In this document: in pieces, positions 1 to 64,000 of the stretch
Layout of the letters: every line of letters starts with the position of its first letter
How positions within the stretch are numbered: the stretch's first letter is position 1
Assembly (NCBI RefSeq): GCF_900605005.1
Contig: NZ_LR027558.1
Coordinates: 1,916,949-1,980,948, forward strand
Length of the DNA stretch: 64,000 nt
Direction of reading: 5' to 3'
Source: Acidipropionibacterium timonense
GTDB lineage: Bacteria; Actinomycetota; Actinomycetes; Propionibacteriales; Propionibacteriaceae
Program-made: the position numbers and the translations under genes
The notes under the pieces: generated by a model
Told to the model about the DNA's origin: nothing
The model's database searches: none
Seen by the model: the letters and a program-made list of their open reading frames with translations, nothing else

Positions 1-423
1 CCGCGAGACCGTGGAGCGGGAGATGCCGGTGTCGTTGCCCAGGGCGCGCACCAGCTGGTCGACCTTGCGGGTGGACACGCCGTCGATCCAGGCAGTGGCG
101 ATCACGGCGTACAGGGCCTTGTCGACCCTCCTGCGTGGGGACAGTAGGGACGGGAAGAACGACCCCTCCCTCAGCTTGGGGATCGCAAGGTCCACCTCGC
201 CGGCTGGAGTGGCCAGCGTCTTGGAGCGCGTCCCGTTGCGGCGGGTCGTGCGCTCCGGGGTGCGCTCGTGCGGGGCCGCGCCGATCCTCGCGGTCGCCTC
301 GGCGTTGATCAGGTCCTGCAGCCCCGCCTGCAGCATCCGTCGGAACACGTCCGAATGAGCGAGGTCGGGATCGGCCAGGACTTCCTGAATCAGCGCGGAC
401 AGGGCAGACTGGTTGTGGGTCAT
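1..423 (-). CDS. IS256-family (Mutator-type) transposase, N-terminal part
   Basis: This reverse-strand frame stays open for 141 codons from an ATG to the window edge, so the 3' part is missing. The protein begins MTHNQSALSALIQEVL. It then shows conserved N-terminal blocks of Mutator/IS256 transposases: a GLQDLINAEATARIGAAPHE-like helix, RTTRRNG, TPAGEVDLAIPKLREGSFFP, and a TAWIDGVSTRKVDQLVRALG-like segment followed by SRSTVSR. The DDE catalytic residues of the family lie further downstream and cannot be checked. The enzyme would catalyse copy-out or cut-and-paste transposition of its own element. No frameshift or stop is seen in the visible part, so it may be intact. Confidence 0.9.
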   Translation of the reverse strand, partial: MTHNQSALSALIQEVLADPDLAHSDVFRRMLQAGLQDLINAEATARIGAAPHERTPERTTRRNGTRSKTLATPAGEVDLAIPKLREGSFFPSLLSPRRRVDKALYAVIATAWIDGVSTRKVDQLVRALGNDTGISRSTVSR

Positions 424-530
424 CGTGAGATCACTTCTTTGCTTCTTGCCGGAAACAACAGGTCCTCCCACGATGACCCCTCTACGTCAACGCCGACGAG
501 GGACCCGCAGGAAGTGACACCACACTAAGA
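1..530 (-). mobile_element. IS256-family insertion sequence, one end (other end outside window)
   Basis: The left part of the window is one end of an IS256-family element carrying the transposase start. The outer terminus is inferred near 524-530, where the reverse strand reads GTGTGGTGTCACTTCC. This is a plausible terminal inverted repeat, but the partner end and target duplication lie outside the window, so the exact border is not proven. The stretch between the repeat and the transposase start is the short untranslated leader usual for the family. The element sits upstream of a peptidase gene transcribed away from it. Confidence 0.7.
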
Positions 531-604
531 GACGCACCCATCCAGCCGCTCGGACCCCGGTCGCGCAGGCATTCCGGTGGCCGAGAAGCCCGCCATCACC
601 GGGT

Positions 605-634
605 TTGTGAGACCAATCTGAGAGATGCTACGGT
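605..634 (+). promoter_or_regulatory. Candidate promoter of the M23 peptidase gene
   Basis: TTGTGA and TACGGT (extended as TGCTACGGT) are 18 bp apart. This implies a leader of about 100 nt before the GTG start. I see no recognisable riboswitch in the leader. Confidence 0.35.
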
Positions 635-743
635 TTTCCTCAGCAAGATCGTCGGAGGCCCGTCCACGTCGGACATGACTGTTCGGGCCCCCACCACGGG
701 CCCGGGAATGGACCCGGCTCGCGCCCGGCCGACAAGGAGTCAT

Positions 744-1817
744 GTGAGCACTGCACGGACACGTCGCGGTACCCGTCCTGTCGTCGACCCCGTCGAGGGT
801 GAGGACCCAGCCCCCTTTGCCGACAGCCGGCACACGCGCGTCCACGTGCGACGCGGACTGGCCGGGCTCGTCGTCGGCACCCTCGGTCTGCTGTCGGTGG
901 GCGGGGTCTGGCTGGCCAGCGCCGCCGACTCGACGACGACCGATGCCCACTCCGTGGCCGTCGACACCACTCGACCCGACACGTCGAAGGCCGTCCCGGA
1001 CACCACGAGCGTGCAGCCGGGCACCCGCAGCGACACCGGCGCCGCGACGAACCCCACCGCCAGGACCAAGGACGGCGGCCTGGCCGCCCTCGACGGACGG
1101 GGCTCGACCGTCTCGCGCAATGCCATCCGCACCGAGCTCGACCAGGCGATGAGCCGTTCCCTGACCTCCCAGCGCACCTCCTCACTGGCCACCTCGGGCA
1201 CGAAGATCATCGACAGCGCCGCCACGGTGACCGAACGGGTGCGTGCCGACGAACTCAATGCCTCCATCGCCAAGGTCAAGGCGAACGCCGCGAAGATCGC
1301 CGCCGAGAAGAAGGCGGCCGAGGCCAAGCTCGTCGCGCAGGCGAAGACCGCCGGCATCTCGATCACCAGCGGCAACCTCCAGGCCATCGTCTCCGACGGT
1401 GGCGGCACGACGCCGATCGCGCCGGGTTCGTACACCCTGGGTTCCTACTGGGGTGAGTACGGCGTCTGGGCCCGTTGGCACACCGGCGAGGACTTCGTCT
1501 CGCCCTGCGGCACCCCGGTGCGGGCGGTCGCGGCCGGCGTCGTCGGGCAGCCGACCGGTGGATCGTGGGCCGGCAACCATGTCATCATCCACCACGCGAA
1601 TGGCGGGTCCACCCTGTCGGCCCACCTCTCGTCGATCGTCGTGAGCCCCGGTGCCACCGTCAAGGCCGGCCAGCTCATCGGGTACGTCGGTGAGACCGGC
1701 CGGGCATTCGGCTGCCACCTCCACTTCGAGTACTATCCGGCAGGGACGACCCCCGGAGACGTCTACTCGACCCAGGACCCACTGGTGTTCCTCAGGTCCC
1801 TCGGCGTCAAGCCCTGA
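744..1817 (+). CDS. Membrane-anchored M23-family metallopeptidase (LytM/peptidoglycan endopeptidase)
   Basis: Likely zinc-dependent endopeptidase or LytM-type regulator acting on peptidoglycan outside the cell. The GTG start is chosen because AAGGAG lies 4 nt upstream; an in-frame ATG at 675 has no such site. Residues about 37-60 form one hydrophobic segment after Arg-rich sequence, giving a signal anchor. A Thr/Asp-rich stretch and an Ala/Lys-rich, probably coiled-coil region (about 150-215) follow. The C-terminal 130 residues are a peptidase M23 domain with the HxxxD-type motif HTGED (near residue 246) and the HLHFE motif (near 324), so the zinc ligands look intact. The gene is monocistronic between an insertion sequence and the convergent pcrA. 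Confidence 0.9.
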   Translation: MSTARTRRGTRPVVDPVEGEDPAPFADSRHTRVHVRRGLAGLVVGTLGLLSVGGVWLASAADSTTTDAHSVAVDTTRPDTSKAVPDTTSVQPGTRSDTGAATNPTARTKDGGLAALDGRGSTVSRNAIRTELDQAMSRSLTSQRTSSLATSGTKIIDSAATVTERVRADELNASIAKVKANAAKIAAEKKAAEAKLVAQAKTAGISITSGNLQAIVSDGGGTTPIAPGSYTLGSYWGEYGVWARWHTGEDFVSPCGTPVRAVAAGVVGQPTGGSWAGNHVIIHHANGGSTLSAHLSSIVVSPGATVKAGQLIGYVGETGRAFGCHLHFEYYPAGTTPGDVYSTQDPLVFLRSLGVKP

Positions 1818-1881
1818 GTCGACCCAACCGTCAAGGCCTGAGTCGGCCCAGCCGCCAGGCTCGACATCCCATGGTCCCGAG

Positions 1882-1911
1882 GCCCCCCGCTACCGAATTG
1901 GCACGGGGGGC
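1882..1911. terminator. Bidirectional terminator hairpin
   Basis: An 8-bp perfect G/C stem (GCCCCCCG/CGGGGGGC) with a 14-nt loop lies between two convergent genes, the M23 peptidase and pcrA. No clear U tract, as is common in high-GC actinobacteria. Confidence 0.6.
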
Positions 1912-1922
1912 TTCGTCCTGTC

Positions 1923-4361
1923 TCACAGCTTCTCGACCGGCGCGAACTTGAGGGCGAGCCGCTTGAGCCCCACCGAGCCGAAGTCGACGTCGGCCTTGGC
2001 GTCGGCCCCGACGCCGGAGGTGGCGACCACCGTCCCCAGCCCCCACTTGGTGTGGAGCACCTTGTCACCGGGCTCGACCGAGATGACCGGACCCCGAGGG
2101 GCCTGACCCGGTCCCCGTCCCGACCCGAACGAGGGCGTCCGATCGAGGGAGCGGCGGGCCTCGCGGCTGCGGTCCTGGGCCTGGGTCGACCACCCGGCCA
2201 CCTCGGCCACCCGTTCCCAGGTGAGCAGGCGGCCCGGGATCTCCTCGATGAACCGACTGGCCGGGTTGTACTGCGGCTGCCCCCACAGGGTGCGCACGGT
2301 GGCCCGGGAGAGGAAGAGCTGCTTGCGTGCCCGGGTGATGCCGACGTACGCCAGCCGACGTTCCTCGGCGAGTTCGCGGGGATCGGCCATGGCCCTCATG
2401 TGCGGGAAGATCCCGTCCTCGAAGCCGGTGATGAACACCGTGTCGAACTCCAGTCCCTTGGCGGTGTGCAGGGTCATGAGGGTGACGACGCCGTCCCCCT
2501 CGGTGGGGATCTGGTCGGAATCGGCCACCAGGGCGATCTGCTCGAGGAAGGCCGGCAGGGAGTCGTCGGCCTCGAGGACGAGGTCGTCCTCCGCACCCAC
2601 CTCGTCGGGCTCCAGGTCGGCACTGTGCACCCGGGCCACGAACTCCTGGGCCACCGAGACGAGTTCGACGAGGTTCTCCAGTCGGGTCTCGTCCTGGGGA
2701 TCCTTGGAGTTCTCGAGCTCGCCGATGTAGCCGGACTCCTTGAGGATGCTCGCGGCGATCTCGTCGGCCCTGGCCCCGTGGGCCACCATGGCGCGGTGCT
2801 GGGCCAGGAGCTGCCCGAAGGCCCGGATCTGGTTGACCGACCGTGCCGCCAGTCCGTCGACCTCGTCGACGCGGTCGATGGCCTCGCTGAAGGGGATGCG
2901 CCGGGCGGTGGCGAAGAGTTCGAGGGCGGCCTCGGCACGGGCACCGATGCCCCGCTTGGGGACGTTGAGGATGCGCCTCAGCGACACGTCGTCGGCGGGG
3001 TTGGCGATGGCACGCAGGTAACTCACGGCGTCACGCACCTCCTTGCGCTCGTAGAAGCGCACTCCCCCGACGACCCGGTACGGCAACCCGGTGCGGATGA
3101 AGACGTCCTCGAAGGCCCGGGACTGGGCATTGGTGCGGTAGAAGACGGCGACCTCCCCGTACCGGGTCTGCCCCGCGTCGACGAGTTCGTCGATCCGGCG
3201 GGCGACCCACGAGGCCTCGTCGTGCTCGGTGTCGGCGACGTAGCCGACGATCTTGGCGCCGTCACCCTGATCGGTCCACAGGTTCTTGGCCGGCCGGTCG
3301 GCGTTGCCCTTGATGAGGGCGTTGGCTGCCGAGAGGATCGTCTGGGTCGACCGGTAGTTCTGCTCGAGGAGGATCGTCCGGGCTCCGGGGAAGTCGGACT
3401 CGAAGTCGAGGATGTTGCGGATCGTCGCCCCACGGAAGGCGTAGATCGACTGGTCGGAGTCGCCGACGACCATGAGTTCGGGGGGATCGACGTGCGGCCC
3501 CGTCCCGCCCGACCGCTCCGCCTCCCGTTCCGCGCCGCACAGGGCCCGGATGAACTGGTACTGGGCGGTGTTGGTGTCCTGGTACTCGTCGACGAGGACG
3601 TGCCGGAACCGGCGCCGGTACTGCTCGCGCAGATCCGGGAAGTCCCGCAACAGGGTGACGGTCGACATGATGAGGTCGTCGAAGTCGAGGGCGTTGGCCG
3701 CGCGCAGCCGGCGCTGGTACTCGTCGTAGAGCTCGGCGAAGGTGCGGTCGTTGCCGGTCGACGCCGCGGCGGCGGCCCGTGCTGGATCGACGAGTTCGTT
3801 CTTCTGGTTCGAGATCCAGTTCATGACGGTGCGCGGGGCGAACTTCTTGGGGTCGAGGTTGGCGTCGCGGGTGACGAGGGAGACGAGTCTCTTGGCGTCG
3901 GTGTCGTCGTAGATGGAGAAGGTCCGCGACAGGCCGAGCCGGTCGGCGTCCGAGCGGAGGATGCGCACCGCGGCCGAGTGGAAGGTCGAGACCCACATGG
4001 CACGGGCCCGGTTGCCGACGAGGTCGACGACGCGGCCCTTCATCTCGGCGGCGGCCTTGTTGGTGAAGGTGATCGCCAGGATCGACCCGGGATGGACCCC
4101 GCGAACGGTCACCAGATGGGCGATCCGACGGGTGAGGACGCGGGTCTTGCCCGACCCGGCCCCGGCGACGACGAGGACCGGCGACCCGGCATGGAGCACG
4201 GCCTCGCGCTGCGGCTCGTTGAGGTCGGCCAGCAGGTCGGCGGCCCCACCCTGGCGCCTGGGGGCGTCGCCGGACAGGTCGGTCGGCAGCACCCCCGGCT
4301 CGGTCGATCGACCGGAGGTCGGGCGCACGGTGAAGTACGAGAAGAGGTCGGGCTCAGTCAT
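1923..4361 (-). CDS. pcrA: ATP-dependent DNA helicase PcrA/UvrD
   Basis: Superfamily 1A 3'-5' DNA helicase for nucleotide excision repair, rolling-circle replication and removal of RecA filaments. The 812-residue length fits actinobacterial UvrD1/PcrA. Motif Q (NEPQREAVLH) precedes the P-loop GAGSGKT at residues 67-73. Motif II is DEYQDTN, motif III VVGDSDQSIYAFRGA, then TAKGLEFDTVF and the motif VI segment YVGITRARKQLF. The last 50 residues (EPGDKVLHTKWGLGTVV onward) form the Tudor-like domain that binds RNA polymerase in PcrA homologues. Transcription is monocistronic and convergent with the M23 gene. The upstream side is shared with the divergent metQNI promoter region. Confidence 0.97.
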   Translation of the reverse strand: MTEPDLFSYFTVRPTSGRSTEPGVLPTDLSGDAPRRQGGAADLLADLNEPQREAVLHAGSPVLVVAGAGSGKTRVLTRRIAHLVTVRGVHPGSILAITFTNKAAAEMKGRVVDLVGNRARAMWVSTFHSAAVRILRSDADRLGLSRTFSIYDDTDAKRLVSLVTRDANLDPKKFAPRTVMNWISNQKNELVDPARAAAAASTGNDRTFAELYDEYQRRLRAANALDFDDLIMSTVTLLRDFPDLREQYRRRFRHVLVDEYQDTNTAQYQFIRALCGAEREAERSGGTGPHVDPPELMVVGDSDQSIYAFRGATIRNILDFESDFPGARTILLEQNYRSTQTILSAANALIKGNADRPAKNLWTDQGDGAKIVGYVADTEHDEASWVARRIDELVDAGQTRYGEVAVFYRTNAQSRAFEDVFIRTGLPYRVVGGVRFYERKEVRDAVSYLRAIANPADDVSLRRILNVPKRGIGARAEAALELFATARRIPFSEAIDRVDEVDGLAARSVNQIRAFGQLLAQHRAMVAHGARADEIAASILKESGYIGELENSKDPQDETRLENLVELVSVAQEFVARVHSADLEPDEVGAEDDLVLEADDSLPAFLEQIALVADSDQIPTEGDGVVTLMTLHTAKGLEFDTVFITGFEDGIFPHMRAMADPRELAEERRLAYVGITRARKQLFLSRATVRTLWGQPQYNPASRFIEEIPGRLLTWERVAEVAGWSTQAQDRSREARRSLDRTPSFGSGRGPGQAPRGPVISVEPGDKVLHTKWGLGTVVATSGVGADAKADVDFGSVGLKRLALKFAPVEKL

Positions 4362-4503
4362 GGCGGCCCCAGCCTACGGCCCTGCCGCTCGGGTACGCCT
4401 CCCCGGCGCCCCGGGCCCGGCCTCGCACCGATCCCCCGGACCGGCGAATGGTCTCGGTCAGCGACGTCACATCTCACGGTTCGGACATGGGTGGCGTCGA
4501 GAA

Positions 4504-4533
4504 TTGACACCTGGCCGCCCTGCCGCCTAGCTT
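4504..4533 (+). promoter_or_regulatory. Strong sigma70-type promoter of the methionine uptake operon
   Basis: A consensus TTGACA and TAGCTT are separated by 18 bp. The predicted start point, about 4540, falls exactly at the 5' end of the SAM riboswitch, which supports the assignment. Confidence 0.8.
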
Positions 4534-4540
4534 GAGGGCA

Positions 4541-4660
4541 GGTCTTGAGACCCGGCGTCAAGCCACGGCTTGCCGGGCGGCAACCCCTCGCGTCCCGTCG
4601 GGTGCCCCGTGTGACGACCCGGTCGCGCCACGAGGTGCGACAAGAGCGACGGCGCACCAC
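4541..4660 (+). promoter_or_regulatory. SAM-IV riboswitch
   Basis: The core matches the actinobacterial SAM-IV aptamer: GGTC at the 5' end, then GAGACCCGGCGTCAAGCCAC, GGCTTGCCGGGCGGCAACCC, and later GGTGCCCC...GTGTGACGACC. The terminal GGTC/GACC pair closes helix P1. It precedes a methionine ABC importer, the expected regulon of a SAM sensor. S-adenosylmethionine binding should lower expression. The 3' limit, including the pseudoknot hairpin after P1, is approximate. A covariance search with the Rfam SAM-IV model would be decisive. Confidence 0.88.
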
Positions 4661-4687
4661 GCGCCCGACACCACAGGAGCAGGAACC

Positions 4688-4783
4688 ATGGCAGCGGCCC
4701 ACAGCCACCTCGCAGACGCCGACCAGCGCGCCCTCGAGATGCCCGCCATGATGTGCTGCCCCCGAATGTCCGGCACCTGCTGA
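4688..4783 (+). CDS. Short Met/Cys-rich leader peptide (31 aa)
   Basis: The 31-codon frame starts with ATG 9 nt after AGGAG and ends in TGA. The peptide has methionines at its start, middle and end, and the C-terminal run MMCCPRMSGTC holds three Met and three Cys within eleven residues. It lies directly after the SAM-IV riboswitch and about 280 bp before metQ. Position and composition suggest a regulatory leader peptide whose translation senses charged tRNA-Met or tRNA-Cys, as known for Cys-rich leader peptides of actinobacterial sulfur genes. An imperfect hairpin lies 19 nt after the stop codon. A function as a small protein cannot be excluded. No known family is recognised from the sequence alone. 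Confidence 0.6.
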   Translation: MAAAHSHLADADQRALEMPAMMCCPRMSGTC

Positions 4784-4801
4784 TCGACCCCTGCCGATCC
4801 G

Positions 4802-4825
4802 CGGACCTGCCCCCGAGCAGGACCG
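4802..4825 (+). promoter_or_regulatory. Hairpin after the Met/Cys leader peptide, possible attenuator
   Basis: CGG-A-CCTGC pairs with GCAGG-A-CCG around a 6-nt loop, 19 nt after the leader-peptide stop codon. It could be coupled to leader translation. The remaining leader up to metQ (4826-5050) holds no recognised gene. Confidence 0.35.
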
Positions 4826-5062
4826 TCACCCGCGCAGCGACACCGATCCAGCAGGACCATCGACCCGCTGACCCCCTGTCGTCGTGACGAGCTGTCCCGC
4901 CCGTCCCGACGACCCGGGAGTCGCCGACAGCAGCTCCACCCGCCAGCGGGATCCTCGGAGCACACCCCCCTCGATCCCGGACGTCGGCGACACCCGTCCC
5001 ACCTCCGGACCGTCCCCCACCCCACGTCCACACCCGATCACCAGCCCATCAGGAGCACCCCC

Positions 5063-6016
5063 ATGAGCACCCAGAATCCCACCGACGGCACCCCCCAGGC
5101 CCTCCCCGAGCACCCGCAGCGCGGATCCCGCAAGGGTCTGGTCATCGGCGCCGTCATCGTCGTCCTGGCCATCGTGGCCGGGGTCATCGGTTGGGCCGTC
5201 ACCCGCAAGTCGGACGCCCAGGCGACGACGACGGTGAAGATCGGCACCACCGAGGCCGGCGCGTCCTTCTGGCCGATCTTCAAGAAGAAGGCCGCCGAGC
5301 AGGGCATCACCATCGAGGTCGTGAGCTTCAACGACTACAACCAGCCCAACCGTGCGCTCTCCCAGAAGCAGATCGACCTCAACTACTTCCAGCACATCTT
5401 CTTCCTGGCCAACTACGACCACGAGAACAAGGACACCCTCATCCCGCTCGACTCGACCTATGTCGTCCCGCTCGGTCTGTACTCGAAGAAGCACACCTCG
5501 GTGAGCCAGATCCCCCAGGGTGGCAAGATCGCCATCCCCAATGACGCCACCAACCAGGGACGGGCCCTGCTCGTCCTCCAGTCGGCCGGCCTGCTCACCC
5601 TGCGCAACGGCGGCAGCGCCCTGTCGACCCCGTCCGACATCGACACCGCCAAGTCCAAGGTCACCGTCACGCCCGTGGATGCGGCCCAGACGGTCACCGC
5701 CCTGCCCTCGGTCGACGGAGCGGTCATCAACAACGGCTTCGCCCGCGACGCCAACATCGACCCCTCGTCGGCCCTCTACGCGGACTCCGCGAAGAGCAGC
5801 ACGGTCGACCCGTACATCAACATCTTCGCCGCCCGCGCCGCCGACAAGAACAATGCCACCTACCTCAAGGTGACGAAGATCTGGCACGATGAGGAGGTCG
5901 AGAAGGCCGTCCTGGCCGACTCGAAGAACTCCGCCGTCATCGTCCAGGGTCGCAGCCGGGCCGATCTGCAGAAGATCAGCGACAACCTGCAGGCCGAGCT
6001 CGCCAAGAAGGGCTGA
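5063..6016 (+). CDS. metQ: Methionine ABC transporter, substrate-binding protein MetQ/NlpA family
   Basis: Extracellular receptor for methionine (L- or D-Met, possibly Met-Gln), delivering it to MetNI. AGGAG lies 8 nt before the ATG. After a 22-residue hydrophilic N-terminus comes one transmembrane helix (about 25-46, LVIGAVIVVLAIVAGVIGWA). The NlpA-family domain (KIGTTEAGASFWPIFKKKA onward) follows. Family blocks NYFQHIFFL, YSKKH, IPNDATNQGRALLVLQ and AVINNGFA are all present. Unusually, there is no lipobox cysteine; the protein seems tethered by an uncleaved N-terminal helix instead of a lipid. First gene of metQNI, controlled by the upstream SAM-IV riboswitch. Confidence 0.95.
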   Translation: MSTQNPTDGTPQALPEHPQRGSRKGLVIGAVIVVLAIVAGVIGWAVTRKSDAQATTTVKIGTTEAGASFWPIFKKKAAEQGITIEVVSFNDYNQPNRALSQKQIDLNYFQHIFFLANYDHENKDTLIPLDSTYVVPLGLYSKKHTSVSQIPQGGKIAIPNDATNQGRALLVLQSAGLLTLRNGGSALSTPSDIDTAKSKVTVTPVDAAQTVTALPSVDGAVINNGFARDANIDPSSALYADSAKSSTVDPYINIFAARAADKNNATYLKVTKIWHDEEVEKAVLADSKNSAVIVQGRSRADLQKISDNLQAELAKKG

Positions 6017-6089
6017 CCACCGATCCGGGTGCCCGTCCCGCGGGGCGGGCACCTCGCTGCGTCCCAGCCCCCGGCACAAGAAGGTTCCC

Positions 6090-7142
6090 ATGGCCGATCC
6101 ACACATCCGTCTCGAGCACGTCTCCAAGGTCTTCCAGACCAGGTCCGGGCCCGTCCAGGCCCTCGACGACGTGAGCCTCGTCGTCGACCGCGGCTCGATC
6201 GGCGCGGTCATCGGGCACTCGGGGGCGGGCAAGTCGACCCTGGTGCGGCTCATCAACGGTCTGGAGCACCCCACCAGCGGCACGGTCGTCGTCGACGGGA
6301 CGGACATCTCTCACCTGCCCGAGAAGGCCCTGCGCCCGCTGCGCTCGGACATCGGGATGATCTTCCAGCAGTTCAACCTCTTCGGCTCGCGGACCATCTA
6401 CGACAACGTCGCCTACCCGCTCAAACTCGCCGGCTGGAGCCGCGCGCAGGAGCGGGCCAGGGTCACCGAGCTGCTCAATTTCGTCGGTCTCACCGACAAG
6501 GCCTGGGTGCATCCCGACCAGCTCTCCGGCGGTCAGAAGCAGCGGGTCGGCATCGCCCGTGCCCTGGCCACCCGGCCCTCGATCCTCCTGGCCGACGAGT
6601 CCACCTCGGCCCTCGACCCGGAGACGACGGCCGACGTCCTGTCGCTGCTGCGGCGGGTCAACGACGACCTCGGGGTGACCATCGTCGTCATCACCCACGA
6701 GATGGAGGTCGTCCGCTCGATCGCCGAGCGGGTGTGGGTCCTCGAGGAGGGTCACCTCGTCGAGACCGGGACGGCCCGCGAGGTCTTCGCCCACCCGCGG
6801 TCCGAGACGACCCGACGGTTCCTCTCCACGATCATCGGACAGCATCCCAGCCCCGAACAGGCCGCGCGTCTGCAGGCCCAGTACCCCGACGCGACCCTCG
6901 TCGACATCACCTCGGTCGACGACACGGCCTTCGGTCTGGCCCTGGCCGAGCTCGGGCGCGAGGACAGGGTGAGCTTCCGGATCGTCCACGGCGGCGTCAT
7001 CGAGGTGCGGGACGGTTCGGTCGGCAACTACACCGTGGCCCTGTCCGGGCCACCCGAGGACGTGGCCGACGCCGCCCGACGGCTGGCCCTCGTCTCCAGC
7101 GAGTCGCGGGCGGCACTGGCGGATCGACAGGAGCAGCGATGA
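6090..7142 (+). CDS. metN: Methionine ABC transporter ATP-binding protein MetN
   Basis: Cytoplasmic ATPase powering methionine uptake with MetI and MetQ. The ATG at 6090 is chosen because AAGAAGG precedes it and the product aligns from MADPHIRLEHVSKVF; the open frame extends further upstream without support. Walker A is GHSGAGKST, the signature is LSGGQKQR, and Walker B is ILLADESTSALD. The C-terminal 75 residues after the ATPase core (ATLVDITSVDD... to VSSESRAAL) form the NIL/C2 domain. In MetN this domain binds methionine and gives trans-inhibition. The 350-residue length is usual. Its stop overlaps the metI start (ATGA). Confidence 0.96.
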   Translation: MADPHIRLEHVSKVFQTRSGPVQALDDVSLVVDRGSIGAVIGHSGAGKSTLVRLINGLEHPTSGTVVVDGTDISHLPEKALRPLRSDIGMIFQQFNLFGSRTIYDNVAYPLKLAGWSRAQERARVTELLNFVGLTDKAWVHPDQLSGGQKQRVGIARALATRPSILLADESTSALDPETTADVLSLLRRVNDDLGVTIVVITHEMEVVRSIAERVWVLEEGHLVETGTAREVFAHPRSETTRRFLSTIIGQHPSPEQAARLQAQYPDATLVDITSVDDTAFGLALAELGREDRVSFRIVHGGVIEVRDGSVGNYTVALSGPPEDVADAARRLALVSSESRAALADRQEQR

Positions 7143-7798
7143 CCGACTGGAACTACCTCAGGCCGATCTTCATCCAGTCCATCGGCGAGACCCTCTTCAT
7201 GGCCCTGGTCACCCTCCTCGTCGGCGGGATCTGCGGCCTGGTCCTCGGGGTCTTCCTCTACGCCACCCGACGCGGCGGGGTGCTGGCCAACCGGACCGTC
7301 AACCTCGTCCTCAACGTCATCGTCAACATCGTGCGGCCCATCCCGTTCATCATCTTCATGACGGCCATCGCGCCGCTCACCCTCGAGGTCATCGGGACGA
7401 CGATCGGCGTCCGGGCGGCCACCTTCCCGCTGTGCATCGCGGCGACCTTCGCCATGAGCCGCATCGTCGAGCAGAACCTCGTCACCGTCGACCCCGGCGT
7501 CGTCGAGGCGGCCCGTGCCATGGGCGCCGGGCCGTGGCGCATCCTCTTCGACGTCGTCGCCCGTGAGGCCCTGGGGCCCCTCATCCTCGGCTACACCTAC
7601 GTCCTCATCGCCATCGTCGACATGACGGCCATCGCCGGGGCCATCGGTGGCGGCGGACTGGGTCAGTTCGCCATCACCTACGGCTACCAGCGGTTCAACT
7701 GGACGGTGACGGCCGTCGCGGTGGTGACGATCATCGTCCTCGTGCAGTGCGCGCAGTTCCTGGGGAACTGGTTGGCGAGGAAGGCGTTGCGTCGGTAG
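7139..7798 (+). CDS. metI: Methionine ABC transporter permease MetI
   Basis: Membrane channel of the MetNIQ importer. The start codon overlaps the metN stop by 4 nt, so translation is coupled. The 219 residues contain five predicted membrane helices. The cytoplasmic EAA loop, EAARAMGAGPWRILFDVV, is the MetN-docking site. Other family blocks are GETLFMALVTLL near the N-terminus and AIAGAIGGGGLGQFAITYGY near the C-terminus. Last gene of the operon; no convincing terminator hairpin is seen before the next gene, which has its own promoter. Confidence 0.96.
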   Translation: MTDWNYLRPIFIQSIGETLFMALVTLLVGGICGLVLGVFLYATRRGGVLANRTVNLVLNVIVNIVRPIPFIIFMTAIAPLTLEVIGTTIGVRAATFPLCIAATFAMSRIVEQNLVTVDPGVVEAARAMGAGPWRILFDVVAREALGPLILGYTYVLIAIVDMTAIAGAIGGGGLGQFAITYGYQRFNWTVTAVAVVTIIVLVQCAQFLGNWLARKALRR

Positions 7799-7846
7799 AG
7801 CGTCGGAGACGTACATGGCGACGGCGCCGGCGGGGCTCGCCCCCAC

Positions 7847-7852
7847 TAGGGT
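7847..7852 (+). promoter_or_regulatory. -10 box for a leaderless mRNA (phospholipase D-like gene)
   Basis: TAGGGT lies 6 nt before the ATG, so transcription should begin at or next to the start codon. No Shine-Dalgarno sequence is visible. Confidence 0.6.
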
Positions 7853-7858
7853 TGTTCC

Positions 7859-9103
7859 ATGAGTTTGCGCGATCGGGTACGGACCGCCGTCCACTGGACC
7901 ACCGTGACCGTCGTCGCCGCCCAACTCGCGACGGCCGGCGCGCTGGTCGCCTACGACGTCGCGCAGCGCAAGCACCGCAAGATCAGACGATTCCCGACCA
8001 GCCCGGTCGAGCCGACCACCGCCGGCGAGGACGAGTTCACCGTCTACACCTTCGGCGAGGACCTCTACGAGGCCATGCTCGCCGACATCGCCGCGGCGAC
8101 CGGCACCATCTACCTCGAGACCTTCATCTGGAAGGGCGACGAGATGGGCAGGAGGTTCCGCTCGGCCCTCGTCGACGCCGCCGCTCGCGGGGTGGCCGTC
8201 CACGCCATGTGGGACGGATTCGCCAACCTCGTCGTCGACCCGCGCTTCTACCGTCATCTCGACGGGGTCCATGTGCGCGTCCACCCCGTCATCCCGGCAG
8301 GGCTGCCGAGCATCCGCAACATGGGACGCGACCATCGCAAGCTGCTCGTCATCGACTCGACGGTGGCCTATGTCGGTGGGTACAACATCGGAACCCTCTA
8401 CGCCGACCGCTGGCGGGACACCCACGCACGCATCACCGGGCCCACCGTCGGGGAGCTCGAGAACGCCTTCGTCGACCACTGGAACCAGCGGCCCGTCGGG
8501 GCTTTCGGACGCCACGACCGGGTCGAGCTGCCCCAGCCCACCCAGCGCACCTGGGAGTCCGACGTCATCGTCCATCGCAACACACCGCGGCTGTCGATGT
8601 ACCCCATCCGCAACATGTACCTCGAGGCCATCGACCGTGCCGCCGAGCGCATCTGGCTCACCCAGGCGTATCTCATTCCCGATGACGACCTGCTGGACTC
8701 CCTGGACCAGGCGGCGCGTCGCGGCGTGGACGTGCGCATCATCGTGCCCGCCCGGTCGAACCACGTCCTGGCCGACTGGCTGAGCCGCGGATACTACGAC
8801 CGGCTGCTGAGCTGCGGGATCCGCCTCTTCCTCTACCAGAACGCCATGGTGCACGCCAAGACGGGCACCATCGACGGGATCTGGTCGACGATCGGCACTG
8901 CGAACCTCGACCGCCTCTCGCTCCAGGGGAACTACGAGATCAACGTCGAGGTGACCGCCGAGAACGTGGCCCGGCGCATGGAGCAGATCTTCCGGGTCGA
9001 TCTGGAGAACTGCGTCGAACTCGACGCCGAGCGTTGGGGATCACGTTCGCGCTTGGCGAAGTTCACCGAGACGCTGTTGTCCCCTTGGAGACCTTTTTTC
9101 TGA
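7859..9103 (+). CDS. Phospholipase D-like / cardiolipin synthase family protein
   Basis: Two PLD domains suggest a phosphatidyltransferase, most likely a cardiolipin-type synthase working at the membrane. Residues about 12-30 are hydrophobic (WTTVTVVAAQLATAGALVAY) and probably anchor the N-terminus. The first HxK motif is DHRKLLVIDSTVAYVGGYNI; the second is MVHAKTGTIDGIWSTIGTAN with the GTANLD tail. Both keep the catalytic His and Lys. The single N-terminal helix differs from ClsA enzymes with two helices, so a different acceptor substrate is possible. Monocistronic, downstream of metI. The substrate is not shown by sequence. Confidence 0.88.
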   Translation: MSLRDRVRTAVHWTTVTVVAAQLATAGALVAYDVAQRKHRKIRRFPTSPVEPTTAGEDEFTVYTFGEDLYEAMLADIAAATGTIYLETFIWKGDEMGRRFRSALVDAAARGVAVHAMWDGFANLVVDPRFYRHLDGVHVRVHPVIPAGLPSIRNMGRDHRKLLVIDSTVAYVGGYNIGTLYADRWRDTHARITGPTVGELENAFVDHWNQRPVGAFGRHDRVELPQPTQRTWESDVIVHRNTPRLSMYPIRNMYLEAIDRAAERIWLTQAYLIPDDDLLDSLDQAARRGVDVRIIVPARSNHVLADWLSRGYYDRLLSCGIRLFLYQNAMVHAKTGTIDGIWSTIGTANLDRLSLQGNYEINVEVTAENVARRMEQIFRVDLENCVELDAERWGSRSRLAKFTETLLSPWRPFF

Positions 9104-9222
9104 GCTGTCGATCCTTGTGAACATGCGGTTCAATGATACCCATTCGCCCTCGATGAAAAGTCTGTGACGTCCCGTTCGGGACGAGTTTCCTCATTTTCCT
9201 GACGGATCGATCCCCCGTGCCC

Positions 9223-9228
9223 TATCGT
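9223..9228 (+). promoter_or_regulatory. -10 box close to the glsB-type gene start
   Basis: TATCGT lies 7 nt before the ATG. The intervening TGAGGAC could also act as a weak ribosome site if transcription began earlier. Confidence 0.45.
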
Positions 9229-9235
9229 TGAGGAC

Positions 9236-9496
9236 ATGGGAATTCTTGCATGGATCATTCTCGGACTGCTGGCCGGCGCGATCGCGAAGGCCATCCTGCC
9301 CGGCCGCCAGGGAGGTGGGTGGATCGCCACCCTCATCCTCGGTGTCGTCGGTGCCCTGCTCGGCGGGTTCATCGGCAACGCCGTCTTCGGTGGCGGACTC
9401 TCCAGCTTCTGGAGCATCCGCACCTGGCTGCTCGCCATCGTCGGGTCCCTCATCGTCCTCGTCGTGTGGGGATTCATCACGAAGCGACGCGCCTGA
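9236..9496 (+). CDS. GlsB/YeaQ/YmgE family stress-response membrane protein
   Basis: Small 86-residue integral membrane protein of the transglycosylase-associated/GlsB family. These proteins are induced by general or alkaline stress in Gram-positive bacteria; the biochemical role is not known. Three hydrophobic helices are visible (GILAWIILGLLAGAIAKAIL, GWIATLILGVVGALLGGFIG, TWLLAIVGSLIVLVVWGFI). The family glycine pattern and the PGRQGGG turn between helices 1 and 2 are present. The C-terminus ends in KRRA on the cytoplasmic side. A strong terminator follows. It lies next to the envelope-stress two-component genes but on the opposite strand. Confidence 0.9.
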   Translation: MGILAWIILGLLAGAIAKAILPGRQGGGWIATLILGVVGALLGGFIGNAVFGGGLSSFWSIRTWLLAIVGSLIVLVVWGFITKRRA

Positions 9497-9514
9497 CCAC
9501 CACACCCCCACATC

Positions 9515-9550
9515 CGAGGAGCCCCGACCAGTCCAGGTCGGGGCTCCTCG
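9515..9550. terminator. Terminator hairpin, 15-bp perfect stem
   Basis: CGAGGAGCCCCGACC pairs perfectly with GGTCGGGGCTCCTCG around a 6-nt loop, between the GlsB gene and the convergent response-regulator gene. Confidence 0.85.
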
Positions 9551-9586
9551 TCGTCGGTACCGCCTGTCGTCGGGCCTGTCGGAGGA

Positions 9587-9684
9587 GCGCCGGTCGGTGG
9601 CCCACCGGGTGAGCTCGTCGCCGGTGCTCCGGACGTGGCCGACTCAGATGAGGCGCCGGTCGGTGGCCCACCGGGTGAGCTCGT
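9587..9684. repeat. 32-bp direct repeat: ghost copy of a gene 3' end
   Basis: The 32 bp at 9587-9618 are identical to 9653-9684. The second copy is inside the response-regulator gene and encodes its ELTRWATDRR end. The first copy lies beyond the stop codon. The unit distance is 66 bp. This looks like a partial duplication of the gene end. Confidence 0.85.
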
Positions 9685-10312
9685 GTCGGTTCGACAGCTG
9701 CAGCTTCCGCAGGACGTTGGACACGTGCGTCTCGACCGTCTTGATCGAGATGAAGAGCTCCTTGGCGACCTCCTTGTACGCATATCCCCGGGCGATGAGC
9801 CGCATGACCTCCTTCTCCCGGGGCGAGAGACGGTCGAGGTCCTCGTCGATGGAGGCGGTGTCGATGGAGCGCGAGAAGGCGTCGAGGACGAACCCGGCCA
9901 GCCGTGGCGAGAAGACGGCGTCGTCCCCGGCGACCGTGTCGATGGCGTCGAGCAGGTCGGCCGGGGAGATCGACTTCGTCACGTACCCGCGCGCCCCTGC
10001 CCGGATGACGCCGATGACGTCCTCGGCGGCGTCGGAGACCGACAGGGCCAGGAATCTCGTCGACCGGTCGAGCCCGGCGGCGGCGCATCGGGTGATGACC
10101 TGCGCACCTCCCCCGCCGGGCAGGTGGACGTCGAGGAGGACGACCTGTGGGCGGGTGCTCACGACGGCGTCGACCGACGAGTCGACGTCCCACCCCTGAC
10201 CGACGACGACCACCCGGTCCGGGTGTGCCCTCATCTCGCCGGCGACCCCGGCTCGGAACATCTCGTGGTCGTCGACGAGGACGACCCTCACCGGTGTGTG
10301 CGCAGTGCTCAC
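9644..10312 (-). CDS. NarL/FixJ-type response regulator (LuxR HTH)
   Basis: DNA-binding output of a two-component system paired with the adjacent PspC-histidine kinase. The GTG start overlaps the kinase stop (GTGA), which decides the start over an in-frame ATG 27 nt upstream. The receiver domain has the acidic pair in VVLVDDHEMFRAG, phospho-acceptor Asp in VVLLDVHLP, switch Ser in FLALSVSDA and the Lys in GYVTKSIS. The C-terminal HTH domain reads LSPREKEVMRLIARGYAYKE and SIKTVETHVSNVLRKL. The targets probably include the divergent PspC genes (inference). A 32-bp piece of its 3' end is repeated downstream. Confidence 0.93.
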   Translation of the reverse strand: MSTAHTPVRVVLVDDHEMFRAGVAGEMRAHPDRVVVVGQGWDVDSSVDAVVSTRPQVVLLDVHLPGGGGAQVITRCAAAGLDRSTRFLALSVSDAAEDVIGVIRAGARGYVTKSISPADLLDAIDTVAGDDAVFSPRLAGFVLDAFSRSIDTASIDEDLDRLSPREKEVMRLIARGYAYKEVAKELFISIKTVETHVSNVLRKLQLSNRHELTRWATDRRLI

Positions 10313-11655
10313 GGCGTCATCTCCAATCGGATCTCGCATCCGGCGCCCGGCGAGGTGCGCACCTGGGCGCGACCTCCGTGGCGTTCCACCCGCTCGATGA
10401 TCGAGCGTCTCAGACCCATCCTGTCATCGGCCACCCGCAGCGGGTCGAAGCCGACCCCGCGGTCACGGACGAAGATCTCGACGTTCCCGTCGTCGACCTC
10501 GGCGTAGACGTCGATCCGGTCGGCGCCCGAATGCTTCGCGGCGTTGAGCACCGCCTCCGCGGCGGCCTGGACGAGAGCCCCGAGGTGCTCGTCCAGCCGG
10601 ATGTCACCGACCTGGACGAGGTCGACGGGGACGCCACGCTCGGCCTCGATACGCTCGACCTCGTCCGCCAGGGCCGCTGCCAGGGTCGACGGGGCCACCT
10701 GGATCGATCCGTCGAACGCCCCGTAGGCCCGCCCCTCGGCGTTCCCGTAGAGCCACTGCCGCAGCTCCCGCTCCTGCCGACGTGCCAGGGTGGCGACGGC
10801 ACGCGGATCATCGGCCTGACGTTGGATGAGGGCCAGGGTCTGCAGCACCGAGTCGTGCAGGTGGGCGGCCATGTCGGCCCTTGCGTCGGCGACGGCGCGC
10901 TCCCGGTCGGCCTGGCGCAGCCTCATCCGGGCCGCCCGCAGCCACGGTGCGGCGACGAGGGCCACGCCGGCCAGGACGAGGGCGGCCATGAGCAACATCG
11001 TCGACCACTGGCCCGCGCCGACCTGGGACGCGGCCACGAGGGAGATGGCGGTGCCGACCAGGGCCATGCCCGTCCCGACCCTCACCACCCCGTGCCAGCG
11101 TCGGCGCTCGACACCCGCCCCGTCCGACCCGGTGGCGCTGGAGTCGTCGGCCTGGCGCCACACCAGGGCGACTCCCCCGGCAGCCAGGGCGATCGGCCAG
11201 AACCACCGGGAGTTCATCCCCACGCCGATGGACTGGATCGCCATGACGGCCAGCCCACCGACGAGGACGACACCCAGGGTGGCCGCCGCCCGGCTGCGGG
11301 CCGGCGTCGTCGTCCTGCTCGGGCGCAGCCCGGCGCGGGTGGCCGCCTCCAGTCCCATGCTCGTGTCAGCGCCCTGCCGTGGCAGCACCACCCACAGGAC
11401 CCCGTAGAGCAGGACCCCGACGAGATCGAAGGGAACAAGCATGACGAAGCCGAGGCGGACCACCCAGACCGGCACCCGCAGCTGGGGGGCGATGCCGGCG
11501 GCGACCCCGCCGATCCAACCCGACCCGGGATCGCGGGAGGCTCGCCGGACCGGCTGCTCGTCGCCGGGAGCCCGGCCCGGCACGCGGGCACGCCGCGGGT
11601 CCGCCGGGGGCGTCGGCCCCAGCGGTCCGGTGTCGTTCGCGCGCGCGTCGTCCAT
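10309..11655 (-). CDS. PspC-domain sensor histidine kinase
   Basis: Membrane sensor kinase for envelope stress. An N-terminal PspC domain (about residues 40-95, WIGGVAAGIAPQLRVPVWVV then two helices) is fused to further membrane helices (about 120-230). A HisKA_3 dimerisation domain follows with the phospho-acceptor His in AHLHDSVLQTLALIQ near residue 265. The HATPase_c domain carries EAVLNAAKHSGA (N box) and IFVRDRGVGFDP (G1 box). It is the only PspC-kinase fusion here, co-transcribed with its regulator and divergent from two stand-alone PspC genes. PspC-kinase/LuxR-regulator pairs beside PspC genes are a recurrent actinobacterial arrangement. Confidence 0.93.
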   Translation of the reverse strand: MDDARANDTGPLGPTPPADPRRARVPGRAPGDEQPVRRASRDPGSGWIGGVAAGIAPQLRVPVWVVRLGFVMLVPFDLVGVLLYGVLWVVLPRQGADTSMGLEAATRAGLRPSRTTTPARSRAAATLGVVLVGGLAVMAIQSIGVGMNSRWFWPIALAAGGVALVWRQADDSSATGSDGAGVERRRWHGVVRVGTGMALVGTAISLVAASQVGAGQWSTMLLMAALVLAGVALVAAPWLRAARMRLRQADRERAVADARADMAAHLHDSVLQTLALIQRQADDPRAVATLARRQERELRQWLYGNAEGRAYGAFDGSIQVAPSTLAAALADEVERIEAERGVPVDLVQVGDIRLDEHLGALVQAAAEAVLNAAKHSGADRIDVYAEVDDGNVEIFVRDRGVGFDPLRVADDRMGLRRSIIERVERHGGRAQVRTSPGAGCEIRLEMTP

Positions 11656-11770
11656 GATGGATCAACACTGACACCGGCCGGCTCCCCGATCCAGTTCGGG
11701 GGCACGAATCGGGACCATCTCAGGGTCGTCCCCGATGGCGCGCCGGTGAGCCTCGGGGCAGCATGGAGCC

Positions 11771-12631
11771 ATGCCTAGCCACCCCATCGACGCCAGGCCC
11801 TCGGTCTGGAGACTGACGCGCAGTGATGACCGCGTCATCGCCGGCGTGTGCTCGGCCCTGGCCCGTCGATGGGACGTCGACCCTCTCCTCGCCCGATGTC
11901 TGGCGGTCCTGCTGGCCCTGTCCGGCGGATTCGGCGTCGTCCTCTACCTGGCCGGTTGGGCCTTCCTCCCCGACGCGCGGTCGGCCTCCTTCATGAGCCA
12001 ACGGTTCCCGACGACCGACGCCTGGTCCGACCGACGGCGCACCGTCGTCGTCCTCGTCGCAGCCCTGCTGGCCCCCATCGCGCTGAGCCCCGTCGCCCCG
12101 CTGGGTCTGGGCCCGGTCGTCGTCCTGGCTCTGCTGGTCTGGCTCGCCCGATCCGCACACCGGCCCGGCCGACGCCGTCGCATCGTCACGGCCGTCGTCC
12201 TCGTGGGGCTGGTCGCCGCCGCCGGGGCCGCGGCGTCGATCTGGCCGACCGTCGACCGCGCGGCGACGACGACGTGGACCACCCACTCGGACATCCCGCC
12301 GCGCGGACTGCGCCTCGTCGGCAACGACGCGACGCTCGACCTGGGCCGGCTCGATCTCACCGAGGACACCCGGACCTCCGTGAGCGTCGTCGGCGGTGAC
12401 CTGCGCATCGTCGTCCCCCAGGACTGCACGCTGGTGCTCGACTACTCCCTCCAGGGCGGGGACCTCATCGGCCCCGACGGCACGCGCGTCGCCGAGGGCA
12501 TGTCCCGCGGCCGGTGGTCCTCCCCCGGGTCCTCCTCGACAGGGTCGACGTCGTCGACCAGTTCCCGAGCCAGGACCCTCACCGTCGAGCTGCACGCGAC
12601 CGGAGGTGACGTCACCCTGGTCCAACCCTGA
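11771..12631 (+). CDS. PspC-domain membrane protein with C-terminal LiaF/toast-rack-like domain
   Basis: Probable envelope-stress sensor or effector of the adjacent two-component system. The N-terminal PspC domain (LTRSDDRVIAGVCSALARRW then VDPLLARCLAVLLALSGGFG) is followed by three or four membrane helices (to about residue 160). The extracellular part contains a repetitive beta region (LVGNDATLDLGRLDLTED, VSVVGGDLRIVVPQD, LVLDYSLQGGDLIGPDGTRV). This is the pattern of the LiaF/VraT-type toast-rack fold. A Ser/Thr-rich segment precedes the last strand. It is divergent from the PspC kinase, with about 115 bp shared between the starts, and probably controlled by the response regulator. The fold assignment is by pattern only. 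Confidence 0.8.
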   Translation: MPSHPIDARPSVWRLTRSDDRVIAGVCSALARRWDVDPLLARCLAVLLALSGGFGVVLYLAGWAFLPDARSASFMSQRFPTTDAWSDRRRTVVVLVAALLAPIALSPVAPLGLGPVVVLALLVWLARSAHRPGRRRRIVTAVVLVGLVAAAGAAASIWPTVDRAATTTWTTHSDIPPRGLRLVGNDATLDLGRLDLTEDTRTSVSVVGGDLRIVVPQDCTLVLDYSLQGGDLIGPDGTRVAEGMSRGRWSSPGSSSTGSTSSTSSRARTLTVELHATGGDVTLVQP

Positions 12632-12721
12632 CTCGCGGAACCACATCCACCACCAACCCGTCCCAGTCCACGTACCTGCAGTCACAGGAGCTCCCCAGGA
12701 GCCCGAGGAAAGGTGATCATC

Positions 12722-13039
12722 ATGACCAAGCTCACCCGGCCCAAGGAAGGCCGCATCATCGGAGGCGTCTGCCAGGGCATCGCCAATGCCGTCGACGTCG
12801 ACGTCACCATCGTCCGCATCGCCATGGCGGCACTGGTCCTCATCGCGGGGGCCGGACCGCTCATCTACATCGCCGCGTGGATCATCATCCCCGACGAGTC
12901 GAAGGACTCCAGCCTCGCCGAGGACGCCGTCCGCGGCGCCTGGAACAGCTGGGAGAACCGGAAGCGGACGTCGACCCCCACCCAGCCGACGACCTCGACC
13001 CAGCAGGGTCCGACCTTCAACCCGTACGACGAGAACTGA
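12722..13039 (+). CDS. Small PspC-domain protein
   Basis: A 105-residue membrane protein made of one PspC domain (LTRPKEGRIIGGVCQGIANA, VDVDVTIVRIAMAALVLIAG, IYIAAWIIIPDES) plus a polar, Thr/Gln/Pro-rich tail. GAGGAAAGG ends 8 nt before the ATG. An in-frame GTG nine bases earlier overlaps the ribosome site and is less likely. PspC proteins bind membrane-stress partners in the phage-shock response, but no PspA gene is in the window. It follows the larger PspC protein by 90 bp, probably in the same transcription unit. A terminator follows. Confidence 0.88.
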   Translation: MTKLTRPKEGRIIGGVCQGIANAVDVDVTIVRIAMAALVLIAGAGPLIYIAAWIIIPDESKDSSLAEDAVRGAWNSWENRKRTSTPTQPTTSTQQGPTFNPYDEN

Positions 13040-13068
13040 GGTCACCACACGGGTCGTCCGGTGACGAC

Positions 13069-13101
13069 GGGGCGGGGCACGCCATCTGCGTGCCCCGCCC
13101 C
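13069..13101. terminator. Bidirectional terminator, 13-bp perfect stem
   Basis: GGGGCGGGGCACG and CGTGCCCCGCCCC surround a 7-nt loop between the convergent PspC gene and guaA. Confidence 0.85.
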
Positions 13102-13120
13102 TCCTGTCCCCGGTGGGCCG

Positions 13121-14674
13121 TCACTCCCACTCGACGGTCGCCGGCGGCTTGCTCGTGATGTCGAGGACGACCCGATTGATCTGCGGGCAGGAGTTCGTGA
13201 TCCGCGTCGAGATCCGCTCGAGGACCTCGAACGGCACACGCGCCCAGTCCGCGGTCATGGCGTCCTCGCTCGTCACCGGGCGCAGGACGATGGGTGACCC
13301 GTAGGTGCGGCCGTCCCCCTGGACACCGACCGAGTGGACGTCGGCCAGGAGCACCACCGGGCACTGCCACACCTTGCGGTCCAGACCGGCCCTCGTCATC
13401 TCCTCGCGGGCGATGGCGTCGGCGGTGCGCAGCACCTCGAGCCGGTCGCGGGTCACCTCGCCGATGATCCGGATGCCCAGGCCCGGTCCGGGGAAGGGCT
13501 GACGCCACACCATCGACTCGGGCAGGCCCAGCTCGAGGCCGACGGCGCGCACCTCGTCCTTGAAGAGGGTGCGCAGGGGCTCGACGAGAGCGAACCGGAG
13601 GTCCTCGGGCAGGCCGCCGACATTGTGGTGGCTCTTGATGTTGGCGGCGCCGTCTCCCCCACCGGACTCGACGACGTCGGGGTAGAGGGTGCCCTGGACG
13701 AGGAAGTCGATGGGCTGGTCGTCGTTGAGGCGTCGGGCGACGTCCTCGAAGGTGCGGATGAACTCCCGTCCGATGATCTTGCGCTTGGTCTCGGGCTCGG
13801 TGACCCCGGCCAGGGCGGTGAGGAATCGCTCGGACTCGTCGGCGACGACGAGCTCGGCCCCGGTCACCTCGACGAAGTCCTTCTTGACCTGGTCGGCCTC
13901 GCCCTGACGCAGCAACCCGTGGTCGACGAAGACACAGGTGAGCTGGTCCCCGACGGCCCGCTGGACGAGGGCCGCGGCCACGGCGGAGTCGACCCCTCCC
14001 GAGAGGGCACAGAGGACCCGCCGATCCCCCACCTCGGCACGGATGCGACTGATCTGGTCACCGACGATGGACGACGCCGTCCAGTCGGGTCGGCAGCCGG
14101 CGATGTCGAGGAGGAAGTGCTCCAGGACGGTCTGGCCCGACTCGGAGTGGAGCACCTCGGGATGCCACTGGACGCCGACGAGCTTGCGGTCCCTGTCCTC
14201 GAAGGCCGCGACCGGGGCGCCAGCGGTCCGGGCCAGGACGGTGAATCCCTCGGGGGCCCGGGCCACCGAGTCGCCGTGGCTCATCCACACGCTGATGGTG
14301 TGGGGAATCCGCGACAGCAACTGGCCGGGCGCGGTGATGCACAGGCTGGTACGCCCGTACTCGGACGTGCCGGTGTGGGCGACCTGCCCGCCGAGAGCCT
14401 GGGCCATGAGCTGGAAGCCGTAGCAGATGCCCATGACCGGAACGCCGGCCTGGAAGATCGTCGGGTCGATCGTCGGCGCCCCGTCGGCGTACACCGAGGC
14501 CGGTCCGCCGGAGAGGATGATCGCCGCGGGATCCTTGGCGAGCATCTGCGCGACGCTCATGGTGTGCGGGACGATCTCGGAGTAGACCGACGCCTCACGC
14601 ACCCTCCGGGCGATGAGCTGGGAGTACTGGGCACCGTAGTCGACGACCAGGACGAGGTCGTGGAGTTGATCCAT
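13121..14674 (-). CDS. guaA: GMP synthase (glutamine-hydrolysing)
   Basis: Converts XMP, ATP and glutamine to GMP in the last step of guanine nucleotide synthesis. The N-terminal class I amidotransferase domain (residues 1-195) carries the nucleophile motif [16 protein letters not shown] and the catalytic His-Xaa-Glu in [14 protein letters not shown]. The synthetase domain has the ATP-pyrophosphatase P-loop [13 protein letters not shown]. The C-terminal dimerisation domain ends with [16 protein letters not shown], the usual family terminus. At 517 residues it is full length. A -10 box 7 nt before the start indicates a leaderless mRNA. guaB and guaB3 lie nearby on the same strand. Confidence 0.98.
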
Positions 14675-14681
14675 GGGCGGC

Positions 14682-14687
14682 AGTCTA
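14682..14687 (-). promoter_or_regulatory. -10 box for leaderless guaA mRNA
   Basis: On the minus strand TAGACT is followed by 7 nt and the ATG of guaA. No ribosome site fits in between. Confidence 0.6.
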
Positions 14688-14810
14688 TGGTCTTCACCTC
14701 GTGGCGGACAGCCGGGCGTCCCGGGCAGGGCCTGTGGCGTCCCGCGACCTTGTATCGTTCAGGGCATCGTCCGCGCGTCGTGCGGGCCGCCAAGATCGCG
14801 AGGTTGACCC

Positions 14811-15371
14811 ATGACTTCTGTGACCGACATCCTCAAGCTCGCCCGGGAGCGGATGAGCGAGGACCTCGACGCCGCCATGCGTGAGGACCCTGCGGCCACG
14901 TCCCGGGTGCTCGTCGCCCTGAGCTACCAGGGGGTCCACGCCATCTGGTCGCACCGCCTCGCCCATGCCCTCTGGACGACGTCGCCGGCCCTGCGGCCCG
15001 TGGCGCGCATCATGTCGCAGATCTCCCGTCACGCCACGGGAATCGAGATCCACCCGGGGGCGACGATCGGCCGACGCTTCTTCATCGACCACGGCATGGG
15101 GGTCGTCATCGGGGAGACGGCGATCGTCGGGGACGACGTCCTCATGTACCACCAGGTGACCCTCGGCGGTCGGGCGCGGGGGCGGTTCAAGCGCCACCCG
15201 ACGATCGGGGACCGGGTGCTGCTGGGCGCAGGGGCCAAGGTCATCGGTGACATCACCGTCGGGGACGACGCGAAGATCGGGGCCAATGCGCTGGTCGTCA
15301 AGGACGTCGCTCCCGGGGCTGTCGTCGTGGGGAGTCCCGCGACCGTCCACGAAGGGGACGTCGTCGCCTGA
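14811..15371 (+). CDS. cysE: Serine O-acetyltransferase (short form)
   Basis: Makes O-acetylserine from serine and acetyl-CoA, the first step of cysteine synthesis. At 186 residues it is the short CysE form, lacking most of the N-terminal helical domain of the enterobacterial enzyme. An N-terminal helix region (to about 60) leads into a left-handed beta-helix of hexapeptide repeats ([60 protein letters not shown]). The catalytic His are in IHPGA and IDHGMG. GAGG precedes the ATG; an upstream TATCGT is a likely -10. A tandem repeat starts within the last codons, so the 3' end has been duplicated beyond the stop. Confidence 0.95.
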
Positions 15372-15452
15372 CCGACACCGCGACCGTCCACGAAGGGGAC
15401 GTCGTCGCCTGACCGACACCGCGACCGTCCACGAAGGGGACGTCGTTGCCTA
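15339..15452. repeat. 41-bp tandem repeat (2.7 copies) at the cysE 3' end
   Basis: Two exact 41-bp units begin at 15339 and 15380, and a partial third begins at 15421. The first contains the last codons and stop of cysE. The later copies carry the same codons and stop in shifted frames. The third diverges after about 27 bp. Confidence 0.92.
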
Positions 15453-15460
15453 AGGGCTCG

Positions 15461-15766
15461 TCAGTCGGTGTCCCGAGCACCCTCCCCGGCGATCTCGGTG
15501 TGGTGACGGACGACCTCGGCGACGATGAAGCCGATGAACTTCTCGGCGAACTCGGGGTCGAGGTGCGACTCGACGGCGAGGGCGCGCAGCCGTGCCACCT
15601 GGGCCCTCTCGCGAGCCGGGTCGGCCGGCGGCAGGCCCTTGGCGGCCTTGAGGACACCGACCCGCTGGGTGATCTTGAACCGTTCGGCCAGCAGGTGGAT
15701 GAGGGCGGCGTCCATGTTGTCGATGCTGTCGCGCAGGGCCAGCAGTTCCTCGGGTACCTCGCTCAT
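15461..15766 (-). CDS. aroQ: Chorismate mutase, AroQ class
   Basis: Rearranges chorismate to prephenate for phenylalanine and tyrosine synthesis. The 101-residue all-helical protein matches the AroQ fold. The first helix has LRDSIDNMDAALIHLLAERF with the substrate-binding Arg, followed by Lys and Val in RVGVLKAAKG. A second helix pair contains RERAQVARLRALA and AEKFIGFIVAEVVRHHTEI. No signal peptide is present, so it is cytoplasmic, unlike the secreted AroQ-gamma type. A -10 box 6 nt before the ATG suggests a leaderless mRNA. It is convergent with cysE. A downstream partner such as prephenate dehydrogenase is not in the window. Confidence 0.92.
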   Translation of the reverse strand: MSEVPEELLALRDSIDNMDAALIHLLAERFKITQRVGVLKAAKGLPPADPARERAQVARLRALAVESHLDPEFAEKFIGFIVAEVVRHHTEIAGEGARDTD

Positions 15767-15772
15767 GGCCGA

Positions 15773-15778
15773 ACCCTA
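15773..15778 (-). promoter_or_regulatory. -10 box for leaderless chorismate mutase mRNA
   Basis: TAGGGT on the minus strand is 6 nt from the ATG. Confidence 0.6.
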
Positions 15779-15872
15779 GGTGACCGGACGGCGCGGGCCG
15801 CCCGGTTCTCACCAGACGGCCCGCGGGGATGTCCCGTCATGGCGACGGCGTCGGCCGCCTCCGCCCGGGCGC

Positions 15873-16976
15873 TCAGTGGACGACGAGCTCGATCCGCTGG
15901 AACTCCTTGACGTCCGAGTACCCGGTCGACGCCATGGCCTGACGCAGGCCACCGACGAGGTTCATCGTCCCGTCCGGGATGTGCGAGGGCCCGTTGACGA
16001 CCTCGGCGAGGGTGCCGACGGTGTCGAAGTGCACCCGCTCGCCGCGCGGCAGACGCGGGTGCCAGGCCTCGGCCCCCCAGTGCCATCCCTTGCCCGGGGC
16101 CTCCTGGGCCCGGGCCAGCGGGGACCCGACCATGACGGCGTCCGCCCCGCAGGCGATGGCCTTGGCGATGTCGCCCGACCGTCCCACCGAGCCGTCCGCG
16201 ATGAGGTGGACGTAGCGTCCACCCGACTCGTCCATGTAGTCACGACGGGCCTCGGCGACGTCGGCGATGGCCGAGGCCATGGGCACCTCGATGCCGAGGA
16301 CCTGGCGGGTCGTGTGGGCCGCGCCACCCCCGAATCCGACGAGCACCCCGGCGGCCCCGGTGCGCATGAGGTGCAGGGCCGTCTGGTACGAGGCGCATCC
16401 GCCGACGATGACCGGCACGTCGAGCTCGTAGATGAACTTGCGCAGGTCGAGCACCTCGGCGGCGTCCGAAACGTGCTCGGCGGAGACCGTCGTCCCGCGG
16501 ATGACGAAGAAGTCGACCCCGGAGGCGACGACGGCGTCGGCGTAGCGGGCGGCGTTCTTGGGTGACAGGGACCCGGCCACCGGCACGTCGGCGGCCCGGA
16601 TCTGCGCCATCCGCGCGCCGATGAGCTCCGGTTTGATCGGCTCGGCGTAGATCTCCTGCATCCGGGCGGTGACGCGCAGGTCGTCACCGAGCTCGGCGAG
16701 CTCCTCGAAGAACGGGGTCGGGTCCTCGTAGCGGGTCCACAGGCCCTCGAGGTTGAGCACCCCCAGACCGCCCAGACGTCCGAACTCGATGGCCGTCGCC
16801 GGGCTCATGACCGAGTCCATGGGGGCGGCCATGATGGGGAAGTCGAAGGTGAGGGCGTCGATCCGCCACTCGAGGTTGACCATCTCGGTTCCCCGGGTGC
16901 GCCTGGACGGGACGATGGCGATGTCGTCGAGCCCGTAGGCGTGGGTGGCGCGCTTGCTGCGTCCGATGTCGTACAT
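15873..16976 (-). CDS. guaB3: GuaB3-family IMP dehydrogenase-related protein
   Basis: A 367-residue TIM-barrel protein of the IMPDH/GMPR superfamily, related to actinobacterial GuaB3. It lacks the CBS insertion of true IMP dehydrogenase. At the active-site loop, where GuaB has ICTTR with the catalytic Cys, this protein reads GGAAHTTRQVLGIEVPMA, so His replaces Cys. The phosphate-binding part [20 protein letters not shown] is kept. This argues against ordinary IMP oxidation; a GMP-reductase-type or other nucleotide role has been discussed for the family. GAGGAG precedes the ATG. It lies 48 bp after guaB on the same strand, probably co-transcribed. Confidence 0.9.
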   Translation of the reverse strand: MYDIGRSKRATHAYGLDDIAIVPSRRTRGTEMVNLEWRIDALTFDFPIMAAPMDSVMSPATAIEFGRLGGLGVLNLEGLWTRYEDPTPFFEELAELGDDLRVTARMQEIYAEPIKPELIGARMAQIRAADVPVAGSLSPKNAARYADAVVASGVDFFVIRGTTVSAEHVSDAAEVLDLRKFIYELDVPVIVGGCASYQTALHLMRTGAAGVLVGFGGGAAHTTRQVLGIEVPMASAIADVAEARRDYMDESGGRYVHLIADGSVGRSGDIAKAIACGADAVMVGSPLARAQEAPGKGWHWGAEAWHPRLPRGERVHFDTVGTLAEVVNGPSHIPDGTMNLVGGLRQAMASTGYSDVKEFQRIELVVH

Positions 16977-17024
16977 GTCTCCTCGTCCCCGACGCCGCCG
17001 GTTGTCCCGGAGGACGTCGTCGTG

Positions 17025-18569
<1,545 letters not shown>

Positions 18570-18599
18570 CTAGACCCGGCCCGTCGGGGGTCGAGGGGC

Positions 18600-20027
18600 T
18601 CAGTCGGCCCCAGGTCGGTCGGCAGCCCCGAGCCGGTCCGAGGCCGGACGCCAGAGCATGGCGGTGCCCACCGCGACGAGGGGCAGGGCCAGGAAGGGCG
18701 AGGAGAACCACTGGAGGAAGCTCAGGGCGACCACCGCCACGGTGAGGATCGTCAGGGCGGTGAGCCGGCGGGACCCGAACGTCGTCACCGCGACGAGCAG
18801 CAGCGGACCGACGAGGTACCACGGCTGCAGCCCTGCACCGCACAGGGCGAAGGCCAGGAGGACGCCGGCCTGGAGGAGCAGCGGATCGGCCGGGCGGCCC
18901 GGGTTCCCCGTCCGCCCGGGGACCGGCCCCCACCGCACCCAGCAGACGATGATCGCTGCAGCCGTGAGGACCAGGCTCGTCGCCGTGGCCGCAGGGACCA
19001 GGGAGGTCACCGGAACCCCGGTCCAGCCGATGATCTGGACGAGGAGCGCGATGGGCGCGTCGCTCGTCACCGACGCCGGGCTGCCGGCGGTGTCATTGAG
19101 CCACCCCAGGCCCAGCCCGCCGATGGCGGAGATGGCCGCGAAGGAGCCGATCGCGGGCAGCGCCCCAGCCAGGGCTTCGAGGACCAGCCGTCCCCAGCCG
19201 TCCCGCTGCCGACCCGACCTCACCGCCTCGACGTGGACGAGAGCGACCAGCCCCAGGCCGAAGAGCACCCCGGGCTGCTTGAGCGTCCCAGCAAGTCCGA
19301 CGAGGAGACCACCGGCGACCAGACCTGCCCAGGAACGGCCGGACCGGGCGAGGGTCCAGCCGACGACCAGGGCCCAGAGCCCCACGGCGCACTGGAGGCC
19401 GTCGTTGTGCATCCCCCCGACGACGTGCAGCAGCACGAGGGGATTGGCGACGGTGAACCACCGGACGCGGTCGACGTCGGCGCCGGCCAGCTGGGCCAGG
19501 CAGGTGACAGCCAGCCCGATGAGCACGAGGGCGAGGAGGCCGGGGATCCTCATCGCCACCGTCGACCAGTACGGGTGGTAGCCGGCGAGCGCCGTCATGG
19601 CGGCCTGGATCCACAGCGACCCGGGCGGGTAGACCGCGGTCGTCGCGACCCAGTGCGCGTCGACATGGAGCCCGAGATCGGCGGCCCGACCCTGGGGCAC
19701 GAGGTAGGGGTTCATCCCGTGGGCGAGCAGCCAGCCCTGGGCGGCGTAGGCCCAGGCGTCGAGGCTGAGCAGCGGCGGGACCGGCAGCAACGGGACGGTC
19801 CACGCCCCGACCATGAGGGCACGGTGTCCTCGCAGTGGCCGTGATCGCAGCCAGGCCCACACGAGCGCGACGACACCCAGGGCTCCCGCCACCCAGGACG
19901 CCATCTCGACCGGGGAGGTACCGGGGACATGCCCCGGATAGCGGTCGGCGAGGGCCCACAGGGCCAACAGGAGGCTGCCGACCGTGCCGACGAGGAGCAC
20001 CTCGCCGAGTCGTCGGTGGTCGGTCAT
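18600..20027 (-). CDS. mptB: Polyprenol-phosphomannose-dependent alpha-1,6-mannosyltransferase, MptB-like
   Basis: Integral-membrane GT-C glycosyltransferase that extends the alpha-1,6-mannan core of lipomannan-type lipoglycans, using polyprenyl-phosphomannose outside the membrane. At 475 residues it has about twelve hydrophobic helices. Family blocks SLDAWAYAAQGWLLAHGMNP, AVYPPGSLWIQAA, LVLLHVVGGMHNDGLQ and GTLKQPGVLFGLGL are clear; the Asp in SLDAWAY is the expected catalytic residue of the first loop. GAAGGG lies before the ATG. A second mannosyltransferase (GT4) lies at 33 kb, so lipoglycan synthesis genes are split across the window. Confidence 0.9.
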   Translation of the reverse strand: MTDHRRLGEVLLVGTVGSLLLALWALADRYPGHVPGTSPVEMASWVAGALGVVALVWAWLRSRPLRGHRALMVGAWTVPLLPVPPLLSLDAWAYAAQGWLLAHGMNPYLVPQGRAADLGLHVDAHWVATTAVYPPGSLWIQAAMTALAGYHPYWSTVAMRIPGLLALVLIGLAVTCLAQLAGADVDRVRWFTVANPLVLLHVVGGMHNDGLQCAVGLWALVVGWTLARSGRSWAGLVAGGLLVGLAGTLKQPGVLFGLGLVALVHVEAVRSGRQRDGWGRLVLEALAGALPAIGSFAAISAIGGLGLGWLNDTAGSPASVTSDAPIALLVQIIGWTGVPVTSLVPAATATSLVLTAAAIIVCWVRWGPVPGRTGNPGRPADPLLLQAGVLLAFALCGAGLQPWYLVGPLLLVAVTTFGSRRLTALTILTVAVVALSFLQWFSSPFLALPLVAVGTAMLWRPASDRLGAADRPGAD

Positions 20028-20081
20028 GGACGTCCCTTCACTCGGTCGCTCCCAGCGTAGTGGGGTGGGGCGACAGGAAGC

Positions 20082-20110
20082 GGCCCCGGGACCGCGCGGG
20101 TCCCGGGGCC
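20082..20110 (-). terminator. Terminator downstream of groEL
   Basis: GGCCCCGGGACC and GGTCCCGGGGCC form a 12-bp perfect stem with a 5-nt loop, 22 nt after the groEL stop. Confidence 0.8.
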
Positions 20111-20132
20111 GATCAGCCGTGAGCTCAGCGAC

Positions 20133-21728
<1,596 letters not shown>

Positions 21729-21736
21729 TCAGTGCC

Positions 21737-22033
21737 TCACTTCTCGACGACGGCGAGGATGTCGCGCGCGTTGAGCAGCAGGTACTCGTTGCCGTCGTAC
21801 TTGACCTCGGTGCCGCCGTACTTGGAGAAGATGACGACGTCGCCCTCCTTGACGTCCATGGGGACGCGGACGCCCTTGTCGTCGACGCGGCCGGGGCCGG
21901 CGGCGACGACCTTGCCCTCCTGCGGCTTCTCCTTGGCGGTGTCCGGGATGACGAGTCCGGAAGCGGTGGTCTGCTCGGCCTCGAGAGGCTGGACGAGGAC
22001 GCGGTCCTCGAGCGGCTTGATCGTGGTTGCCAC
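21737..22033 (-). CDS. groES: Co-chaperonin GroES (Hsp10)
   Basis: 10-kDa lid of the GroEL chamber. The GTG start is chosen because AAAGGGG lies just upstream and the product begins (M)[19 protein letters not shown], the normal start of the family; the open frame continues upstream without support. The 98 residues include the mobile loop (about 17-32, [20 protein letters not shown]) and the roof-loop region [15 protein letters not shown]. It ends with [12 protein letters not shown]. First gene of the groES-groEL operon, regulated by HrcA through two CIRCE-like operators about 105-175 bp upstream. Confidence 0.98.
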
Positions 22034-22137
22034 GTCAAGACCCCTTTCATGATGAAGACGGATGTTTCGTTGTCTCTCGCCAGGGGTTGCGAGCCCCGAG
22101 CGTGCGGGCCGTCTGCGTCGCGGGTGCGTCAGGTCCG

Positions 22138-22164
22138 TTGGCACACTCACCACGAGAGTGCCAA
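22138..22164 (-). promoter_or_regulatory. CIRCE operator, promoter-downstream copy
   Basis: TTGGCACAC-N9-GAGTGCCAA matches the HrcA operator (TTAGCACTC-N9-GAGTGCTAA) with a few changes. It covers the predicted transcription start of groES. Confidence 0.75.
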
Positions 22165-22169
22165 CAAGA

Positions 22170-22198
22170 AACGTACACCGGGGTTAGCACTCAGGCAA
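22170..22198 (-). promoter_or_regulatory. groES-groEL promoter
   Basis: On the minus strand TTGCCT and TACGTT are 17 bp apart. The -35 box lies inside the upstream CIRCE spacer and the -10 box between the two CIRCE copies, so HrcA would block polymerase at both sites. Confidence 0.7.
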
Positions 22199-22210
22199 CA
22201 CGAGTGCCAA
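22184..22210 (-). promoter_or_regulatory. CIRCE operator, promoter-upstream copy
   Basis: TTAGCACTC-N9-GAGTGCCAA is a one-mismatch CIRCE element overlapping the -35 box of the groES promoter. The HrcA gene is not in the window. Confidence 0.9.
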
Positions 22211-22235
22211 GGGCGGGTGAGCCGACCTCCCCGAC

Positions 22236-22303
22236 GCAATGTGGCACGAACCGGCCGAGGCGGTACCTGGTGGCCCTACAGCGGTCGATGCGTGCCACAT
22301 TGC
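22236..22303. repeat. 68-bp dispersed inverted-repeat element, copy A
   Basis: The ends GCAATGTGGCACG and CGTGCCACATTGC are a 13-bp perfect inverted repeat. The interior starts AACCGGCCGAGG like copy B and then diverges. Confidence 0.85.
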
Positions 22304-22408
22304 CGTCGTCGCGTGACGAGACGGCGACCCCGGGGAGCTACGAACGGGACGCTGCGGCTCGCGGTCGGTGCCCCGGGCACTCCCGGGCGGCGCGGCGTCG
22401 CCCACGTT

Positions 22409-22549
22409 GCTCCGGAAACCTCCGTCCCCCCAGCCCTCCTTGCCGTCCCTGCTCCGGAAGCTGCACCATGCTCCGTGTATTCGGGGCGCACGGTGCACCT
22501 TCCGGAGCTTCGTGGGATGCGGGCCGACGGCGTCGGCCGTTTCCGGAGC
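22409..22549. repeat. Nested inverted repeats with GCTCCGGAA/TTCCGGAGC arms
   Basis: Outer arms GCTCCGGAAAC (22409-22419) and GTTTCCGGAGC (22539-22549) are perfectly complementary. Inside, GCTCCGGAAG (22451-22460) pairs with CTTCCGGAGC (22499-22508), continued by TGCACC/GGTGCA after one unpaired base per side. The inner hairpin spans 58 bp. Confidence 0.75.
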
Positions 22550-22868
22550 AGGGTGCGACCACAGCGGTGCCGAGCATTGTCGGGGCCCAGCACTGTCGGG
22601 CCCCAGCATCGTCAAGGCGTGCGGCGCCGTCGCCTCCCCTGCAGGTCCGGGACACCGCCGGGCCACCGGAGCCGGGCCCGCGCCATGACGGCGTCTGCCC
22701 AGGTCTGGGGCACCGCAACTCCGGATGACGCGGAGCCGGCCGGACGAGGGCTCGCCGACGCCACCGATCCACAACAGGGTCGTCATCTCCGGAAGCGCGA
22801 CCTCGGCGGTCCTCGTCGCCGGCGCCGACCGGTCCGAACCTCGCGCCGGGATCGTCGGTCGGTCGGCT

Positions 22869-22936
22869 GCAATGTGGCACGACCCGGCCGAGGGACCACC
22901 CGATGCCCCGACCTCGACGAATCCGTTCCACATTGC
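22869..22936. repeat. 68-bp dispersed inverted-repeat element, copy B
   Basis: GCAATGTGGCACGACCCGGC at the left end and GTTCCACATTGC at the right end. One mismatch breaks the arm pairing. The length is the same as the other copies. Confidence 0.85.
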
Positions 22937-23079
22937 AGTCATGGGGAGCTGCGATTCGGAGCGGGAGTCCGACTCGCCCGACGATCCGCACCCCCGATCG
23001 CCTGTCCACCATCGATGAGTACCCCGACCGCCCGTACCCCGTCCACGGATCCCCGTCGATGAGTCCCCGGACCGTCGAC

Positions 23080-24255
23080 TCAGCTGACGGTGACCCGCGT
23101 CGCCACCACTGCCCGGGCCCCGTCGACGGTCGGCGTGCAGATGAGGGTCGCGCTGGCCGGTCCGGAGGGACGCAGGCGTCGTCGCAGGGCTGCCGGATCG
23201 ACGTCGAGGCCCCGCTTCTTCACCTCGAGGGTGCCGACGTGATGGTCCCGTACCCATCCGCGAAGCACCTTCTCCGACATCGGCAGCGACTCCTCCACCT
23301 TGAACCATCTGAGCCACGGGCTGGTCCAGGGGCGGTCGGCGGTCAGGTAGGCGATCCCACGGCTCACCGTGCGGGCATCGGGATGGCCCTCGACGAGGGT
23401 CCCCGACGCACGGGCACGGATGGCCGCCGGATGGGGTTCGGCCAGGTAGGACCCGACCGGACCCGGGTCGGGCTCGGGAGAGTCGCCGCCCACCACCTCG
23501 TCCCCAGGCACGAGCACTGCGGAGGCCCCGCGCCCCATCCGGGGCCCCTTCCAGATGGTGGCCTCGACGAGGTCCCCACGGCTCCCCACGAAGGTGGTGG
23601 CGGCATCCCCCGGGAGGACGCCGCGATCGACCCCGGGGGCCATCTTGACCACGGTGACCCACGGGCCCTCGAGGACCCGGGTGACGAAGGGCCACGGCGG
23701 CCGGATGTCCTCCAGACGCCAACTGCGCCCACGCCCACCCCGTCGGGCGGGATCGAGGAGGACAGCGGTCTCCGGGCCGGCACCCGACACGAGGTCCGCA
23801 GCGACCGCGGTGGCGTCGGCGGCAACCACCCGTGCCCCGGGCAGGTTGTGGGCCGCGAGCGTGGCCACCGCCGGATCGATCTCGACCGCGGTCACCTCGA
23901 GTCCGGCGTCGAGACAGGCGCGGGCATCCGCGCCGCACGAACACCCGAGGTCAATGACCCGACGCACGCCGGCAGCCACGAGACGCTCCGCACGCCACGT
24001 CGAGACCTCGCCGCGGGTGGCCTGCTCGAGGCCGTCCCGGGTCCACAGCATCGAGCGTGCCACCTCGCCGATCTTGGTGACCGCACGCTCGGTCATGGAC
24101 GCCTGGTCGAGGGCCGCGGCGGCCAGGTCGGGGGCGAATTGCGAGCGCAGACGCGCAGCGGCACCGAGGGAGTCCGGGTCGGACTCAGCGCGGGCGACCT
24201 CGAGGGCCCTGTCACCCTCCGGTCCGACCAACGCCCGGGCCACCTCGACATCCAC
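23080..24255 (-). CDS. Class I SAM-dependent methyltransferase with THUMP-like C-terminal domain
   Basis: Probable RNA methyltransferase of unknown target. The N-terminal third is helical. The Rossmann methyltransferase core (about 95-250) has motif I VIDLGCSCGADARACLDAG, acidic VTAVEIDP, and AVLLDPARRGGRG as the substrate-site motif. The C-terminal 130 residues resemble the THUMP-like domain found with such enzymes (LRWFKVEESLPMSEKVLRGW, HVGTLEVKKRGLDVDPAALR). The GTG start is supported by TAGGGT 6 nt upstream, pointing to a leaderless mRNA. It stands alone between two repeat-rich gaps. The exact substrate cannot be read from sequence. Confidence 0.85.
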   Translation of the reverse strand: MDVEVARALVGPEGDRALEVARAESDPDSLGAAARLRSQFAPDLAAAALDQASMTERAVTKIGEVARSMLWTRDGLEQATRGEVSTWRAERLVAAGVRRVIDLGCSCGADARACLDAGLEVTAVEIDPAVATLAAHNLPGARVVAADATAVAADLVSGAGPETAVLLDPARRGGRGRSWRLEDIRPPWPFVTRVLEGPWVTVVKMAPGVDRGVLPGDAATTFVGSRGDLVEATIWKGPRMGRGASAVLVPGDEVVGGDSPEPDPGPVGSYLAEPHPAAIRARASGTLVEGHPDARTVSRGIAYLTADRPWTSPWLRWFKVEESLPMSEKVLRGWVRDHHVGTLEVKKRGLDVDPAALRRRLRPSGPASATLICTPTVDGARAVVATRVTVS

Positions 24256-24261
24256 GCCGGC

Positions 24262-24267
24262 ACCCTA
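24262..24267 (-). promoter_or_regulatory. -10 box for leaderless methyltransferase mRNA
   Basis: TAGGGT on the minus strand lies 6 nt from the GTG start. This decides the start of the THUMP-like methyltransferase. Confidence 0.6.
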
Positions 24268-24285
24268 CGCCAGTCGCCGGAGGAC

Positions 24286-24353
24286 GCAATGTGGCACGAC
24301 TCGCCTCGATCCGCCCCGACCGTGTGCGCAGCCCCTTGGAAGTGCCACATTGC
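24286..24353. repeat. 68-bp dispersed inverted-repeat element, copy C
   Basis: GCAATGTGGCAC and GTGCCACATTGC form the ends. Flanking GGAC/GTCC extends the inverted repeat to 16 bp. It lies 30 bp upstream of the methyltransferase start. Confidence 0.88.
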
Positions 24354-24364
24354 GTCCCCGGAGG

Positions 24365-24424
24365 GGCCCGTCGGGGCGCGTCCGGCGTCGATGAGCCCGT
24401 ACAGGCCCGTCGGGGCCCGTCCGG
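24365..24424. repeat. 21-bp direct repeat pair
   Basis: GGCCCGTCGGGG-C-GCGTCCGG at 24365-24385 recurs with one mismatch at 24404-24424, directly after the 68-bp element copy C. Confidence 0.6.
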
Positions 24425-24496
24425 GCCATGGGCCGTGGTCCCGACGTACTCCCACGTCCCCGGCCACCGTGCGTCAAGGCCGGTGGCCCGGACGCC

Positions 24497-24982
24497 TCAC
24501 AACACGGTGCAGGTCCATCCCGTCGGCCGACCGTTCTCGTACGGGATGCAGCCGTGGAACTGCCCGACCCCCTCGTCGAAGACGAGCGGCAGGAAGTACC
24601 GGTCGCCCTCCCACATGGGCAGCTCCGCCAGGTGGTCGATCCTCTCCCAGGTGAGCGGCCCCTCCTCATTGGCCTCCGGCACCACCCCGTGCCATCGGTC
24701 CACGACGAAGACGAGCCCGAAGTGGTCCTCACCGTGCGGGCCGAACCCGGGCCAGGACACCGTGCCACGCAGCCTCATCGAGTCGACCTCGATCCGGGCC
24801 TCCTCGCGCAACTCACGCCTCATGCCGGCGGCGACGTCCTCCCCCGGCTCGACCTTCCCACCCAGGCCGTTGTACTTGCCGAGCTGGTCGTCATCGGGGC
24901 GGGCCACCCGGTGCACCATGAGCACTCGCTGTCCGTCGGGGTGCAGGACGAATCCGAGCGTGGTGAGGATCGGCGTCATCAT
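24497..24982 (-). CDS. Nudix hydrolase (MutT/8-oxo-dGTP diphosphatase-like)
   Basis: Pyrophosphohydrolase of nucleotide-like substrates, perhaps cleaning 8-oxo-dGTP. The 161 residues start MMTPILTTLGFVLHPDGQRV. The Nudix box is GGKVEPGEDVAAGMRRELRE followed by EA, with the catalytic Glu residues kept. GKYNGLGG just before it is typical of MutT/MTH1-type proteins. The upstream minus strand has AAGGAT 6 nt before the first ATG, which may be a weak -10 box or a ribosome site; earlier in-frame starts are unsupported. It is divergent from a second Nudix gene, with only 33 bp between the starts. Confidence 0.87.
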   Translation of the reverse strand: MMTPILTTLGFVLHPDGQRVLMVHRVARPDDDQLGKYNGLGGKVEPGEDVAAGMRRELREEARIEVDSMRLRGTVSWPGFGPHGEDHFGLVFVVDRWHGVVPEANEEGPLTWERIDHLAELPMWEGDRYFLPLVFDEGVGQFHGCIPYENGRPTGWTCTVL

Positions 24983-25003
24983 GGCCCCATCCTTGCGCAC
25001 GCC

Positions 25004-25009
25004 TACGCT
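25004..25009 (+). promoter_or_regulatory. -10 box for leaderless Nudix mRNA
   Basis: TACGCT lies 6 nt before the ATG at 25016. Confidence 0.6.
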
Positions 25010-25015
25010 GGCCCC

Positions 25016-25495
25016 ATGGCACACCCCAGCCCTGACTCCCACGGCCGCACCCGAGCCGCCACCCGCGCCCTCGTCATCCGGGACGGCCGGCTGCTCGTCG
25101 AGACCAATGACGACGGCGACGTCGAGTGGTGGTCACTGCCCGGAGGCGGGCAGGAGTTCGGCGAGACCAAGGAGGAGGGGCTGCGGCGCGAGTGTCGCGA
25201 GGAGATCGGGTGCGACGTCGTCGTCGGTCCCCTCGCCCTGGCCCTCGACTACATCGGGGCCCATCACCGATTCGGCGAGGACCTCTTCTGCCAGACCGAG
25301 GTGTACTTCTGGTGCACCTTGCCGCCCGACGCCGAACCGACCCCGACCGCGGCCGGCCGGGACGACCACCAGACCGGGATCGCCTGGGTGAGCCTCGAGG
25401 ACCTGCCCGGCTCCCCGTTCTTCCCCCAGCGCGTCGCCCGCTGGCTCAACGAGGACCCGGGGACCCGGCCCCGGTGGCTGGGTGACGCCGACTGA
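25016..25495 (+). CDS. Nudix domain-containing protein
   Basis: A second Nudix hydrolase, 159 residues, not closely similar to its divergent neighbour. The start is fixed by the leaderless -10 box and by the absence of a better site upstream. Residues from RAATRALVIRDGRLLVETND lead to the Nudix box GGGQEFGETKEEGLRRECRE followed by EIG. Beyond it, the long loop with QTEVYFWCTL and a TGIAWVSLEDLPG segment is typical of ADP-ribose or nucleoside-diphosphate sugar hydrolases, but the substrate cannot be assigned. Monocistronic and convergent with pepC. Confidence 0.87.
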   Translation: MAHPSPDSHGRTRAATRALVIRDGRLLVETNDDGDVEWWSLPGGGQEFGETKEEGLRRECREEIGCDVVVGPLALALDYIGAHHRFGEDLFCQTEVYFWCTLPPDAEPTPTAAGRDDHQTGIAWVSLEDLPGSPFFPQRVARWLNEDPGTRPRWLGDAD

Positions 25496-25509
25496 CCCCA
25501 CCCGGCACC

Positions 25510-25535
25510 GGCCCGATGGCGTGGCGCCACGGGCC
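25510..25535. terminator. Terminator hairpin between Nudix gene and pepC
   Basis: GGCCCG-AT-GGCG pairs with CGCC-A-CGGGCC around a 3-nt loop, between convergent genes. Confidence 0.5.
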
Positions 25536-25584
25536 CGGGGCGGCGCCCCCGTCGAAGCCGGGAGGCCCTCCTACCGGGTAGCCG

Positions 25585-26919
25585 TCACAGGACGTCCCAC
25601 TCGGGGATGACCGTGAGTTCCCCGTCGAGCGCGGCCTGCTGGTCCGCCGTCAGCCGCGACTTCGGCACGATGACCTCGAAGACGTACTCGTCGAACCACG
25701 AGTCGTTCATGGTGAAGAAGCCCTTGGTGCCGACCTCGTCACCCCAGGAGTTCTCGACCCTCCAGCGCACCGGCCTGCCGTCGACGAGGTCGACCCCGAC
25801 GAAGGTCATGGCATGGGTCGGACCGCTGTGGTGCAGCCGCATCCGGTCCGCCTTGGAGATGCCCAGGTCGACGCCGTAGAGGCTGTCGTAGTCGTGGAGC
25901 TTGACGTCCCACACCCCGAGCTTGCGGTCGAACTGCTTCTTGACGTCGCAGGAGAACCACACCGGCTCCCCGGCCCTGATCGACTCGATGGCCAGAGACT
26001 TGATCTCGTCGACCCTGGCGGTGACGAAGGAGTACGGCGTCCCGCCCTCCATCCACGGGGTGTGCTCGAGGACGTAGCCGTGGCCGACCGGGTGCTCGGC
26101 GCGCGGATCGTCGACGACCGAGACGTACTCGCGCAGGTTCTCCGTGACGACCTGGGAGGCGAACTCGAGCGGGGTGAATTCGCCGACTCGGTGGAAGTTC
26201 TTGTCCTTGTCGCGGTACTGCCAGGTGAACCGCTGCGGCGGAGTGCCCAGGTGGATGGCCAGCACCCGCCAGGCGTCCTCGAGCCCCTGGCGTCGGACCT
26301 CCTCGGTGCGTCGCGACGCCTCGGCCGGGTCGGAGTCGGTGGCCGCGGCCCGCAGCAGCCCGATGGTGCGCCGGACGATGGTGTCGAGGGCGCGGTTCAT
26401 CTGGTCGGTGTTGCCGGCCGACTCGGTGTCGGGCATGGCCCACTGCGGCACCAGACCGTACTTGACGACGATGTCGACGAACTGGATCCAGTAGCCGCCG
26501 TCACCCACCCCGTCCTCGAGGAGGTTGCGCACCTGCTCGTCCTCGAGGGGACGATCGGCGGTGGCGATGGCCCTGGCCAGGATGTGGTTGACCTTCTCGA
26601 TCTTGTCGAAGAAGGCGATGTAGTTCTGGGAGAACTCGAAGTCCTCGAGCGAGAGCTGCTTCATGACCTTGGCGCGCAGGACGTTGAGCCCGGCGAACTC
26701 CCAGCATCGACCCGAGTGCTTCTGGTTGGCGACCTTCCAGGCATCGAGCCGCTCCGAGGTCGTCTCGTCGATGCCGTTGAGGACGTCGCGGTCGAGGCTG
26801 ACGGTGTCGGCGTCGGTACCGGTGACGGCGTTCTGGACGATGCGCGAGGTCGGGTCGGCGCGGAAGGCGTCGGCACGGTCGGCGCTGAAGGACGCGTCGA
26901 GGGCGAGGGATTCACTCAT
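25585..26919 (-). CDS. pepC: Aminopeptidase C / bleomycin hydrolase (peptidase C1B)
   Basis: Cytoplasmic hexameric cysteine aminopeptidase that trims N-terminal residues from peptides. The chosen ATG follows AGGAG at 10 nt; an upstream in-frame start lacks a site. The 444-residue product has the papain-type triad: Cys in NQKHSGRCWEFAGLNVLR, His in PTHAMTFVGVDLVDG, Asn in RWRVENSWGDEVG. Other family blocks are FSQNYIAFFDKIEKVNHIL and EHTPWMEGGTPYSFV. Length matches Lactobacillus PepC. It stands alone; it probably serves peptide nutrition together with transporters outside this window. Confidence 0.96.
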   Translation of the reverse strand: MSESLALDASFSADRADAFRADPTSRIVQNAVTGTDADTVSLDRDVLNGIDETTSERLDAWKVANQKHSGRCWEFAGLNVLRAKVMKQLSLEDFEFSQNYIAFFDKIEKVNHILARAIATADRPLEDEQVRNLLEDGVGDGGYWIQFVDIVVKYGLVPQWAMPDTESAGNTDQMNRALDTIVRRTIGLLRAAATDSDPAEASRRTEEVRRQGLEDAWRVLAIHLGTPPQRFTWQYRDKDKNFHRVGEFTPLEFASQVVTENLREYVSVVDDPRAEHPVGHGYVLEHTPWMEGGTPYSFVTARVDEIKSLAIESIRAGEPVWFSCDVKKQFDRKLGVWDVKLHDYDSLYGVDLGISKADRMRLHHSGPTHAMTFVGVDLVDGRPVRWRVENSWGDEVGTKGFFTMNDSWFDEYVFEVIVPKSRLTADQQAALDGELTVIPEWDVL

Positions 26920-27112
26920 GAGGTCGGTCTCCTGGGTCGGGTCGGGCAACGGACGTGGACGTGCCGAGTGACTCGGGCGTCCACGTCACACTCTGCCACC
27001 GACCGCCGACAGGTCCGCCCGTCAGTAACGGCCGACCGACCCGCCCTGTCGGACCGCGGCACGTCGCCGACCGCGGACGCCCGGCACGCGTCCGCGGGCC
27101 GCTGCCGGAGTC

Positions 27113-28156
27113 TCAGACGAGGACCCGGCTCACCGGCAGGCCGGAGTCGGCGGAGATGTCGAGGCTGGACGGCGGCAGCCCGGCCTTGACGCCCTGGACG
27201 CCGAGGGCCGCGATCATGGCCCCGTTGTCGGTGCACAGTCCCGGCCGCGGGCGACGCAGCTCCACGCCGGCGGCCTCCATCCGTTCGGCCAGCAGGGTCC
27301 GCAGCCGGGAGTTGGCCGCGACCCCGCCGCCGATGAGGAAGTGCTCGAGTCCGTACTCACGGCACAGGTCGACCGCCTTGGCGGTGAGGACGTCGGCCAC
27401 GGCCTCCTGGAAGGACGCCGCGACGTCGTCGACCGGCACCGGACGGCCGGCGGCCTGCTCGGTCTCGACCCAGCGGGAGACCGCCGTCTTGAGGCCGGAG
27501 AAGGAGAAGTCGAAGCGGTGTCGGGCCAGGTCGTGGCGGGCGGTGAGTCCACGCGGGAAGTGGACCGCCGTCGGGTCGCCCTGGGCTGCGGCGCGGTCGA
27601 TGACCGGCCCACCCGGGTAGGGCAGCCCGAGCAATCGGGCGACCTTGTCATAGGCCTCCCCGGCGGCGTCGTCGATGGTCGACCCGACCTCGGTGATGCC
27701 GGTGGCGATCGAGGTCACCTTGAGCAGCGAGGTGTGTCCGCCCGATACGAGCAGGGCGCCGCACGGCATGGGCAGGTCGCCGTGCTCGAGCAGGTCGACC
27801 GCGACGTGCCCGGCCAGGTGGTTGACGCCGTAGAGCGGCTTGCCGAGGTAGCGGGACAGGGCCTTGGCCGCCGACAGGCCGATGACGAGGGCACCCATGA
27901 GTCCTGGACCGGCGGTGACGGCGATGCCGTCGAGCTGCGCCAGGTCGACGTCGGCCGTGGCGCAGGCCGCCTCGAGCACCGGGACCATGGCCTCCAGATG
28001 GGCCCTGGAGGCGACCTCCGGCACGACCCCGCCGAAGCGCACGTGCTGTTCCATCGAGGAGGCGACCTCGTTGGCGAGCAGCTCGTTGCCCCGGACGATG
28101 CCGACCCCGGTCTCGTCGCAGGACGACTCGATGCCCAGGATGAGCGGTTCAGACAT
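27113..28156 (-). CDS. tsaD: tRNA N6-adenosine threonylcarbamoyltransferase TsaD
   Basis: Transfers threonylcarbamoyl to A37 of ANN-decoding tRNAs (t6A). The ATG is set by the family start [20 protein letters not shown]. Iron-binding His residues are in [12 protein letters not shown]. The ASKHA-fold blocks [30 protein letters not shown], and [14 protein letters not shown] are intact. The end has [14 protein letters not shown] and [12 protein letters not shown]. 347 residues, normal length. It is the last gene of tsaE-tsaB-rimI-tsaD; its start overlaps rimI by 8 nt, so translation is coupled. Confidence 0.97.
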
Positions 28157-28637
28157 GGTTCTCCTCCGAGGGTGTGGTGGTGAGGTCGAGGCCCATGACG
28201 AGGGCGTCGACCCCGGCCCCGTAGTATCCGGCGCGCCGGGACCAGACGGTGAACCCGGCGGATTCGTAGAGGTGGCGGGCGGACGGGTTGTCCTCACGGA
28301 CCTCCAACAGGACGCGGTCGGCACCGTGGGTACGAGCCCAGTCGAGCCCCCGGGCCAACAGCTCGCCGCCCAGCCCCCGACCGCGACGGTCGGGCCGCAC
28401 CATGATCCGGTCAAGATCGCACAGGTCGACGACGAGATGGAAGGTGGCGGCGCCCGCCGGGCGACCGGCGGCCCGCTCGTCACCCTCGTCCTCCTCGATG
28501 ACGAGGACGTGACGGTCCCCGGCGGCCAGGTCGTCGGCCCAGGAGCGGCGCGACCACCGCTCCCCCGCCCCGAAGCACGAGTCCTCGAGGTCCATGACGG
28601 CCTCGAGGTCCTCGGGCCGGGCGGTGCGCACGCTCAT
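28149..28637 (-). CDS. rimI: GNAT N-acetyltransferase RimI
   Basis: GNAT-family enzyme that in E. coli acetylates ribosomal protein S18; in many actinobacteria it is encoded between tsaB and tsaD, as here. The 162 residues include N-terminal [20 protein letters not shown], the acetyl-CoA-binding loop [18 protein letters not shown], and the motif B segment [20 protein letters not shown]. The C-terminus has a polar tail. Starts and stops overlap both neighbours (4 nt with tsaB and 8 nt with tsaD). Confidence 0.93.
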
Positions 28638-29314
28638 CGGCGCGGCAGGCGGATGCGCGCCGGGGCGAGGGTCGCCTTGCGGGTCGTGGGGACGGTGGCG
28701 TCGGGGTCGCGCAGGTAGAGCGGCTCCAGGCCGACGTCGGGCAGCTCGTGCCAGCGGGCGGCCAACAGGCCCGCGTCGAGGTGTTCCGGGGATCCGGCGG
28801 CCGGCGTCAGGTCGCGGGCTGCGCAGCCGGGTCCACCGACCGGCAGTCCCCCCGGAAGCCCCTGGGGAGAGGTGACGTGGGGCCCGTCGAGTCGCTGCCC
28901 ACGCTGGTCGTAACGAGCCCAGTACAGCTCGTGGCGGCGGGCGTCGGAGCAGACGACGAACTCGCCGGTGGGCGCGTTGTCACCAGACACCCACTGGGCG
29001 GCCAGGACGTCGAGGGAGCACACCGGGTGCGGCGTGGAGCCGCCCAGGTGGGCCAGCACGCGTCCGGTGACCACGCCGACCCGCAGCCCGGTGTAGGGGC
29101 CGGGGCCGACCCCGACGGCGATCTCGTCGACATCGGTGAGGGCCACCCCCGCCTCGGCGCACACCTGCTCGACGAGCGGCATGAGCTGCTCGGCGTGGGC
29201 GCGCGGATCGTCGACCCGCCGCTGCGCGAGCACCTGCCCACCGCGCGCCAGGCCCACGCACACGGCACTCGAGGTGTCGATGCCCAGGGTGAGGGAGTCG
29301 ACGGTTTCGGTCAT
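28634..29314 (-). CDS. tsaB: tRNA threonylcarbamoyladenosine biosynthesis protein TsaB
   Basis: Non-catalytic ASKHA-fold partner of TsaD, which it stabilises in the TsaBDE complex. The start is set by MTETVDSLTLGIDTSSAVCV and the 1-nt overlap with the upstream tsaE stop (TGATG). Family blocks are the SSAVCVGLARGGQVL beta strands, HAEQLMPLVEQVCAEAG, and VGVGPGPYTGLRVGVVTGRV. The C-terminal half is variable, as usual, and the 226-residue length is normal. The iron-binding His pair of TsaD is absent, as expected. Confidence 0.95.
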   Translation of the reverse strand: MTETVDSLTLGIDTSSAVCVGLARGGQVLAQRRVDDPRAHAEQLMPLVEQVCAEAGVALTDVDEIAVGVGPGPYTGLRVGVVTGRVLAHLGGSTPHPVCSLDVLAAQWVSGDNAPTGEFVVCSDARRHELYWARYDQRGQRLDGPHVTSPQGLPGGLPVGGPGCAARDLTPAAGSPEHLDAGLLAARWHELPDVGLEPLYLRDPDATVPTTRKATLAPARIRLPRR

Positions 29315-30330
29315 CACTGCTCCTTGTCGGTGGTCGCGGCCGGTACGGAGGCCACGGCGTCGACGAGGTGCGTCAGGTCGACGCCCTCCCACCGTGGTCC
29401 GACCGGATCGAGATAGACGGTGCGGGTGTCGTCGGCGGGGTCCTCGGAGCGGACGATGTCGACGGCCAGGTAGGACCTCTCGAGGTCCTCGGCGATCCCG
29501 GCGCCCCACTCGACGAGGGTGACGCAGCTGTCCATCGTCTCGTCGAGGTCGAGGTCGACGAGCTCGGCCAGGGAGCCGAGGCGGTAGGCGTCGACGTGGA
29601 CGAGACCGGGGCGCCCGTCGACGCCGGCATGGCGTCGCACGAGGACGAAGGTCGGGGAGATGACGGGTTCGCGGACTCCCAGGGCCTCGCCGATTCCCTG
29701 GGCCAAGGTCGTCTTCCCGGCGCCCAGATCGCCCGACGCGACGATGACGTCGCCGGCACGCAGGTCGTCGACGAGGGCACGTCCCAGGGCCCACATGGCC
29801 TCGGTCGTCGGCACCTCGACGCGGACGGGCAGGGTGCGCACGAGGTCGGGTCCGTCGGCGCGGTAGCCGTGCTGGACGAGCAGTGCGTGCATCCGGGACC
29901 GAGTCGACGGATGGGCCGCCCAGCCACGGACGACGAGGTCACGGCAACCCAGGTCGGTCGCGACCTGGACGGCAGCGGTGAGCATCCGGATGTCGATCGG
30001 CTCATGATCGTGTCCCGGGGCGACGATGACGGACCGCACCTCGCCGACCTCGCCCCGCTGGTCCAGTTGCAGGACGCCGACCGGTCGGTGGCCCTGGGCG
30101 GCGGCGGTCGGGGCGTCGGTCTCGGCGACCAGGCACAGGTCCTCGTCGATCCACCGGGTGAAGGCCTCGAGCATCCGGTCGCCGGAGCTCTGCGCCGTGC
30201 GGGTCTCGCGCAGCTGCCCGCTCAACGCCTCCGCGAGCACGGCGGCGTCGGGCGGCTCGGCGAGTCGCACCGTGATCTGCTCCGGGTCGAGCGTTCGCGT
30301 CCGCTCACTACTCAGCTCTGTGTTGCCCAC
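29314..30330 (-). CDS. tsaE: TsaE ATPase fused to an N-terminal GNAT-like domain
   Basis: The C-terminal 155 residues are TsaE, the ATPase of the t6A complex: P-loop GDLGAGKT at residues 200-207, VISPTFVLVRRHAG, HVDAYRLGSLAEL and LVEWGAGIAEDL. The N-terminal 180 residues are an extra GNAT-like domain (QITVRLAEPPDAAVLAEAL, PVGVLQL, VRSVIVAPG, then an LVQHGYR-type helix-strand end). The usual acetyl-CoA loop (Q/R-x-x-G-x-G) is not visible, so it may be degenerate. The GTG start is supported by TAGGAT 8 nt upstream; ATG 30354 is an alternative. First gene of the operon; the product is about twice the normal TsaE length of roughly 150. Confidence 0.9.
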   Translation of the reverse strand: MGNTELSSERTRTLDPEQITVRLAEPPDAAVLAEALSGQLRETRTAQSSGDRMLEAFTRWIDEDLCLVAETDAPTAAAQGHRPVGVLQLDQRGEVGEVRSVIVAPGHDHEPIDIRMLTAAVQVATDLGCRDLVVRGWAAHPSTRSRMHALLVQHGYRADGPDLVRTLPVRVEVPTTEAMWALGRALVDDLRAGDVIVASGDLGAGKTTLAQGIGEALGVREPVISPTFVLVRRHAGVDGRPGLVHVDAYRLGSLAELVDLDLDETMDSCVTLVEWGAGIAEDLERSYLAVDIVRSEDPADDTRTVYLDPVGPRWEGVDLTHLVDAVASVPAATTDKEQ

Positions 30331-30338
30331 GAGGGTCC

Positions 30339-30344
30339 ATCCTA
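30339..30344 (-). promoter_or_regulatory. -10 box for the tsaE-tsaB-rimI-tsaD operon
   Basis: TAGGAT on the minus strand is 8 nt from the GTG start; a leaderless mRNA is likely. Confidence 0.5.
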
Positions 30345-30468
30345 GGGCTGTCATGTCGTCGTGCAGGGTCCGAATGCACCGACGTGCACCCGGACCGTGC
30401 CCTCGGCCCACCGTGGTTCAGACCGCCGGGCCCGGACGGACCCGAACGGGGGAATTCACGGCAGGGTC

Positions 30469-32781
30469 TCAGTCGCCCCAGGTGTCGTTGCCGGAACGAC
30501 CGTAACGCGACTCACGGTCGCGTCGGGCCTCGTCCTTGCGCAGCCGGTCACCGCGTCGGCCGTGCTCACCGTGACCCCGGCCGCCACGGCCGTACCCGCC
30601 GTGGCCCCACTCGCCATGGCCTCGGCCACCGTGGGACCCGCGTCCCTGGCGGGACTGGTGGGAACGGGACTTCTGGGACCGCCCCTTCTGGGGACGGGGG
30701 GCGACGAGGGCGTCGTACTCCTCCTGGGCGATGGGGGCCCCGAGGCACGGGGTGCACGCGGCGACCTCGGCCACGTGCTCGTCACCGAGGACGACCTGGG
30801 CCTCGACCGGGTGCACCCCGGCCGAGCGGTACAGCCTGGCCATGGTACGGCGCTGGTGCGGCAGGACCAGGCTGATGACGGCCCCGTCCTGGCCGGCGCG
30901 GGCGGTGCGTCCGGCCCGGTGCAGGTAGTCCTTCGAGTTCATCGGCGGGTCCATCTGGAGCACCAGGGTGACGTCGTCGACGTCGATACCGCGGGCCGCG
31001 ACGTCGGTGGCGACGAGGACGGGCAGGGAGCCCTCCTTGAAGGCCGCGAGGGTGCGGGCGCGAGCACCCTGGGTGAGTCCTCCGTGCAGGGCTCCGGCCA
31101 TGACCCCGGCCTCACGCAGCTGCTCGGCCATCCGCGAGGCGCCGCGCTGGGTGCGGGCGAAGACGATGGTGTGCCCGCCCCGGTTGGAGATCTCGCACAT
31201 GAGCGGGACCTTCTCGTGCGGGCGGATCTGGAAGGCGTGATGGGTCATCGTCGCGACCGATCCGCGCTCCGGGTCGATCTCGTGGGTCACCGGGTCGTGG
31301 AGGTAGGTCGTCACGAGGTTGTTGACGGCGTCGTCCAGGGTCGCCGAGAAGAGCATCTTCTGGCACTCGCCGGGGACGGCGTCGAGGATGGCGCCGACGG
31401 CCGGCATGAAGCCGAGGTCGGCCATGTGGTCGGCCTCGTCGAGAACGGTGATCTCGATCCCGGACAGGTCGGCGTCGCCGGTCTCGAGGAGGTCGACGAG
31501 ACGCCCGGGAGTGGCCACGACGATGTCGACGCCCTTCTTGAAGGCCTTGGTCTGTGGGCCGTAGCTCATGCCACCGGCGATGAGGATCGTCGAGAGGCGC
31601 ATGGACGAGGCCAGGGGCGAGACGACGTCGGCGATCTGCATGGCCAGCTCGCGGGTCGGCGAGAGGATGAGCGCACGGGGGCGGCGGTCAGGACGCTGCG
31701 CGGCCGACAGGCGCGCCAGGACGGGGACCCCGAAGGCCAGGGTCTTGCCCGATCCGGTGGAGGCGCGTCCCAGGACGTCACGGCCGGCGATGGCGTCGGG
31801 GATGGCGGCGACCTGGATGCGGAACGGGGAGGTGATCCCGGTGGCGGCCAGGGCGGCCACGATGGGGTCGGGCACGCCGAGGGTGGAGAACCCCTGGGTG
31901 TGGTCGACGGCGGAGGTGTCGAGGTCGGTCAGCTCCTCGGCCGTCCACTCCATGACGTCGGGGTTCTCGTCGTGTCCGGCGTGGTCGAAGCGGTCACCGC
32001 GTCCCGAGCGGAACTCGCCTCGGGTGGAACCGGAGCGACGGTCGTCGCGGGTCGAACCGGGGCGACGGTCGTCGCGGGCGAACCCGTCCCGGCGACCGGA
32101 CCGGTCGAAACGGTCGGACCGTTCATGACGGTCCTCACGACGCGCACGCCCGGACCGGTCGAAACCGTCGTCCTCACGTCGGTCGTCCCGGGGGTCGTCG
32201 TCCCGACGGTCGAACCGGCGGTCGAACCGGCGGTCGTCGTCCCGACGACGGGGGCCACGGCGACGGTCGTCCTGACGGCGGTCGTCACTCCATCGTCGAT
32301 CGCCGTTCCAGGAGTCGCGACCTCGGTCGTCGTTCCATCGACCACGACGGTCGCCCTCCCGACCCCGCGACCGGCGGTCCTCGCGCCCCTCGTCCCGCCC
32401 GCCGCGCGGCTGCCAGGACTCGAAGGTGCGGCCGCGCGAGTCGGACTCGCCACGGTGCGGGCGCACGTCGACGTCACCACGACGGGTGCGGTCACCACGG
32501 CCTGCGCGGGCCTCACGGAAGTCGTCGCGTCGGGTCCCCCGGGCATCGTCGCGGAAGTATCCGGCGTCGTCCCGACGGGTTGATCGAGCGTCGTCCCGAC
32601 GAGTTGATCGAGCGTCGTCCCGACGAGTTGATCGAGCGTCGTCCCGACGGGGACGCCCCGCCCCGCCACGGGTGCGCGGCTTGTGTCCACGAGCAGCGCG
32701 TTCCGCAGCGCTCCATCGCTTCTTCGGTGATCCGTCCGCCTTGAACGACTTGGGGCGACGGGAAGCTGAATTGTTGGGCAT
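30469..32781 (-). CDS. DEAD-box RNA helicase with long Arg/Asp-rich N-terminal tail
   Basis: ATP-dependent RNA helicase, probably for cold or ribosome-assembly remodelling. The ATG is set by MPNNSASRRPKSFKADGSPK; the frame continues upstream without support. Residues about 40-270 are low-complexity, full of RRDD, DDRR, GRG and FDRR units. The core (about 290-650) has the Q motif FSTLGVPDPIVAALAATGIT, ASTGSGKT, PTRELAMQ, TPGRL, DEAD in VLDEADHMADLG, SAT, and HRAGRTARAG. The tail (from about 690) is again Arg/Gly/His-rich (GRGSHGGRGHGEWGHGG). Total length 770, far longer than the roughly 450-550 usual for actinobacterial RhlE-type proteins. Confidence 0.93.
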   Translation of the reverse strand: MPNNSASRRPKSFKADGSPKKRWSAAERAARGHKPRTRGGAGRPRRDDARSTRRDDARSTRRDDARSTRRDDAGYFRDDARGTRRDDFREARAGRGDRTRRGDVDVRPHRGESDSRGRTFESWQPRGGRDEGREDRRSRGREGDRRGRWNDDRGRDSWNGDRRWSDDRRQDDRRRGPRRRDDDRRFDRRFDRRDDDPRDDRREDDGFDRSGRARREDRHERSDRFDRSGRRDGFARDDRRPGSTRDDRRSGSTRGEFRSGRGDRFDHAGHDENPDVMEWTAEELTDLDTSAVDHTQGFSTLGVPDPIVAALAATGITSPFRIQVAAIPDAIAGRDVLGRASTGSGKTLAFGVPVLARLSAAQRPDRRPRALILSPTRELAMQIADVVSPLASSMRLSTILIAGGMSYGPQTKAFKKGVDIVVATPGRLVDLLETGDADLSGIEITVLDEADHMADLGFMPAVGAILDAVPGECQKMLFSATLDDAVNNLVTTYLHDPVTHEIDPERGSVATMTHHAFQIRPHEKVPLMCEISNRGGHTIVFARTQRGASRMAEQLREAGVMAGALHGGLTQGARARTLAAFKEGSLPVLVATDVAARGIDVDDVTLVLQMDPPMNSKDYLHRAGRTARAGQDGAVISLVLPHQRRTMARLYRSAGVHPVEAQVVLGDEHVAEVAACTPCLGAPIAQEEYDALVAPRPQKGRSQKSRSHQSRQGRGSHGGRGHGEWGHGGYGRGGRGHGEHGRRGDRLRKDEARRDRESRYGRSGNDTWGD
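32565..32655. repeat. 24-bp tandem repeat inside the helicase gene
   Basis: A unit containing GTTGATCGAGCGTCGTCCCG is repeated three times head to tail, with weaker continuation on both sides. It encodes repeated RRDDARST on the minus strand. The period is a multiple of 3, so copy number can change without frameshift. Confidence 0.85.
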
Positions 32782-33052
32782 GTCATGGTCCTCACGGCAC
32801 ACGGACACGACCGCGTGCACGACGCGGCCGGACGCAGGTTCACTGCGTCGATCGGACTGGAATCGATCGTCCTGGATGGGTTGCTTGTCTCGATGGCGGG
32901 GCGAAGAGCTGCTGGTCGTACGCCACTGGCAGTGACGTGCCACGGGGGTCGGGATCGCCGTCCGGCATCCCGCCCAGACGCCCCGGGAATCCGGGCGCAT
33001 CGAGCAACTGAACGCATCATGGGCCCCGTGCGGGGCCAGAGCCAACGTCCTC

Positions 33053-33082
33053 ACTCTACTCCGACCCCGGACAAGCACCAAA
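33053..33082 (-). promoter_or_regulatory. Promoter of the DEAD-box helicase with long 5' leader
   Basis: On the minus strand TTTGGT and TAGAGT are 18 bp apart. The predicted start near 33046 gives a leader of about 265 nt that includes a GGCCCCGTGCGGGGCC hairpin. Long structured leaders are typical of cold-induced DEAD-box genes. The leader contains no gene I can support. Confidence 0.5.
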
Positions 33083-33157
33083 CGAGAAAGCCGACGCCGT
33101 CACCGCGTGTTCATCCAGGCGAAAGATGTCGCACAGGATCCCGTCACCGTCGCCGGA

Positions 33158-33163
33158 TACCAT
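33158..33163 (+). promoter_or_regulatory. -10 box for leaderless GT4 mannosyltransferase mRNA
   Basis: TACCAT lies 6 nt before the GTG, and no Shine-Dalgarno is visible. Confidence 0.6.
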
Positions 33164-33169
33164 CGAGAT

Positions 33170-34339
33170 GTGCGCGTAGCGATCATCACCGAGTCCTTCC
33201 TGCCCCAGGTCAACGGGGTGACGAACTCGGTGCTCAGGGTTCTCGAGCACCTGCGGGCCCATGGCCATGAGGCGATGGTCATGGCCCCGGGCGACGCCGA
33301 CACCCCCAAGGAGTACGAGGGATTCCCCGTCATCCCGCTCGCCTCCCTCGCCTTCCCGGGCTACACCGACGTGCGCGTCTCGACGACCCCGCAGTGGACG
33401 ATGGAGCGCTACCTCAGTGAGTTCCAGCCCGACGTCGTCCACCTCGCCGCCCCGTTCATGATCGGCTACAAGGGAGCCCTGGCCGCCGCCGCGCTCGGTG
33501 TGCCGTCGGTCGCCATCTACCAGACCGACATCCCCTCGTACGCCGCTCGGTACGGCCTGGGCAAGCTCGAGGCCTACGGCTGGTACCGGGTGCGTCAGAT
33601 CCACTCCCTCTCGGTGGCGACCTACGCCCCCTCGACCTTCTCCCGCGACCAGCTCGTCGTCCACGGCGTCCCTCGGGTCGGCATCTGGGGGCGCGGCGTC
33701 GACAAGGTGCGGTTCGACCCGTCGAAGCGGTCCCAGGAGCTCCATGATCGCTGGGCTCCCCATGGCGAGGTCGTCGTCGGCTACATGGGGCGTCTGGCCG
33801 CCGAGAAGCGAGTCCAGGACATGGCGGTGCTCGCCGACATCCCCGGGGTCAAGCTCGTCATCGTCGGCCATGGACCCGACCGCGAGGAACTCGAACGGCT
33901 CATGCCCGATGCCGTCTTCACCGGCGGGCTCGGCGGCGAGGCCCTGCCCCAGGCGGTGGCGTCGATGGACGTCTTCTGCTCGACCGGCGAGCTCGAGACC
34001 TTCTGCCAGGCCATCCAGGAGGCCAAGGCCTGTGCGGTCCCGGTCATCAGCCCACGCCGTGGCGGACCCATCGACCTCGTCGACCCCTCGCGCACCGGGT
34101 GGTTGTACGAGCCGGGCAACCTCACCGAGTTCCGACGCCACGTCGTCGACCTCGTCGGCGACGCCTACAAGCGTCGGGCCATGGGCCTGGCCGCGCGGGC
34201 GTCGATCGAGGAACGCACGTGGGAGCACCTGTGCTCCGAGCTCGTCGGCCACTACGAGGACGCCATCCGGGTCGGCGGGCGTACCCCGCACGCCAGGCAT
34301 GCCCTGTGGAGTGACGCCGACCTGCGCGAGATCGCCTGA
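33170..34339 (+). CDS. GT4 glycosyltransferase, probable GDP-mannose-dependent alpha-mannosyltransferase (MgtA-like)
   Basis: Retaining GT-B glycosyltransferase, most similar in pattern to actinobacterial mannosyltransferases acting on glycolipid acceptors (MgtA) or phosphatidylinositol. The GTG start is set by the N-terminal strand (M)RVAIITESFLPQVNGVTNSV and a leaderless -10 box. Other family blocks are YQTDIPSYAARYGL, the phosphate-binding VGYMGRLAAEKRV, VFTGGLGGEALP and the EX7E-type FCQAIQEAKACAVPVISPR. 389 residues. The acceptor is inferred; together with mptB it suggests lipomannan-type lipoglycan synthesis. It stops 2 bp before the convergent nnr stop. Confidence 0.87.
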   Translation: MRVAIITESFLPQVNGVTNSVLRVLEHLRAHGHEAMVMAPGDADTPKEYEGFPVIPLASLAFPGYTDVRVSTTPQWTMERYLSEFQPDVVHLAAPFMIGYKGALAAAALGVPSVAIYQTDIPSYAARYGLGKLEAYGWYRVRQIHSLSVATYAPSTFSRDQLVVHGVPRVGIWGRGVDKVRFDPSKRSQELHDRWAPHGEVVVGYMGRLAAEKRVQDMAVLADIPGVKLVIVGHGPDREELERLMPDAVFTGGLGGEALPQAVASMDVFCSTGELETFCQAIQEAKACAVPVISPRRGGPIDLVDPSRTGWLYEPGNLTEFRRHVVDLVGDAYKRRAMGLAARASIEERTWEHLCSELVGHYEDAIRVGGRTPHARHALWSDADLREIA

Positions 34340-34341
34340 GG

Positions 34342-35775
34342 TCAGACCCGGCGGGCGGGCGTCGTGAGGTCGCCGATGACCTGCGGCAGGTGGTCGGCCA
34401 GGGCGTCCGGGGAGATCGGCCCGCGCCACCGGTCCGCCGTGAGGGCCTGGATGCTCGCACCCGCCAGCGCGGCCCGTCGGGCGCTCAAGCCGGCAGCCAG
34501 AAGGGACCCGCAGATTCCGGCGAGCACGTCCCCCGACCCTGCCTGGGCGGTCCACGCCGGGCCGGGCAGGGCGACGTCGACCTGCCCGTCGGGTCCGGCG
34601 ACCCACTGCACCGACCCCTTGAGCAGGACGGTCGCACCCCATCGAGCCGCGGCCGTGAGGGCGGACTCACGAGGCCGTACCGACACCTCCTCGCGGGAGA
34701 GGTCGAGCAGCCGGGCGAGCTCCCCGGCATGGGGAGTGAGCAAGGACCCGGCGGGCAGCCGCATCCGGCCGGTCGACAGGAGCCGCAGGGCATCGGCATC
34801 GACGACCACGGGAACCCCCTCGTCGACCCGCCGTCGCAGTCGGTCCGGATCGGCGTCAGGCCCCCACCCCGACCCGACCACCCAGGCCTGCACCCGTCCC
34901 CGGCCGACGACGACCGAAGGCATGCGTGACAGGACGAGGTCGGCGGCCCGCTGCGGGCCGGCGAAACGGACCATGCCTGCCCCGGCACGCAGCGCACCGA
35001 GCACGCCGAGCACCGCCGCCCCGGGGTAGGTCGACGAGCCGGTGTCGAGGCCGACGACCCCGCGGGAGTACTTGTCGTCCCGTGGACCGGGCGCCGGCCA
35101 CCACCGGGCCAGGTCGTCGACGGTGGCCATCGGCTCCCCCGGCTGCTCGACGCCGATGTCGACGACGTGCACCCGACCACACAGGAGGGACGCCGGCTCG
35201 ACGACATGGCACCACTTACGACTGGCGAAGGTCATCGTCTCGGTGGCGGGCACCGCCGTCGTCACCTCTCCCGAATCGGCGTCGAGACCCGAGGGGAGGT
35301 CGACGGAGAGCACCGGGATGCCGCGTCGACGAAGGTCCCGGCCGAGGTGGGCCAGACGGTCAGGGATCCCGGGGCGACCTCCGATGCCCAGCACGGCGTC
35401 GATGACGAGGTCATGGTCGGCGGCGGCGACCTCGTCGAGGCTCACCCGGCGGCAGCCGGCGGAGGTCGCGGCGGCCAGTCCGGCCGGGTGCGCGGAGCCG
35501 ATGACCTGGCACAGGTCGACCTGTGCTCCCGAGCGCCCGAGGTCGGCGGCGGCGAAGAGGCCGTCCCCGCCGTTGTTGCCGGGGCCGACGAGGACGAGGA
35601 CACGGCTCCCGGACATCCGCGTGCCGGGCGCAACTCCTGCCTTGCCCGCGATCATGGTCCTGGCCAGGTCGGCGACGTGGCCGGCGGCCACCTGCATGAG
35701 GTCGACGCCGGGGTGACCGGCGACGTATCGCTCCTCGGCGGCGCGCATCTGGGCCGCGGTGCACACCGTGATCAT
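34342..35775 (-). CDS. nnr: Bifunctional NAD(P)HX epimerase / ADP-dependent NAD(P)HX dehydratase
   Basis: Repairs hydrated NADH and NADPH. The N-terminal YjeF domain (1-210) is the epimerase, with GNNGGDGLFAAADL and SVDLPSGLDADSG; the C-terminal ribokinase-like domain is the dehydratase, with LTPHAGELARLL and AWTAQAGSGDVLAGICGSLL. Both families occur fused in many bacteria. 477 residues, usual length. The ATG overlaps the acpS stop by 4 nt, so the two are translationally coupled. Expression is presumably from the acpS leaderless promoter. Confidence 0.94.
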   Translation of the reverse strand: MITVCTAAQMRAAEERYVAGHPGVDLMQVAAGHVADLARTMIAGKAGVAPGTRMSGSRVLVLVGPGNNGGDGLFAAADLGRSGAQVDLCQVIGSAHPAGLAAATSAGCRRVSLDEVAAADHDLVIDAVLGIGGRPGIPDRLAHLGRDLRRRGIPVLSVDLPSGLDADSGEVTTAVPATETMTFASRKWCHVVEPASLLCGRVHVVDIGVEQPGEPMATVDDLARWWPAPGPRDDKYSRGVVGLDTGSSTYPGAAVLGVLGALRAGAGMVRFAGPQRAADLVLSRMPSVVVGRGRVQAWVVGSGWGPDADPDRLRRRVDEGVPVVVDADALRLLSTGRMRLPAGSLLTPHAGELARLLDLSREEVSVRPRESALTAAARWGATVLLKGSVQWVAGPDGQVDVALPGPAWTAQAGSGDVLAGICGSLLAAGLSARRAALAGASIQALTADRWRGPISPDALADHLPQVIGDLTTPARRV

Positions 35776-36125
35776 GTCGCCTCGCAGATGACCACGGCGA
35801 TGGCGACACCGGCGTCATGACTCAAGGACAGGTGCACCCGGTCCACGCCTCGGTCGTCGAGGGTCTGCGCACTCACGCCGCGGAACCGGAACCGGGGCGC
35901 CCCACCGGCCTCGCCGATGACCTCGACCTCACGCCACCGCAGGCCATCCGGCCCTCCCAGCGCCTTGACGAGGGCCTCCTTGGCGGCGAAGCGAGCGGCC
36001 TGGGAGGCCGGCGGCAGGTCGAGCTCGGAGCCGACGAGGACCCGCCCGGCCAAGCCCGGACGGCGCCGCAGCGCCTCCTCCCAGCGCGACACCTGGCACA
36101 GGTCGACGCCGACACCGATGATCAT
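35772..36125 (-). CDS. acpS: Holo-[acyl-carrier-protein] synthase
   Basis: Transfers 4'-phosphopantetheine from CoA to acyl-carrier protein. The start MIIGVGVDLCQVSRWEEALR holds the Mg-binding Asp. The second metal motif is RFAAKEALVKALGG with the catalytic Glu/Lys. The end HLSLSHDAGVAIAVVICEA is typical. 117 residues. A -10 box (TACGCT) 6 nt upstream indicates a leaderless mRNA. First gene of acpS-nnr, an association seen in many actinobacteria. Confidence 0.95.
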   Translation of the reverse strand: MIIGVGVDLCQVSRWEEALRRRPGLAGRVLVGSELDLPPASQAARFAAKEALVKALGGPDGLRWREVEVIGEAGGAPRFRFRGVSAQTLDDRGVDRVHLSLSHDAGVAIAVVICEAT

Positions 36126-36131
36126 GGGGTC

Positions 36132-36137
36132 AGCGTA
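36132..36137 (-). promoter_or_regulatory. -10 box for leaderless acpS mRNA
   Basis: TACGCT on the minus strand lies 6 nt from the ATG. Confidence 0.6.
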
Positions 36138-36258
36138 GCGAGGGCGGGCACCGCCGACGACGGGCTCCGCGACCGATGTCAGGAATCCACCGTGAGCGGG
36201 GGTTTCTTCCCCTGGAGGGGAACATCTGCGAGCTGGCGGGGAAATCCTGACACCGTCC

Positions 36259-38106
<1,848 letters not shown>

Positions 38107-38113
38107 GGCAAGA

Positions 38114-38119
38114 AACGTA
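38114..38119 (-). promoter_or_regulatory. -10 box for leaderless glmS mRNA
   Basis: TACGTT on the minus strand lies 7 nt from the ATG. Confidence 0.6.
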
Positions 38120-38375
38120 CAGGACGGGTGAGCGTTTCGTCCAAACACGCGCCGGCCAGGCGTGGCGGTCCGTCGACACCGGCCACTCCCTAACCCGGTG
38201 ACACCCGTCCTGTCCAGCGATCACCGATCGGTTGCACGAACTTCACCACCAGGACCACGACTCATGGACGTTCGCTCAAATACCCGGAACGCCCTTGGCT
38301 GACCGGTCGGTTAAGTGATGGCATCGAGACACGCGCCCCACACCGAAGCGGGGCACCGACAGAGGAGACTCACCG

Positions 38376-39404
38376 ATGAGATCGACCAGAATCCGCAGAG
38401 CACTCCTGGCCGCCGTCACGGCGACCGCGACGATCATCCCCCTGGCGGTCAGCACCGCGACCGCGTCCGCCGCGACCATCTCCCCCGACGCCCCGGGAGG
38501 CGTGGCCGCCCCACACAGCCCCGACGGGGTGCCCTCGAACGGGACGGGACCCATGTACCGGACCTGGCCCATCGCCTCGTCGTACTCCCACCAGCACCCC
38601 GGGGCGAACCCGAGAGGCGCCAACGACTTCACCTGCCGTCCCACCCCGGGGACCCGACCGGTCGTGCTCGTGCCCGGAACCGGTGAGGATGCCTTCGCCA
38701 CGTGGTCCTACTACGCGCCGATGCTCCACGATGCCGGCCTGTGCGTGTTCACCTTCAACTACAACATCATGACCTCCCCCGACCGCGAATGGGCCGCCAC
38801 GACCGGCGACATCCGTTCCACCGCGGCATTCCTCGCCCACTTCGTCGACAAGGTCCGCACCGCCACCGGGTCGGACCGGGTCGACCTCGTCGGCCACTCG
38901 CAAGGCGGTGGCCCGCTGCCGAGGGCCTACATCAAGTGGTACGGCGGAGACCGTGCGGTCAATCACCTCATCGGACTCGTCCCGTCCAACAAGGGCACGA
39001 CGGTCTACGGTCTGGCGACGCTCATCGGCCTCGACCGGCCGGGCAGCCTGAGCGTCACAGCCCTCCAGGACTACGCCGACAAGCACAACTACGAGTCACT
39101 GCCCCAGCAACTCGCCGGTTCCTCGTTCCTCGGTGAGCTCAACGACGGCGGGATGACCGCCGCCGGCGTCCGCTACACCGTCATCAGCACCAGGTACGAC
39201 GACGTCGTCACGCCCTACACCAACGCCTTCATCCACGAGGACGGGGTGACCAACATCACCATGCAGAGCGTGTGCGCCAAGGATCACACCGACCACTTCG
39301 GGTTCACGTACGACCCGGTCGCCTTCCAGGTCGTCCTCAACGCGCTGCTGCCGGACAGGGCCACGAAGGTGACCTGCGTCTACGTGCCGGGATACATCCA
39401 ATGA
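38376..39404 (+). CDS. Secreted lipase/esterase (class 2, GehA-like alpha/beta hydrolase)
   Basis: Exported triacylglycerol lipase or esterase. GAGGAG precedes the ATG. Residues 1-32 are a signal peptide ending in ASA, the likely SPase I cleavage site. The mature enzyme has the oxyanion strand RPVVLVPGTGEDAFATWSYY, the nucleophile elbow VDLVGHSQGGGPLPRAYIKW, and DHTDHFGFTYDP as the probable catalytic His region, with an Asp in TRYDDVVTPYT. This resembles GehA of Cutibacterium acnes in length and pattern (342 residues), so a skin- or host-lipid substrate is possible. No LPXTG or membrane tail, so it should be released. Confidence 0.9.
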   Translation: MRSTRIRRALLAAVTATATIIPLAVSTATASAATISPDAPGGVAAPHSPDGVPSNGTGPMYRTWPIASSYSHQHPGANPRGANDFTCRPTPGTRPVVLVPGTGEDAFATWSYYAPMLHDAGLCVFTFNYNIMTSPDREWAATTGDIRSTAAFLAHFVDKVRTATGSDRVDLVGHSQGGGPLPRAYIKWYGGDRAVNHLIGLVPSNKGTTVYGLATLIGLDRPGSLSVTALQDYADKHNYESLPQQLAGSSFLGELNDGGMTAAGVRYTVISTRYDDVVTPYTNAFIHEDGVTNITMQSVCAKDHTDHFGFTYDPVAFQVVLNALLPDRATKVTCVYVPGYIQ

Positions 39405-39482
39405 ACCTCCGACCCCACCGACAGCGGCCCCCTCCGCTAGAGTCGGGCCAGTCCGAGCCTGTACATCGAGGTGCCTCCACGC

Positions 39483-40466
39483 ATGATCCTGACCCCGTCC
39501 CACCCGGTCGACGACGACAACACCGAGCCGGGTCCGTTCATCGAGCTCAGCCGTCAGACCTGGGCCGACCTGGCCGACAGCACGGACATCGACATCGACG
39601 ACGCCACCCTCGACCGCATCCGGGGCCTCGGTGACCCGACCGACCAGGTCGACGTCGACGAAGTGTACCGGCCGCTGACCCAGCTCATCCACCTGCACTG
39701 CATGCACACGGGGGCGCTCTTCGACGCGTCGAACTCGTTCCTGGGGCTGCAGCAGCATCAGATGCGCCGCACCCCCTTCGTCATCGGGATCGCCGGCTCG
39801 GTGGCCGTCGGCAAGTCGACCGTGGCGCGTCTGCTCAAGGAACTGCTGGCCCGATCGCCCCGGCGTCCCCAGGTCGACCTCGTCACCACCGACGGGTTCC
39901 TCCACCCCAACGCCGTGCTCGAGGAGCGCGGCATCCTCGACCGCAAGGGATTCCCCGAGTCGTACGACCGCAAGGCTCTCCTGCAGTTCGTCGTCGACGT
40001 CAAGTCCGGTGAACCCGAGGTGAGCGCCCCGGTGTACTCCCACGTCGAGTACGACATCGTCCCCGGTGAACGTCGGGTCGTGCGGCACCCGGACATCCTC
40101 ATCATCGAGGGGCTCAACGTCCTGCAACCGCCACGACTGCGACACAACGGGACGATGGGTCTGGCCCTGAGCGACTTCTTCGACTTCTCGGTGTACATCG
40201 ACGCCGACGAGGCCGACATCATGCGCTGGTACATCTCACGGTTCCTGGCCCTGCGTCAGACGGCGTTCACCAACCCGCGGTCCTTCTTCGGCGACTACGC
40301 CAGGCTTCCCGACGACGAGGCCGCCGAGGTCGCCAAGTCGATCTGGCGACGGATCAACGCGCCCAACCTCACCCAGAACATCCTGCCGACCCGGGGGCGG
40401 GCGACGGCGATCCTGCACAAGGGCCCCGACCACGAGGTCCGCAACGTGTGGATCCGCAAGATCTGA
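39483..40466 (+). CDS. coaA: Type I pantothenate kinase
   Basis: Phosphorylates pantothenate in the first step of CoA synthesis. The ATG is preferred (CGAGG at 10 nt); an in-frame GTG 12 nt earlier is possible. Walker A is GIAGSVAVGKSTVARLL. Other CoaA blocks are VTTDGFLHPNAVLEERGILD, KGFPESYDRKALLQFV, YSHVEYDIV, DILIIEGLNVLQP and FFDFSVYIDADEADIMRWYI. 327 residues. Upstream TAGAGT near 39438 may be the -10 box. Convergent with the next gene, with 12 bp between the stops. Confidence 0.95.
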   Translation: MILTPSHPVDDDNTEPGPFIELSRQTWADLADSTDIDIDDATLDRIRGLGDPTDQVDVDEVYRPLTQLIHLHCMHTGALFDASNSFLGLQQHQMRRTPFVIGIAGSVAVGKSTVARLLKELLARSPRRPQVDLVTTDGFLHPNAVLEERGILDRKGFPESYDRKALLQFVVDVKSGEPEVSAPVYSHVEYDIVPGERRVVRHPDILIIEGLNVLQPPRLRHNGTMGLALSDFFDFSVYIDADEADIMRWYISRFLALRQTAFTNPRSFFGDYARLPDDEAAEVAKSIWRRINAPNLTQNILPTRGRATAILHKGPDHEVRNVWIRKI

Positions 40467-40478
40467 ACGGTCCGAGGC

Positions 40479-41267
40479 TCAGGGGCAGGGCGTCGCCGGC
40501 AGCACCGGGTGGTCCCCCGCCAGACGCGACACCGCCTCGGCCCGGTCGGCGGGCCCGAGCACGACGTGCAGGTGGTCGGGCGCGGCCACGACGACGGGCG
40601 CTCCGGCCAGCTCCGGAGCCAGCTGGGCGACGGCCTCCGGCCCGAGGAGCAGCCACGACGCGGTGAGCCAAGACGGGGAGGTCACCTCGACGACGCCATC
40701 GGTGAGGGTCGTCGAGACGCCCGTGGCCGCCAGGTCTCGACGCAGCCCCGCCAGACCCGACGACCACGCGGCCTCGAGGTCGAGATCAGCGACCGCGGCG
40801 TCGTTGAGCAGACCGAGCCCCTCGTCCCCGTCGAAGGCCAGGACGACGACCGTGACCTCCTGCCCGTCCACCTCCCCGGCCGGCAGGTCACCGGCGAGTG
40901 AGAGGGGACGGGCATGGCGGAACGACCGTCCGGCGCGCTCGGTCGGCGGCAGGATGCGCACCACCCCGTGCTCGGCCATGGAGGCGTCGGTGATGAGGGT
41001 CGCCCCGTCGAGCAGCGACCTCACCTGGCGGGTGACGACCTCGTCGACGACGTGAGGCCAGTCCCGTCTGGCCAGGTCGGACACCTGGGTGGCGGCGCTG
41101 GCCAGGTCGAGGTCACCCAGCGGGGTGGAGGCGATCTGCGCCCCGACGGTGGCGTCGACCCCGAGGGCCGCGAGGGTCTGCTCGACGAGCTCGCGCAGAC
41201 GCCGCGCCCCGGCGACGTCGAGCATGGGCAGGGCGTCGTCGGGGCGCGATCGGGAGAAGAGGGCCAT
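40479..41267 (-). CDS. Protein of unknown function coupled to glmM
   Basis: A 262-residue soluble protein I do not recognise. It starts [20 protein letters not shown]; the region to about 100 is helical, rich in Asp/Arg/Val (RRDWPHVVDEVVTRQVRSLL), and the C-terminal half is alternately beta and alpha (VVVLAFDGDEGLGLLND, PVVVAAPDHLHVVLGP, LLLGPEAVAQLAPELAG). No signal peptide, membrane segment or known catalytic motif is seen. Its start overlaps the glmM stop (TGATG), so it is translated with glmM. A role in amino-sugar or wall metabolism can only be guessed. It could be an actinobacteria-restricted protein. Confidence 0.75.
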   Translation of the reverse strand: MALFSRSRPDDALPMLDVAGARRLRELVEQTLAALGVDATVGAQIASTPLGDLDLASAATQVSDLARRDWPHVVDEVVTRQVRSLLDGATLITDASMAEHGVVRILPPTERAGRSFRHARPLSLAGDLPAGEVDGQEVTVVVLAFDGDEGLGLLNDAAVADLDLEAAWSSGLAGLRRDLAATGVSTTLTDGVVEVTSPSWLTASWLLLGPEAVAQLAPELAGAPVVVAAPDHLHVVLGPADRAEAVSRLAGDHPVLPATPCP

Positions 41268-42619
41268 CAGATGGCCAGCCGGTCCTTGACGATCCCGGCC
41301 AGACGCTGGCAGATGGAGTCGGCCTCGTCCTGGGTGGCGGCCTCGACCATGACGCGGACCAGCGGCTCGGTGCCCGACGGACGCAGCACGACGCGGCCGG
41401 TGTCGCCGAGGGTCTGGTTCGCGTCGGCGACCGCCTTGTTGACCTCGGGGTCCATGCCGGCGCGCAGCTTGTCGACCCCGCGGACGTTGATGAGGGCCTG
41501 CGGCAGGCGGGTCATGACCGAGGCGAGCTCCTGGAGCGACTTGCCGGTGCGAGCGACGCGCGCGGCCACGTGCAGCCCGGTGAGGACGCCGTCGCCGGTG
41601 GTGGCGAACTCGCTCATGATGACGTGGCCCGACTGCTCGCCGCCGAGGGAGAACCCGTTGGCGTTCATCGACTCGAGGACGTAGCGGTCCCCGACCTTGG
41701 TCTGGTCGACGTGGATCTCGTGCTCACGCATCGCCAGGGTGAGGCCGAGGTTGCTCATGATCGTCGCGACGACGGTGTTCGAGGCGAGTCGATGGTCCTC
41801 CTGGAGGGCCAGGGCCAGGATCGCGAGGATCTGGTCGCCGTCGACGAGGTTGCCCTCGTGGTCGACGGCCAGGCACCGGTCGGCGTCACCGTCGAAGGCG
41901 AAACCGAGGTCGGCATGGTTGGCGAGGACCGCGGCTTGGAGCTTCTCCGGGTGGGTGGAGCCGGCGCCGTCGTTGATGTTGATGCCGTTGGGTTCGTCAT
42001 GGATGGCGATGACCTCGGCGCCCTGGGCACGGAACGCCGTCGGGGCGGTGTGGAAGGAGGCGCCGTTGGCGGTGTCGAGAACGATCGTGAGCCCCTTGAG
42101 GGCCTGCTCCTGGCGCAGCGAGCGCACCAGGTGGTCGATGTAGGTCTTCACGGCATCGGCGGAGTACTGGATGCGTCCGACCTTCTCACCTGTGGGACGC
42201 TGCCAGGGCTCACCCATCCGCTGCTCGATGGCGTCCTCGAGATCGTCGGCGAGCTTGACGCCGCCGCGCTGGAAGAACTTGATGCCGTTGTCGGGCATGG
42301 GGTTGTGGGAGGCCGACAGCATGACACCGAGGTCGGTGCGGAACTCGTTGACGAGATAGGCGGCAGCCGGGGTGGGGATGACCCCGACCCGGATGACGTC
42401 GACCCCGGCGCTGGCCAGACCGGCGCAGACCGCGGCCTCGAGGAACTCCCCCGAGGCGCGGGGATCGCGGGCCACGAGGGCCGTCGGCTGGCGATGCCCG
42501 AAGGCTCCCGCCTCGCCCAGGACGTGGGCCGCCGCGACCGACAGGTCGAGGGCCAGTTCGGCGGTGAGGTCCTGGTTGGCCACACCGCGCACACCATCAG
42601 TTCCGAAAAGTCGTGCCAC
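41267..42619 (-). CDS. glmM: Phosphoglucosamine mutase
   Basis: Interconverts glucosamine-6-phosphate and glucosamine-1-phosphate for UDP-GlcNAc. The GTG start is set by the family N-terminus (M)[19 protein letters not shown] and TAGAGT 8 nt upstream. The catalytic phosphoserine loop is [17 protein letters not shown] near residue 102; the metal loop is [14 protein letters not shown]; the sugar-binding loop is [12 protein letters not shown]; the phosphate site is [18 protein letters not shown]. 450 residues. Works with GlmS, encoded 3.2 kb downstream on the same strand, though the intervening genes run both ways. Confidence 0.97.
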
Positions 42620-42627
42620 GGGCGACC

Positions 42628-42633
42628 ACTCTA
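42628..42633 (-). promoter_or_regulatory. -10 box for leaderless glmM mRNA
   Basis: TAGAGT on the minus strand lies 8 nt from the GTG start. Confidence 0.5.
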
Positions 42634-42704
42634 CCGGTCCGCTCATCACCGGTGAGCGAGTGGTGCTCTTCGGGTCGGCCGACCACTTCCGGCTCCGGCT
42701 GACC

Positions 42705-42772
42705 GCAATGTGTCACCGGAGCCTCCCATCGTGGGGTTCGACATCGTCGTCGGGTGTTCTGCGCCACATTGC
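42705..42772. repeat. 68-bp dispersed inverted-repeat element, copy D
   Basis: GCAATGTGTCACC at the left end and GCGCCACATTGC at the right end. The arms carry a few substitutions compared with copies A-C, but the spacing is identical. Its right flank AGTCAT is shared with copy B. Confidence 0.8.
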
Positions 42773-42844
42773 AGTCATTCGCGTCAGGGATGGGCGTCGA
42801 GATCCCACCGACCCGCCACGGGGCCCGGACCGACACCCCTCCCG

Positions 42845-42910
42845 GAACGCACAGGGCCCCCGAACACACTGGGCCCCGGAACACACTGGGCCCCGAACAC
42901 ACAGGGGGCG
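42845..42910. repeat. 17-bp degenerate tandem repeats between glmM and rpsI
   Basis: Four units of about 16-17 bp, GAACACACTGGGCCCCG and variants, run head to tail between 42845 and 42910. The surrounding intergenic DNA (42634-42950) also holds the 68-bp element copy D and the rpsI terminator, but no gene. Confidence 0.75.
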
Positions 42911-42928
42911 ACCCCGAAGGGCCGCCCC
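42905..42928 (-). terminator. rplM-rpsI terminator with UUCG tetraloop
   Basis: The minus strand reads GGGGCGGCCC-TTCG-GGGTCGCCCC: a 10-bp stem with one G-U pair and a UUCG loop, 22 nt after the rpsI stop. Confidence 0.8.
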
Positions 42929-42950
42929 ACTGGATGCGAGAAGGTTCGGA

Positions 42951-43469
42951 TCAACGCTTCGAGTACTGCGGAGCCTTGCGGGCCTTCTTGAGACCGGCCT
43001 TCTTGCGCTCCTTGACGCGGGCGTCGCGGGTGAGCATCCCGGCCTTCTTGAGGGCCTTGCGGGAGGCCTCGGCGTCGATGGCGTTGAGGGCCCGGGCGAT
43101 GCCCAGACGCAGCGCACCGGCCTGACCCGTCACGCCGCCACCCTCGATGCGGGCGATGACGTCGTAGGCACCCTCGACACCGGCGGTGCCGAAGGGCTCG
43201 GAGACGATCTGCTGGTGGACCTTGTTGGGGAAGTAGTCCTCGAGGGTCCGACCATTGATCTTCCACTCACCGCTGCCCGGGACGAGGCGGACGCGGGCGA
43301 TGGCCTCCTTGCGGCGGCCGGTGGCCTGACCGGGGGCGACGACGGCGGGACGCTCCGACTCGCCGGCGGCGACGGCCGGGTTGGAGTCGGTGCGGTAGGC
43401 GATCTCACGGTCGCCCTCGATGAACGGCTGGACCTCGGTCTCGAGGTTCTCGTTGACGGTGTCAGTCAC
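42951..43469 (-). CDS. rpsI: 30S ribosomal protein S9 (uS9)
   Basis: Small-subunit protein whose C-terminal tail reaches the tRNA in the P site. The GTG start follows GAAGGA. Residues 1-45 are an acidic, unstructured extension ([20 protein letters not shown]) typical of actinobacterial S9; the conserved domain starts at [20 protein letters not shown]. It has [35 protein letters not shown] and the [17 protein letters not shown] end needed for tRNA contact. 172 residues. It follows rplM by 20 bp in the classic rplM-rpsI operon. Confidence 0.98.
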
Positions 43470-43489
43470 TGTTCCCAATCCTTCTGCGA

Positions 43490-43933
43490 TCACTGGGCGA
43501 TCTGGGTGATCGCGTAGGGCTGCGGCTTCTGGGCAGCGTGCGGGTGCTCCGGGCCGGCGTAGACCTTGAGCTTGCCGAGCTGCTGACGCGAGAGCTTGTT
43601 CTTGGGCATCATGCCCCACACGGCACGCTCCACGGCGCGACGCGGGTCCTTGGCGAGCAGGTCGCCGATGGAGATCGTGCGCAGACCGCCCGGACGGCCG
43701 GAGTGGTCATGACGCAGCGACTTGTGCGCCTTGTCGCCGGTGACGTGGATCTTCGACGCATTGATGACGATGACGAAGTCGCCGGTGTCGATGTGCGGGG
43801 CGTACTGCGGCTTGTGCTTGCCACGCAGCAGGGTGGCGGCGGTGGTGGCCAGACGACCCAGGACGACGTCCTGCGCGTCGATGACGTACCAGTTCCGCGT
43901 CACCTCGCCGGGCTTGGGGCTGTAGGTGGTCAC
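43490..43933 (-). CDS. rplM: 50S ribosomal protein L13 (uL13)
   Basis: Large-subunit protein binding 23S rRNA early in assembly. The GTG start follows AGAAGG and gives the family N-terminus (M)[19 protein letters not shown]. Conserved blocks are [40 protein letters not shown], and [20 protein letters not shown] followed by VYAG. 147 residues, normal. First gene of rplM-rpsI. A candidate promoter (TCGACC-N17-TACAGT on the minus strand, about 44172-44200) gives a leader of about 230 nt that might carry autogenous control, but no known leader motif is recognised. Confidence 0.98.
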
Positions 43934-44230
43934 AGGTACCTTCTCGAAAGTCGTGTCCCCTCGCGGGGACCTGGACACCCGGACCGGGCGGTTCGGGCAG
44001 TGCATCGGAGCACGCGCTGGGCGCGTGAACGCAATGGGCTCCCGGGCAGCTCCTCCTCGACGGCGTCGTGCGCAGACGCCGGGGACCGGCCACCGCATCA
44101 CGACATCGACGTGTCGGACAGTCGGAGCGGCCGCGGCGGCCGACTCCCGTTTGCTCGAGGGCAACAGGAGCACTGTACACGCCCGACTCCCCCGGGTCGA
44201 ATCGGGCCTCGTCGCGGCCCTTGGGGTCAA
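43934..44230. other. Intergenic leader of rplM, no gene seen
   Basis: About 300 bp between rplM and the GH85 terminator. It holds the probable rplM promoter and long untranslated leader. No open frame here has a ribosome site or a recognisable product. Confidence 0.6.
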
Positions 44231-44270
44231 TGGCCGGGGGCCGGACACCGCGGTGTCCGGCCCCCGGCCA
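44231..44270 (-). terminator. 40-bp perfect palindrome, terminator of the GH85 gene
   Basis: TGGCCGGGGGCCGGACACCG followed by its exact reverse complement: 20 bp on each arm without a mismatch. It begins 14 nt after the GH85 stop. Confidence 0.85.
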
Positions 44271-44284
44271 TGGGTCGTCGCTCG

Positions 44285-47200
44285 TCAGCAACCGGTGTGC
44301 GGCAGCCTGGGCGGACGCATTCCCTCCGGGGCGGAGGCGCTGGACCGCGGGGTCGAGGGTGCAATCGACGGGAGGTCAGCGGGGGCCGAGGTGGACGGCG
44401 TCGCCGCCCCGGTCGGGGTGACCGTCGGCGTGGCGCTCGACCCCGGGGTAGGGGTCGGGGTCATCGTCGGGCCCGGCGTGGGCGTCGGAGTCGGCGCCGC
44501 CGTCACCTCGATGGCGATCTCCTGGGTCGCCGTGTTGCCGAACAGATCGGTCGCCTCGAGGACGACCTTGTGGGTCCCGGTCGACGCCGGCGTCCCGGAC
44601 AGGGTGCCGCGAAGGGTCGTCAACCCGTCGCCGTCGAGCCCGTTGCGCCACTGGAGGCCGTCGGGCAACTCACCACGGATCCGCCAGGTCAGCGGGGCGC
44701 CGCCGGCGACCGACACCGTCACCGGCTCGAGCGCCTGCCCCGCGGTGATCCTCTGGACGGCCTTCCCGGTGACGGTGAAGGCCGGCTTGGTGGTCACGGA
44801 CACCAGGTCGTTGTCCTTGACCGCGAAGCGCTGGGTGGTCGAGTTGCCGGCGTAGTCCGAGACCGTCATGACGAGGGTTCCGTCCGCCGACGGGAAGGCG
44901 TGGAAGGCCGTCGGGTCATCGGTCGTCGGGTCGGCTCCCCATCCGCCTCGCACCGACCCGCCCCGGCGGATGCTCGTGATCTTGGTCGAGGAGCCGTCGG
45001 CCCCCTCCCAGGCGATCGTCAGTCCGTACCAGTCCGGCGAGGTGAGGTTCCTCATGTGGAAGCCCGACCGGTCCTTCTCCACGACGATGTCGTCGAGGGT
45101 GACCGGCGCGGCGAACGAGTCGTGGGTGCGTCCGCGGTGGCTCAGCCCCTGACTCTTCCCGGCCGAGACCGTGAGGTCGTAGGAGTACCCCTCCCTCACC
45201 GGGACCGGGACGTGCGCGGCCCCCTTGGAGCAGGGCACCTCGAGGCCGTACGGCTGGTCGTCGATGACGCCTTCGGCCACCTCGACCAGACGGACGTCGA
45301 CGCGACAGGTCGCCCCGGCCGACCCCTTGGCGTCCCAGGTGACGTCGAGGACCCCGGGTCGAGCGGCGTCGGACAGCAGCTTGGACGCCGTCGGCGCCTC
45401 GGCGACCTTGATCTTCCGCGGCTGGGCCGAGTAGTCGTAGCTCACCGTGGTGGGCGCCGACAGCTGCCCGTCATGGCCGACGGCACGCACCGCGAAGGTG
45501 ACCTTGCCGGTCGTGTCGGGCACCGCCTTGATGTAGGCCAGATCCGTGTACCCGGAGGCCAGATGGACCTTCCGGCCGCTGGGTCCGGTCGACTCGACGA
45601 CGTAGCCGGCGACCTCGGAGAACGGAGCGGTCTTCCACGACAGGACCGCCTGCCCGTCGTCGTAGACCTTGTCGAGGTGGACCGACCCGGGCGCCGACGG
45701 CGCCGCGGACCCGTCGCGCACCGAGAGGGACCCGATGTTCATCTGGTAGTCGGTGGCGGCATCGAAGCTCAGGCCGATCGTCGAGATGGTGCGGCCGGCG
45801 AAGCGGCCCAGGTCGAGGGTCGAGGTGTGCCAGTCACCCTTGGCCCGGCTGTCGGGGACGTCGACGGTCACCACGTGGCCGGGATCATCGGCGAAGACGA
45901 GGGCGGCCTTCATGACGGCGTGGTCGTCCGAGCTCTTGCGGAAGGTGATGGGCATGGTGGTCCTCGCCGTCACCGCCAACCGGCTCTTGAAGAGTCGCAG
46001 CGTCGTCGGCTTGCTCATCGACCCGTGCACGACGAGGGAGGACCCGCCCTGCCAGGCCCCGACCTGCGCGTAGGGCAGGGTGACCGGTGCGCCGTGGACG
46101 TCCTTGCGGCTCTCGGCGGGGCCGTAGTCGAAGTCGACCGACGGTCGTGAACCCTCGGTGTCGATCCACCACTGCCAGCTCGGCAGGATCGACTGGGAGT
46201 CCATGTCGGTCCACGAGCTCGCGTTCGACACCCGTCCGCCGGAGAACCACTGCATGCCGTGCCCGGTGTTGAAGTCGGTGTGGAACCGGCTGCCGCCGAT
46301 GACCGATCGCGCCGGCGTGAAGTCGGCGACGCCGACCCAGGACGAGGAGTCGGCCACCCCGACCTCCGGTCGGGCATGACCCGGATGGGACCCGGTGTCG
46401 AGGGGATTCGACGTCACTCCCGAGAAGTACATCCGCTCACGCTCGGAGACCATCCACTGGTACGGATCCTGCTGGAAGACGGGGACGTCCTTGCTCGCAC
46501 CCTCGGGCTTGATGGCGTCGGCCAGCCCTCGCTGGTACATGTCGCTGGGCGTGAAGAGGGCGACGGAGGCCTTGGGGCTGTGGTTCTGGGCCGAGGCGTA
46601 GAGCCTGGGCAGTCCGGTGGCGGTGGGGTGCTTGCCACTGAACCCCGCCTGATTGGCCTCGACACCGAAGAAGAGCGACTGGTGCGGGTCGTACCCGTCG
46701 GCCTTGGCGGCCTCGACGGACCGGTCCTGGGACCCCGGCCAGTTGTAGTTGAGGAAGACCGAGTTCATGATCCTGCCGTGGTCGAGCAGGCCGGCCTTGG
46801 AGGAGGACCACGTGCCCGAGGAGTTCGTGTACCACTGGGTGTAGAGCCCCTTGGAGGTGAGGTAGCTCATGAATGGCTTGAACCGGGCGTCCTGGAGGCT
46901 GCCCTCCTCCTCATTGAGGAAGAATCCGTCGAAGCCGAAGTACCTGGCCATGTCGACGAGCTTCTCGGCGATGATGTAGCCGTCGGACGTCGGGTCCTTG
47001 TCGAACGCCTCCTTGAAGGTGAGCCCGGGACGGAACGCCGGGTCGAAGTAGATCGTCGCGATGGACTTGACGCCGTTGCGGTGGGCGGCGTTGGTGTAGG
47101 CCGGGTTCGGGATGTCGACGATGCCGAACTCGAAGTTGCGGGTCCGCCAGTCGCTCGTGGCCGGATCGTAGAGGGACTGCGGGGTGCGAGCCGTGGCCGC

Positions 47201-47599
47201 TCCGTGCCAAGGGCTCCAGTAGTCGGCGTACTGCCAGAAGTTGAGGGCATTGTTGGCGAACCCGGTGTTCGAGCGGAAGTTCCCGAAGAACGAGTTCCCG
47301 TAGTCCCCCTGCATGAGCATGACCTCGGCCTTCCCGTCGAGATCCGGCCTGGCCTGGGTGGTCGGGTCATGGGCGATGCGCTTCTGCAGCGGCACCTGTG
47401 CCCGCAGCTCACGCGCGAAGGGATCGGTCCGAGGGTTCCACGTCCGGATGTCCTGGAGGCGATGACCGGCATTGCGCGGCTGGGCGGACGCGAGCGCGTT
47501 GTCCCCGACCGGGGCGACGCTGTCGTCGGCCCAGGCCGGGACGGCCAGGCCGGCGAGCCCCACGAGGGCGGCGACGCCGGCTGCGAGTGGTCGTTTCAT
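44285..47599 (-). CDS. Secreted endo-beta-N-acetylglucosaminidase, GH85, ending at an LPXTG-like motif
   Basis: Cleaves the chitobiose core of N-glycans on glycoproteins, using substrate-assisted catalysis. AAAGGACCACC precedes the ATG. Signal peptide residues 1-24 (MKRPLAAGVAALVGLAGLAV then PAWA). The catalytic TIM barrel (about 80-420) has GFDGFFLNEEEGS near 227-231, with the Asn and Glu of GH85. Beta-sandwich domains follow, including fibronectin-like and bacterial Ig-like parts (about 640-1040). A Thr/Pro linker leads to LPHTGC and stop: an LPXTG-type motif, but no hydrophobic helix or charged tail follows, so sortase anchoring is doubtful. 1104 residues. Confidence 0.93.
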   Translation of the reverse strand: MKRPLAAGVAALVGLAGLAVPAWADDSVAPVGDNALASAQPRNAGHRLQDIRTWNPRTDPFARELRAQVPLQKRIAHDPTTQARPDLDGKAEVMLMQGDYGNSFFGNFRSNTGFANNALNFWQYADYWSPWHGAATARTPQSLYDPATSDWRTRNFEFGIVDIPNPAYTNAAHRNGVKSIATIYFDPAFRPGLTFKEAFDKDPTSDGYIIAEKLVDMARYFGFDGFFLNEEEGSLQDARFKPFMSYLTSKGLYTQWYTNSSGTWSSSKAGLLDHGRIMNSVFLNYNWPGSQDRSVEAAKADGYDPHQSLFFGVEANQAGFSGKHPTATGLPRLYASAQNHSPKASVALFTPSDMYQRGLADAIKPEGASKDVPVFQQDPYQWMVSERERMYFSGVTSNPLDTGSHPGHARPEVGVADSSSWVGVADFTPARSVIGGSRFHTDFNTGHGMQWFSGGRVSNASSWTDMDSQSILPSWQWWIDTEGSRPSVDFDYGPAESRKDVHGAPVTLPYAQVGAWQGGSSLVVHGSMSKPTTLRLFKSRLAVTARTTMPITFRKSSDDHAVMKAALVFADDPGHVVTVDVPDSRAKGDWHTSTLDLGRFAGRTISTIGLSFDAATDYQMNIGSLSVRDGSAAPSAPGSVHLDKVYDDGQAVLSWKTAPFSEVAGYVVESTGPSGRKVHLASGYTDLAYIKAVPDTTGKVTFAVRAVGHDGQLSAPTTVSYDYSAQPRKIKVAEAPTASKLLSDAARPGVLDVTWDAKGSAGATCRVDVRLVEVAEGVIDDQPYGLEVPCSKGAAHVPVPVREGYSYDLTVSAGKSQGLSHRGRTHDSFAAPVTLDDIVVEKDRSGFHMRNLTSPDWYGLTIAWEGADGSSTKITSIRRGGSVRGGWGADPTTDDPTAFHAFPSADGTLVMTVSDYAGNSTTQRFAVKDNDLVSVTTKPAFTVTGKAVQRITAGQALEPVTVSVAGGAPLTWRIRGELPDGLQWRNGLDGDGLTTLRGTLSGTPASTGTHKVVLEATDLFGNTATQEIAIEVTAAPTPTPTPGPTMTPTPTPGSSATPTVTPTGAATPSTSAPADLPSIAPSTPRSSASAPEGMRPPRLPHTGC

Positions 47600-47630
47600 G
47601 GTGGTCCTTTCGACGGTGAAGGCGCGACCA

Positions 47631-47646
47631 CGATAAACCGTTTTAG
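47631..47646 (-). promoter_or_regulatory. LacI-type operator-like palindrome at the GH85 promoter
   Basis: The minus strand reads TAAAACGGTTTA, an imperfect palindrome overlapping a likely -10 TATCGT. Such AAACGGTTT-type sites are typical for LacI-family control of sugar genes in actinobacteria. No LacI gene is nearby. Confidence 0.4.
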
Positions 47647-47716
47647 TACGAGTGGGTGAACGGTTGCGGGCAAAGCGCTCAGCCCGACCGATCACATCGG
47701 CCGGGCCGGCGTCCGG

Positions 47717-48127
47717 TCAGATCGAGTGCAGTGGCCGGGCGTCCGGGCGCAGCGAGGACCGTGGGACGATCTGCTTGCCGAACGGGACGCAGGACACCGG
47801 GATCATCTTGAGGCTGACGACCGCATTGGCCAGGCCGACGATGGTGATCGACTGGGCCAGGGCGGCGGCGAGGTGCGCCAGGGCCAGCCACCACCCCGCG
47901 ACGAGGAACCAGACGACGTTCATGACAGCGCTCCCCGCCCCGGCACCGGGCTTGTCGACGACGGCCGAACCGAAGGGCCACAGCACGTACCGCGCCATCC
48001 GGAAGGAGGCCACGCCCGCCGGAATGGTGATGATGAAGATGCACGCGACGACGCCGGCGACCACGTAGGCCAGGGCCAACCAGAAGCCGCCGAGCAGCAA
48101 CCAGATGATGTTGAGAACAGTACGCAC
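47717..48127 (-). CDS. YccF domain-containing inner-membrane protein
   Basis: A 136-residue membrane protein of the YccF family, function unknown. The GTG start follows GAGGAGG. It has two copies of the YccF repeat: VLNIIWLLLGGFWLALAYVV ... IPAGVASFRMARYVLWPFG and VMNVVWFLVAGWWLALAHLA ... LANAVVSLKMIPVSCVPFG. Each holds a membrane hairpin followed by an amphipathic segment. The duplicated architecture is normal for the family. Monocistronic; divergent from an ABC ATPase gene. Confidence 0.9.
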   Translation of the reverse strand: MRTVLNIIWLLLGGFWLALAYVVAGVVACIFIITIPAGVASFRMARYVLWPFGSAVVDKPGAGAGSAVMNVVWFLVAGWWLALAHLAAALAQSITIVGLANAVVSLKMIPVSCVPFGKQIVPRSSLRPDARPLHSI

Positions 48128-48221
48128 GGTGCCTCCTCGGGCCGACCTCGTGGACCCGGTGCGGCCCACCCCCGGATCGACGCACGACGTGTCCGACAGG
48201 TTCCCGCGTCCACCCGGCCCC

Positions 48222-48227
48222 TATCCT
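48222..48227 (+). promoter_or_regulatory. -10 box for leaderless ABC ATPase mRNA
   Basis: TATCCT lies 6 nt before the ATG at 48234. This decides the start. Confidence 0.55.
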
Positions 48228-48233
48228 TCGACC

Positions 48234-48953
48234 ATGACGACGTCCACCGACCCCCGCCCGCGCCGCGCAGCCGCTGACTGCCCGGCGCCGCTGTCGACCC
48301 ATCGGCTGGGCATCGTCTTCGAGCGGCCGCAGGCGCCGGACCTCCACATCGTCGACGACCTCGACCTCACGGTGCGCTCGGGGACGATCGTCTGCCTGGC
48401 AGGCCGGTCCGGGTCGGGAAAGACCAGCCTCCTGCGGTGCTGCGCCGGTCTGCTGCGGCCGACCTCGGGAACGGTCGAGTGGTCGGGGCGCGAGATCACC
48501 TCGATGAGCCCGTCGGCCCTGGCCATCGCCCGGCGGTCCGCACTCGGCTACGTCGACCAGTCGAACCCCTGTCTGGACGGGCTGAGCCTGCTCGAGAACG
48601 TCCTCCTGCCGGCCGTGCCGTTCACCCGCGGGGCGTCGGGTCGTCGGGAACGACCACGGTTCCGGGAGCGGGCGATGGCCCTGCTGGCCGACGTCGGCCT
48701 CGACGCACAGGCCGACCACGACGCCGCCGTCGCGTCCGGAGGCGAGCGTCAGCGCACGGTCATCGCCCGCGCCCTCCTCACCGAGCCGGCGGCGCTCGCC
48801 GTCGACGAACCGACAGCCTCCCTCGATCGGGCCAGTGCGGACCGGGTCATCGACGCCCTGCGCACCGCCGCCGCCAAGGGAACCGCCATCCTCGTCACCT
48901 CGCACGACCATGCGGTCATCGAGGCGGCGGACTCGGTCCTGGCCCTCGACTGA
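48234..48953 (+). CDS. ABC transporter ATP-binding protein (MacB/LolD type)
   Basis: Cytoplasmic ATPase subunit, 239 residues. The Walker A motif is CLAGRSGSGKTSLLRCCAGL, the signature ASGGERQRTVIARALL, Walker B ALAVDEPTASLDRASADRV, and the His switch TSHDHAVIEAADSV. This fits the MacB/LolD/FtsE group that works with FtsX-like permeases. The convergent neighbour (next entry) is a large permease-like protein that may be its partner despite the opposite strand. Substrate unknown; peptides, lipoproteins or antibiotics are possible (inference). Confidence 0.9.
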   Translation: MTTSTDPRPRRAAADCPAPLSTHRLGIVFERPQAPDLHIVDDLDLTVRSGTIVCLAGRSGSGKTSLLRCCAGLLRPTSGTVEWSGREITSMSPSALAIARRSALGYVDQSNPCLDGLSLLENVLLPAVPFTRGASGRRERPRFRERAMALLADVGLDAQADHDAAVASGGERQRTVIARALLTEPAALAVDEPTASLDRASADRVIDALRTAAAKGTAILVTSHDHAVIEAADSVLALD

Positions 48954-48971
48954 ACCGAGGCCGCGATCCGG

Positions 48972-51551
48972 TCAGCGTCGTCCGACCCGCGCATCGACGA
49001 CCGCCATGACGAGGTGACCTGCGCTCATGAGAAGGGCGGTCGCCACTCCGGCCAGGACGACCGGCACCGCCACGGACCGCCACAGGGCGACGGCCGCAGC
49101 CAGCGCGCACAGGATGAGCCCGGGCAGGAGGGTCCGTCCTCCCGAGGCCGCTTCGGCCCGCCAGACGAGGCCGACCGTCCATCCCAGGGAGTCGAGCAGG
49201 TCGGCACGCTGCCTGCGACCGGCACGTTCGGTGAGCGCGGCCATGACCATGAGGCACAGCGAGCACCCCAGGGCCAGCAGGACGAGACCCGCTCCGGCTG
49301 CGGTCGTCGTCCCCGACATCGATCGGGCCAGGTCGGAGGAGCCCAACGAATCCCTCACCCGCGACCAGGCGGCGACCATGGCGGCCACGGTGAGGGCTGC
49401 CAGCGTGGTCCCGGCGGGCACCGCGACCCTGGTGATCCGCGACTCACGCGACAGGGCGGACCCCACGGCGGCCGGTCCGGGCCAGCGTCGGTGCGCCCAT
49501 CCGAGGGTCGCGAGGCGGCGTCGACCCCGCGCGGAGGTCGGCCGCACCGCGCCACGGGCCAACACCGTCGGCACGACGAGTCCCAGGGCGATGTCGACGA
49601 ACCCGGCAGCCGCGAGGGCCGCCGCGACGAGGTGCTCCGACCAGGCCATCGTCAGGGTGACCGTCGTCGCCACGACGACGAGAACGATGCCCGGCACCCG
49701 ACTCGACGTGAGATCGGCCCAGATCCCCCACGGCGACCAACCGCAGCTGGCCAGCACCCTCGCCCGCCGACGCCGTGCCCCCATCTCGAGGACCTCGACG
49801 AGAACCGCCAACCCCACGGCACCGGCGAGGGCCAGACCGAGGATCCACCCCATGGCGGTCGAGGCGCCCGCGATGACCCGGGTCACCGCACCCATCTCGG
49901 TGAACGGGACGATCGCCGTGATCGCCTTCTCACCATCGTTGTCGGGCTGGTAGTGGACGCCCAGGTGGGCCGTCCCCGCCCCGGCGACGACCGTGGCGTC
50001 GAGGCCCATGGCACCGATCCGCGACGCCACCTCGCGCACCCGCTCGAGAGCCGCGTCGTCGTGGGCGTCGCTTCCGGCCACCTTGACCCTGATCGACGAG
50101 ATGCCCACTCCGCTGCTCATCGCCGCCACGGCCGAGTAGGCCATGACGACCTGGGGAATCCCCGGGGTCGGCCCGCGTCCCCCGAAGGCCTCCGGGAGAC
50201 GCCGACCGGCGCGACCCGTCACCGGGTCCGCCGTCCGGACGACCGCGTCGGAGAACGGGTCCATGCCCGCGGTCCCCGAACGATGGGCATGGATGGTGCC
50301 GAGGAACTCGAAGGCCGGCATCTGGATGTACCGGTCCATCCGGATCGTCGAGCTGCGGTAGCCGGACTCCAGGCCGTAGGGCATGGTCGTCGTCTCACCG
50401 ACTCCCTCGACGGCGAGGGACGCCGAGGTCCCCGGAACCTCCGCCCCACCGAGCCGATAGGTCGCCGGTGAGAGCGGACGCACGATCTTGGCGGTGAGCG
50501 GGTCCTCCCCCGACGCCGTCCCCCAGTAGTCCACGAGCGGTCCGGACACGATTCCCGCCGGTGTGCCGACGGCTTCGCCGATCTTCGTCGAGACGGTCGC
50601 CCTCGAGGTCGTCGCGGAGGTCCGGCCCTTCGCCGAGGTCACGGTGCGCGTCGAGGTGACGATCTTCGGCAACTGGTCGCTCGCCAGCAGCACCGGGACC
50701 GTCCCCGACCGGGGCGCCCGGGCATCGACGTTGACCGGGTACGTCCTCGAGGCGTCCTTCTCCAGGCGCCTCGTGGCCGCCTCGTCACGCCCCCAGACCG
50801 TCTCGGCCCGGCGCAGCAGCTCGAGGGATCGAACGGTGGTGGCGTCCGCCCCACCCAGCGCGAGTTCAGCCACCGGGTCGACGGCGACCAGCGCACCGGT
50901 GCGTGCGACGTCGAGACGGGTGCCCAGCTGCTCGACCCCACCGGACCGGCCCGCCGTGCAGGTCTGGTCACGGGCGAGCAGCGGGATCGAGGGAGAGACC
51001 GCGCGGGCGGGACCGCACTCGTCGGCCGCTGCCGCGTCGATCCTGCCTCCCACCTGCCAGCTGTGGACGGCCAGGCCGTCGTCGAGGGTGGCCGACGTCG
51101 TGGTCGTCGCCGACGTGCCAGCGGGGACGCTCGTCGTGACGACGGCGTCCCCCTTCGAGCTCAGGGTGTCGACGTACACGAACGGCGCCGCCACCTGGAC
51201 GCCCGGGATCCTGCGTACGGCGTCGAGGGCGGAGCTGTCGATGTCCGGCTGCACCATCCACGCATCAGGGGCGGTGAGGAGGGCACCGCGCAGGGAGACG
51301 AACCCGGGGACCCCGCCGGATGACCCCAGCCGGCCGAGTCCGGCGCTCGGTGCGGTGACGAGGATGTCGTAGGAGTCGTGCCACGCCGCCCCGGCCCTCG
51401 TGCGGACCTCGGCACTCGTGCGCCAACCGATGAGCGAGCCGCACGCCATGACGATGGACACGACGATGGCGGCAGCCGTCGGTGCCACCCACCGGCCGCG
51501 CCTCATCCCCGCCCCGTCGCCCATGACCAGTCCACCATCGCGGACCATCAT
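48972..51551 (-). CDS. Large FtsX-like ABC permease family protein
   Basis: An 859-residue membrane protein, probably the permease partner of the convergent ABC ATPase. One helix is near the N-terminus (about 25-45, APTAAAIVVSIVMACGSLIG), followed by an extracellular region of some 480 residues without a clear family match. Then come two groups of helices in the C-terminal 330 residues (VIAGASTAMGWILGLALAGA, GIVLVVVATTVTLTMAW, LAALTVAAMVAAW, AAGAGLVLLALGCSLCLMVM). This topology (1 + large ectodomain + helices) fits FtsX/MacB-type permeases. The start is uncertain: an in-frame ATG at 51551 is used. It could act as a mechanotransmitting ABC system rather than an exporter. Confidence 0.75.
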   Translation of the reverse strand: MMVRDGGLVMGDGAGMRRGRWVAPTAAAIVVSIVMACGSLIGWRTSAEVRTRAGAAWHDSYDILVTAPSAGLGRLGSSGGVPGFVSLRGALLTAPDAWMVQPDIDSSALDAVRRIPGVQVAAPFVYVDTLSSKGDAVVTTSVPAGTSATTTTSATLDDGLAVHSWQVGGRIDAAAADECGPARAVSPSIPLLARDQTCTAGRSGGVEQLGTRLDVARTGALVAVDPVAELALGGADATTVRSLELLRRAETVWGRDEAATRRLEKDASRTYPVNVDARAPRSGTVPVLLASDQLPKIVTSTRTVTSAKGRTSATTSRATVSTKIGEAVGTPAGIVSGPLVDYWGTASGEDPLTAKIVRPLSPATYRLGGAEVPGTSASLAVEGVGETTTMPYGLESGYRSSTIRMDRYIQMPAFEFLGTIHAHRSGTAGMDPFSDAVVRTADPVTGRAGRRLPEAFGGRGPTPGIPQVVMAYSAVAAMSSGVGISSIRVKVAGSDAHDDAALERVREVASRIGAMGLDATVVAGAGTAHLGVHYQPDNDGEKAITAIVPFTEMGAVTRVIAGASTAMGWILGLALAGAVGLAVLVEVLEMGARRRRARVLASCGWSPWGIWADLTSSRVPGIVLVVVATTVTLTMAWSEHLVAAALAAAGFVDIALGLVVPTVLARGAVRPTSARGRRRLATLGWAHRRWPGPAAVGSALSRESRITRVAVPAGTTLAALTVAAMVAAWSRVRDSLGSSDLARSMSGTTTAAGAGLVLLALGCSLCLMVMAALTERAGRRQRADLLDSLGWTVGLVWRAEAASGGRTLLPGLILCALAAAVALWRSVAVPVVLAGVATALLMSAGHLVMAVVDARVGRR

Positions 51552-51599
51552 GTCATCGGTCGATGCCGGTGGCCACACCTTCCGTCGCCCCGGTGTCGG

Positions 51600-51695
51600 T
51601 CAGTTCGCCAGCGATTCCAGGGCGTCGAGGTCGATCAGCGGGGCGCGACCCGCCCGCAGCTCGAGGAACACACCCTCGCCGCGTGAACCCCCAAG
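51600..51695 (-). pseudogene. Possible remnant of a coding 3' end
   Basis: The minus strand encodes GEGVFLELRAGRAPLIDLDA then LESLAN and a TGA stop, which looks protein-like. Upstream the frame runs into a long palindrome and then noise, and no start or ribosome site is found. I do not recognise the family. It may equally be chance. Confidence 0.25.
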
Positions 51696-51743
51696 AGCCG
51701 TGTGCGTCTGGGCCGTGAGTTCACGGTCCAGACGCACACGGCT
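51696..51743. repeat. 48-bp near-perfect palindrome upstream of trmB
   Basis: AGCCGTGTGCGTCTGG (51696-51711) is matched by CCAGACGCACACGGCT (51728-51743). The inner 16 nt continue the pairing (GCCGTGA/TCACGGT), leaving a 2-nt loop and one G-T pair. It lies between divergent gene starts, where a terminator is not expected unless the remnant frame is or was expressed. Confidence 0.85.
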
Positions 51744-51763
51744 CGGCGCCACCGTCGATGAGC

Positions 51764-51769
51764 TAGCAT
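51764..51769 (+). promoter_or_regulatory. -10 box for leaderless trmB mRNA
   Basis: TAGCAT lies 8 nt before the GTG of trmB. Confidence 0.5.
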
Positions 51770-51777
51770 CCGACGCC

Positions 51778-52665
51778 GTGACCCAGCCCTCGCCAGACCC
51801 CGCCCGCCGCGCCGACGACCGCGCCTCCGATCGGCCCGCGCCACGTCGGGACCATCGGCCGGGTCTCGGGGTCGAGGTCTCGGCCGGGGCGCACCGCAGC
51901 GAGGACGTCTTCCGCCGAGGGGTCGTGTCCTTCGTCCGGCGCTCCCCGCGCATGAACATCTCGCAGACCCGCGCCATGGAGCGGCTCACCGATCGCTATC
52001 TCCTCGACGTGCCCCGTGACACGACGAGCACCTCGGTGGCCCCCGGGGCACGGCTCGACCTCGAGAAGGTCTTCGGGCGTCGCGCCCCGCTCACGGTCGA
52101 GATCGGTTCGGGCTCGGGCGACACCCTCGCCGCGGTCGCCGCCGCCCATCCCGACCGCGACTTCATCGGCTTCGAGGTCTACCTGCCGTCCATCGCCACG
52201 ACCTTCAACAAGCTCGAGGACGCCGGGGTGAGCAACGCCCGGATCGTCATGGCCGACGCCGCGGCCGGCCTCGAACACCTCCTGGGGCCCGGTGACCTCG
52301 ACGAGCTGTGGACCTTCTTCCCGGACCCTTGGCACAAGAAGCGCCACCACAAGAGGCGCATCGTCAACCCCGACATCGCCCGCCTCGTCGCCGGTCGGCT
52401 CCGCCCCGGCGGCCTGTGGCGGCTGGCCACCGACTGGGACGACTACGCCGAGTGGATGCTCGAGGTCCTCGGGGCCGAGCCGGGCCTGGAGCCGGTCGAC
52501 GCCGCGCCGGTCACCACCCCGGACGAGACCGACCCGCTCGCCGGCCGCCCCGGCCTGTCCCCACGCTGGACCGAGCGACCCCTCACCCGCTACGAGGGCA
52601 AGGGCGTGGCCGCCGGGCGTACCGTCCACGACCTCACCTGGCGGGCCGTAGGATCTCGTCCATGA
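51778..52665 (+). CDS. trmB: tRNA (guanine-N7-)-methyltransferase TrmB
   Basis: Makes m7G46 in the variable loop of tRNAs. The GTG start is inferred from the leaderless -10 box; the first 70 residues are an Arg/Asp/Pro-rich extension usual in actinobacteria. Motif I is VEIGSGSGDTLAAVAAAHPD, followed by the acidic FIGFEVYLPS, NARIVMADAAAGLEHLL and the hallmark FFPDPWHKKRHHKRRIV. The end TRYEGKGVAAGRTVHDLTW has the T-x-x-E-x-R/K-type family motif. 295 residues. Its stop overlaps the truA start (ATGA). Confidence 0.95.
   Translation: MTQPSPDPARRADDRASDRPAPRRDHRPGLGVEVSAGAHRSEDVFRRGVVSFVRRSPRMNISQTRAMERLTDRYLLDVPRDTTSTSVAPGARLDLEKVFGRRAPLTVEIGSGSGDTLAAVAAAHPDRDFIGFEVYLPSIATTFNKLEDAGVSNARIVMADAAAGLEHLLGPGDLDELWTFFPDPWHKKRHHKRRIVNPDIARLVAGRLRPGGLWRLATDWDDYAEWMLEVLGAEPGLEPVDAAPVTTPDETDPLAGRPGLSPRWTERPLTRYEGKGVAAGRTVHDLTWRAVGSRP
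52649..52654 (+). promoter_or_regulatory. -10 box at the truA start
   Basis: TAGGAT lies 7 nt before the truA ATG, inside the last codons of trmB. truA could be transcribed leaderless in addition to read-through from trmB. Confidence 0.5.
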
Positions 52666-53552
52666 GCCGCTGGCGTCTGGACATCGCCTACGACGGGACG
52701 AGCTTCTCCGGCTGGGCGACCCAGCCCGGCCTGCGCACCGTCCAGGGTGAGCTCGAGACGTGGGTCCCGCGGGTCCTGCGCCTGCCCGACCCCACCCCCC
52801 TCACGGTGGCCGGCCGCACCGACGCCGGGGTCCACGCCCGCGGTCAGGTGGCCCACGTCGACCTTCCCGACGGCCTCGACCCCCGCCCGGATCTCGGGCG
52901 CCGCCTGGCCCGAGTGCTCGACCCGGACCTCGTCGTCACCGACGTCACCGCGGCGCCCCAGGGTTTCGACGCCCGCTTCTCGGCCCTGTGGCGTCGCTAC
53001 GTGTACCGGCTCTGGGACGCCACCTCCCGGCCCGACCCGCTGGCCCGTCACCATGTCACCCGGGTCCGCGAGAGCCTCGACCTCACCAGGCTCGATGAAG
53101 CCGGCACCTCCCTGCTCGGGCTGCGCGACTTCGCCCCCTTCTGCAAGTGGCGTGAGGGCGCCTCGACGATCCGGACCCTGCTCGACTGTCACGCCGAGCG
53201 CCTGGCCGACCACTGCGGCACCATCGAGATCACCGTGCGCGCCGACGCCTTCTGCCACTCCATGGTGCGATCGCTCGTCGGGGCCCTCGTCGCGGTCGGC
53301 TCCGGTCGGCGCGACCGGGCCTGGTTGGACGAGATCGCCGCCTCGCCGACGCGCAGTTCGGCGGTGCTCGTCATGCCGGCCCGCGGACTCACCCTCGAGG
53401 AGGTCGGCTACCCGCCACCCGACCTCATGGCGGCCAGGGTCGCCGAGTCCCGCGCCCGCCGCACCTCCGCCGACCTCCACCGCGGGACGACCACTGCCGA
53501 CCCGACGGACTGCGACTGCATCCCGCCCGAGCCGACCGGAGGACCGCGATGA
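52662..53552 (+). CDS. truA: tRNA pseudouridine(38-40) synthase TruA
   Basis: Isomerises uridines 38-40 in the anticodon stem of tRNAs. The catalytic Asp is in VAGRTDAGVHARGQVAHVDL. Other family blocks are LDIAYDGTSFSGWATQPGLR, LWRRYVYRLWD, DFAPFCKWREGASTIRTL, DAFCHSMVRSLVGALVAVG, and PARGLTLEEVGYP. The C-terminal 45 residues are a hydrophilic extension (ARRTSADLHRGTTTADP and onward). 296 residues. It overlaps both trmB and the following methyltransferase by 4 nt, so the three are translationally coupled. Confidence 0.96.
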   Translation: MSRWRLDIAYDGTSFSGWATQPGLRTVQGELETWVPRVLRLPDPTPLTVAGRTDAGVHARGQVAHVDLPDGLDPRPDLGRRLARVLDPDLVVTDVTAAPQGFDARFSALWRRYVYRLWDATSRPDPLARHHVTRVRESLDLTRLDEAGTSLLGLRDFAPFCKWREGASTIRTLLDCHAERLADHCGTIEITVRADAFCHSMVRSLVGALVAVGSGRRDRAWLDEIAASPTRSSAVLVMPARGLTLEEVGYPPPDLMAARVAESRARRTSADLHRGTTTADPTDCDCIPPEPTGGPR

Positions 53553-54139
53553 GCCACTATTTCCAGACGCCGTCCGGCCCGGTCGAGCGGCGCACCATCA
53601 CCGCCCACATCTGGGATGAGGACCTCGACCTCGTCACCGCCGGAGGGGTCTTCTCCGGTTCACGCCTCGACCTGGGCACCTCGGTGCTGCTCCGTTCGGT
53701 GACGCCACCCCCGAGCCCCGGAACCTTCCTCGACCTGGGCTGCGGCTACGGACCAATCGCCTGCGCCCTGGCCAGGGCCGTCCCGGGGGCGCGGGTCGTC
53801 GCCGTCGACGTCAACGATCTGGCGGTCGAGCTCACCGGACTCAATGCCATGCGGCTGGGCGTCGGCGAGCGGGTGGAGGCCATGCGACCCGAGCAGGTCG
53901 ACCCCGACCTTCGCTTCGACGAGATCTGGTCGAACCCGCCGATCCGGGTCGGCAAGACCGTCCTCCACGAGATGCTCACGACCTGGCTGGAGCGGCTGAC
54001 CGAGGACGGCGTCGCCCATCTGGTCGTGGGGCGCAACCTCGGCGCCGACTCGCTGGCACGCTGGCTCGACGACCGGGGATGGCCCACGTCCCGCGTCGCC
54101 AGTGCCAAGGGGTTCCGGGTCCTCGACGTCACGAGGTGA
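53549..54139 (+). CDS. Class I SAM-dependent methyltransferase, RsmC/MTS-domain type
   Basis: Probable rRNA guanine-N2 methyltransferase (RsmC-like short form). The N-terminus SHYFQTPSGPVERRTITAHI includes the conserved HYF-type start. Motif I is TFLDLGCGYGPIACALARAV, then VVAVDVNDLAVELTGLNAM, and the N-P-P-Y-like catalytic motif WSNPPIRVGKTVLHEML. 196 residues, consisting of only one MTS domain, so it lacks the N-terminal domain of E. coli RsmC. Its target is inferred from family, not shown. Last gene of the trmB-truA cluster. Confidence 0.9.
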   Translation: MSHYFQTPSGPVERRTITAHIWDEDLDLVTAGGVFSGSRLDLGTSVLLRSVTPPPSPGTFLDLGCGYGPIACALARAVPGARVVAVDVNDLAVELTGLNAMRLGVGERVEAMRPEQVDPDLRFDEIWSNPPIRVGKTVLHEMLTTWLERLTEDGVAHLVVGRNLGADSLARWLDDRGWPTSRVASAKGFRVLDVTR

Positions 54140-54183
54140 CCCCTGCCGGACCGACCCTTCGACCACACCGAGTCCACGAGGGG

Positions 54184-54212
54184 TGACGAACCGCACACCA
54201 GGGGCATAGACT
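54184..54212 (+). promoter_or_regulatory. Promoter of the cobalamin-riboswitch operon
   Basis: TGACGA and TAGACT (with an extended GC ahead) are 17 bp apart. The predicted start lies at the 5' end of the riboswitch. Confidence 0.65.
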
Positions 54213-54216
54213 GCTG

Positions 54217-54330
54217 CGGTCCCGTCGGACGGGGAACACCGGTGAGAATCCGGGACTGACCCGCAACCGTGACGTCGCCCCAGGGCGGCGAAGCCGGAGC
54301 GCCGACCGCCGGGCACGACCCGCTGAAGTT
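54217..54330 (+). promoter_or_regulatory. Cobalamin riboswitch
   Basis: The sequence has the conserved core of the B12 riboswitch: GGAACACCGGTGAGAATCCG, GGACTGACCCGCAACCGTGA and the B12 box AAGCCGGAGCGCCGACCGCC. A hairpin (GTTCGT/ACGAAC, 54328-54346) and a second one (GCGACG/CGTCGC) lie between the aptamer and the GAGAGG ribosome site. They are candidates for a translational on/off switch. Adenosyl- or methylcobalamin should repress the downstream genes. Confidence 0.95.
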
Positions 54331-54400
54331 CGTCGAGGTCACGAACGGGTCGCGACGCCCGCCGTCGCGCTCACCCCTCGTGATGTCAGAGAGGTGTTCC

Positions 54401-55594
54401 ATGAAGACGTCGGCCGTCCTTGTCGCAGCCACCATGACCGTCACCCTGGGTCTGGCCCCACTGTCCACGTCCGCCACGACGGCCCGGGCCGCCCCCTCCA
54501 CCACGAGTTGCGCCCACAGGTCCTCGGCCACCGCAGCCGCCGACTGGGTCGCGGCCACCTACACGACGGACAGGTCCGCCTGGAACGGCGGGTCCTTGGC
54601 CCAGGGCATCATCGCCCTCGTCGGCGCCGGCGGACATGACAAGGACGTCGCCGAGCTCGACACCGCGATGGCGACCGCCTACCCGACCTACGCCAAGGGC
54701 GGCCCGGGGTCAATCGCGTACGTCCTCGTCGCCGTCGAGTCCCAAGGTCAGGACCCGACGTCCTGGCACGATCATGACCTCGTCGCCGAGTTGCGGTCGG
54801 CTCTCGCCAAGTCCCCGGACGGCGGCGGTTTCTTCGGACCGGGGCTGTCGGTCATCGCGCTGTCCCGCGCCGGCGCGACGGTTCCCGGCACGGTCCTCGA
54901 CGCCCTGCTCAAGACCCAGGGCAGCAACGGCGCCTTCGGCTACTATGACTTCTCCGACCCGACGAAGTTCACCGCCGACCCCGACTACACCGCCCTGGCC
55001 ATCGCCGCCCTCGACTCCCTGTCGTCGCCGAGCAGCGCCGCGTCGGCGGCCCTCGACAAGGCCATCGCCTGGGCCGAGAGTTCGCAGACCAAGGATCACT
55101 ACTGGGCGAACTATTCACCGGTCAACAGCACCGGCATGATGATCCCGGCCCTGGCCCAGGCCGGGGTCGATGTCTCGGCCTCGCAGGCCTGGCTCGCCAG
55201 CGAACTCAAGCGCTCCGGCGGGAAGGCCTTCGCCGCCTCCCCCGACTCGACCGAGCCCAACCTCATGGCGACCACCCAGGGCCTGTGGGGTCTCACCGGT
55301 TTCGGGCTGACGAACACCACTCCGGCGAAGGTCCGCGCCGCTGCGTCGGCGTGCAGTTCCTCCCCGACGCCGTCCACCTCGGCCTCCCCGACGACGCCGT
55401 CCCCGACCTCCTCGTCGACCCAGCCGAGCTCGACGAGCCCGGCGGCCACCCTTCCCGGCGCGACCTCGACCAGCTCCACCCGCCCGGTCCGGCTGCCCTC
55501 GACCGGTGACGACTCCTCGGTCGCCGGGCTCGCGGGCCTGGCCGTGCTGTCGTGGGTCCCCGCGATCCTCGTGGCCGCCCGTCGCAGGAAGTGA
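54401..55594 (+). CDS. LPXTG-anchored alpha-toroid protein, transcobalamin alpha-domain-like
   Basis: Predicted cell-wall-anchored cobalamin-capture protein. GAGAGG lies before the ATG. Residues 1-30 are a signal peptide ending in ARA. Residues about 45-315 are helical repeats of the terpenoid-cyclase/transcobalamin (intrinsic factor) alpha-toroid type: GGSLAQGIIALVGAGG, GGPGSIAYVLVAVESQG, DPDYTALAIAALDSL, NSTGMMIPALAQAGV, LMATTQGLWGLTGFG. A Ser/Thr/Pro linker (about 318-360) leads to the sortase motif LPSTG at 365-369, a hydrophobic helix and RRRK. B12 binding is inferred from fold pattern plus the upstream cobalamin riboswitch and the next gene. 397 residues. The stop overlaps the next start (GTGA). 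Confidence 0.85.
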   Translation: MKTSAVLVAATMTVTLGLAPLSTSATTARAAPSTTSCAHRSSATAAADWVAATYTTDRSAWNGGSLAQGIIALVGAGGHDKDVAELDTAMATAYPTYAKGGPGSIAYVLVAVESQGQDPTSWHDHDLVAELRSALAKSPDGGGFFGPGLSVIALSRAGATVPGTVLDALLKTQGSNGAFGYYDFSDPTKFTADPDYTALAIAALDSLSSPSSAASAALDKAIAWAESSQTKDHYWANYSPVNSTGMMIPALAQAGVDVSASQAWLASELKRSGGKAFAASPDSTEPNLMATTQGLWGLTGFGLTNTTPAKVRAAASACSSSPTPSTSASPTTPSPTSSSTQPSSTSPAATLPGATSTSSTRPVRLPSTGDDSSVAGLAGLAVLSWVPAILVAARRRK

Positions 55595-56556
55595 GGGTCG
55601 CGTTGATCGGCTGTCTGCGCCGACTCGTCGCCGTCGTGGCCCTGACCCTCCTGGCACTGCCGACGCTGGCGCCGGGCGGGGCGACCTCGGCCCACGCCAC
55701 CCTCCCGGTCAGGGCCATGCCGGCCAATGCGCGTGGGGACTGCCTGGCCTCGGGCAAGGTGTGGATGTACGTCGTCTACGAGGACGGCCCGGTCCTGTCG
55801 AACACCTGCGTCTCGAGCTTCTCGACCGGCACCGCCGCCCTCCAATCGGCCGGGGTGTCGATCGACCGGCGGTCCGACTCGATGATCTGTCGGCTCGACG
55901 GGTACCCCTCGGTGTGCCTGGAGTCGAGCCAGTTCCGCGGCCAGTACTGGACCTACTTCCACTCCACCGACGGCGTCACCTGGCAGTACTCCACCCTCGG
56001 TGCCGACAGCTACCATCCGAGGCCGGGGTCGATCGAGGGCTGGTGCTACAACAAGCCGGGCGTGTACCGGTGCACCCCCGGCACGCTGGCAGTGACCCGG
56101 ACGACCACGGCGCCCCGACCGACCGCCACGGCCACGTCGACCGCTCCGAGGCCGGGAGCGGCCACGACACGTGGGACCACCACCCGTGCCACCGAGACTC
56201 GGGCGGCGTCGAACGGCCCGACCCGGAGCCAACCCACGACCGGCACCTTCTCGGCCACCCCGGGCGGACAGCCCTCCCGACACGCGACGCCGATGTCCCC
56301 GGCGAGCACGCCCGGTCGAGCCGGCTCGGCGTCCTCCAGCGCCACCCCGGCAGCGTCGTCCGACTCCAGCACCCCGTCCGGCTCGTCCACCCCGACGATC
56401 GAGTCGGACGCCGGCACCGCCTCCCCCGCACCGGCCGCACCTGCGGGGGGCTCGGGCACCCCGTGGGGAGTCGTCACCGTTCTGGGGATCATCGTGCTCG
56501 GCGGTGCCGGGTTCGGCGGCTGGCGAGCGTACCGGGCACGAGGGGCACGGCGCTGA
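55591..56556 (+). CDS. Membrane-anchored DUF4430 protein, transcobalamin beta-domain-like
   Basis: Probable partner of the preceding alpha-toroid protein, supplying the beta domain that in human transcobalamin closes over B12. The GTG start overlaps the upstream stop by 4 nt. Signal peptide about 1-35. Residues about 48-150 match the DUF4430/transcobalamin C-terminal pattern: VWMYVVYEDGPVLSNTC, MICRLDGYPSVC, YWTYFHSTDGVTWQYSTLGA and PGSIEGWCYNKPGVYRC, with six Cys that could form disulfides. A Thr/Ser/Pro stalk of about 130 residues follows, then one membrane helix (WGVVTVLGIIVLGGAGFGGW) and a basic end, without LPXTG. 321 residues. Confidence 0.83.
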   Translation: MRVALIGCLRRLVAVVALTLLALPTLAPGGATSAHATLPVRAMPANARGDCLASGKVWMYVVYEDGPVLSNTCVSSFSTGTAALQSAGVSIDRRSDSMICRLDGYPSVCLESSQFRGQYWTYFHSTDGVTWQYSTLGADSYHPRPGSIEGWCYNKPGVYRCTPGTLAVTRTTTAPRPTATATSTAPRPGAATTRGTTTRATETRAASNGPTRSQPTTGTFSATPGGQPSRHATPMSPASTPGRAGSASSSATPAASSDSSTPSGSSTPTIESDAGTASPAPAAPAGGSGTPWGVVTVLGIIVLGGAGFGGWRAYRARGARR

Positions 56557-56559
56557 ACG

Positions 56560-57861
56560 GTGTCGCGCCTGCTCCCACGTCCAGCTGACCCCGTCGTCGA
56601 GCCGCCGTCCTCCACGCGGGGGCGGTCCGACGGCGGGACGAGGGACACCGTCCGCCCGACCAGGACCGGCAACCACCCCCGGACCACCCATCCCTGGGCC
56701 TGGTGGGCCTGGGCCCTGGGTACCGGGGCGGCGGTGAGCCTCACCAACAATCCGCTGCTCGTGTCGCTCGTCGTGGCCGCCGTCGTCCTCGTCGTCGTCA
56801 ACCGGCGCACCGACGACCCGTGGGCCCGCTCGGCCGGCACCTATCTCGTCCTGGCCCTCGTCATCATCGTCATCCGGATCTTCTTCCAGGTGACGATGGG
56901 GGCCCGCTCCGAGGGCACCGTGCTCCTGCGGCTGCCCCGGGTCGACCTGCCCGCCTGGGCGGCCGGGATCAGCCTGGGCGGGCCGGTGACCGCCGAGGGA
57001 CTGGCCGCCACGGGCTACGAGGCCCTCAAGCTCGCCGCGATGCTCGCCTGTTTCGGGGCAGCGAACTCCCTGGCGAACCCCCGTCGGGCGCTCAAGAGCG
57101 TCCCGGCGGCCCTGCACGACATCTCGGTGGCCGTCGTCATCGCCCTGTCGGTCTTCCCCCAGCTCATCGTCTCGGTCGGTCGGGTGCGCCGTGCCCGACG
57201 GCTCCGCGGCGGGCGATCCACCGGCCTGCGGGCGATCGGGGCCATCGTCGTCCCGGTCCTCGAGGACGCCGTCGAGTCGTCCATGGCCCTGGCCCGGAGC
57301 ATGGAGTCACGCGGCTACGGCCGTACCCGCCAGGGACGTCGCGTGCCGCGCGGCACGGCCGCCCTCCTCGTCGTCTCGGTGCTGCTGCTCGTCGTGAGCA
57401 GCTACGCCATCCTGGCGAACCCCACCGGGTACTTCGCCCCCGATCCGGCCACCTGCACCCCCGGAACCCTGTGCGGCTGGCTGTTCGGTGACCGGTTCGG
57501 CCAGCGGGTGGGCATCATCCTGCTCCTCATGTCCCTGGTGGGGGTGGTCATCGGCCTGCGGTCGTCGGGACGCCGGCTGGGGCTGACGCGGTACCGGCCG
57601 GACCCCTGGACCCTGCGTTCGACCCTGTGCGCCGCGTGCGGCCTGGTGGCCCTGGCCGTGATGATCGGGCTCAACCGGGCCATCCCCGCGCAGATCACCG
57701 TCTCGACGAGTCCGCTGGGTTGGCCTCCGCTGCACCCCGCCATGATCGCGGTGGCGGCGGTCGTCGCGGCTCCCGCCGTGCTCACCGTCGCGCCGCCGCG
57801 GCGTCCCGGTCACACGGCGTCGACGACGACCCTGCCGCGCAGCTGTGAGGAGAACTCATGA
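56560..57861 (+). CDS. ECF transporter T component EcfT (enlarged)
   Basis: Membrane scaffold linking an ECF substrate-binding S component to the ATPases. The GTG start is 3 bp after the previous stop. The cytoplasmic coupling motifs are RVRRARRLRGGRS and LARSMESRGYGRTRQGRR, the typical EcfT Ala-Arg signatures. The hydrophobic core has TNNPLLVSLVVAAVVLVVV, YLVLALVIIVIRIFFQV and LKLAAMLACFGAANSL. At 433 residues it exceeds the usual 220-270: after the signatures there are several extra C-terminal helices, and a 45-residue polar N-terminus is added. The stop overlaps the next start (ATGA). Confidence 0.9.
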   Translation: MSRLLPRPADPVVEPPSSTRGRSDGGTRDTVRPTRTGNHPRTTHPWAWWAWALGTGAAVSLTNNPLLVSLVVAAVVLVVVNRRTDDPWARSAGTYLVLALVIIVIRIFFQVTMGARSEGTVLLRLPRVDLPAWAAGISLGGPVTAEGLAATGYEALKLAAMLACFGAANSLANPRRALKSVPAALHDISVAVVIALSVFPQLIVSVGRVRRARRLRGGRSTGLRAIGAIVVPVLEDAVESSMALARSMESRGYGRTRQGRRVPRGTAALLVVSVLLLVVSSYAILANPTGYFAPDPATCTPGTLCGWLFGDRFGQRVGIILLLMSLVGVVIGLRSSGRRLGLTRYRPDPWTLRSTLCAACGLVALAVMIGLNRAIPAQITVSTSPLGWPPLHPAMIAVAAVVAAPAVLTVAPPRRPGHTASTTTLPRSCEENS

Positions 57862-59546
57862 ATCCGGCCATCATCCTCGACGACGTCACGCTCACCCACC
57901 CGGGGGCGTCGACGCCGACCCTGCGTCAGGTCGACGTCGAGATCGCCGAGGGCGACCTGGCCCTGCTCGTCGGCCGCACCGGCACCGGCAAGTCGACCCT
58001 GCTGTCGAGCCTCAACGGGCTCGTGCCGCACTTCACCGGTGGGCGTCTGGACGGCCGCGTCCTCGTCGCCGGCCGGGACACCCGCTCCTGTCGGCCGCGT
58101 GACCTGGCCGAGGTGGTCGGAGTCGTCGGGCAGAACCCGCTGGCCGGGTTCGTCACCGACACCGTCGAGGACGAGATCGCCTACGGCATGGAGCAGCTCG
58201 GGATCTCCGCGTCGATCATGCGCAAACGGGTCGAGGAGACCCTCGACCTCATGGGCATCGCGGATCTGCGTCGACGCCCCCTGCTCGACCTGTCCGGGGG
58301 GCAGCAGCAGCGCGTCGCCATCGCGGCGGTCCTGGCCGCCCAGCCGCGCATCCTCGTCCTCGACGAGCCGACGAGCGCCCTCGATCCCACCGCCGCCCAG
58401 GACGTCCTGGCTGCCATCACGACCCTCGTCGACGAGGTCGGGCTCACCGTCGTCCTGGCCGAGCATCGTCTCGAGCGGGTCATGCACGCCGCCGACACGG
58501 TGCTGTGGCTGCCCGGGGACGGCAGCGTCGTCCAGGGCGAGCCCAGACAGGTCCTCGCCAGGGCCGACGTCGTCCCCCCGCTGGCCGCGCTGGCCCGGGA
58601 ACTCGGCTGGCCGACCGTGCCCTCGTCGGTGCGCCGGGCCCGACGCCGTATCGGGGCCCAACCGGGCCTGCCGGTGGCCCCGGCGCCGACCGAGGCGATG
58701 AGCTGGGATCCCGGCGACCACCCGGACGTGCTCGTCACCACCGGACTGGCCGTGAGCTACGGCGACCTCGTCGCGGTCGACCACCTCGACCTGGCTCTCC
58801 AGGCCGGTACGGTCACCGCCCTCATGGGTCGCAACGGCGCCGGCAAGTCGTCGCTCCTGTGGGCCCTCCAAGGGGCGACGCGGTCCTCCGGGAAGGTCGA
58901 GGTGAGGCAGGCCGGCGGGCATGGCGCGGACCCTCGGCGGGCCGACCCCGCCACCGCCAGGACCCTCGTCACCCTCGTCCCGCAGACCGCCTCCGACCTG
59001 CTCTACCTGCCCAGCGTCGGCGCCGAGTGCCATCAGGCCGACACGGAGTCGGGGGTGCCCGAGGGCACGACCGCCGCCCTCCTGCGCACCCTGGGCGTCG
59101 ACCTGCCGGCCGATCGGGACCCGCGTGATCTCTCGGAGGGGCAAAGGCTGGCCCTCGTGCTCGCCATCCAACTGTCGGCGCGGCCCGCCGTCGTCCTCCT
59201 CGACGAACCGACCCGCGGTCTCGACTACGCCATGAAACGGGAGCTCGGACGGATCATCCGGCAGATCGCCGACGGAGGGTCCTCGACTCCGGCAGCGCAT
59301 CCGGCGGCCGTCGTCGTGTCCACCCATGACGTCGAGTTCGCGGCCGCCACGAGCGACCGGACGATCGTCCTGGCCGACGGCCAGGTCGTCGCTGACGGGA
59401 CCACCCGAGCCGTGTGCACCTCCTCGCCGGCCTTCTCCCCCCAGATCGCCAAGGTGTTCCATCCCGCCGATCTGCTCACCGTCGCCGACGTCCGGGCCAA
59501 CCGCGACCTGCTCCACCTGCCGACCGGACCCGAGGACGTCCGATGA
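57858..59546 (+). CDS. ECF transporter ATPase EcfA, tandem double-domain
   Basis: Two ABC ATPase domains in one chain replace the separate EcfA1 and EcfA2. Domain 1 (1-260) has VGRTGTGKSTLLSSLNGL, LSGGQQQRVAIAAVLA, ILVLDEPTSALDP and VVLAEHRLERV. Domain 2 (about 290-560) has MGRNGAGKSSLLWALQGA, the deviating signature LSEGQRLALVLAIQL, VVLLDEPTRGLDY and VVSTHDVEFAAA. Both Q-loops are visible (VGQNPLAG and VPQTASDLL). 562 residues. Overlaps the EcfT stop and the EcfS start by 4 nt each, so the ECF genes form one coupled unit. Confidence 0.94.
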   Translation: MNPAIILDDVTLTHPGASTPTLRQVDVEIAEGDLALLVGRTGTGKSTLLSSLNGLVPHFTGGRLDGRVLVAGRDTRSCRPRDLAEVVGVVGQNPLAGFVTDTVEDEIAYGMEQLGISASIMRKRVEETLDLMGIADLRRRPLLDLSGGQQQRVAIAAVLAAQPRILVLDEPTSALDPTAAQDVLAAITTLVDEVGLTVVLAEHRLERVMHAADTVLWLPGDGSVVQGEPRQVLARADVVPPLAALARELGWPTVPSSVRRARRRIGAQPGLPVAPAPTEAMSWDPGDHPDVLVTTGLAVSYGDLVAVDHLDLALQAGTVTALMGRNGAGKSSLLWALQGATRSSGKVEVRQAGGHGADPRRADPATARTLVTLVPQTASDLLYLPSVGAECHQADTESGVPEGTTAALLRTLGVDLPADRDPRDLSEGQRLALVLAIQLSARPAVVLLDEPTRGLDYAMKRELGRIIRQIADGGSSTPAAHPAAVVVSTHDVEFAAATSDRTIVLADGQVVADGTTRAVCTSSPAFSPQIAKVFHPADLLTVADVRANRDLLHLPTGPEDVR

Positions 59547-60391
59547 GGACGACGTGGACCGCCCGGGCCCTCCTCGTCCTCACTGCGGTGCTCGGGCTGG
59601 TGGCCTTCTGCTGGCCTCTGGTGCTCTCCCCCGGGTCGATCGCCGACTACCAGACGCGCACCCCCTTCCTCTTCGCCGCCATCCTGCCGGTGGCCCTCGT
59701 CGTCGTCGTGAGCCAGATGTCGGCCGACGGGATCGACGTCAAGGCCCTGGCGATGCTCGGGGTGCTCACCGCCTGCGGTGCCGGGCTCAGGCCCTTGGGG
59801 GCGGGCACGGCCGGGATCGAGTTCGTCTTCCTCCTCATCGTCCTGGGCGGACGGGTGTTCGGCGCGGCCTTCGGCTTCGTCCTGGGCACGACGACGCTCT
59901 TCACCTCGGCCCTGCTCACCGCCGGGTTCGGGCCCTGGTTGCCGTACCAGATGGTGGCCGCGGGGTTCGTCGGGTTGGGCGCCGGGCTACTGCCGCGGCG
60001 TCTGCACGGGTGGGCCGAGACCGCCGCCCTGGCGCTCTACGCGTCCTTCGCGTCATTCGCCTACGGCTGGCTCATGGACTTCTCGTTCTGGCCCTTCAAC
60101 CTCGGCATGGCCACGCAGATCTCGTACCGGCCCGATGCCCCCGTCCTCACGAACCTGTGGCACTTCGTCCTGTTCAACCTCGCCACCTCGATGGGCTGGA
60201 ACCTCGGCCGAGCGGTGACGAACGTCATCCTCATCGTCCTCGTCGGCCAGCCCGTCATGAGGGTGCTGCGGCGGGCGGCACGGCGGGCCCAGTGGGGTCT
60301 GTCGGACGCCGCCTCACTCGCGGGTGGGCCAGGACAGCTGCACCAGCCCAAGCGTCCAGACGGACCCGACCTGTCGCGTGGAGGGTCCTGA
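59543..60391 (+). CDS. ECF transporter S component (predicted cobalamin/corrinoid specificity)
   Basis: Substrate-binding membrane subunit of the ECF importer. The start overlaps the EcfA stop (ATGA). About six hydrophobic helices are seen: ALLVLTAVLGLVAFCWPLVL, PFLFAAILPVALVVVV, LAMLGVLTACGAGLRPLGAG, FVFLLIVLGGRVFGAAFGF, ALALYASFASFAYGWLMDFS, VTNVILIVLVGQPVMRVL. Gly-rich GAGLRPLGAGTAGIEF is a likely loop of the pocket. No family-specific substrate signature is recognised by eye, so cobalamin is inferred from the riboswitch and the upstream transcobalamin-like proteins. 282 residues, slightly longer than the usual 180-220 because of a hydrophilic C-terminus. Convergent with the next gene, 3 bp apart. 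Confidence 0.85.
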   Translation: MRTTWTARALLVLTAVLGLVAFCWPLVLSPGSIADYQTRTPFLFAAILPVALVVVVSQMSADGIDVKALAMLGVLTACGAGLRPLGAGTAGIEFVFLLIVLGGRVFGAAFGFVLGTTTLFTSALLTAGFGPWLPYQMVAAGFVGLGAGLLPRRLHGWAETAALALYASFASFAYGWLMDFSFWPFNLGMATQISYRPDAPVLTNLWHFVLFNLATSMGWNLGRAVTNVILIVLVGQPVMRVLRRAARRAQWGLSDAASLAGGPGQLHQPKRPDGPDLSRGGS

Positions 60392-60394
60392 CCG

Positions 60395-62002
60395 TCAGGA
60401 CCGCGTCGGGACGACCCGCTGAAGCACGGCCGCCCAGTCCCGTTCGATGAGGTGCCCACCCCAGCGCACCCCACCCCAGCAGACGAGGGCGCCGACGACG
60501 AGCCCGACGACGGCGGCGGCCAGGGACAGCGCAGCGACCTGGTGGCCCCAGATGGCCACCCCGAGAAGGACGAGCGACGGGGCACACAGGATGATCGAGA
60601 TCGGCATCGACGCCAGGGTGAGGGAGAAGGCCGTCCCGTTGAAGGAGCCGGTGGCGAAGGCCCCCTGCCTGGCCTCCGGCATCGCCGACTGGCTCACCGC
60701 GCCGATGACGCTGCCCACGCCGGTGGCGACGAGGGCCGCGCCCCAGGTGACACCGAGCAGGGCCAGCAGGACACCCCAGCGACCGAGCCAGGCGGTCACG
60801 GCCACGATGACGAGGGTCTGCACCGGCAGGATGACGACGAGGTAGGCCATCGTCCTGCCCCACCGGTCTTCGACTCCGCGCACCCCGGCCTGGATCTGGA
60901 CCCACAGGGCCGACCCGTCGTAGCTGATGAGCTGACCGAACTGGCCCGGTGCGTACATGCTCAACGCCGCCGGGAGGAGCACCAGCAGGATGCGTCGGTC
61001 CACCTCTCCCCCACCGTTGATCATGAGTGGCACGGCGATGGCCAACGGCACGATGAGGGAGGTGAGGACGAAGGTCACCATCCGGGGATCACGGCGCAGG
61101 TACCGCAGCTGTCGTGCGGCGATGGCTCCGGCGACCGTGTTCGGCACGATCCGGTCGACCGGGCTCGTCGACGACGCCTTGCTCGTCGCGTGGCCCGCGG
61201 CCAGGGGCGACACGAGGGCCCGGTCGATCGCCCGCTCCCACAGGACGAGCAGTCCGAGCACCGTCGCCGCCGCGAGCCCCAGGCGCAGAGCGGCCAGCCC
61301 CCAGTGGCCCGCGCCGACGTCCCCCGGCAGGGCCCAGGCCCAGCCGACCGGGGTCCAGCCGAGGACCTCACCCGTCGTCACGACCGCGGGATCGGACAGG
61401 GCCTCGCGATCCTGGAACAGTGGGGTGAGGTACTGGGTGCCGATGCCGGAGGCCATGGCGATGACACCGACGACGATCGCGGTGAGGTCACGGAACCGCC
61501 GACTCGCCAGGCCGGCCGAGAAGGAGGCGATGAGCCATCGTGAGGTGGCGACGCTCGTCACCAGGCCGAGCAAACCCCCGATGACGGCGGCGACGACCGC
61601 CGCCGGGTGGTGCCGCCACGAGGCGGCCAGGCCACCGACGACGACGAGGGTCAGCAGGGACCCGAACCCGGTGAGGGCGGCCGCCAGCAGTCCCGGCAGC
61701 AGGTCTCGCGAGCGCACCGGGAAGAGGGCGAACCGCCCGGGGTCGAGCATGGGGTTGGACCCGAAGGCGATGACGGGAAGGACCACCCAGGCGGCCAGGA
61801 CGAGTACCCCGAGGAGCACCCCGACCGACCCGTGGACCGTCGCGGTGGCGTCCGAGACGGTCCAGGCACCGATGGCCAGGCCGACCGCCGAGATGATGCC
61901 GAAGGCACCGATGACGACCCAGCCGACGACGGCAGCCGACTTGGCGGTGCGCCAGCTGCCCCAGGTGGAGCGCCAGGCGAACCTCAGGACTGATGCAACC
62001 AC
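60395..62002 (-). CDS. ABC transporter permease (ABC-2/exporter type)
   Basis: A 535-residue membrane protein with about twelve hydrophobic segments in two clusters, encoded right after an ABC ATPase. This is the layout of ABC-2-type exporters of the polyether/drug or Nat-like group. Segments include VVGWVVIGAFGIISAVGLAI, GSLLTLVVVGGLAASW, VAAVIGGLLGLVTSVATSRW, and the C-terminal VLLGVAIWGHQVAALSLAAA. The GTG start lies within the ATPase 3' end (19-nt overlap). No substrate can be deduced; it may be a drug or antimicrobial-peptide exporter. Confidence 0.8.
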   Translation of the reverse strand: MVASVLRFAWRSTWGSWRTAKSAAVVGWVVIGAFGIISAVGLAIGAWTVSDATATVHGSVGVLLGVLVLAAWVVLPVIAFGSNPMLDPGRFALFPVRSRDLLPGLLAAALTGFGSLLTLVVVGGLAASWRHHPAAVVAAVIGGLLGLVTSVATSRWLIASFSAGLASRRFRDLTAIVVGVIAMASGIGTQYLTPLFQDREALSDPAVVTTGEVLGWTPVGWAWALPGDVGAGHWGLAALRLGLAAATVLGLLVLWERAIDRALVSPLAAGHATSKASSTSPVDRIVPNTVAGAIAARQLRYLRRDPRMVTFVLTSLIVPLAIAVPLMINGGGEVDRRILLVLLPAALSMYAPGQFGQLISYDGSALWVQIQAGVRGVEDRWGRTMAYLVVILPVQTLVIVAVTAWLGRWGVLLALLGVTWGAALVATGVGSVIGAVSQSAMPEARQGAFATGSFNGTAFSLTLASMPISIILCAPSLVLLGVAIWGHQVAALSLAAAVVGLVVGALVCWGGVRWGGHLIERDWAAVLQRVVPTRS

Positions 62003-62754
62003 GACAGGCCCTCCTGGGTGCGCACGGGACCACCACCGACGAGCTGGACGAAACGGTCCTGCAGGCTCATCCCACCTCGGACGGCCTCGACCGTGCCGAC
62101 AGCGAGCACCCGGCCGGCGGCGATGACGGCGACGGCGTCACAGAGCGACTCGACGAGCTCCATGACATGACTCGACATGACGACCGTCCCCCCACCGGCG
62201 ACGAACTGGTGGAGGATCGAGCGGATCGTCTGGCCCGAGACCGGGTCGACCGACTCGAAGGGCTCGTCGAGGACGAGCAGGGACGGGTTGTGCAGGAGGG
62301 CGCAGGCCAGGCCGATCTTCTTGCCCATGCCGGCCGAGTAGTCGCAGACGAGGGTGTCGGCGTCACCGGACAGGCCCAGGACGTCGAGCAGGGTCTCGAT
62401 GCGGGCATCGATCTGGGCCCCGTCCATCCGACGCAGCTGTCCGCAGAAGCGCAGCAGCTCACGGCCGGAGAGTCGGTCGAAGGTGCGGTACCCGTCGGGC
62501 AGGATGCCCATGAGGGCCTTGGCCGCGGGCGGGGCGGTCCACACGTCGTGGCCCCACACCCGAACGACGCCGCGGTCGGGACGCAACAGCCCGGTGGCCA
62601 TCGACAGGGTCGTCGTCTTGCCGGCACCGTTGGGGCCGACGAACCCGAAGAGGCATCCCTGGGGCACGGCCAGGGACAGATCGTCGACCGCGCGTTTGGG
62701 CCCGAAGGACTTCGACAGGTGCTCGATGACGAGGGCTGGAGCGTCCGATTCCAT
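61984..62754 (-). CDS. ABC transporter ATP-binding protein (ABC-2 exporter type)
   Basis: ATPase partner of the permease. The ATG giving MESDAPALVIEHLSKSFG is chosen by alignment with ABC family starts; an in-frame ATG nine bases upstream also exists. Walker A GFVGPNGAGKTTTLSMATGL, Q-loop GILPDGYRTFDRLSG, Walker B LLVLDEPFESVDP, and MSSHVMELVESLCD are clear. The signature is unusual: YSAGMGKKIGLACALLH replaces LSGGQ, as in some drug/Nat-type ATPases. 256 residues. Divergent from sodA with about 220 bp between the starts. Confidence 0.88.
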   Translation of the reverse strand: MESDAPALVIEHLSKSFGPKRAVDDLSLAVPQGCLFGFVGPNGAGKTTTLSMATGLLRPDRGVVRVWGHDVWTAPPAAKALMGILPDGYRTFDRLSGRELLRFCGQLRRMDGAQIDARIETLLDVLGLSGDADTLVCDYSAGMGKKIGLACALLHNPSLLVLDEPFESVDPVSGQTIRSILHQFVAGGGTVVMSSHVMELVESLCDAVAVIAAGRVLAVGTVEAVRGGMSLQDRFVQLVGGGPVRTQEGLSWLHQS

Positions 62755-62977
62755 GCGTACCATCCCACCACTGGCCGGGGTCACGGGTCGACCGGACGGT
62801 CGATCCGGCTGCCCTCCCGATCACGTCGGACGGGGTCATCCGGGTGCGAGTTCGTGAAGAATCTCGCTTCCCGGGGAATAATGGGTGACGTCGTGGCGTT
62901 ACCGCCACCAGAGCCCCCGCCGCGGGGGCGTCGCGTCGGAGCCACCGGCGCGGTCACCTGACGACCTTGGAGGAAGC

Positions 62978-63598
62978 ATGGCCGTGTACACCCTTCCCGA
63001 TCTGCCCTACGACTACAGCGCCCTGGCCCCGCACATCGCCCCGGAGATCATGGAGCTCCACCACGACAAGCACCACGCCGCGTACGTCGCAGGCGCCAAC
63101 GGTGCCCTCGACAAGCTGGCCGAGGCCCGCGAGAAGGGCGACTTCGGCGTCATCAACCAGCTCGAGAAGGACTTGGCCTTCAACCTCGGTGGGCACATCA
63201 ACCACTCGGTGTTCTGGAAGAACATGTCCCCCGACGGAGGTGGCCGTCCCGAGGGCACCGAGCTCGCCAGCGCCATCGACGAGTACTTCGGCTCCTTCGA
63301 GGGCTTCCAGGCCCAGTTCAGTGCCGCCGCCAAGGGCCTCCAGGGGTCCGGCTGGGGCATGCTCGTGTGGGACGTCCTCGGCCAGCGCCTCAACACCATG
63401 CAGCTCTTCGACCAGCAGGGCAACCTGCCGTCCTCCCAGATCCCGGTCGTCCAGCTCGACATGTGGGAGCACGCCTTCTACCTGCAGTACAAGAACGTCA
63501 AGGCCGACTACGTCACCGCCTGGTGGAACGTCGTCAACTGGCAGGACGCCGAGGAGCGCTTCGCCAAGGCCCGCACGCAGACCGCCGGTCTCGTCTGA
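62978..63598 (+). CDS. sodA: Superoxide dismutase (Fe/Mn family)
   Basis: Dismutates superoxide in the cytoplasm. GGAGGAAG precedes the ATG. The first metal His is in [20 protein letters not shown], the second in [15 protein letters not shown], and the Asp/His pair in [20 protein letters not shown]. 206 residues. Gly-Gly-Gly in PDGGGRPEG and SGWGMLVWD are usual. Metal (Fe, Mn or cambialistic as described in propionibacteria) cannot be read from sequence. Monocistronic, with a strong terminator after it. Confidence 0.97.
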
Positions 63599-63949
63599 GC
63601 CTGCCCTCGACCGTCCATCCGGGTCGTCGACCCGACCGACTCATCCCCGTGGCTCCCGTCCCGTCGGACGGGAGCCACGGGCGTGTCCGGGCCGGCCCGT
63701 CGTCAGACGCGTCCGGGACGACCCCGAACGCCTGCGCGCTCGGGGTCCGGACGGTCACGGCGTCGACCGAATCGGCGACGACACGCGCAGCCGACCTGAG
63801 CAGTTCACCCCGGAGCGGCGTCAACATCGATCGAACGGCGGTGAAAACGTGTACAGGAGTGTTAGCTTCAGCGCACATCCGGGACACGGTCGGTCCCGGT
63901 GACCATGCCCACGGCACACCGACCGGCGTGCCCTTCGCTGGAGAACCAC
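63599..63949. other. Intergenic region after sodA, no gene seen
   Basis: About 350 bp between sodA and the gene cut by the window edge. It contains the sodA terminator and a lower-GC patch near 63840-63870 (GTGAAAACGTGTACAGGAGT and then GTTAGCTTC) that could hold the promoter or operator of the last gene. No open frame there has a recognisable product. Confidence 0.55.
63646..63681 (+). terminator. sodA terminator, 16-bp perfect stem
   Basis: CCCGTGGCTCCCGTCC and GGACGGGAGCCACGGG form a stem with a CGTC loop, 47 nt after the stop. Confidence 0.85.
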
Positions 63950-64000
63950 ATGCGCAACGATGCCACCACCTCGAGGTCGAGGGCCCGCCGGATCGGCGCC
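63950..64000 (+). CDS. N-terminus of an exported-type protein, cut by window edge
   Basis: ATG lies 5 nt after GGAGA and the frame is open to the last base: MRNDATTSRSRARRIGA. The basic N-terminus (Arg-Arg) is what a signal peptide or Tat leader would show, but only 17 residues are visible. No function can be assigned. Confidence 0.5.
   Translation, partial: MRNDATTSRSRARRIGA

Follow-up and report, generated by a model that had tools for sequence, protein, structure and literature searches.

A riboswitch-linked actinobacterial operon encoding a putative split, doubly anchored transcobalamin and an ECF-type importer

The animal B12 carriers transcobalamin, intrinsic factor and haptocorrin combine a toroid alpha domain with a beta-grasp domain that carries a hairpin after its helix. 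The beta domain binds the vitamin first and the alpha domain then closes over it (PMC11107200). The isolated beta domain of human transcobalamin binds B12 alone; when its alpha and beta domains are expressed separately, they elute together only if cyanocobalamin is present (PMC5599065). In bacteria, Burroughs et al. (2007) described surface proteins with SLBB and toroid domains, some of them with Gram-positive anchors, which are encoded in CbiO/CbiQ operons and for which B12 scavenging was proposed. Bacteria with such proteins usually lack key B12-synthesis genes (PMC1796856). ECF-type import of B12 has been established for ECF-CbrT from Lactobacillus delbrueckii (PMC5997447).

We analyzed an operon located in a 64,000-nt stretch of DNA (the window). 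Its features are listed in Table 1. The five plus-strand genes sit between a methyltransferase gene (53549–54139) and a membrane-protein gene on the opposite strand, which starts beyond position 60391. Downstream of the riboswitch the gene order is alpha (toroid), beta (beta-grasp), EcfT, fused EcfA and EcfS. All genes named in the original prediction were found where it had placed them, i.e. an LPXTG-type alpha protein, a membrane-bound beta protein, EcfT, a double EcfA and EcfS; the operon is real. Four-nucleotide overlaps, said to be present at almost all gene borders, occur at three of the four junctions (GTGA, ATGA, ATGA), and the GTG start of beta overlaps the stop codon of alpha. Beta and EcfT, however, are separated by a gap of 3 nt. 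The promoter that had been claimed found no support, as a search for a sigma-70-like consensus promoter and a terminator returned neither.

Table 1. Features of the operon (positions refer to the window).
Feature	Position	Strand	Basis
Cobalamin (AdoCbl-type) riboswitch aptamer	54206–54355	+	RF01482, 42.6 bits, E 1e-6, full length; below gathering cut-off
Alpha protein, 397 aa, predicted secreted alpha/alpha toroid with LPXTG sorting signal	54401–55594	+	Family and PDB profile matches
Predicted toroid domain of alpha	54494–55330	+	Two sequence alignments
LPSTG sortase motif of alpha, followed by hydrophobic helix and RRRK tail	55493–55507	+	Sequence
Beta protein, 321 aa: predicted signal peptide, beta-grasp domain, Pro/Ser/Thr-rich linker, C-terminal membrane helix	55591–56556	+	GTG start
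Predicted transcobalamin beta-like (DUF4430/SLBB) domain	55732–56055	+	Model and VIA comparison
Predicted C-terminal membrane anchor of beta, no LPXTG	56458–56553	+	Hydropathy
EcfT energy-coupling membrane protein	56560–57861	+	PF02361 (CbiQ), 36.5 bits, cut-off 25
Fused double EcfA ATPase, two Walker A and two signature motifs	57858–59546	+	ABC_tran, 156 bits, two stretches
Putative EcfS substrate-binding membrane component	59543–60391	+	PF12822, E 2.6e-4, below cut-off

Like the systems of Burroughs et al., the window encodes a toroid and a transcobalamin-type beta-grasp domain, secreted or wall-anchored, together with CbiO/CbiQ-type genes. It differs from them in that the domains reside on two differently anchored proteins and in having a predicted riboswitch, a putative dedicated S component and B12-synthesis genes in the same genome (PMC1796856). 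As with ECF-CbrT (PMC5997447), cobalamin is the proposed cargo of an ECF-type importer, but the window module is dedicated and operon-encoded, its ATPases are fused and its S component has no detectable sequence similarity to solved structures. The animal carriers share the two domain types with the window, where these form two separate anchored proteins instead of one soluble chain and cobalamin is a putative ligand. BtuG of Bacteroidetes is another surface protein that binds B12 ahead of a transporter. BtuG and its counterpart BtuH differ from the window system by their folds, their outer-membrane setting and TonB-dependent transport. What is shared with BtuH (PMC8941943), also a surface B12 binder of Bacteroidetes, is the (here proposed) capture of B12 at the surface ahead of the transporter.

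Such a receptor had been called poorly described. The actinobacterial form, split and held by two different anchors, does appear unstudied, as does its broad distribution, whereas surface toroid and SLBB proteins with CbiO/CbiQ are already found in PMC1796856. Nor is the split unusual in itself: within the family and order that we examined, alpha and beta are normally encoded by separate genes ahead of EcfT. Alpha and beta have their best matches in NCBIfam families SCO2321_fam and SCO2322_fam, far under the curated cut-offs; both families are named for Streptomyces proteins and have no assigned function. A search limited to a library of open-access papers returned no study of a SCO2321/SCO2322 operon. 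Our analysis suggests a functional link for both families. Also new is the presence of the system beside B12-synthesis genes and another importer.

The RF01482 alignment of the riboswitch covers model positions 1–149 with a mean posterior of 0.95, and the conserved core and the B12 box are present. The score lies below the Rfam gathering cut-off (42.6 versus 50 bits); the element was missed at default settings and detected with permissive settings only. We nevertheless accepted the predicted B12 riboswitch, because its core is complete and relatives have riboswitches at the equivalent place. Riboswitches stand at the start of at least 12 such loci; two of these score under the gathering cut-off. 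When the sequence ahead of the alpha start was folded locally, no expression platform emerged that was significant or convincing (z-score -0.41). We infer that the riboswitch controls the operon, and in which direction. A SAM-IV riboswitch is located elsewhere in the window (4541–4652, 81.6 bits).

The match of alpha to SCO2321_fam has an E-value of 7e-12 and 44.9 bits (curated cut-off 300). Toroid families match the aligned relatives of alpha, one of which also matches the eukaryotic Pfam family PF01122 (Cobalamin_bind) with an E-value of 3.3e-6. A search of the alpha profile against PDB toroids resulted in an E-value of 3.7e-36. By its sequence, alpha is a predicted sortase substrate, having an LPXTG motif, a hydrophobic helix and a basic tail, and the genome carries three sortase genes. 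The earlier description as an LPXTG-anchored alpha-toroid protein thus holds for the LPSTG signal with its RRRK tail as well as for the toroid, indicated by family and PDB profile matches.

For beta, the match to SCO2322_fam has an E-value of 9e-7 and 29.4 bits, also below the curated cut-off (85). It had been predicted as a membrane-anchored DUF4430/beta-domain protein. The C-terminal helix and a transcobalamin beta-type fold agree with this, but Pfam DUF4430 (PF14478) did not match window beta; among 35 relatives six gave a match, the best with an E-value of 0.0029. We assign window beta to DUF4430 because relatives match and the fold agrees. The domain was modeled from eight sequences (pLDDT 78, pTM 0.73) and the model adopts a beta-grasp fold with a beta-hairpin after the helix, matching transcobalamin beta. 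In a VIA comparison, haptocorrin, transcobalamin and intrinsic factor accounted for 14 of the top 15 rows with Z from 9.1 to 7.8 (next row 5.4), which bears out the beta domain on the level of fold prediction. The remaining row of the 15 is 3u7z, a Ruminococcus gnavus protein without known ligand. Foldseek alone placed the same B12-carrier families first with weak E-values (best 0.015), and a search of the beta profile against PDB sequences yielded nothing relevant. The transcobalamin-type folds proposed for the window system are based on models, and AlphaFold was trained on transcobalamin, which is a caveat.

The division of the two domains between differently anchored surface proteins agrees with the original prediction. 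Judged from motifs and hydropathy, alpha would be held by its LPSTG signal and beta by a C-terminal helix without LPXTG. In a tree of beta domains, window beta groups with EcfT-adjacent or membrane betas (100/98) and not with fused ones; many deeper forks of this tree are unsupported.

In several relatives alpha and beta are fused in one chain, sometimes alongside a separate membrane beta. We modeled a fused homologue from C. porci using two sequences; the alignment was limited to two rows because MAFFT misplaced window alpha once beta rows were joined. The model has a mean pLDDT of 50.8 (about 30 for the beta part). Its best Foldseek matches are whole transcobalamin chains (E 1.5e-6), and VIA gave whole transcobalamin a Z of about 20, whereas the best-scoring toroid that is not a B12 carrier reached 17.7. 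At this model quality, the match is supportive, not strong, for reading the window proteins as a split transcobalamin. Fused alpha-beta proteins and proteins of beta plus leucine-rich repeats in three other loci (L033, L039, L052) stop right after LPxTGV, with a reading frame that lacks the hydrophobic helix and the basic tail. One of these loci (L033, 8084–8463) contains two divergent, back-to-back B12 riboswitches, one leading to an alpha-beta fusion and the other to a beta plus leucine-rich-repeat protein.

Based on these data we propose that the operon is B12-responsive and probably serves the capture and import of cobalamin or other cobamides by means of a split transcobalamin. At low intracellular coenzyme B12 the riboswitch would permit expression. 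Wall-anchored alpha and membrane-tethered beta would act jointly, the corrinoid binding to beta first and alpha then closing over the ligand. Beta, tethered beside the transporter, would pass the corrinoid to the S component, and EcfT with the fused EcfA would then take it up at the expense of ATP. Ligand binding, clamp formation, binding order and hand-off are inferred here, the clamp by analogy to the animal carriers. A clamp made of two proteins is plausible because the domains of human transcobalamin assemble only around B12 (PMC5599065).

The distribution of the genes bears on this clamp. Most of the loci examined from the family and order have beta directly ahead of EcfT, and many have alpha ahead of beta; across many actinobacterial genomes beta lies just before EcfT and alpha is optional. 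The beta profile matched 83 of the 148 class genomes, representing 48 of 82 genera; many of the weaker matches cover only the C-terminal half of the domain. In small actinobacterial genomes of 1.2–1.4 Mb (G081, G099, G116 and similar ones) we observed short proteins of 181–217 aa with a partial beta-domain match. Genomes G011 and G026 have beta and ECF genes and no detectable alpha; alpha is therefore not obligatory, and beta may suffice. The constant place of beta next to EcfT fits a delivery role. It would also suit an arrangement without a shared clamp, in which beta is the lone surface receptor of the ECF importer and alpha an independent wall-bound scavenger or store of B12. That human transcobalamin beta binds B12 by itself (PMC5599065) would be in line with such independence, and so would the alpha paralogues at other places, which stand alone under riboswitch control or form a lipoprotein. 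However, the adjacency of alpha and beta in many loci, their fusion in several relatives and the overlap of the alpha stop with the beta start in the window argue for cooperation, and we regard separate roles as unlikely, albeit the strongest competitor of the split transcobalamin.

Within the genus of the window, which we took as Cutibacterium, EcfT-A-S genes of G001 and G003 to G008 have no adjacent alpha or beta, and the loci scanned contain no riboswitch at gathering beside them, which speaks against the proposed system. In G002, a single contig, a riboswitch and a beta gene are located near the end of the record and EcfA and EcfS at its start; because of these positions, the operon probably runs on from the end of the record into its start.

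Of the importer components, the fused EcfA has ECF ATPase families as its best matches. With respect to a group I (dedicated) ECF module, we found an EcfT, two ECF-type ATPases and a putative S component with a weak match to PF12822. Relatives of EcfS are present in 50 of 57 related genomes, beside EcfT and EcfA in the loci fetched. A profile of 21 EcfS relatives matched no PDB chain up to an E-value of 10, CbrT included, and the specificity of the S component is not readable from its sequence.

Related propionibacteria had been pointed out as makers of B12, and the genome indeed holds a cob/cbi cluster, with CbiC inside it, as well as CobQ, CbiL, CobT, CobU and CbiM-type cobalt import. Methylmalonyl-CoA mutase genes lie behind a riboswitch. 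Another riboswitch leads a BtuCD-type importer with a BtuC/FhuB-type permease. Given the B12-synthesis genes and this importer, the need for the window system is not obvious; it is probably an additional B12 route. The gene content also touches the nature of the ligand, which might be another corrinoid or a precursor such as cobinamide, or a different B12-regulated compound, instead of complete cobalamin. The riboswitch indicates B12-responsive regulation only, the S component is silent on specificity, and the organism has CobU and CobT genes, for salvage and for attaching the lower ligand. Against this, the beta fold matches carriers of cobalamin, and we rate a different ligand as improbable, slightly more so than separate roles of alpha and beta. 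Cobalt is unlikely because the cob/cbi cluster holds a CbiM-type cobalt system of its own.

Three regions have been described in C. acnes where riboswitches lie ahead of adhesin-like pseudogene fragments and of proteins with thrombospondin type-3 repeats, without a role being assigned to them (PMC9600381). An interrupted alpha-toroid reading frame occurs three times in G003 (L081, L082, L083), and at least 2.5 kb is identical between the copies. A weak riboswitch match (23.4 bits, below gathering) lies about 240 bases upstream of each copy, and an SGNH-hydrolase-like reading frame follows it. These copies may correspond to the C. acnes riboswitch regions. Uninterrupted proteins led by B12 riboswitches are found in G002 (L087, 4405–6615; L093, 5051–7177) and contain alpha-toroid, GDSL/SGNH-hydrolase-like, PKD and TSP3 parts. 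Of 18 alpha matches in the window's genus, 15 follow closely on a riboswitch of the same strand, in several cases one below gathering; as a 2.5 Mb genome holds about 14 riboswitches, well under one such pairing is expected by chance. The toroid system would likely explain the riboswitch-controlled "adhesin/thrombospondin-repeat" genes reported for C. acnes.

These genes might also be taken to mean that the surface proteins are adhesins or antigens which share folds with B12 carriers and act outside uptake. Their LPXTG anchoring and the naming of the related C. acnes genes as adhesin fragments (PMC9600381) would suit such a role. The conserved placement beside EcfT, EcfA and EcfS and the specific match to B12 carriers make it very improbable compared with a split transcobalamin. 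A second stretch led by a B12 riboswitch was observed in the window genome (L075 and L021, G000:C1:2682600-2696020). It encodes secreted proteins, EcfT-, EcfA- and EcfS-like proteins (weak matches), MoxR, DUF58, VWA and RCC1-repeat proteins and an alpha-toroid lipoprotein. What looks like an equivalent operon is present in G005 (L074, L039).

In its broadest form, which we put forward tentatively and at somewhat less than even chance, our proposal describes a general actinobacterial B12 receptor. Separately anchored transcobalamin halves would close over B12 between wall and membrane and pass it to an ECF importer. The toroid half would have given rise, in Cutibacterium, to a whole family of surface proteins under B12-riboswitch control, some members of which carry SGNH-hydrolase-like and thrombospondin-repeat parts as fusions; the C. 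acnes riboswitch genes would thereby be explained. Why B12 should regulate surface proteins in skin Cutibacterium becomes a testable question. A role is also suggested for two protein families of actinobacteria that have no assigned function. If true, the system would reveal how B12 is retained on the surface of Gram-positive cells until an ECF transporter takes it up, and it would support a bacterial origin for parts of the animal B12 carriers.
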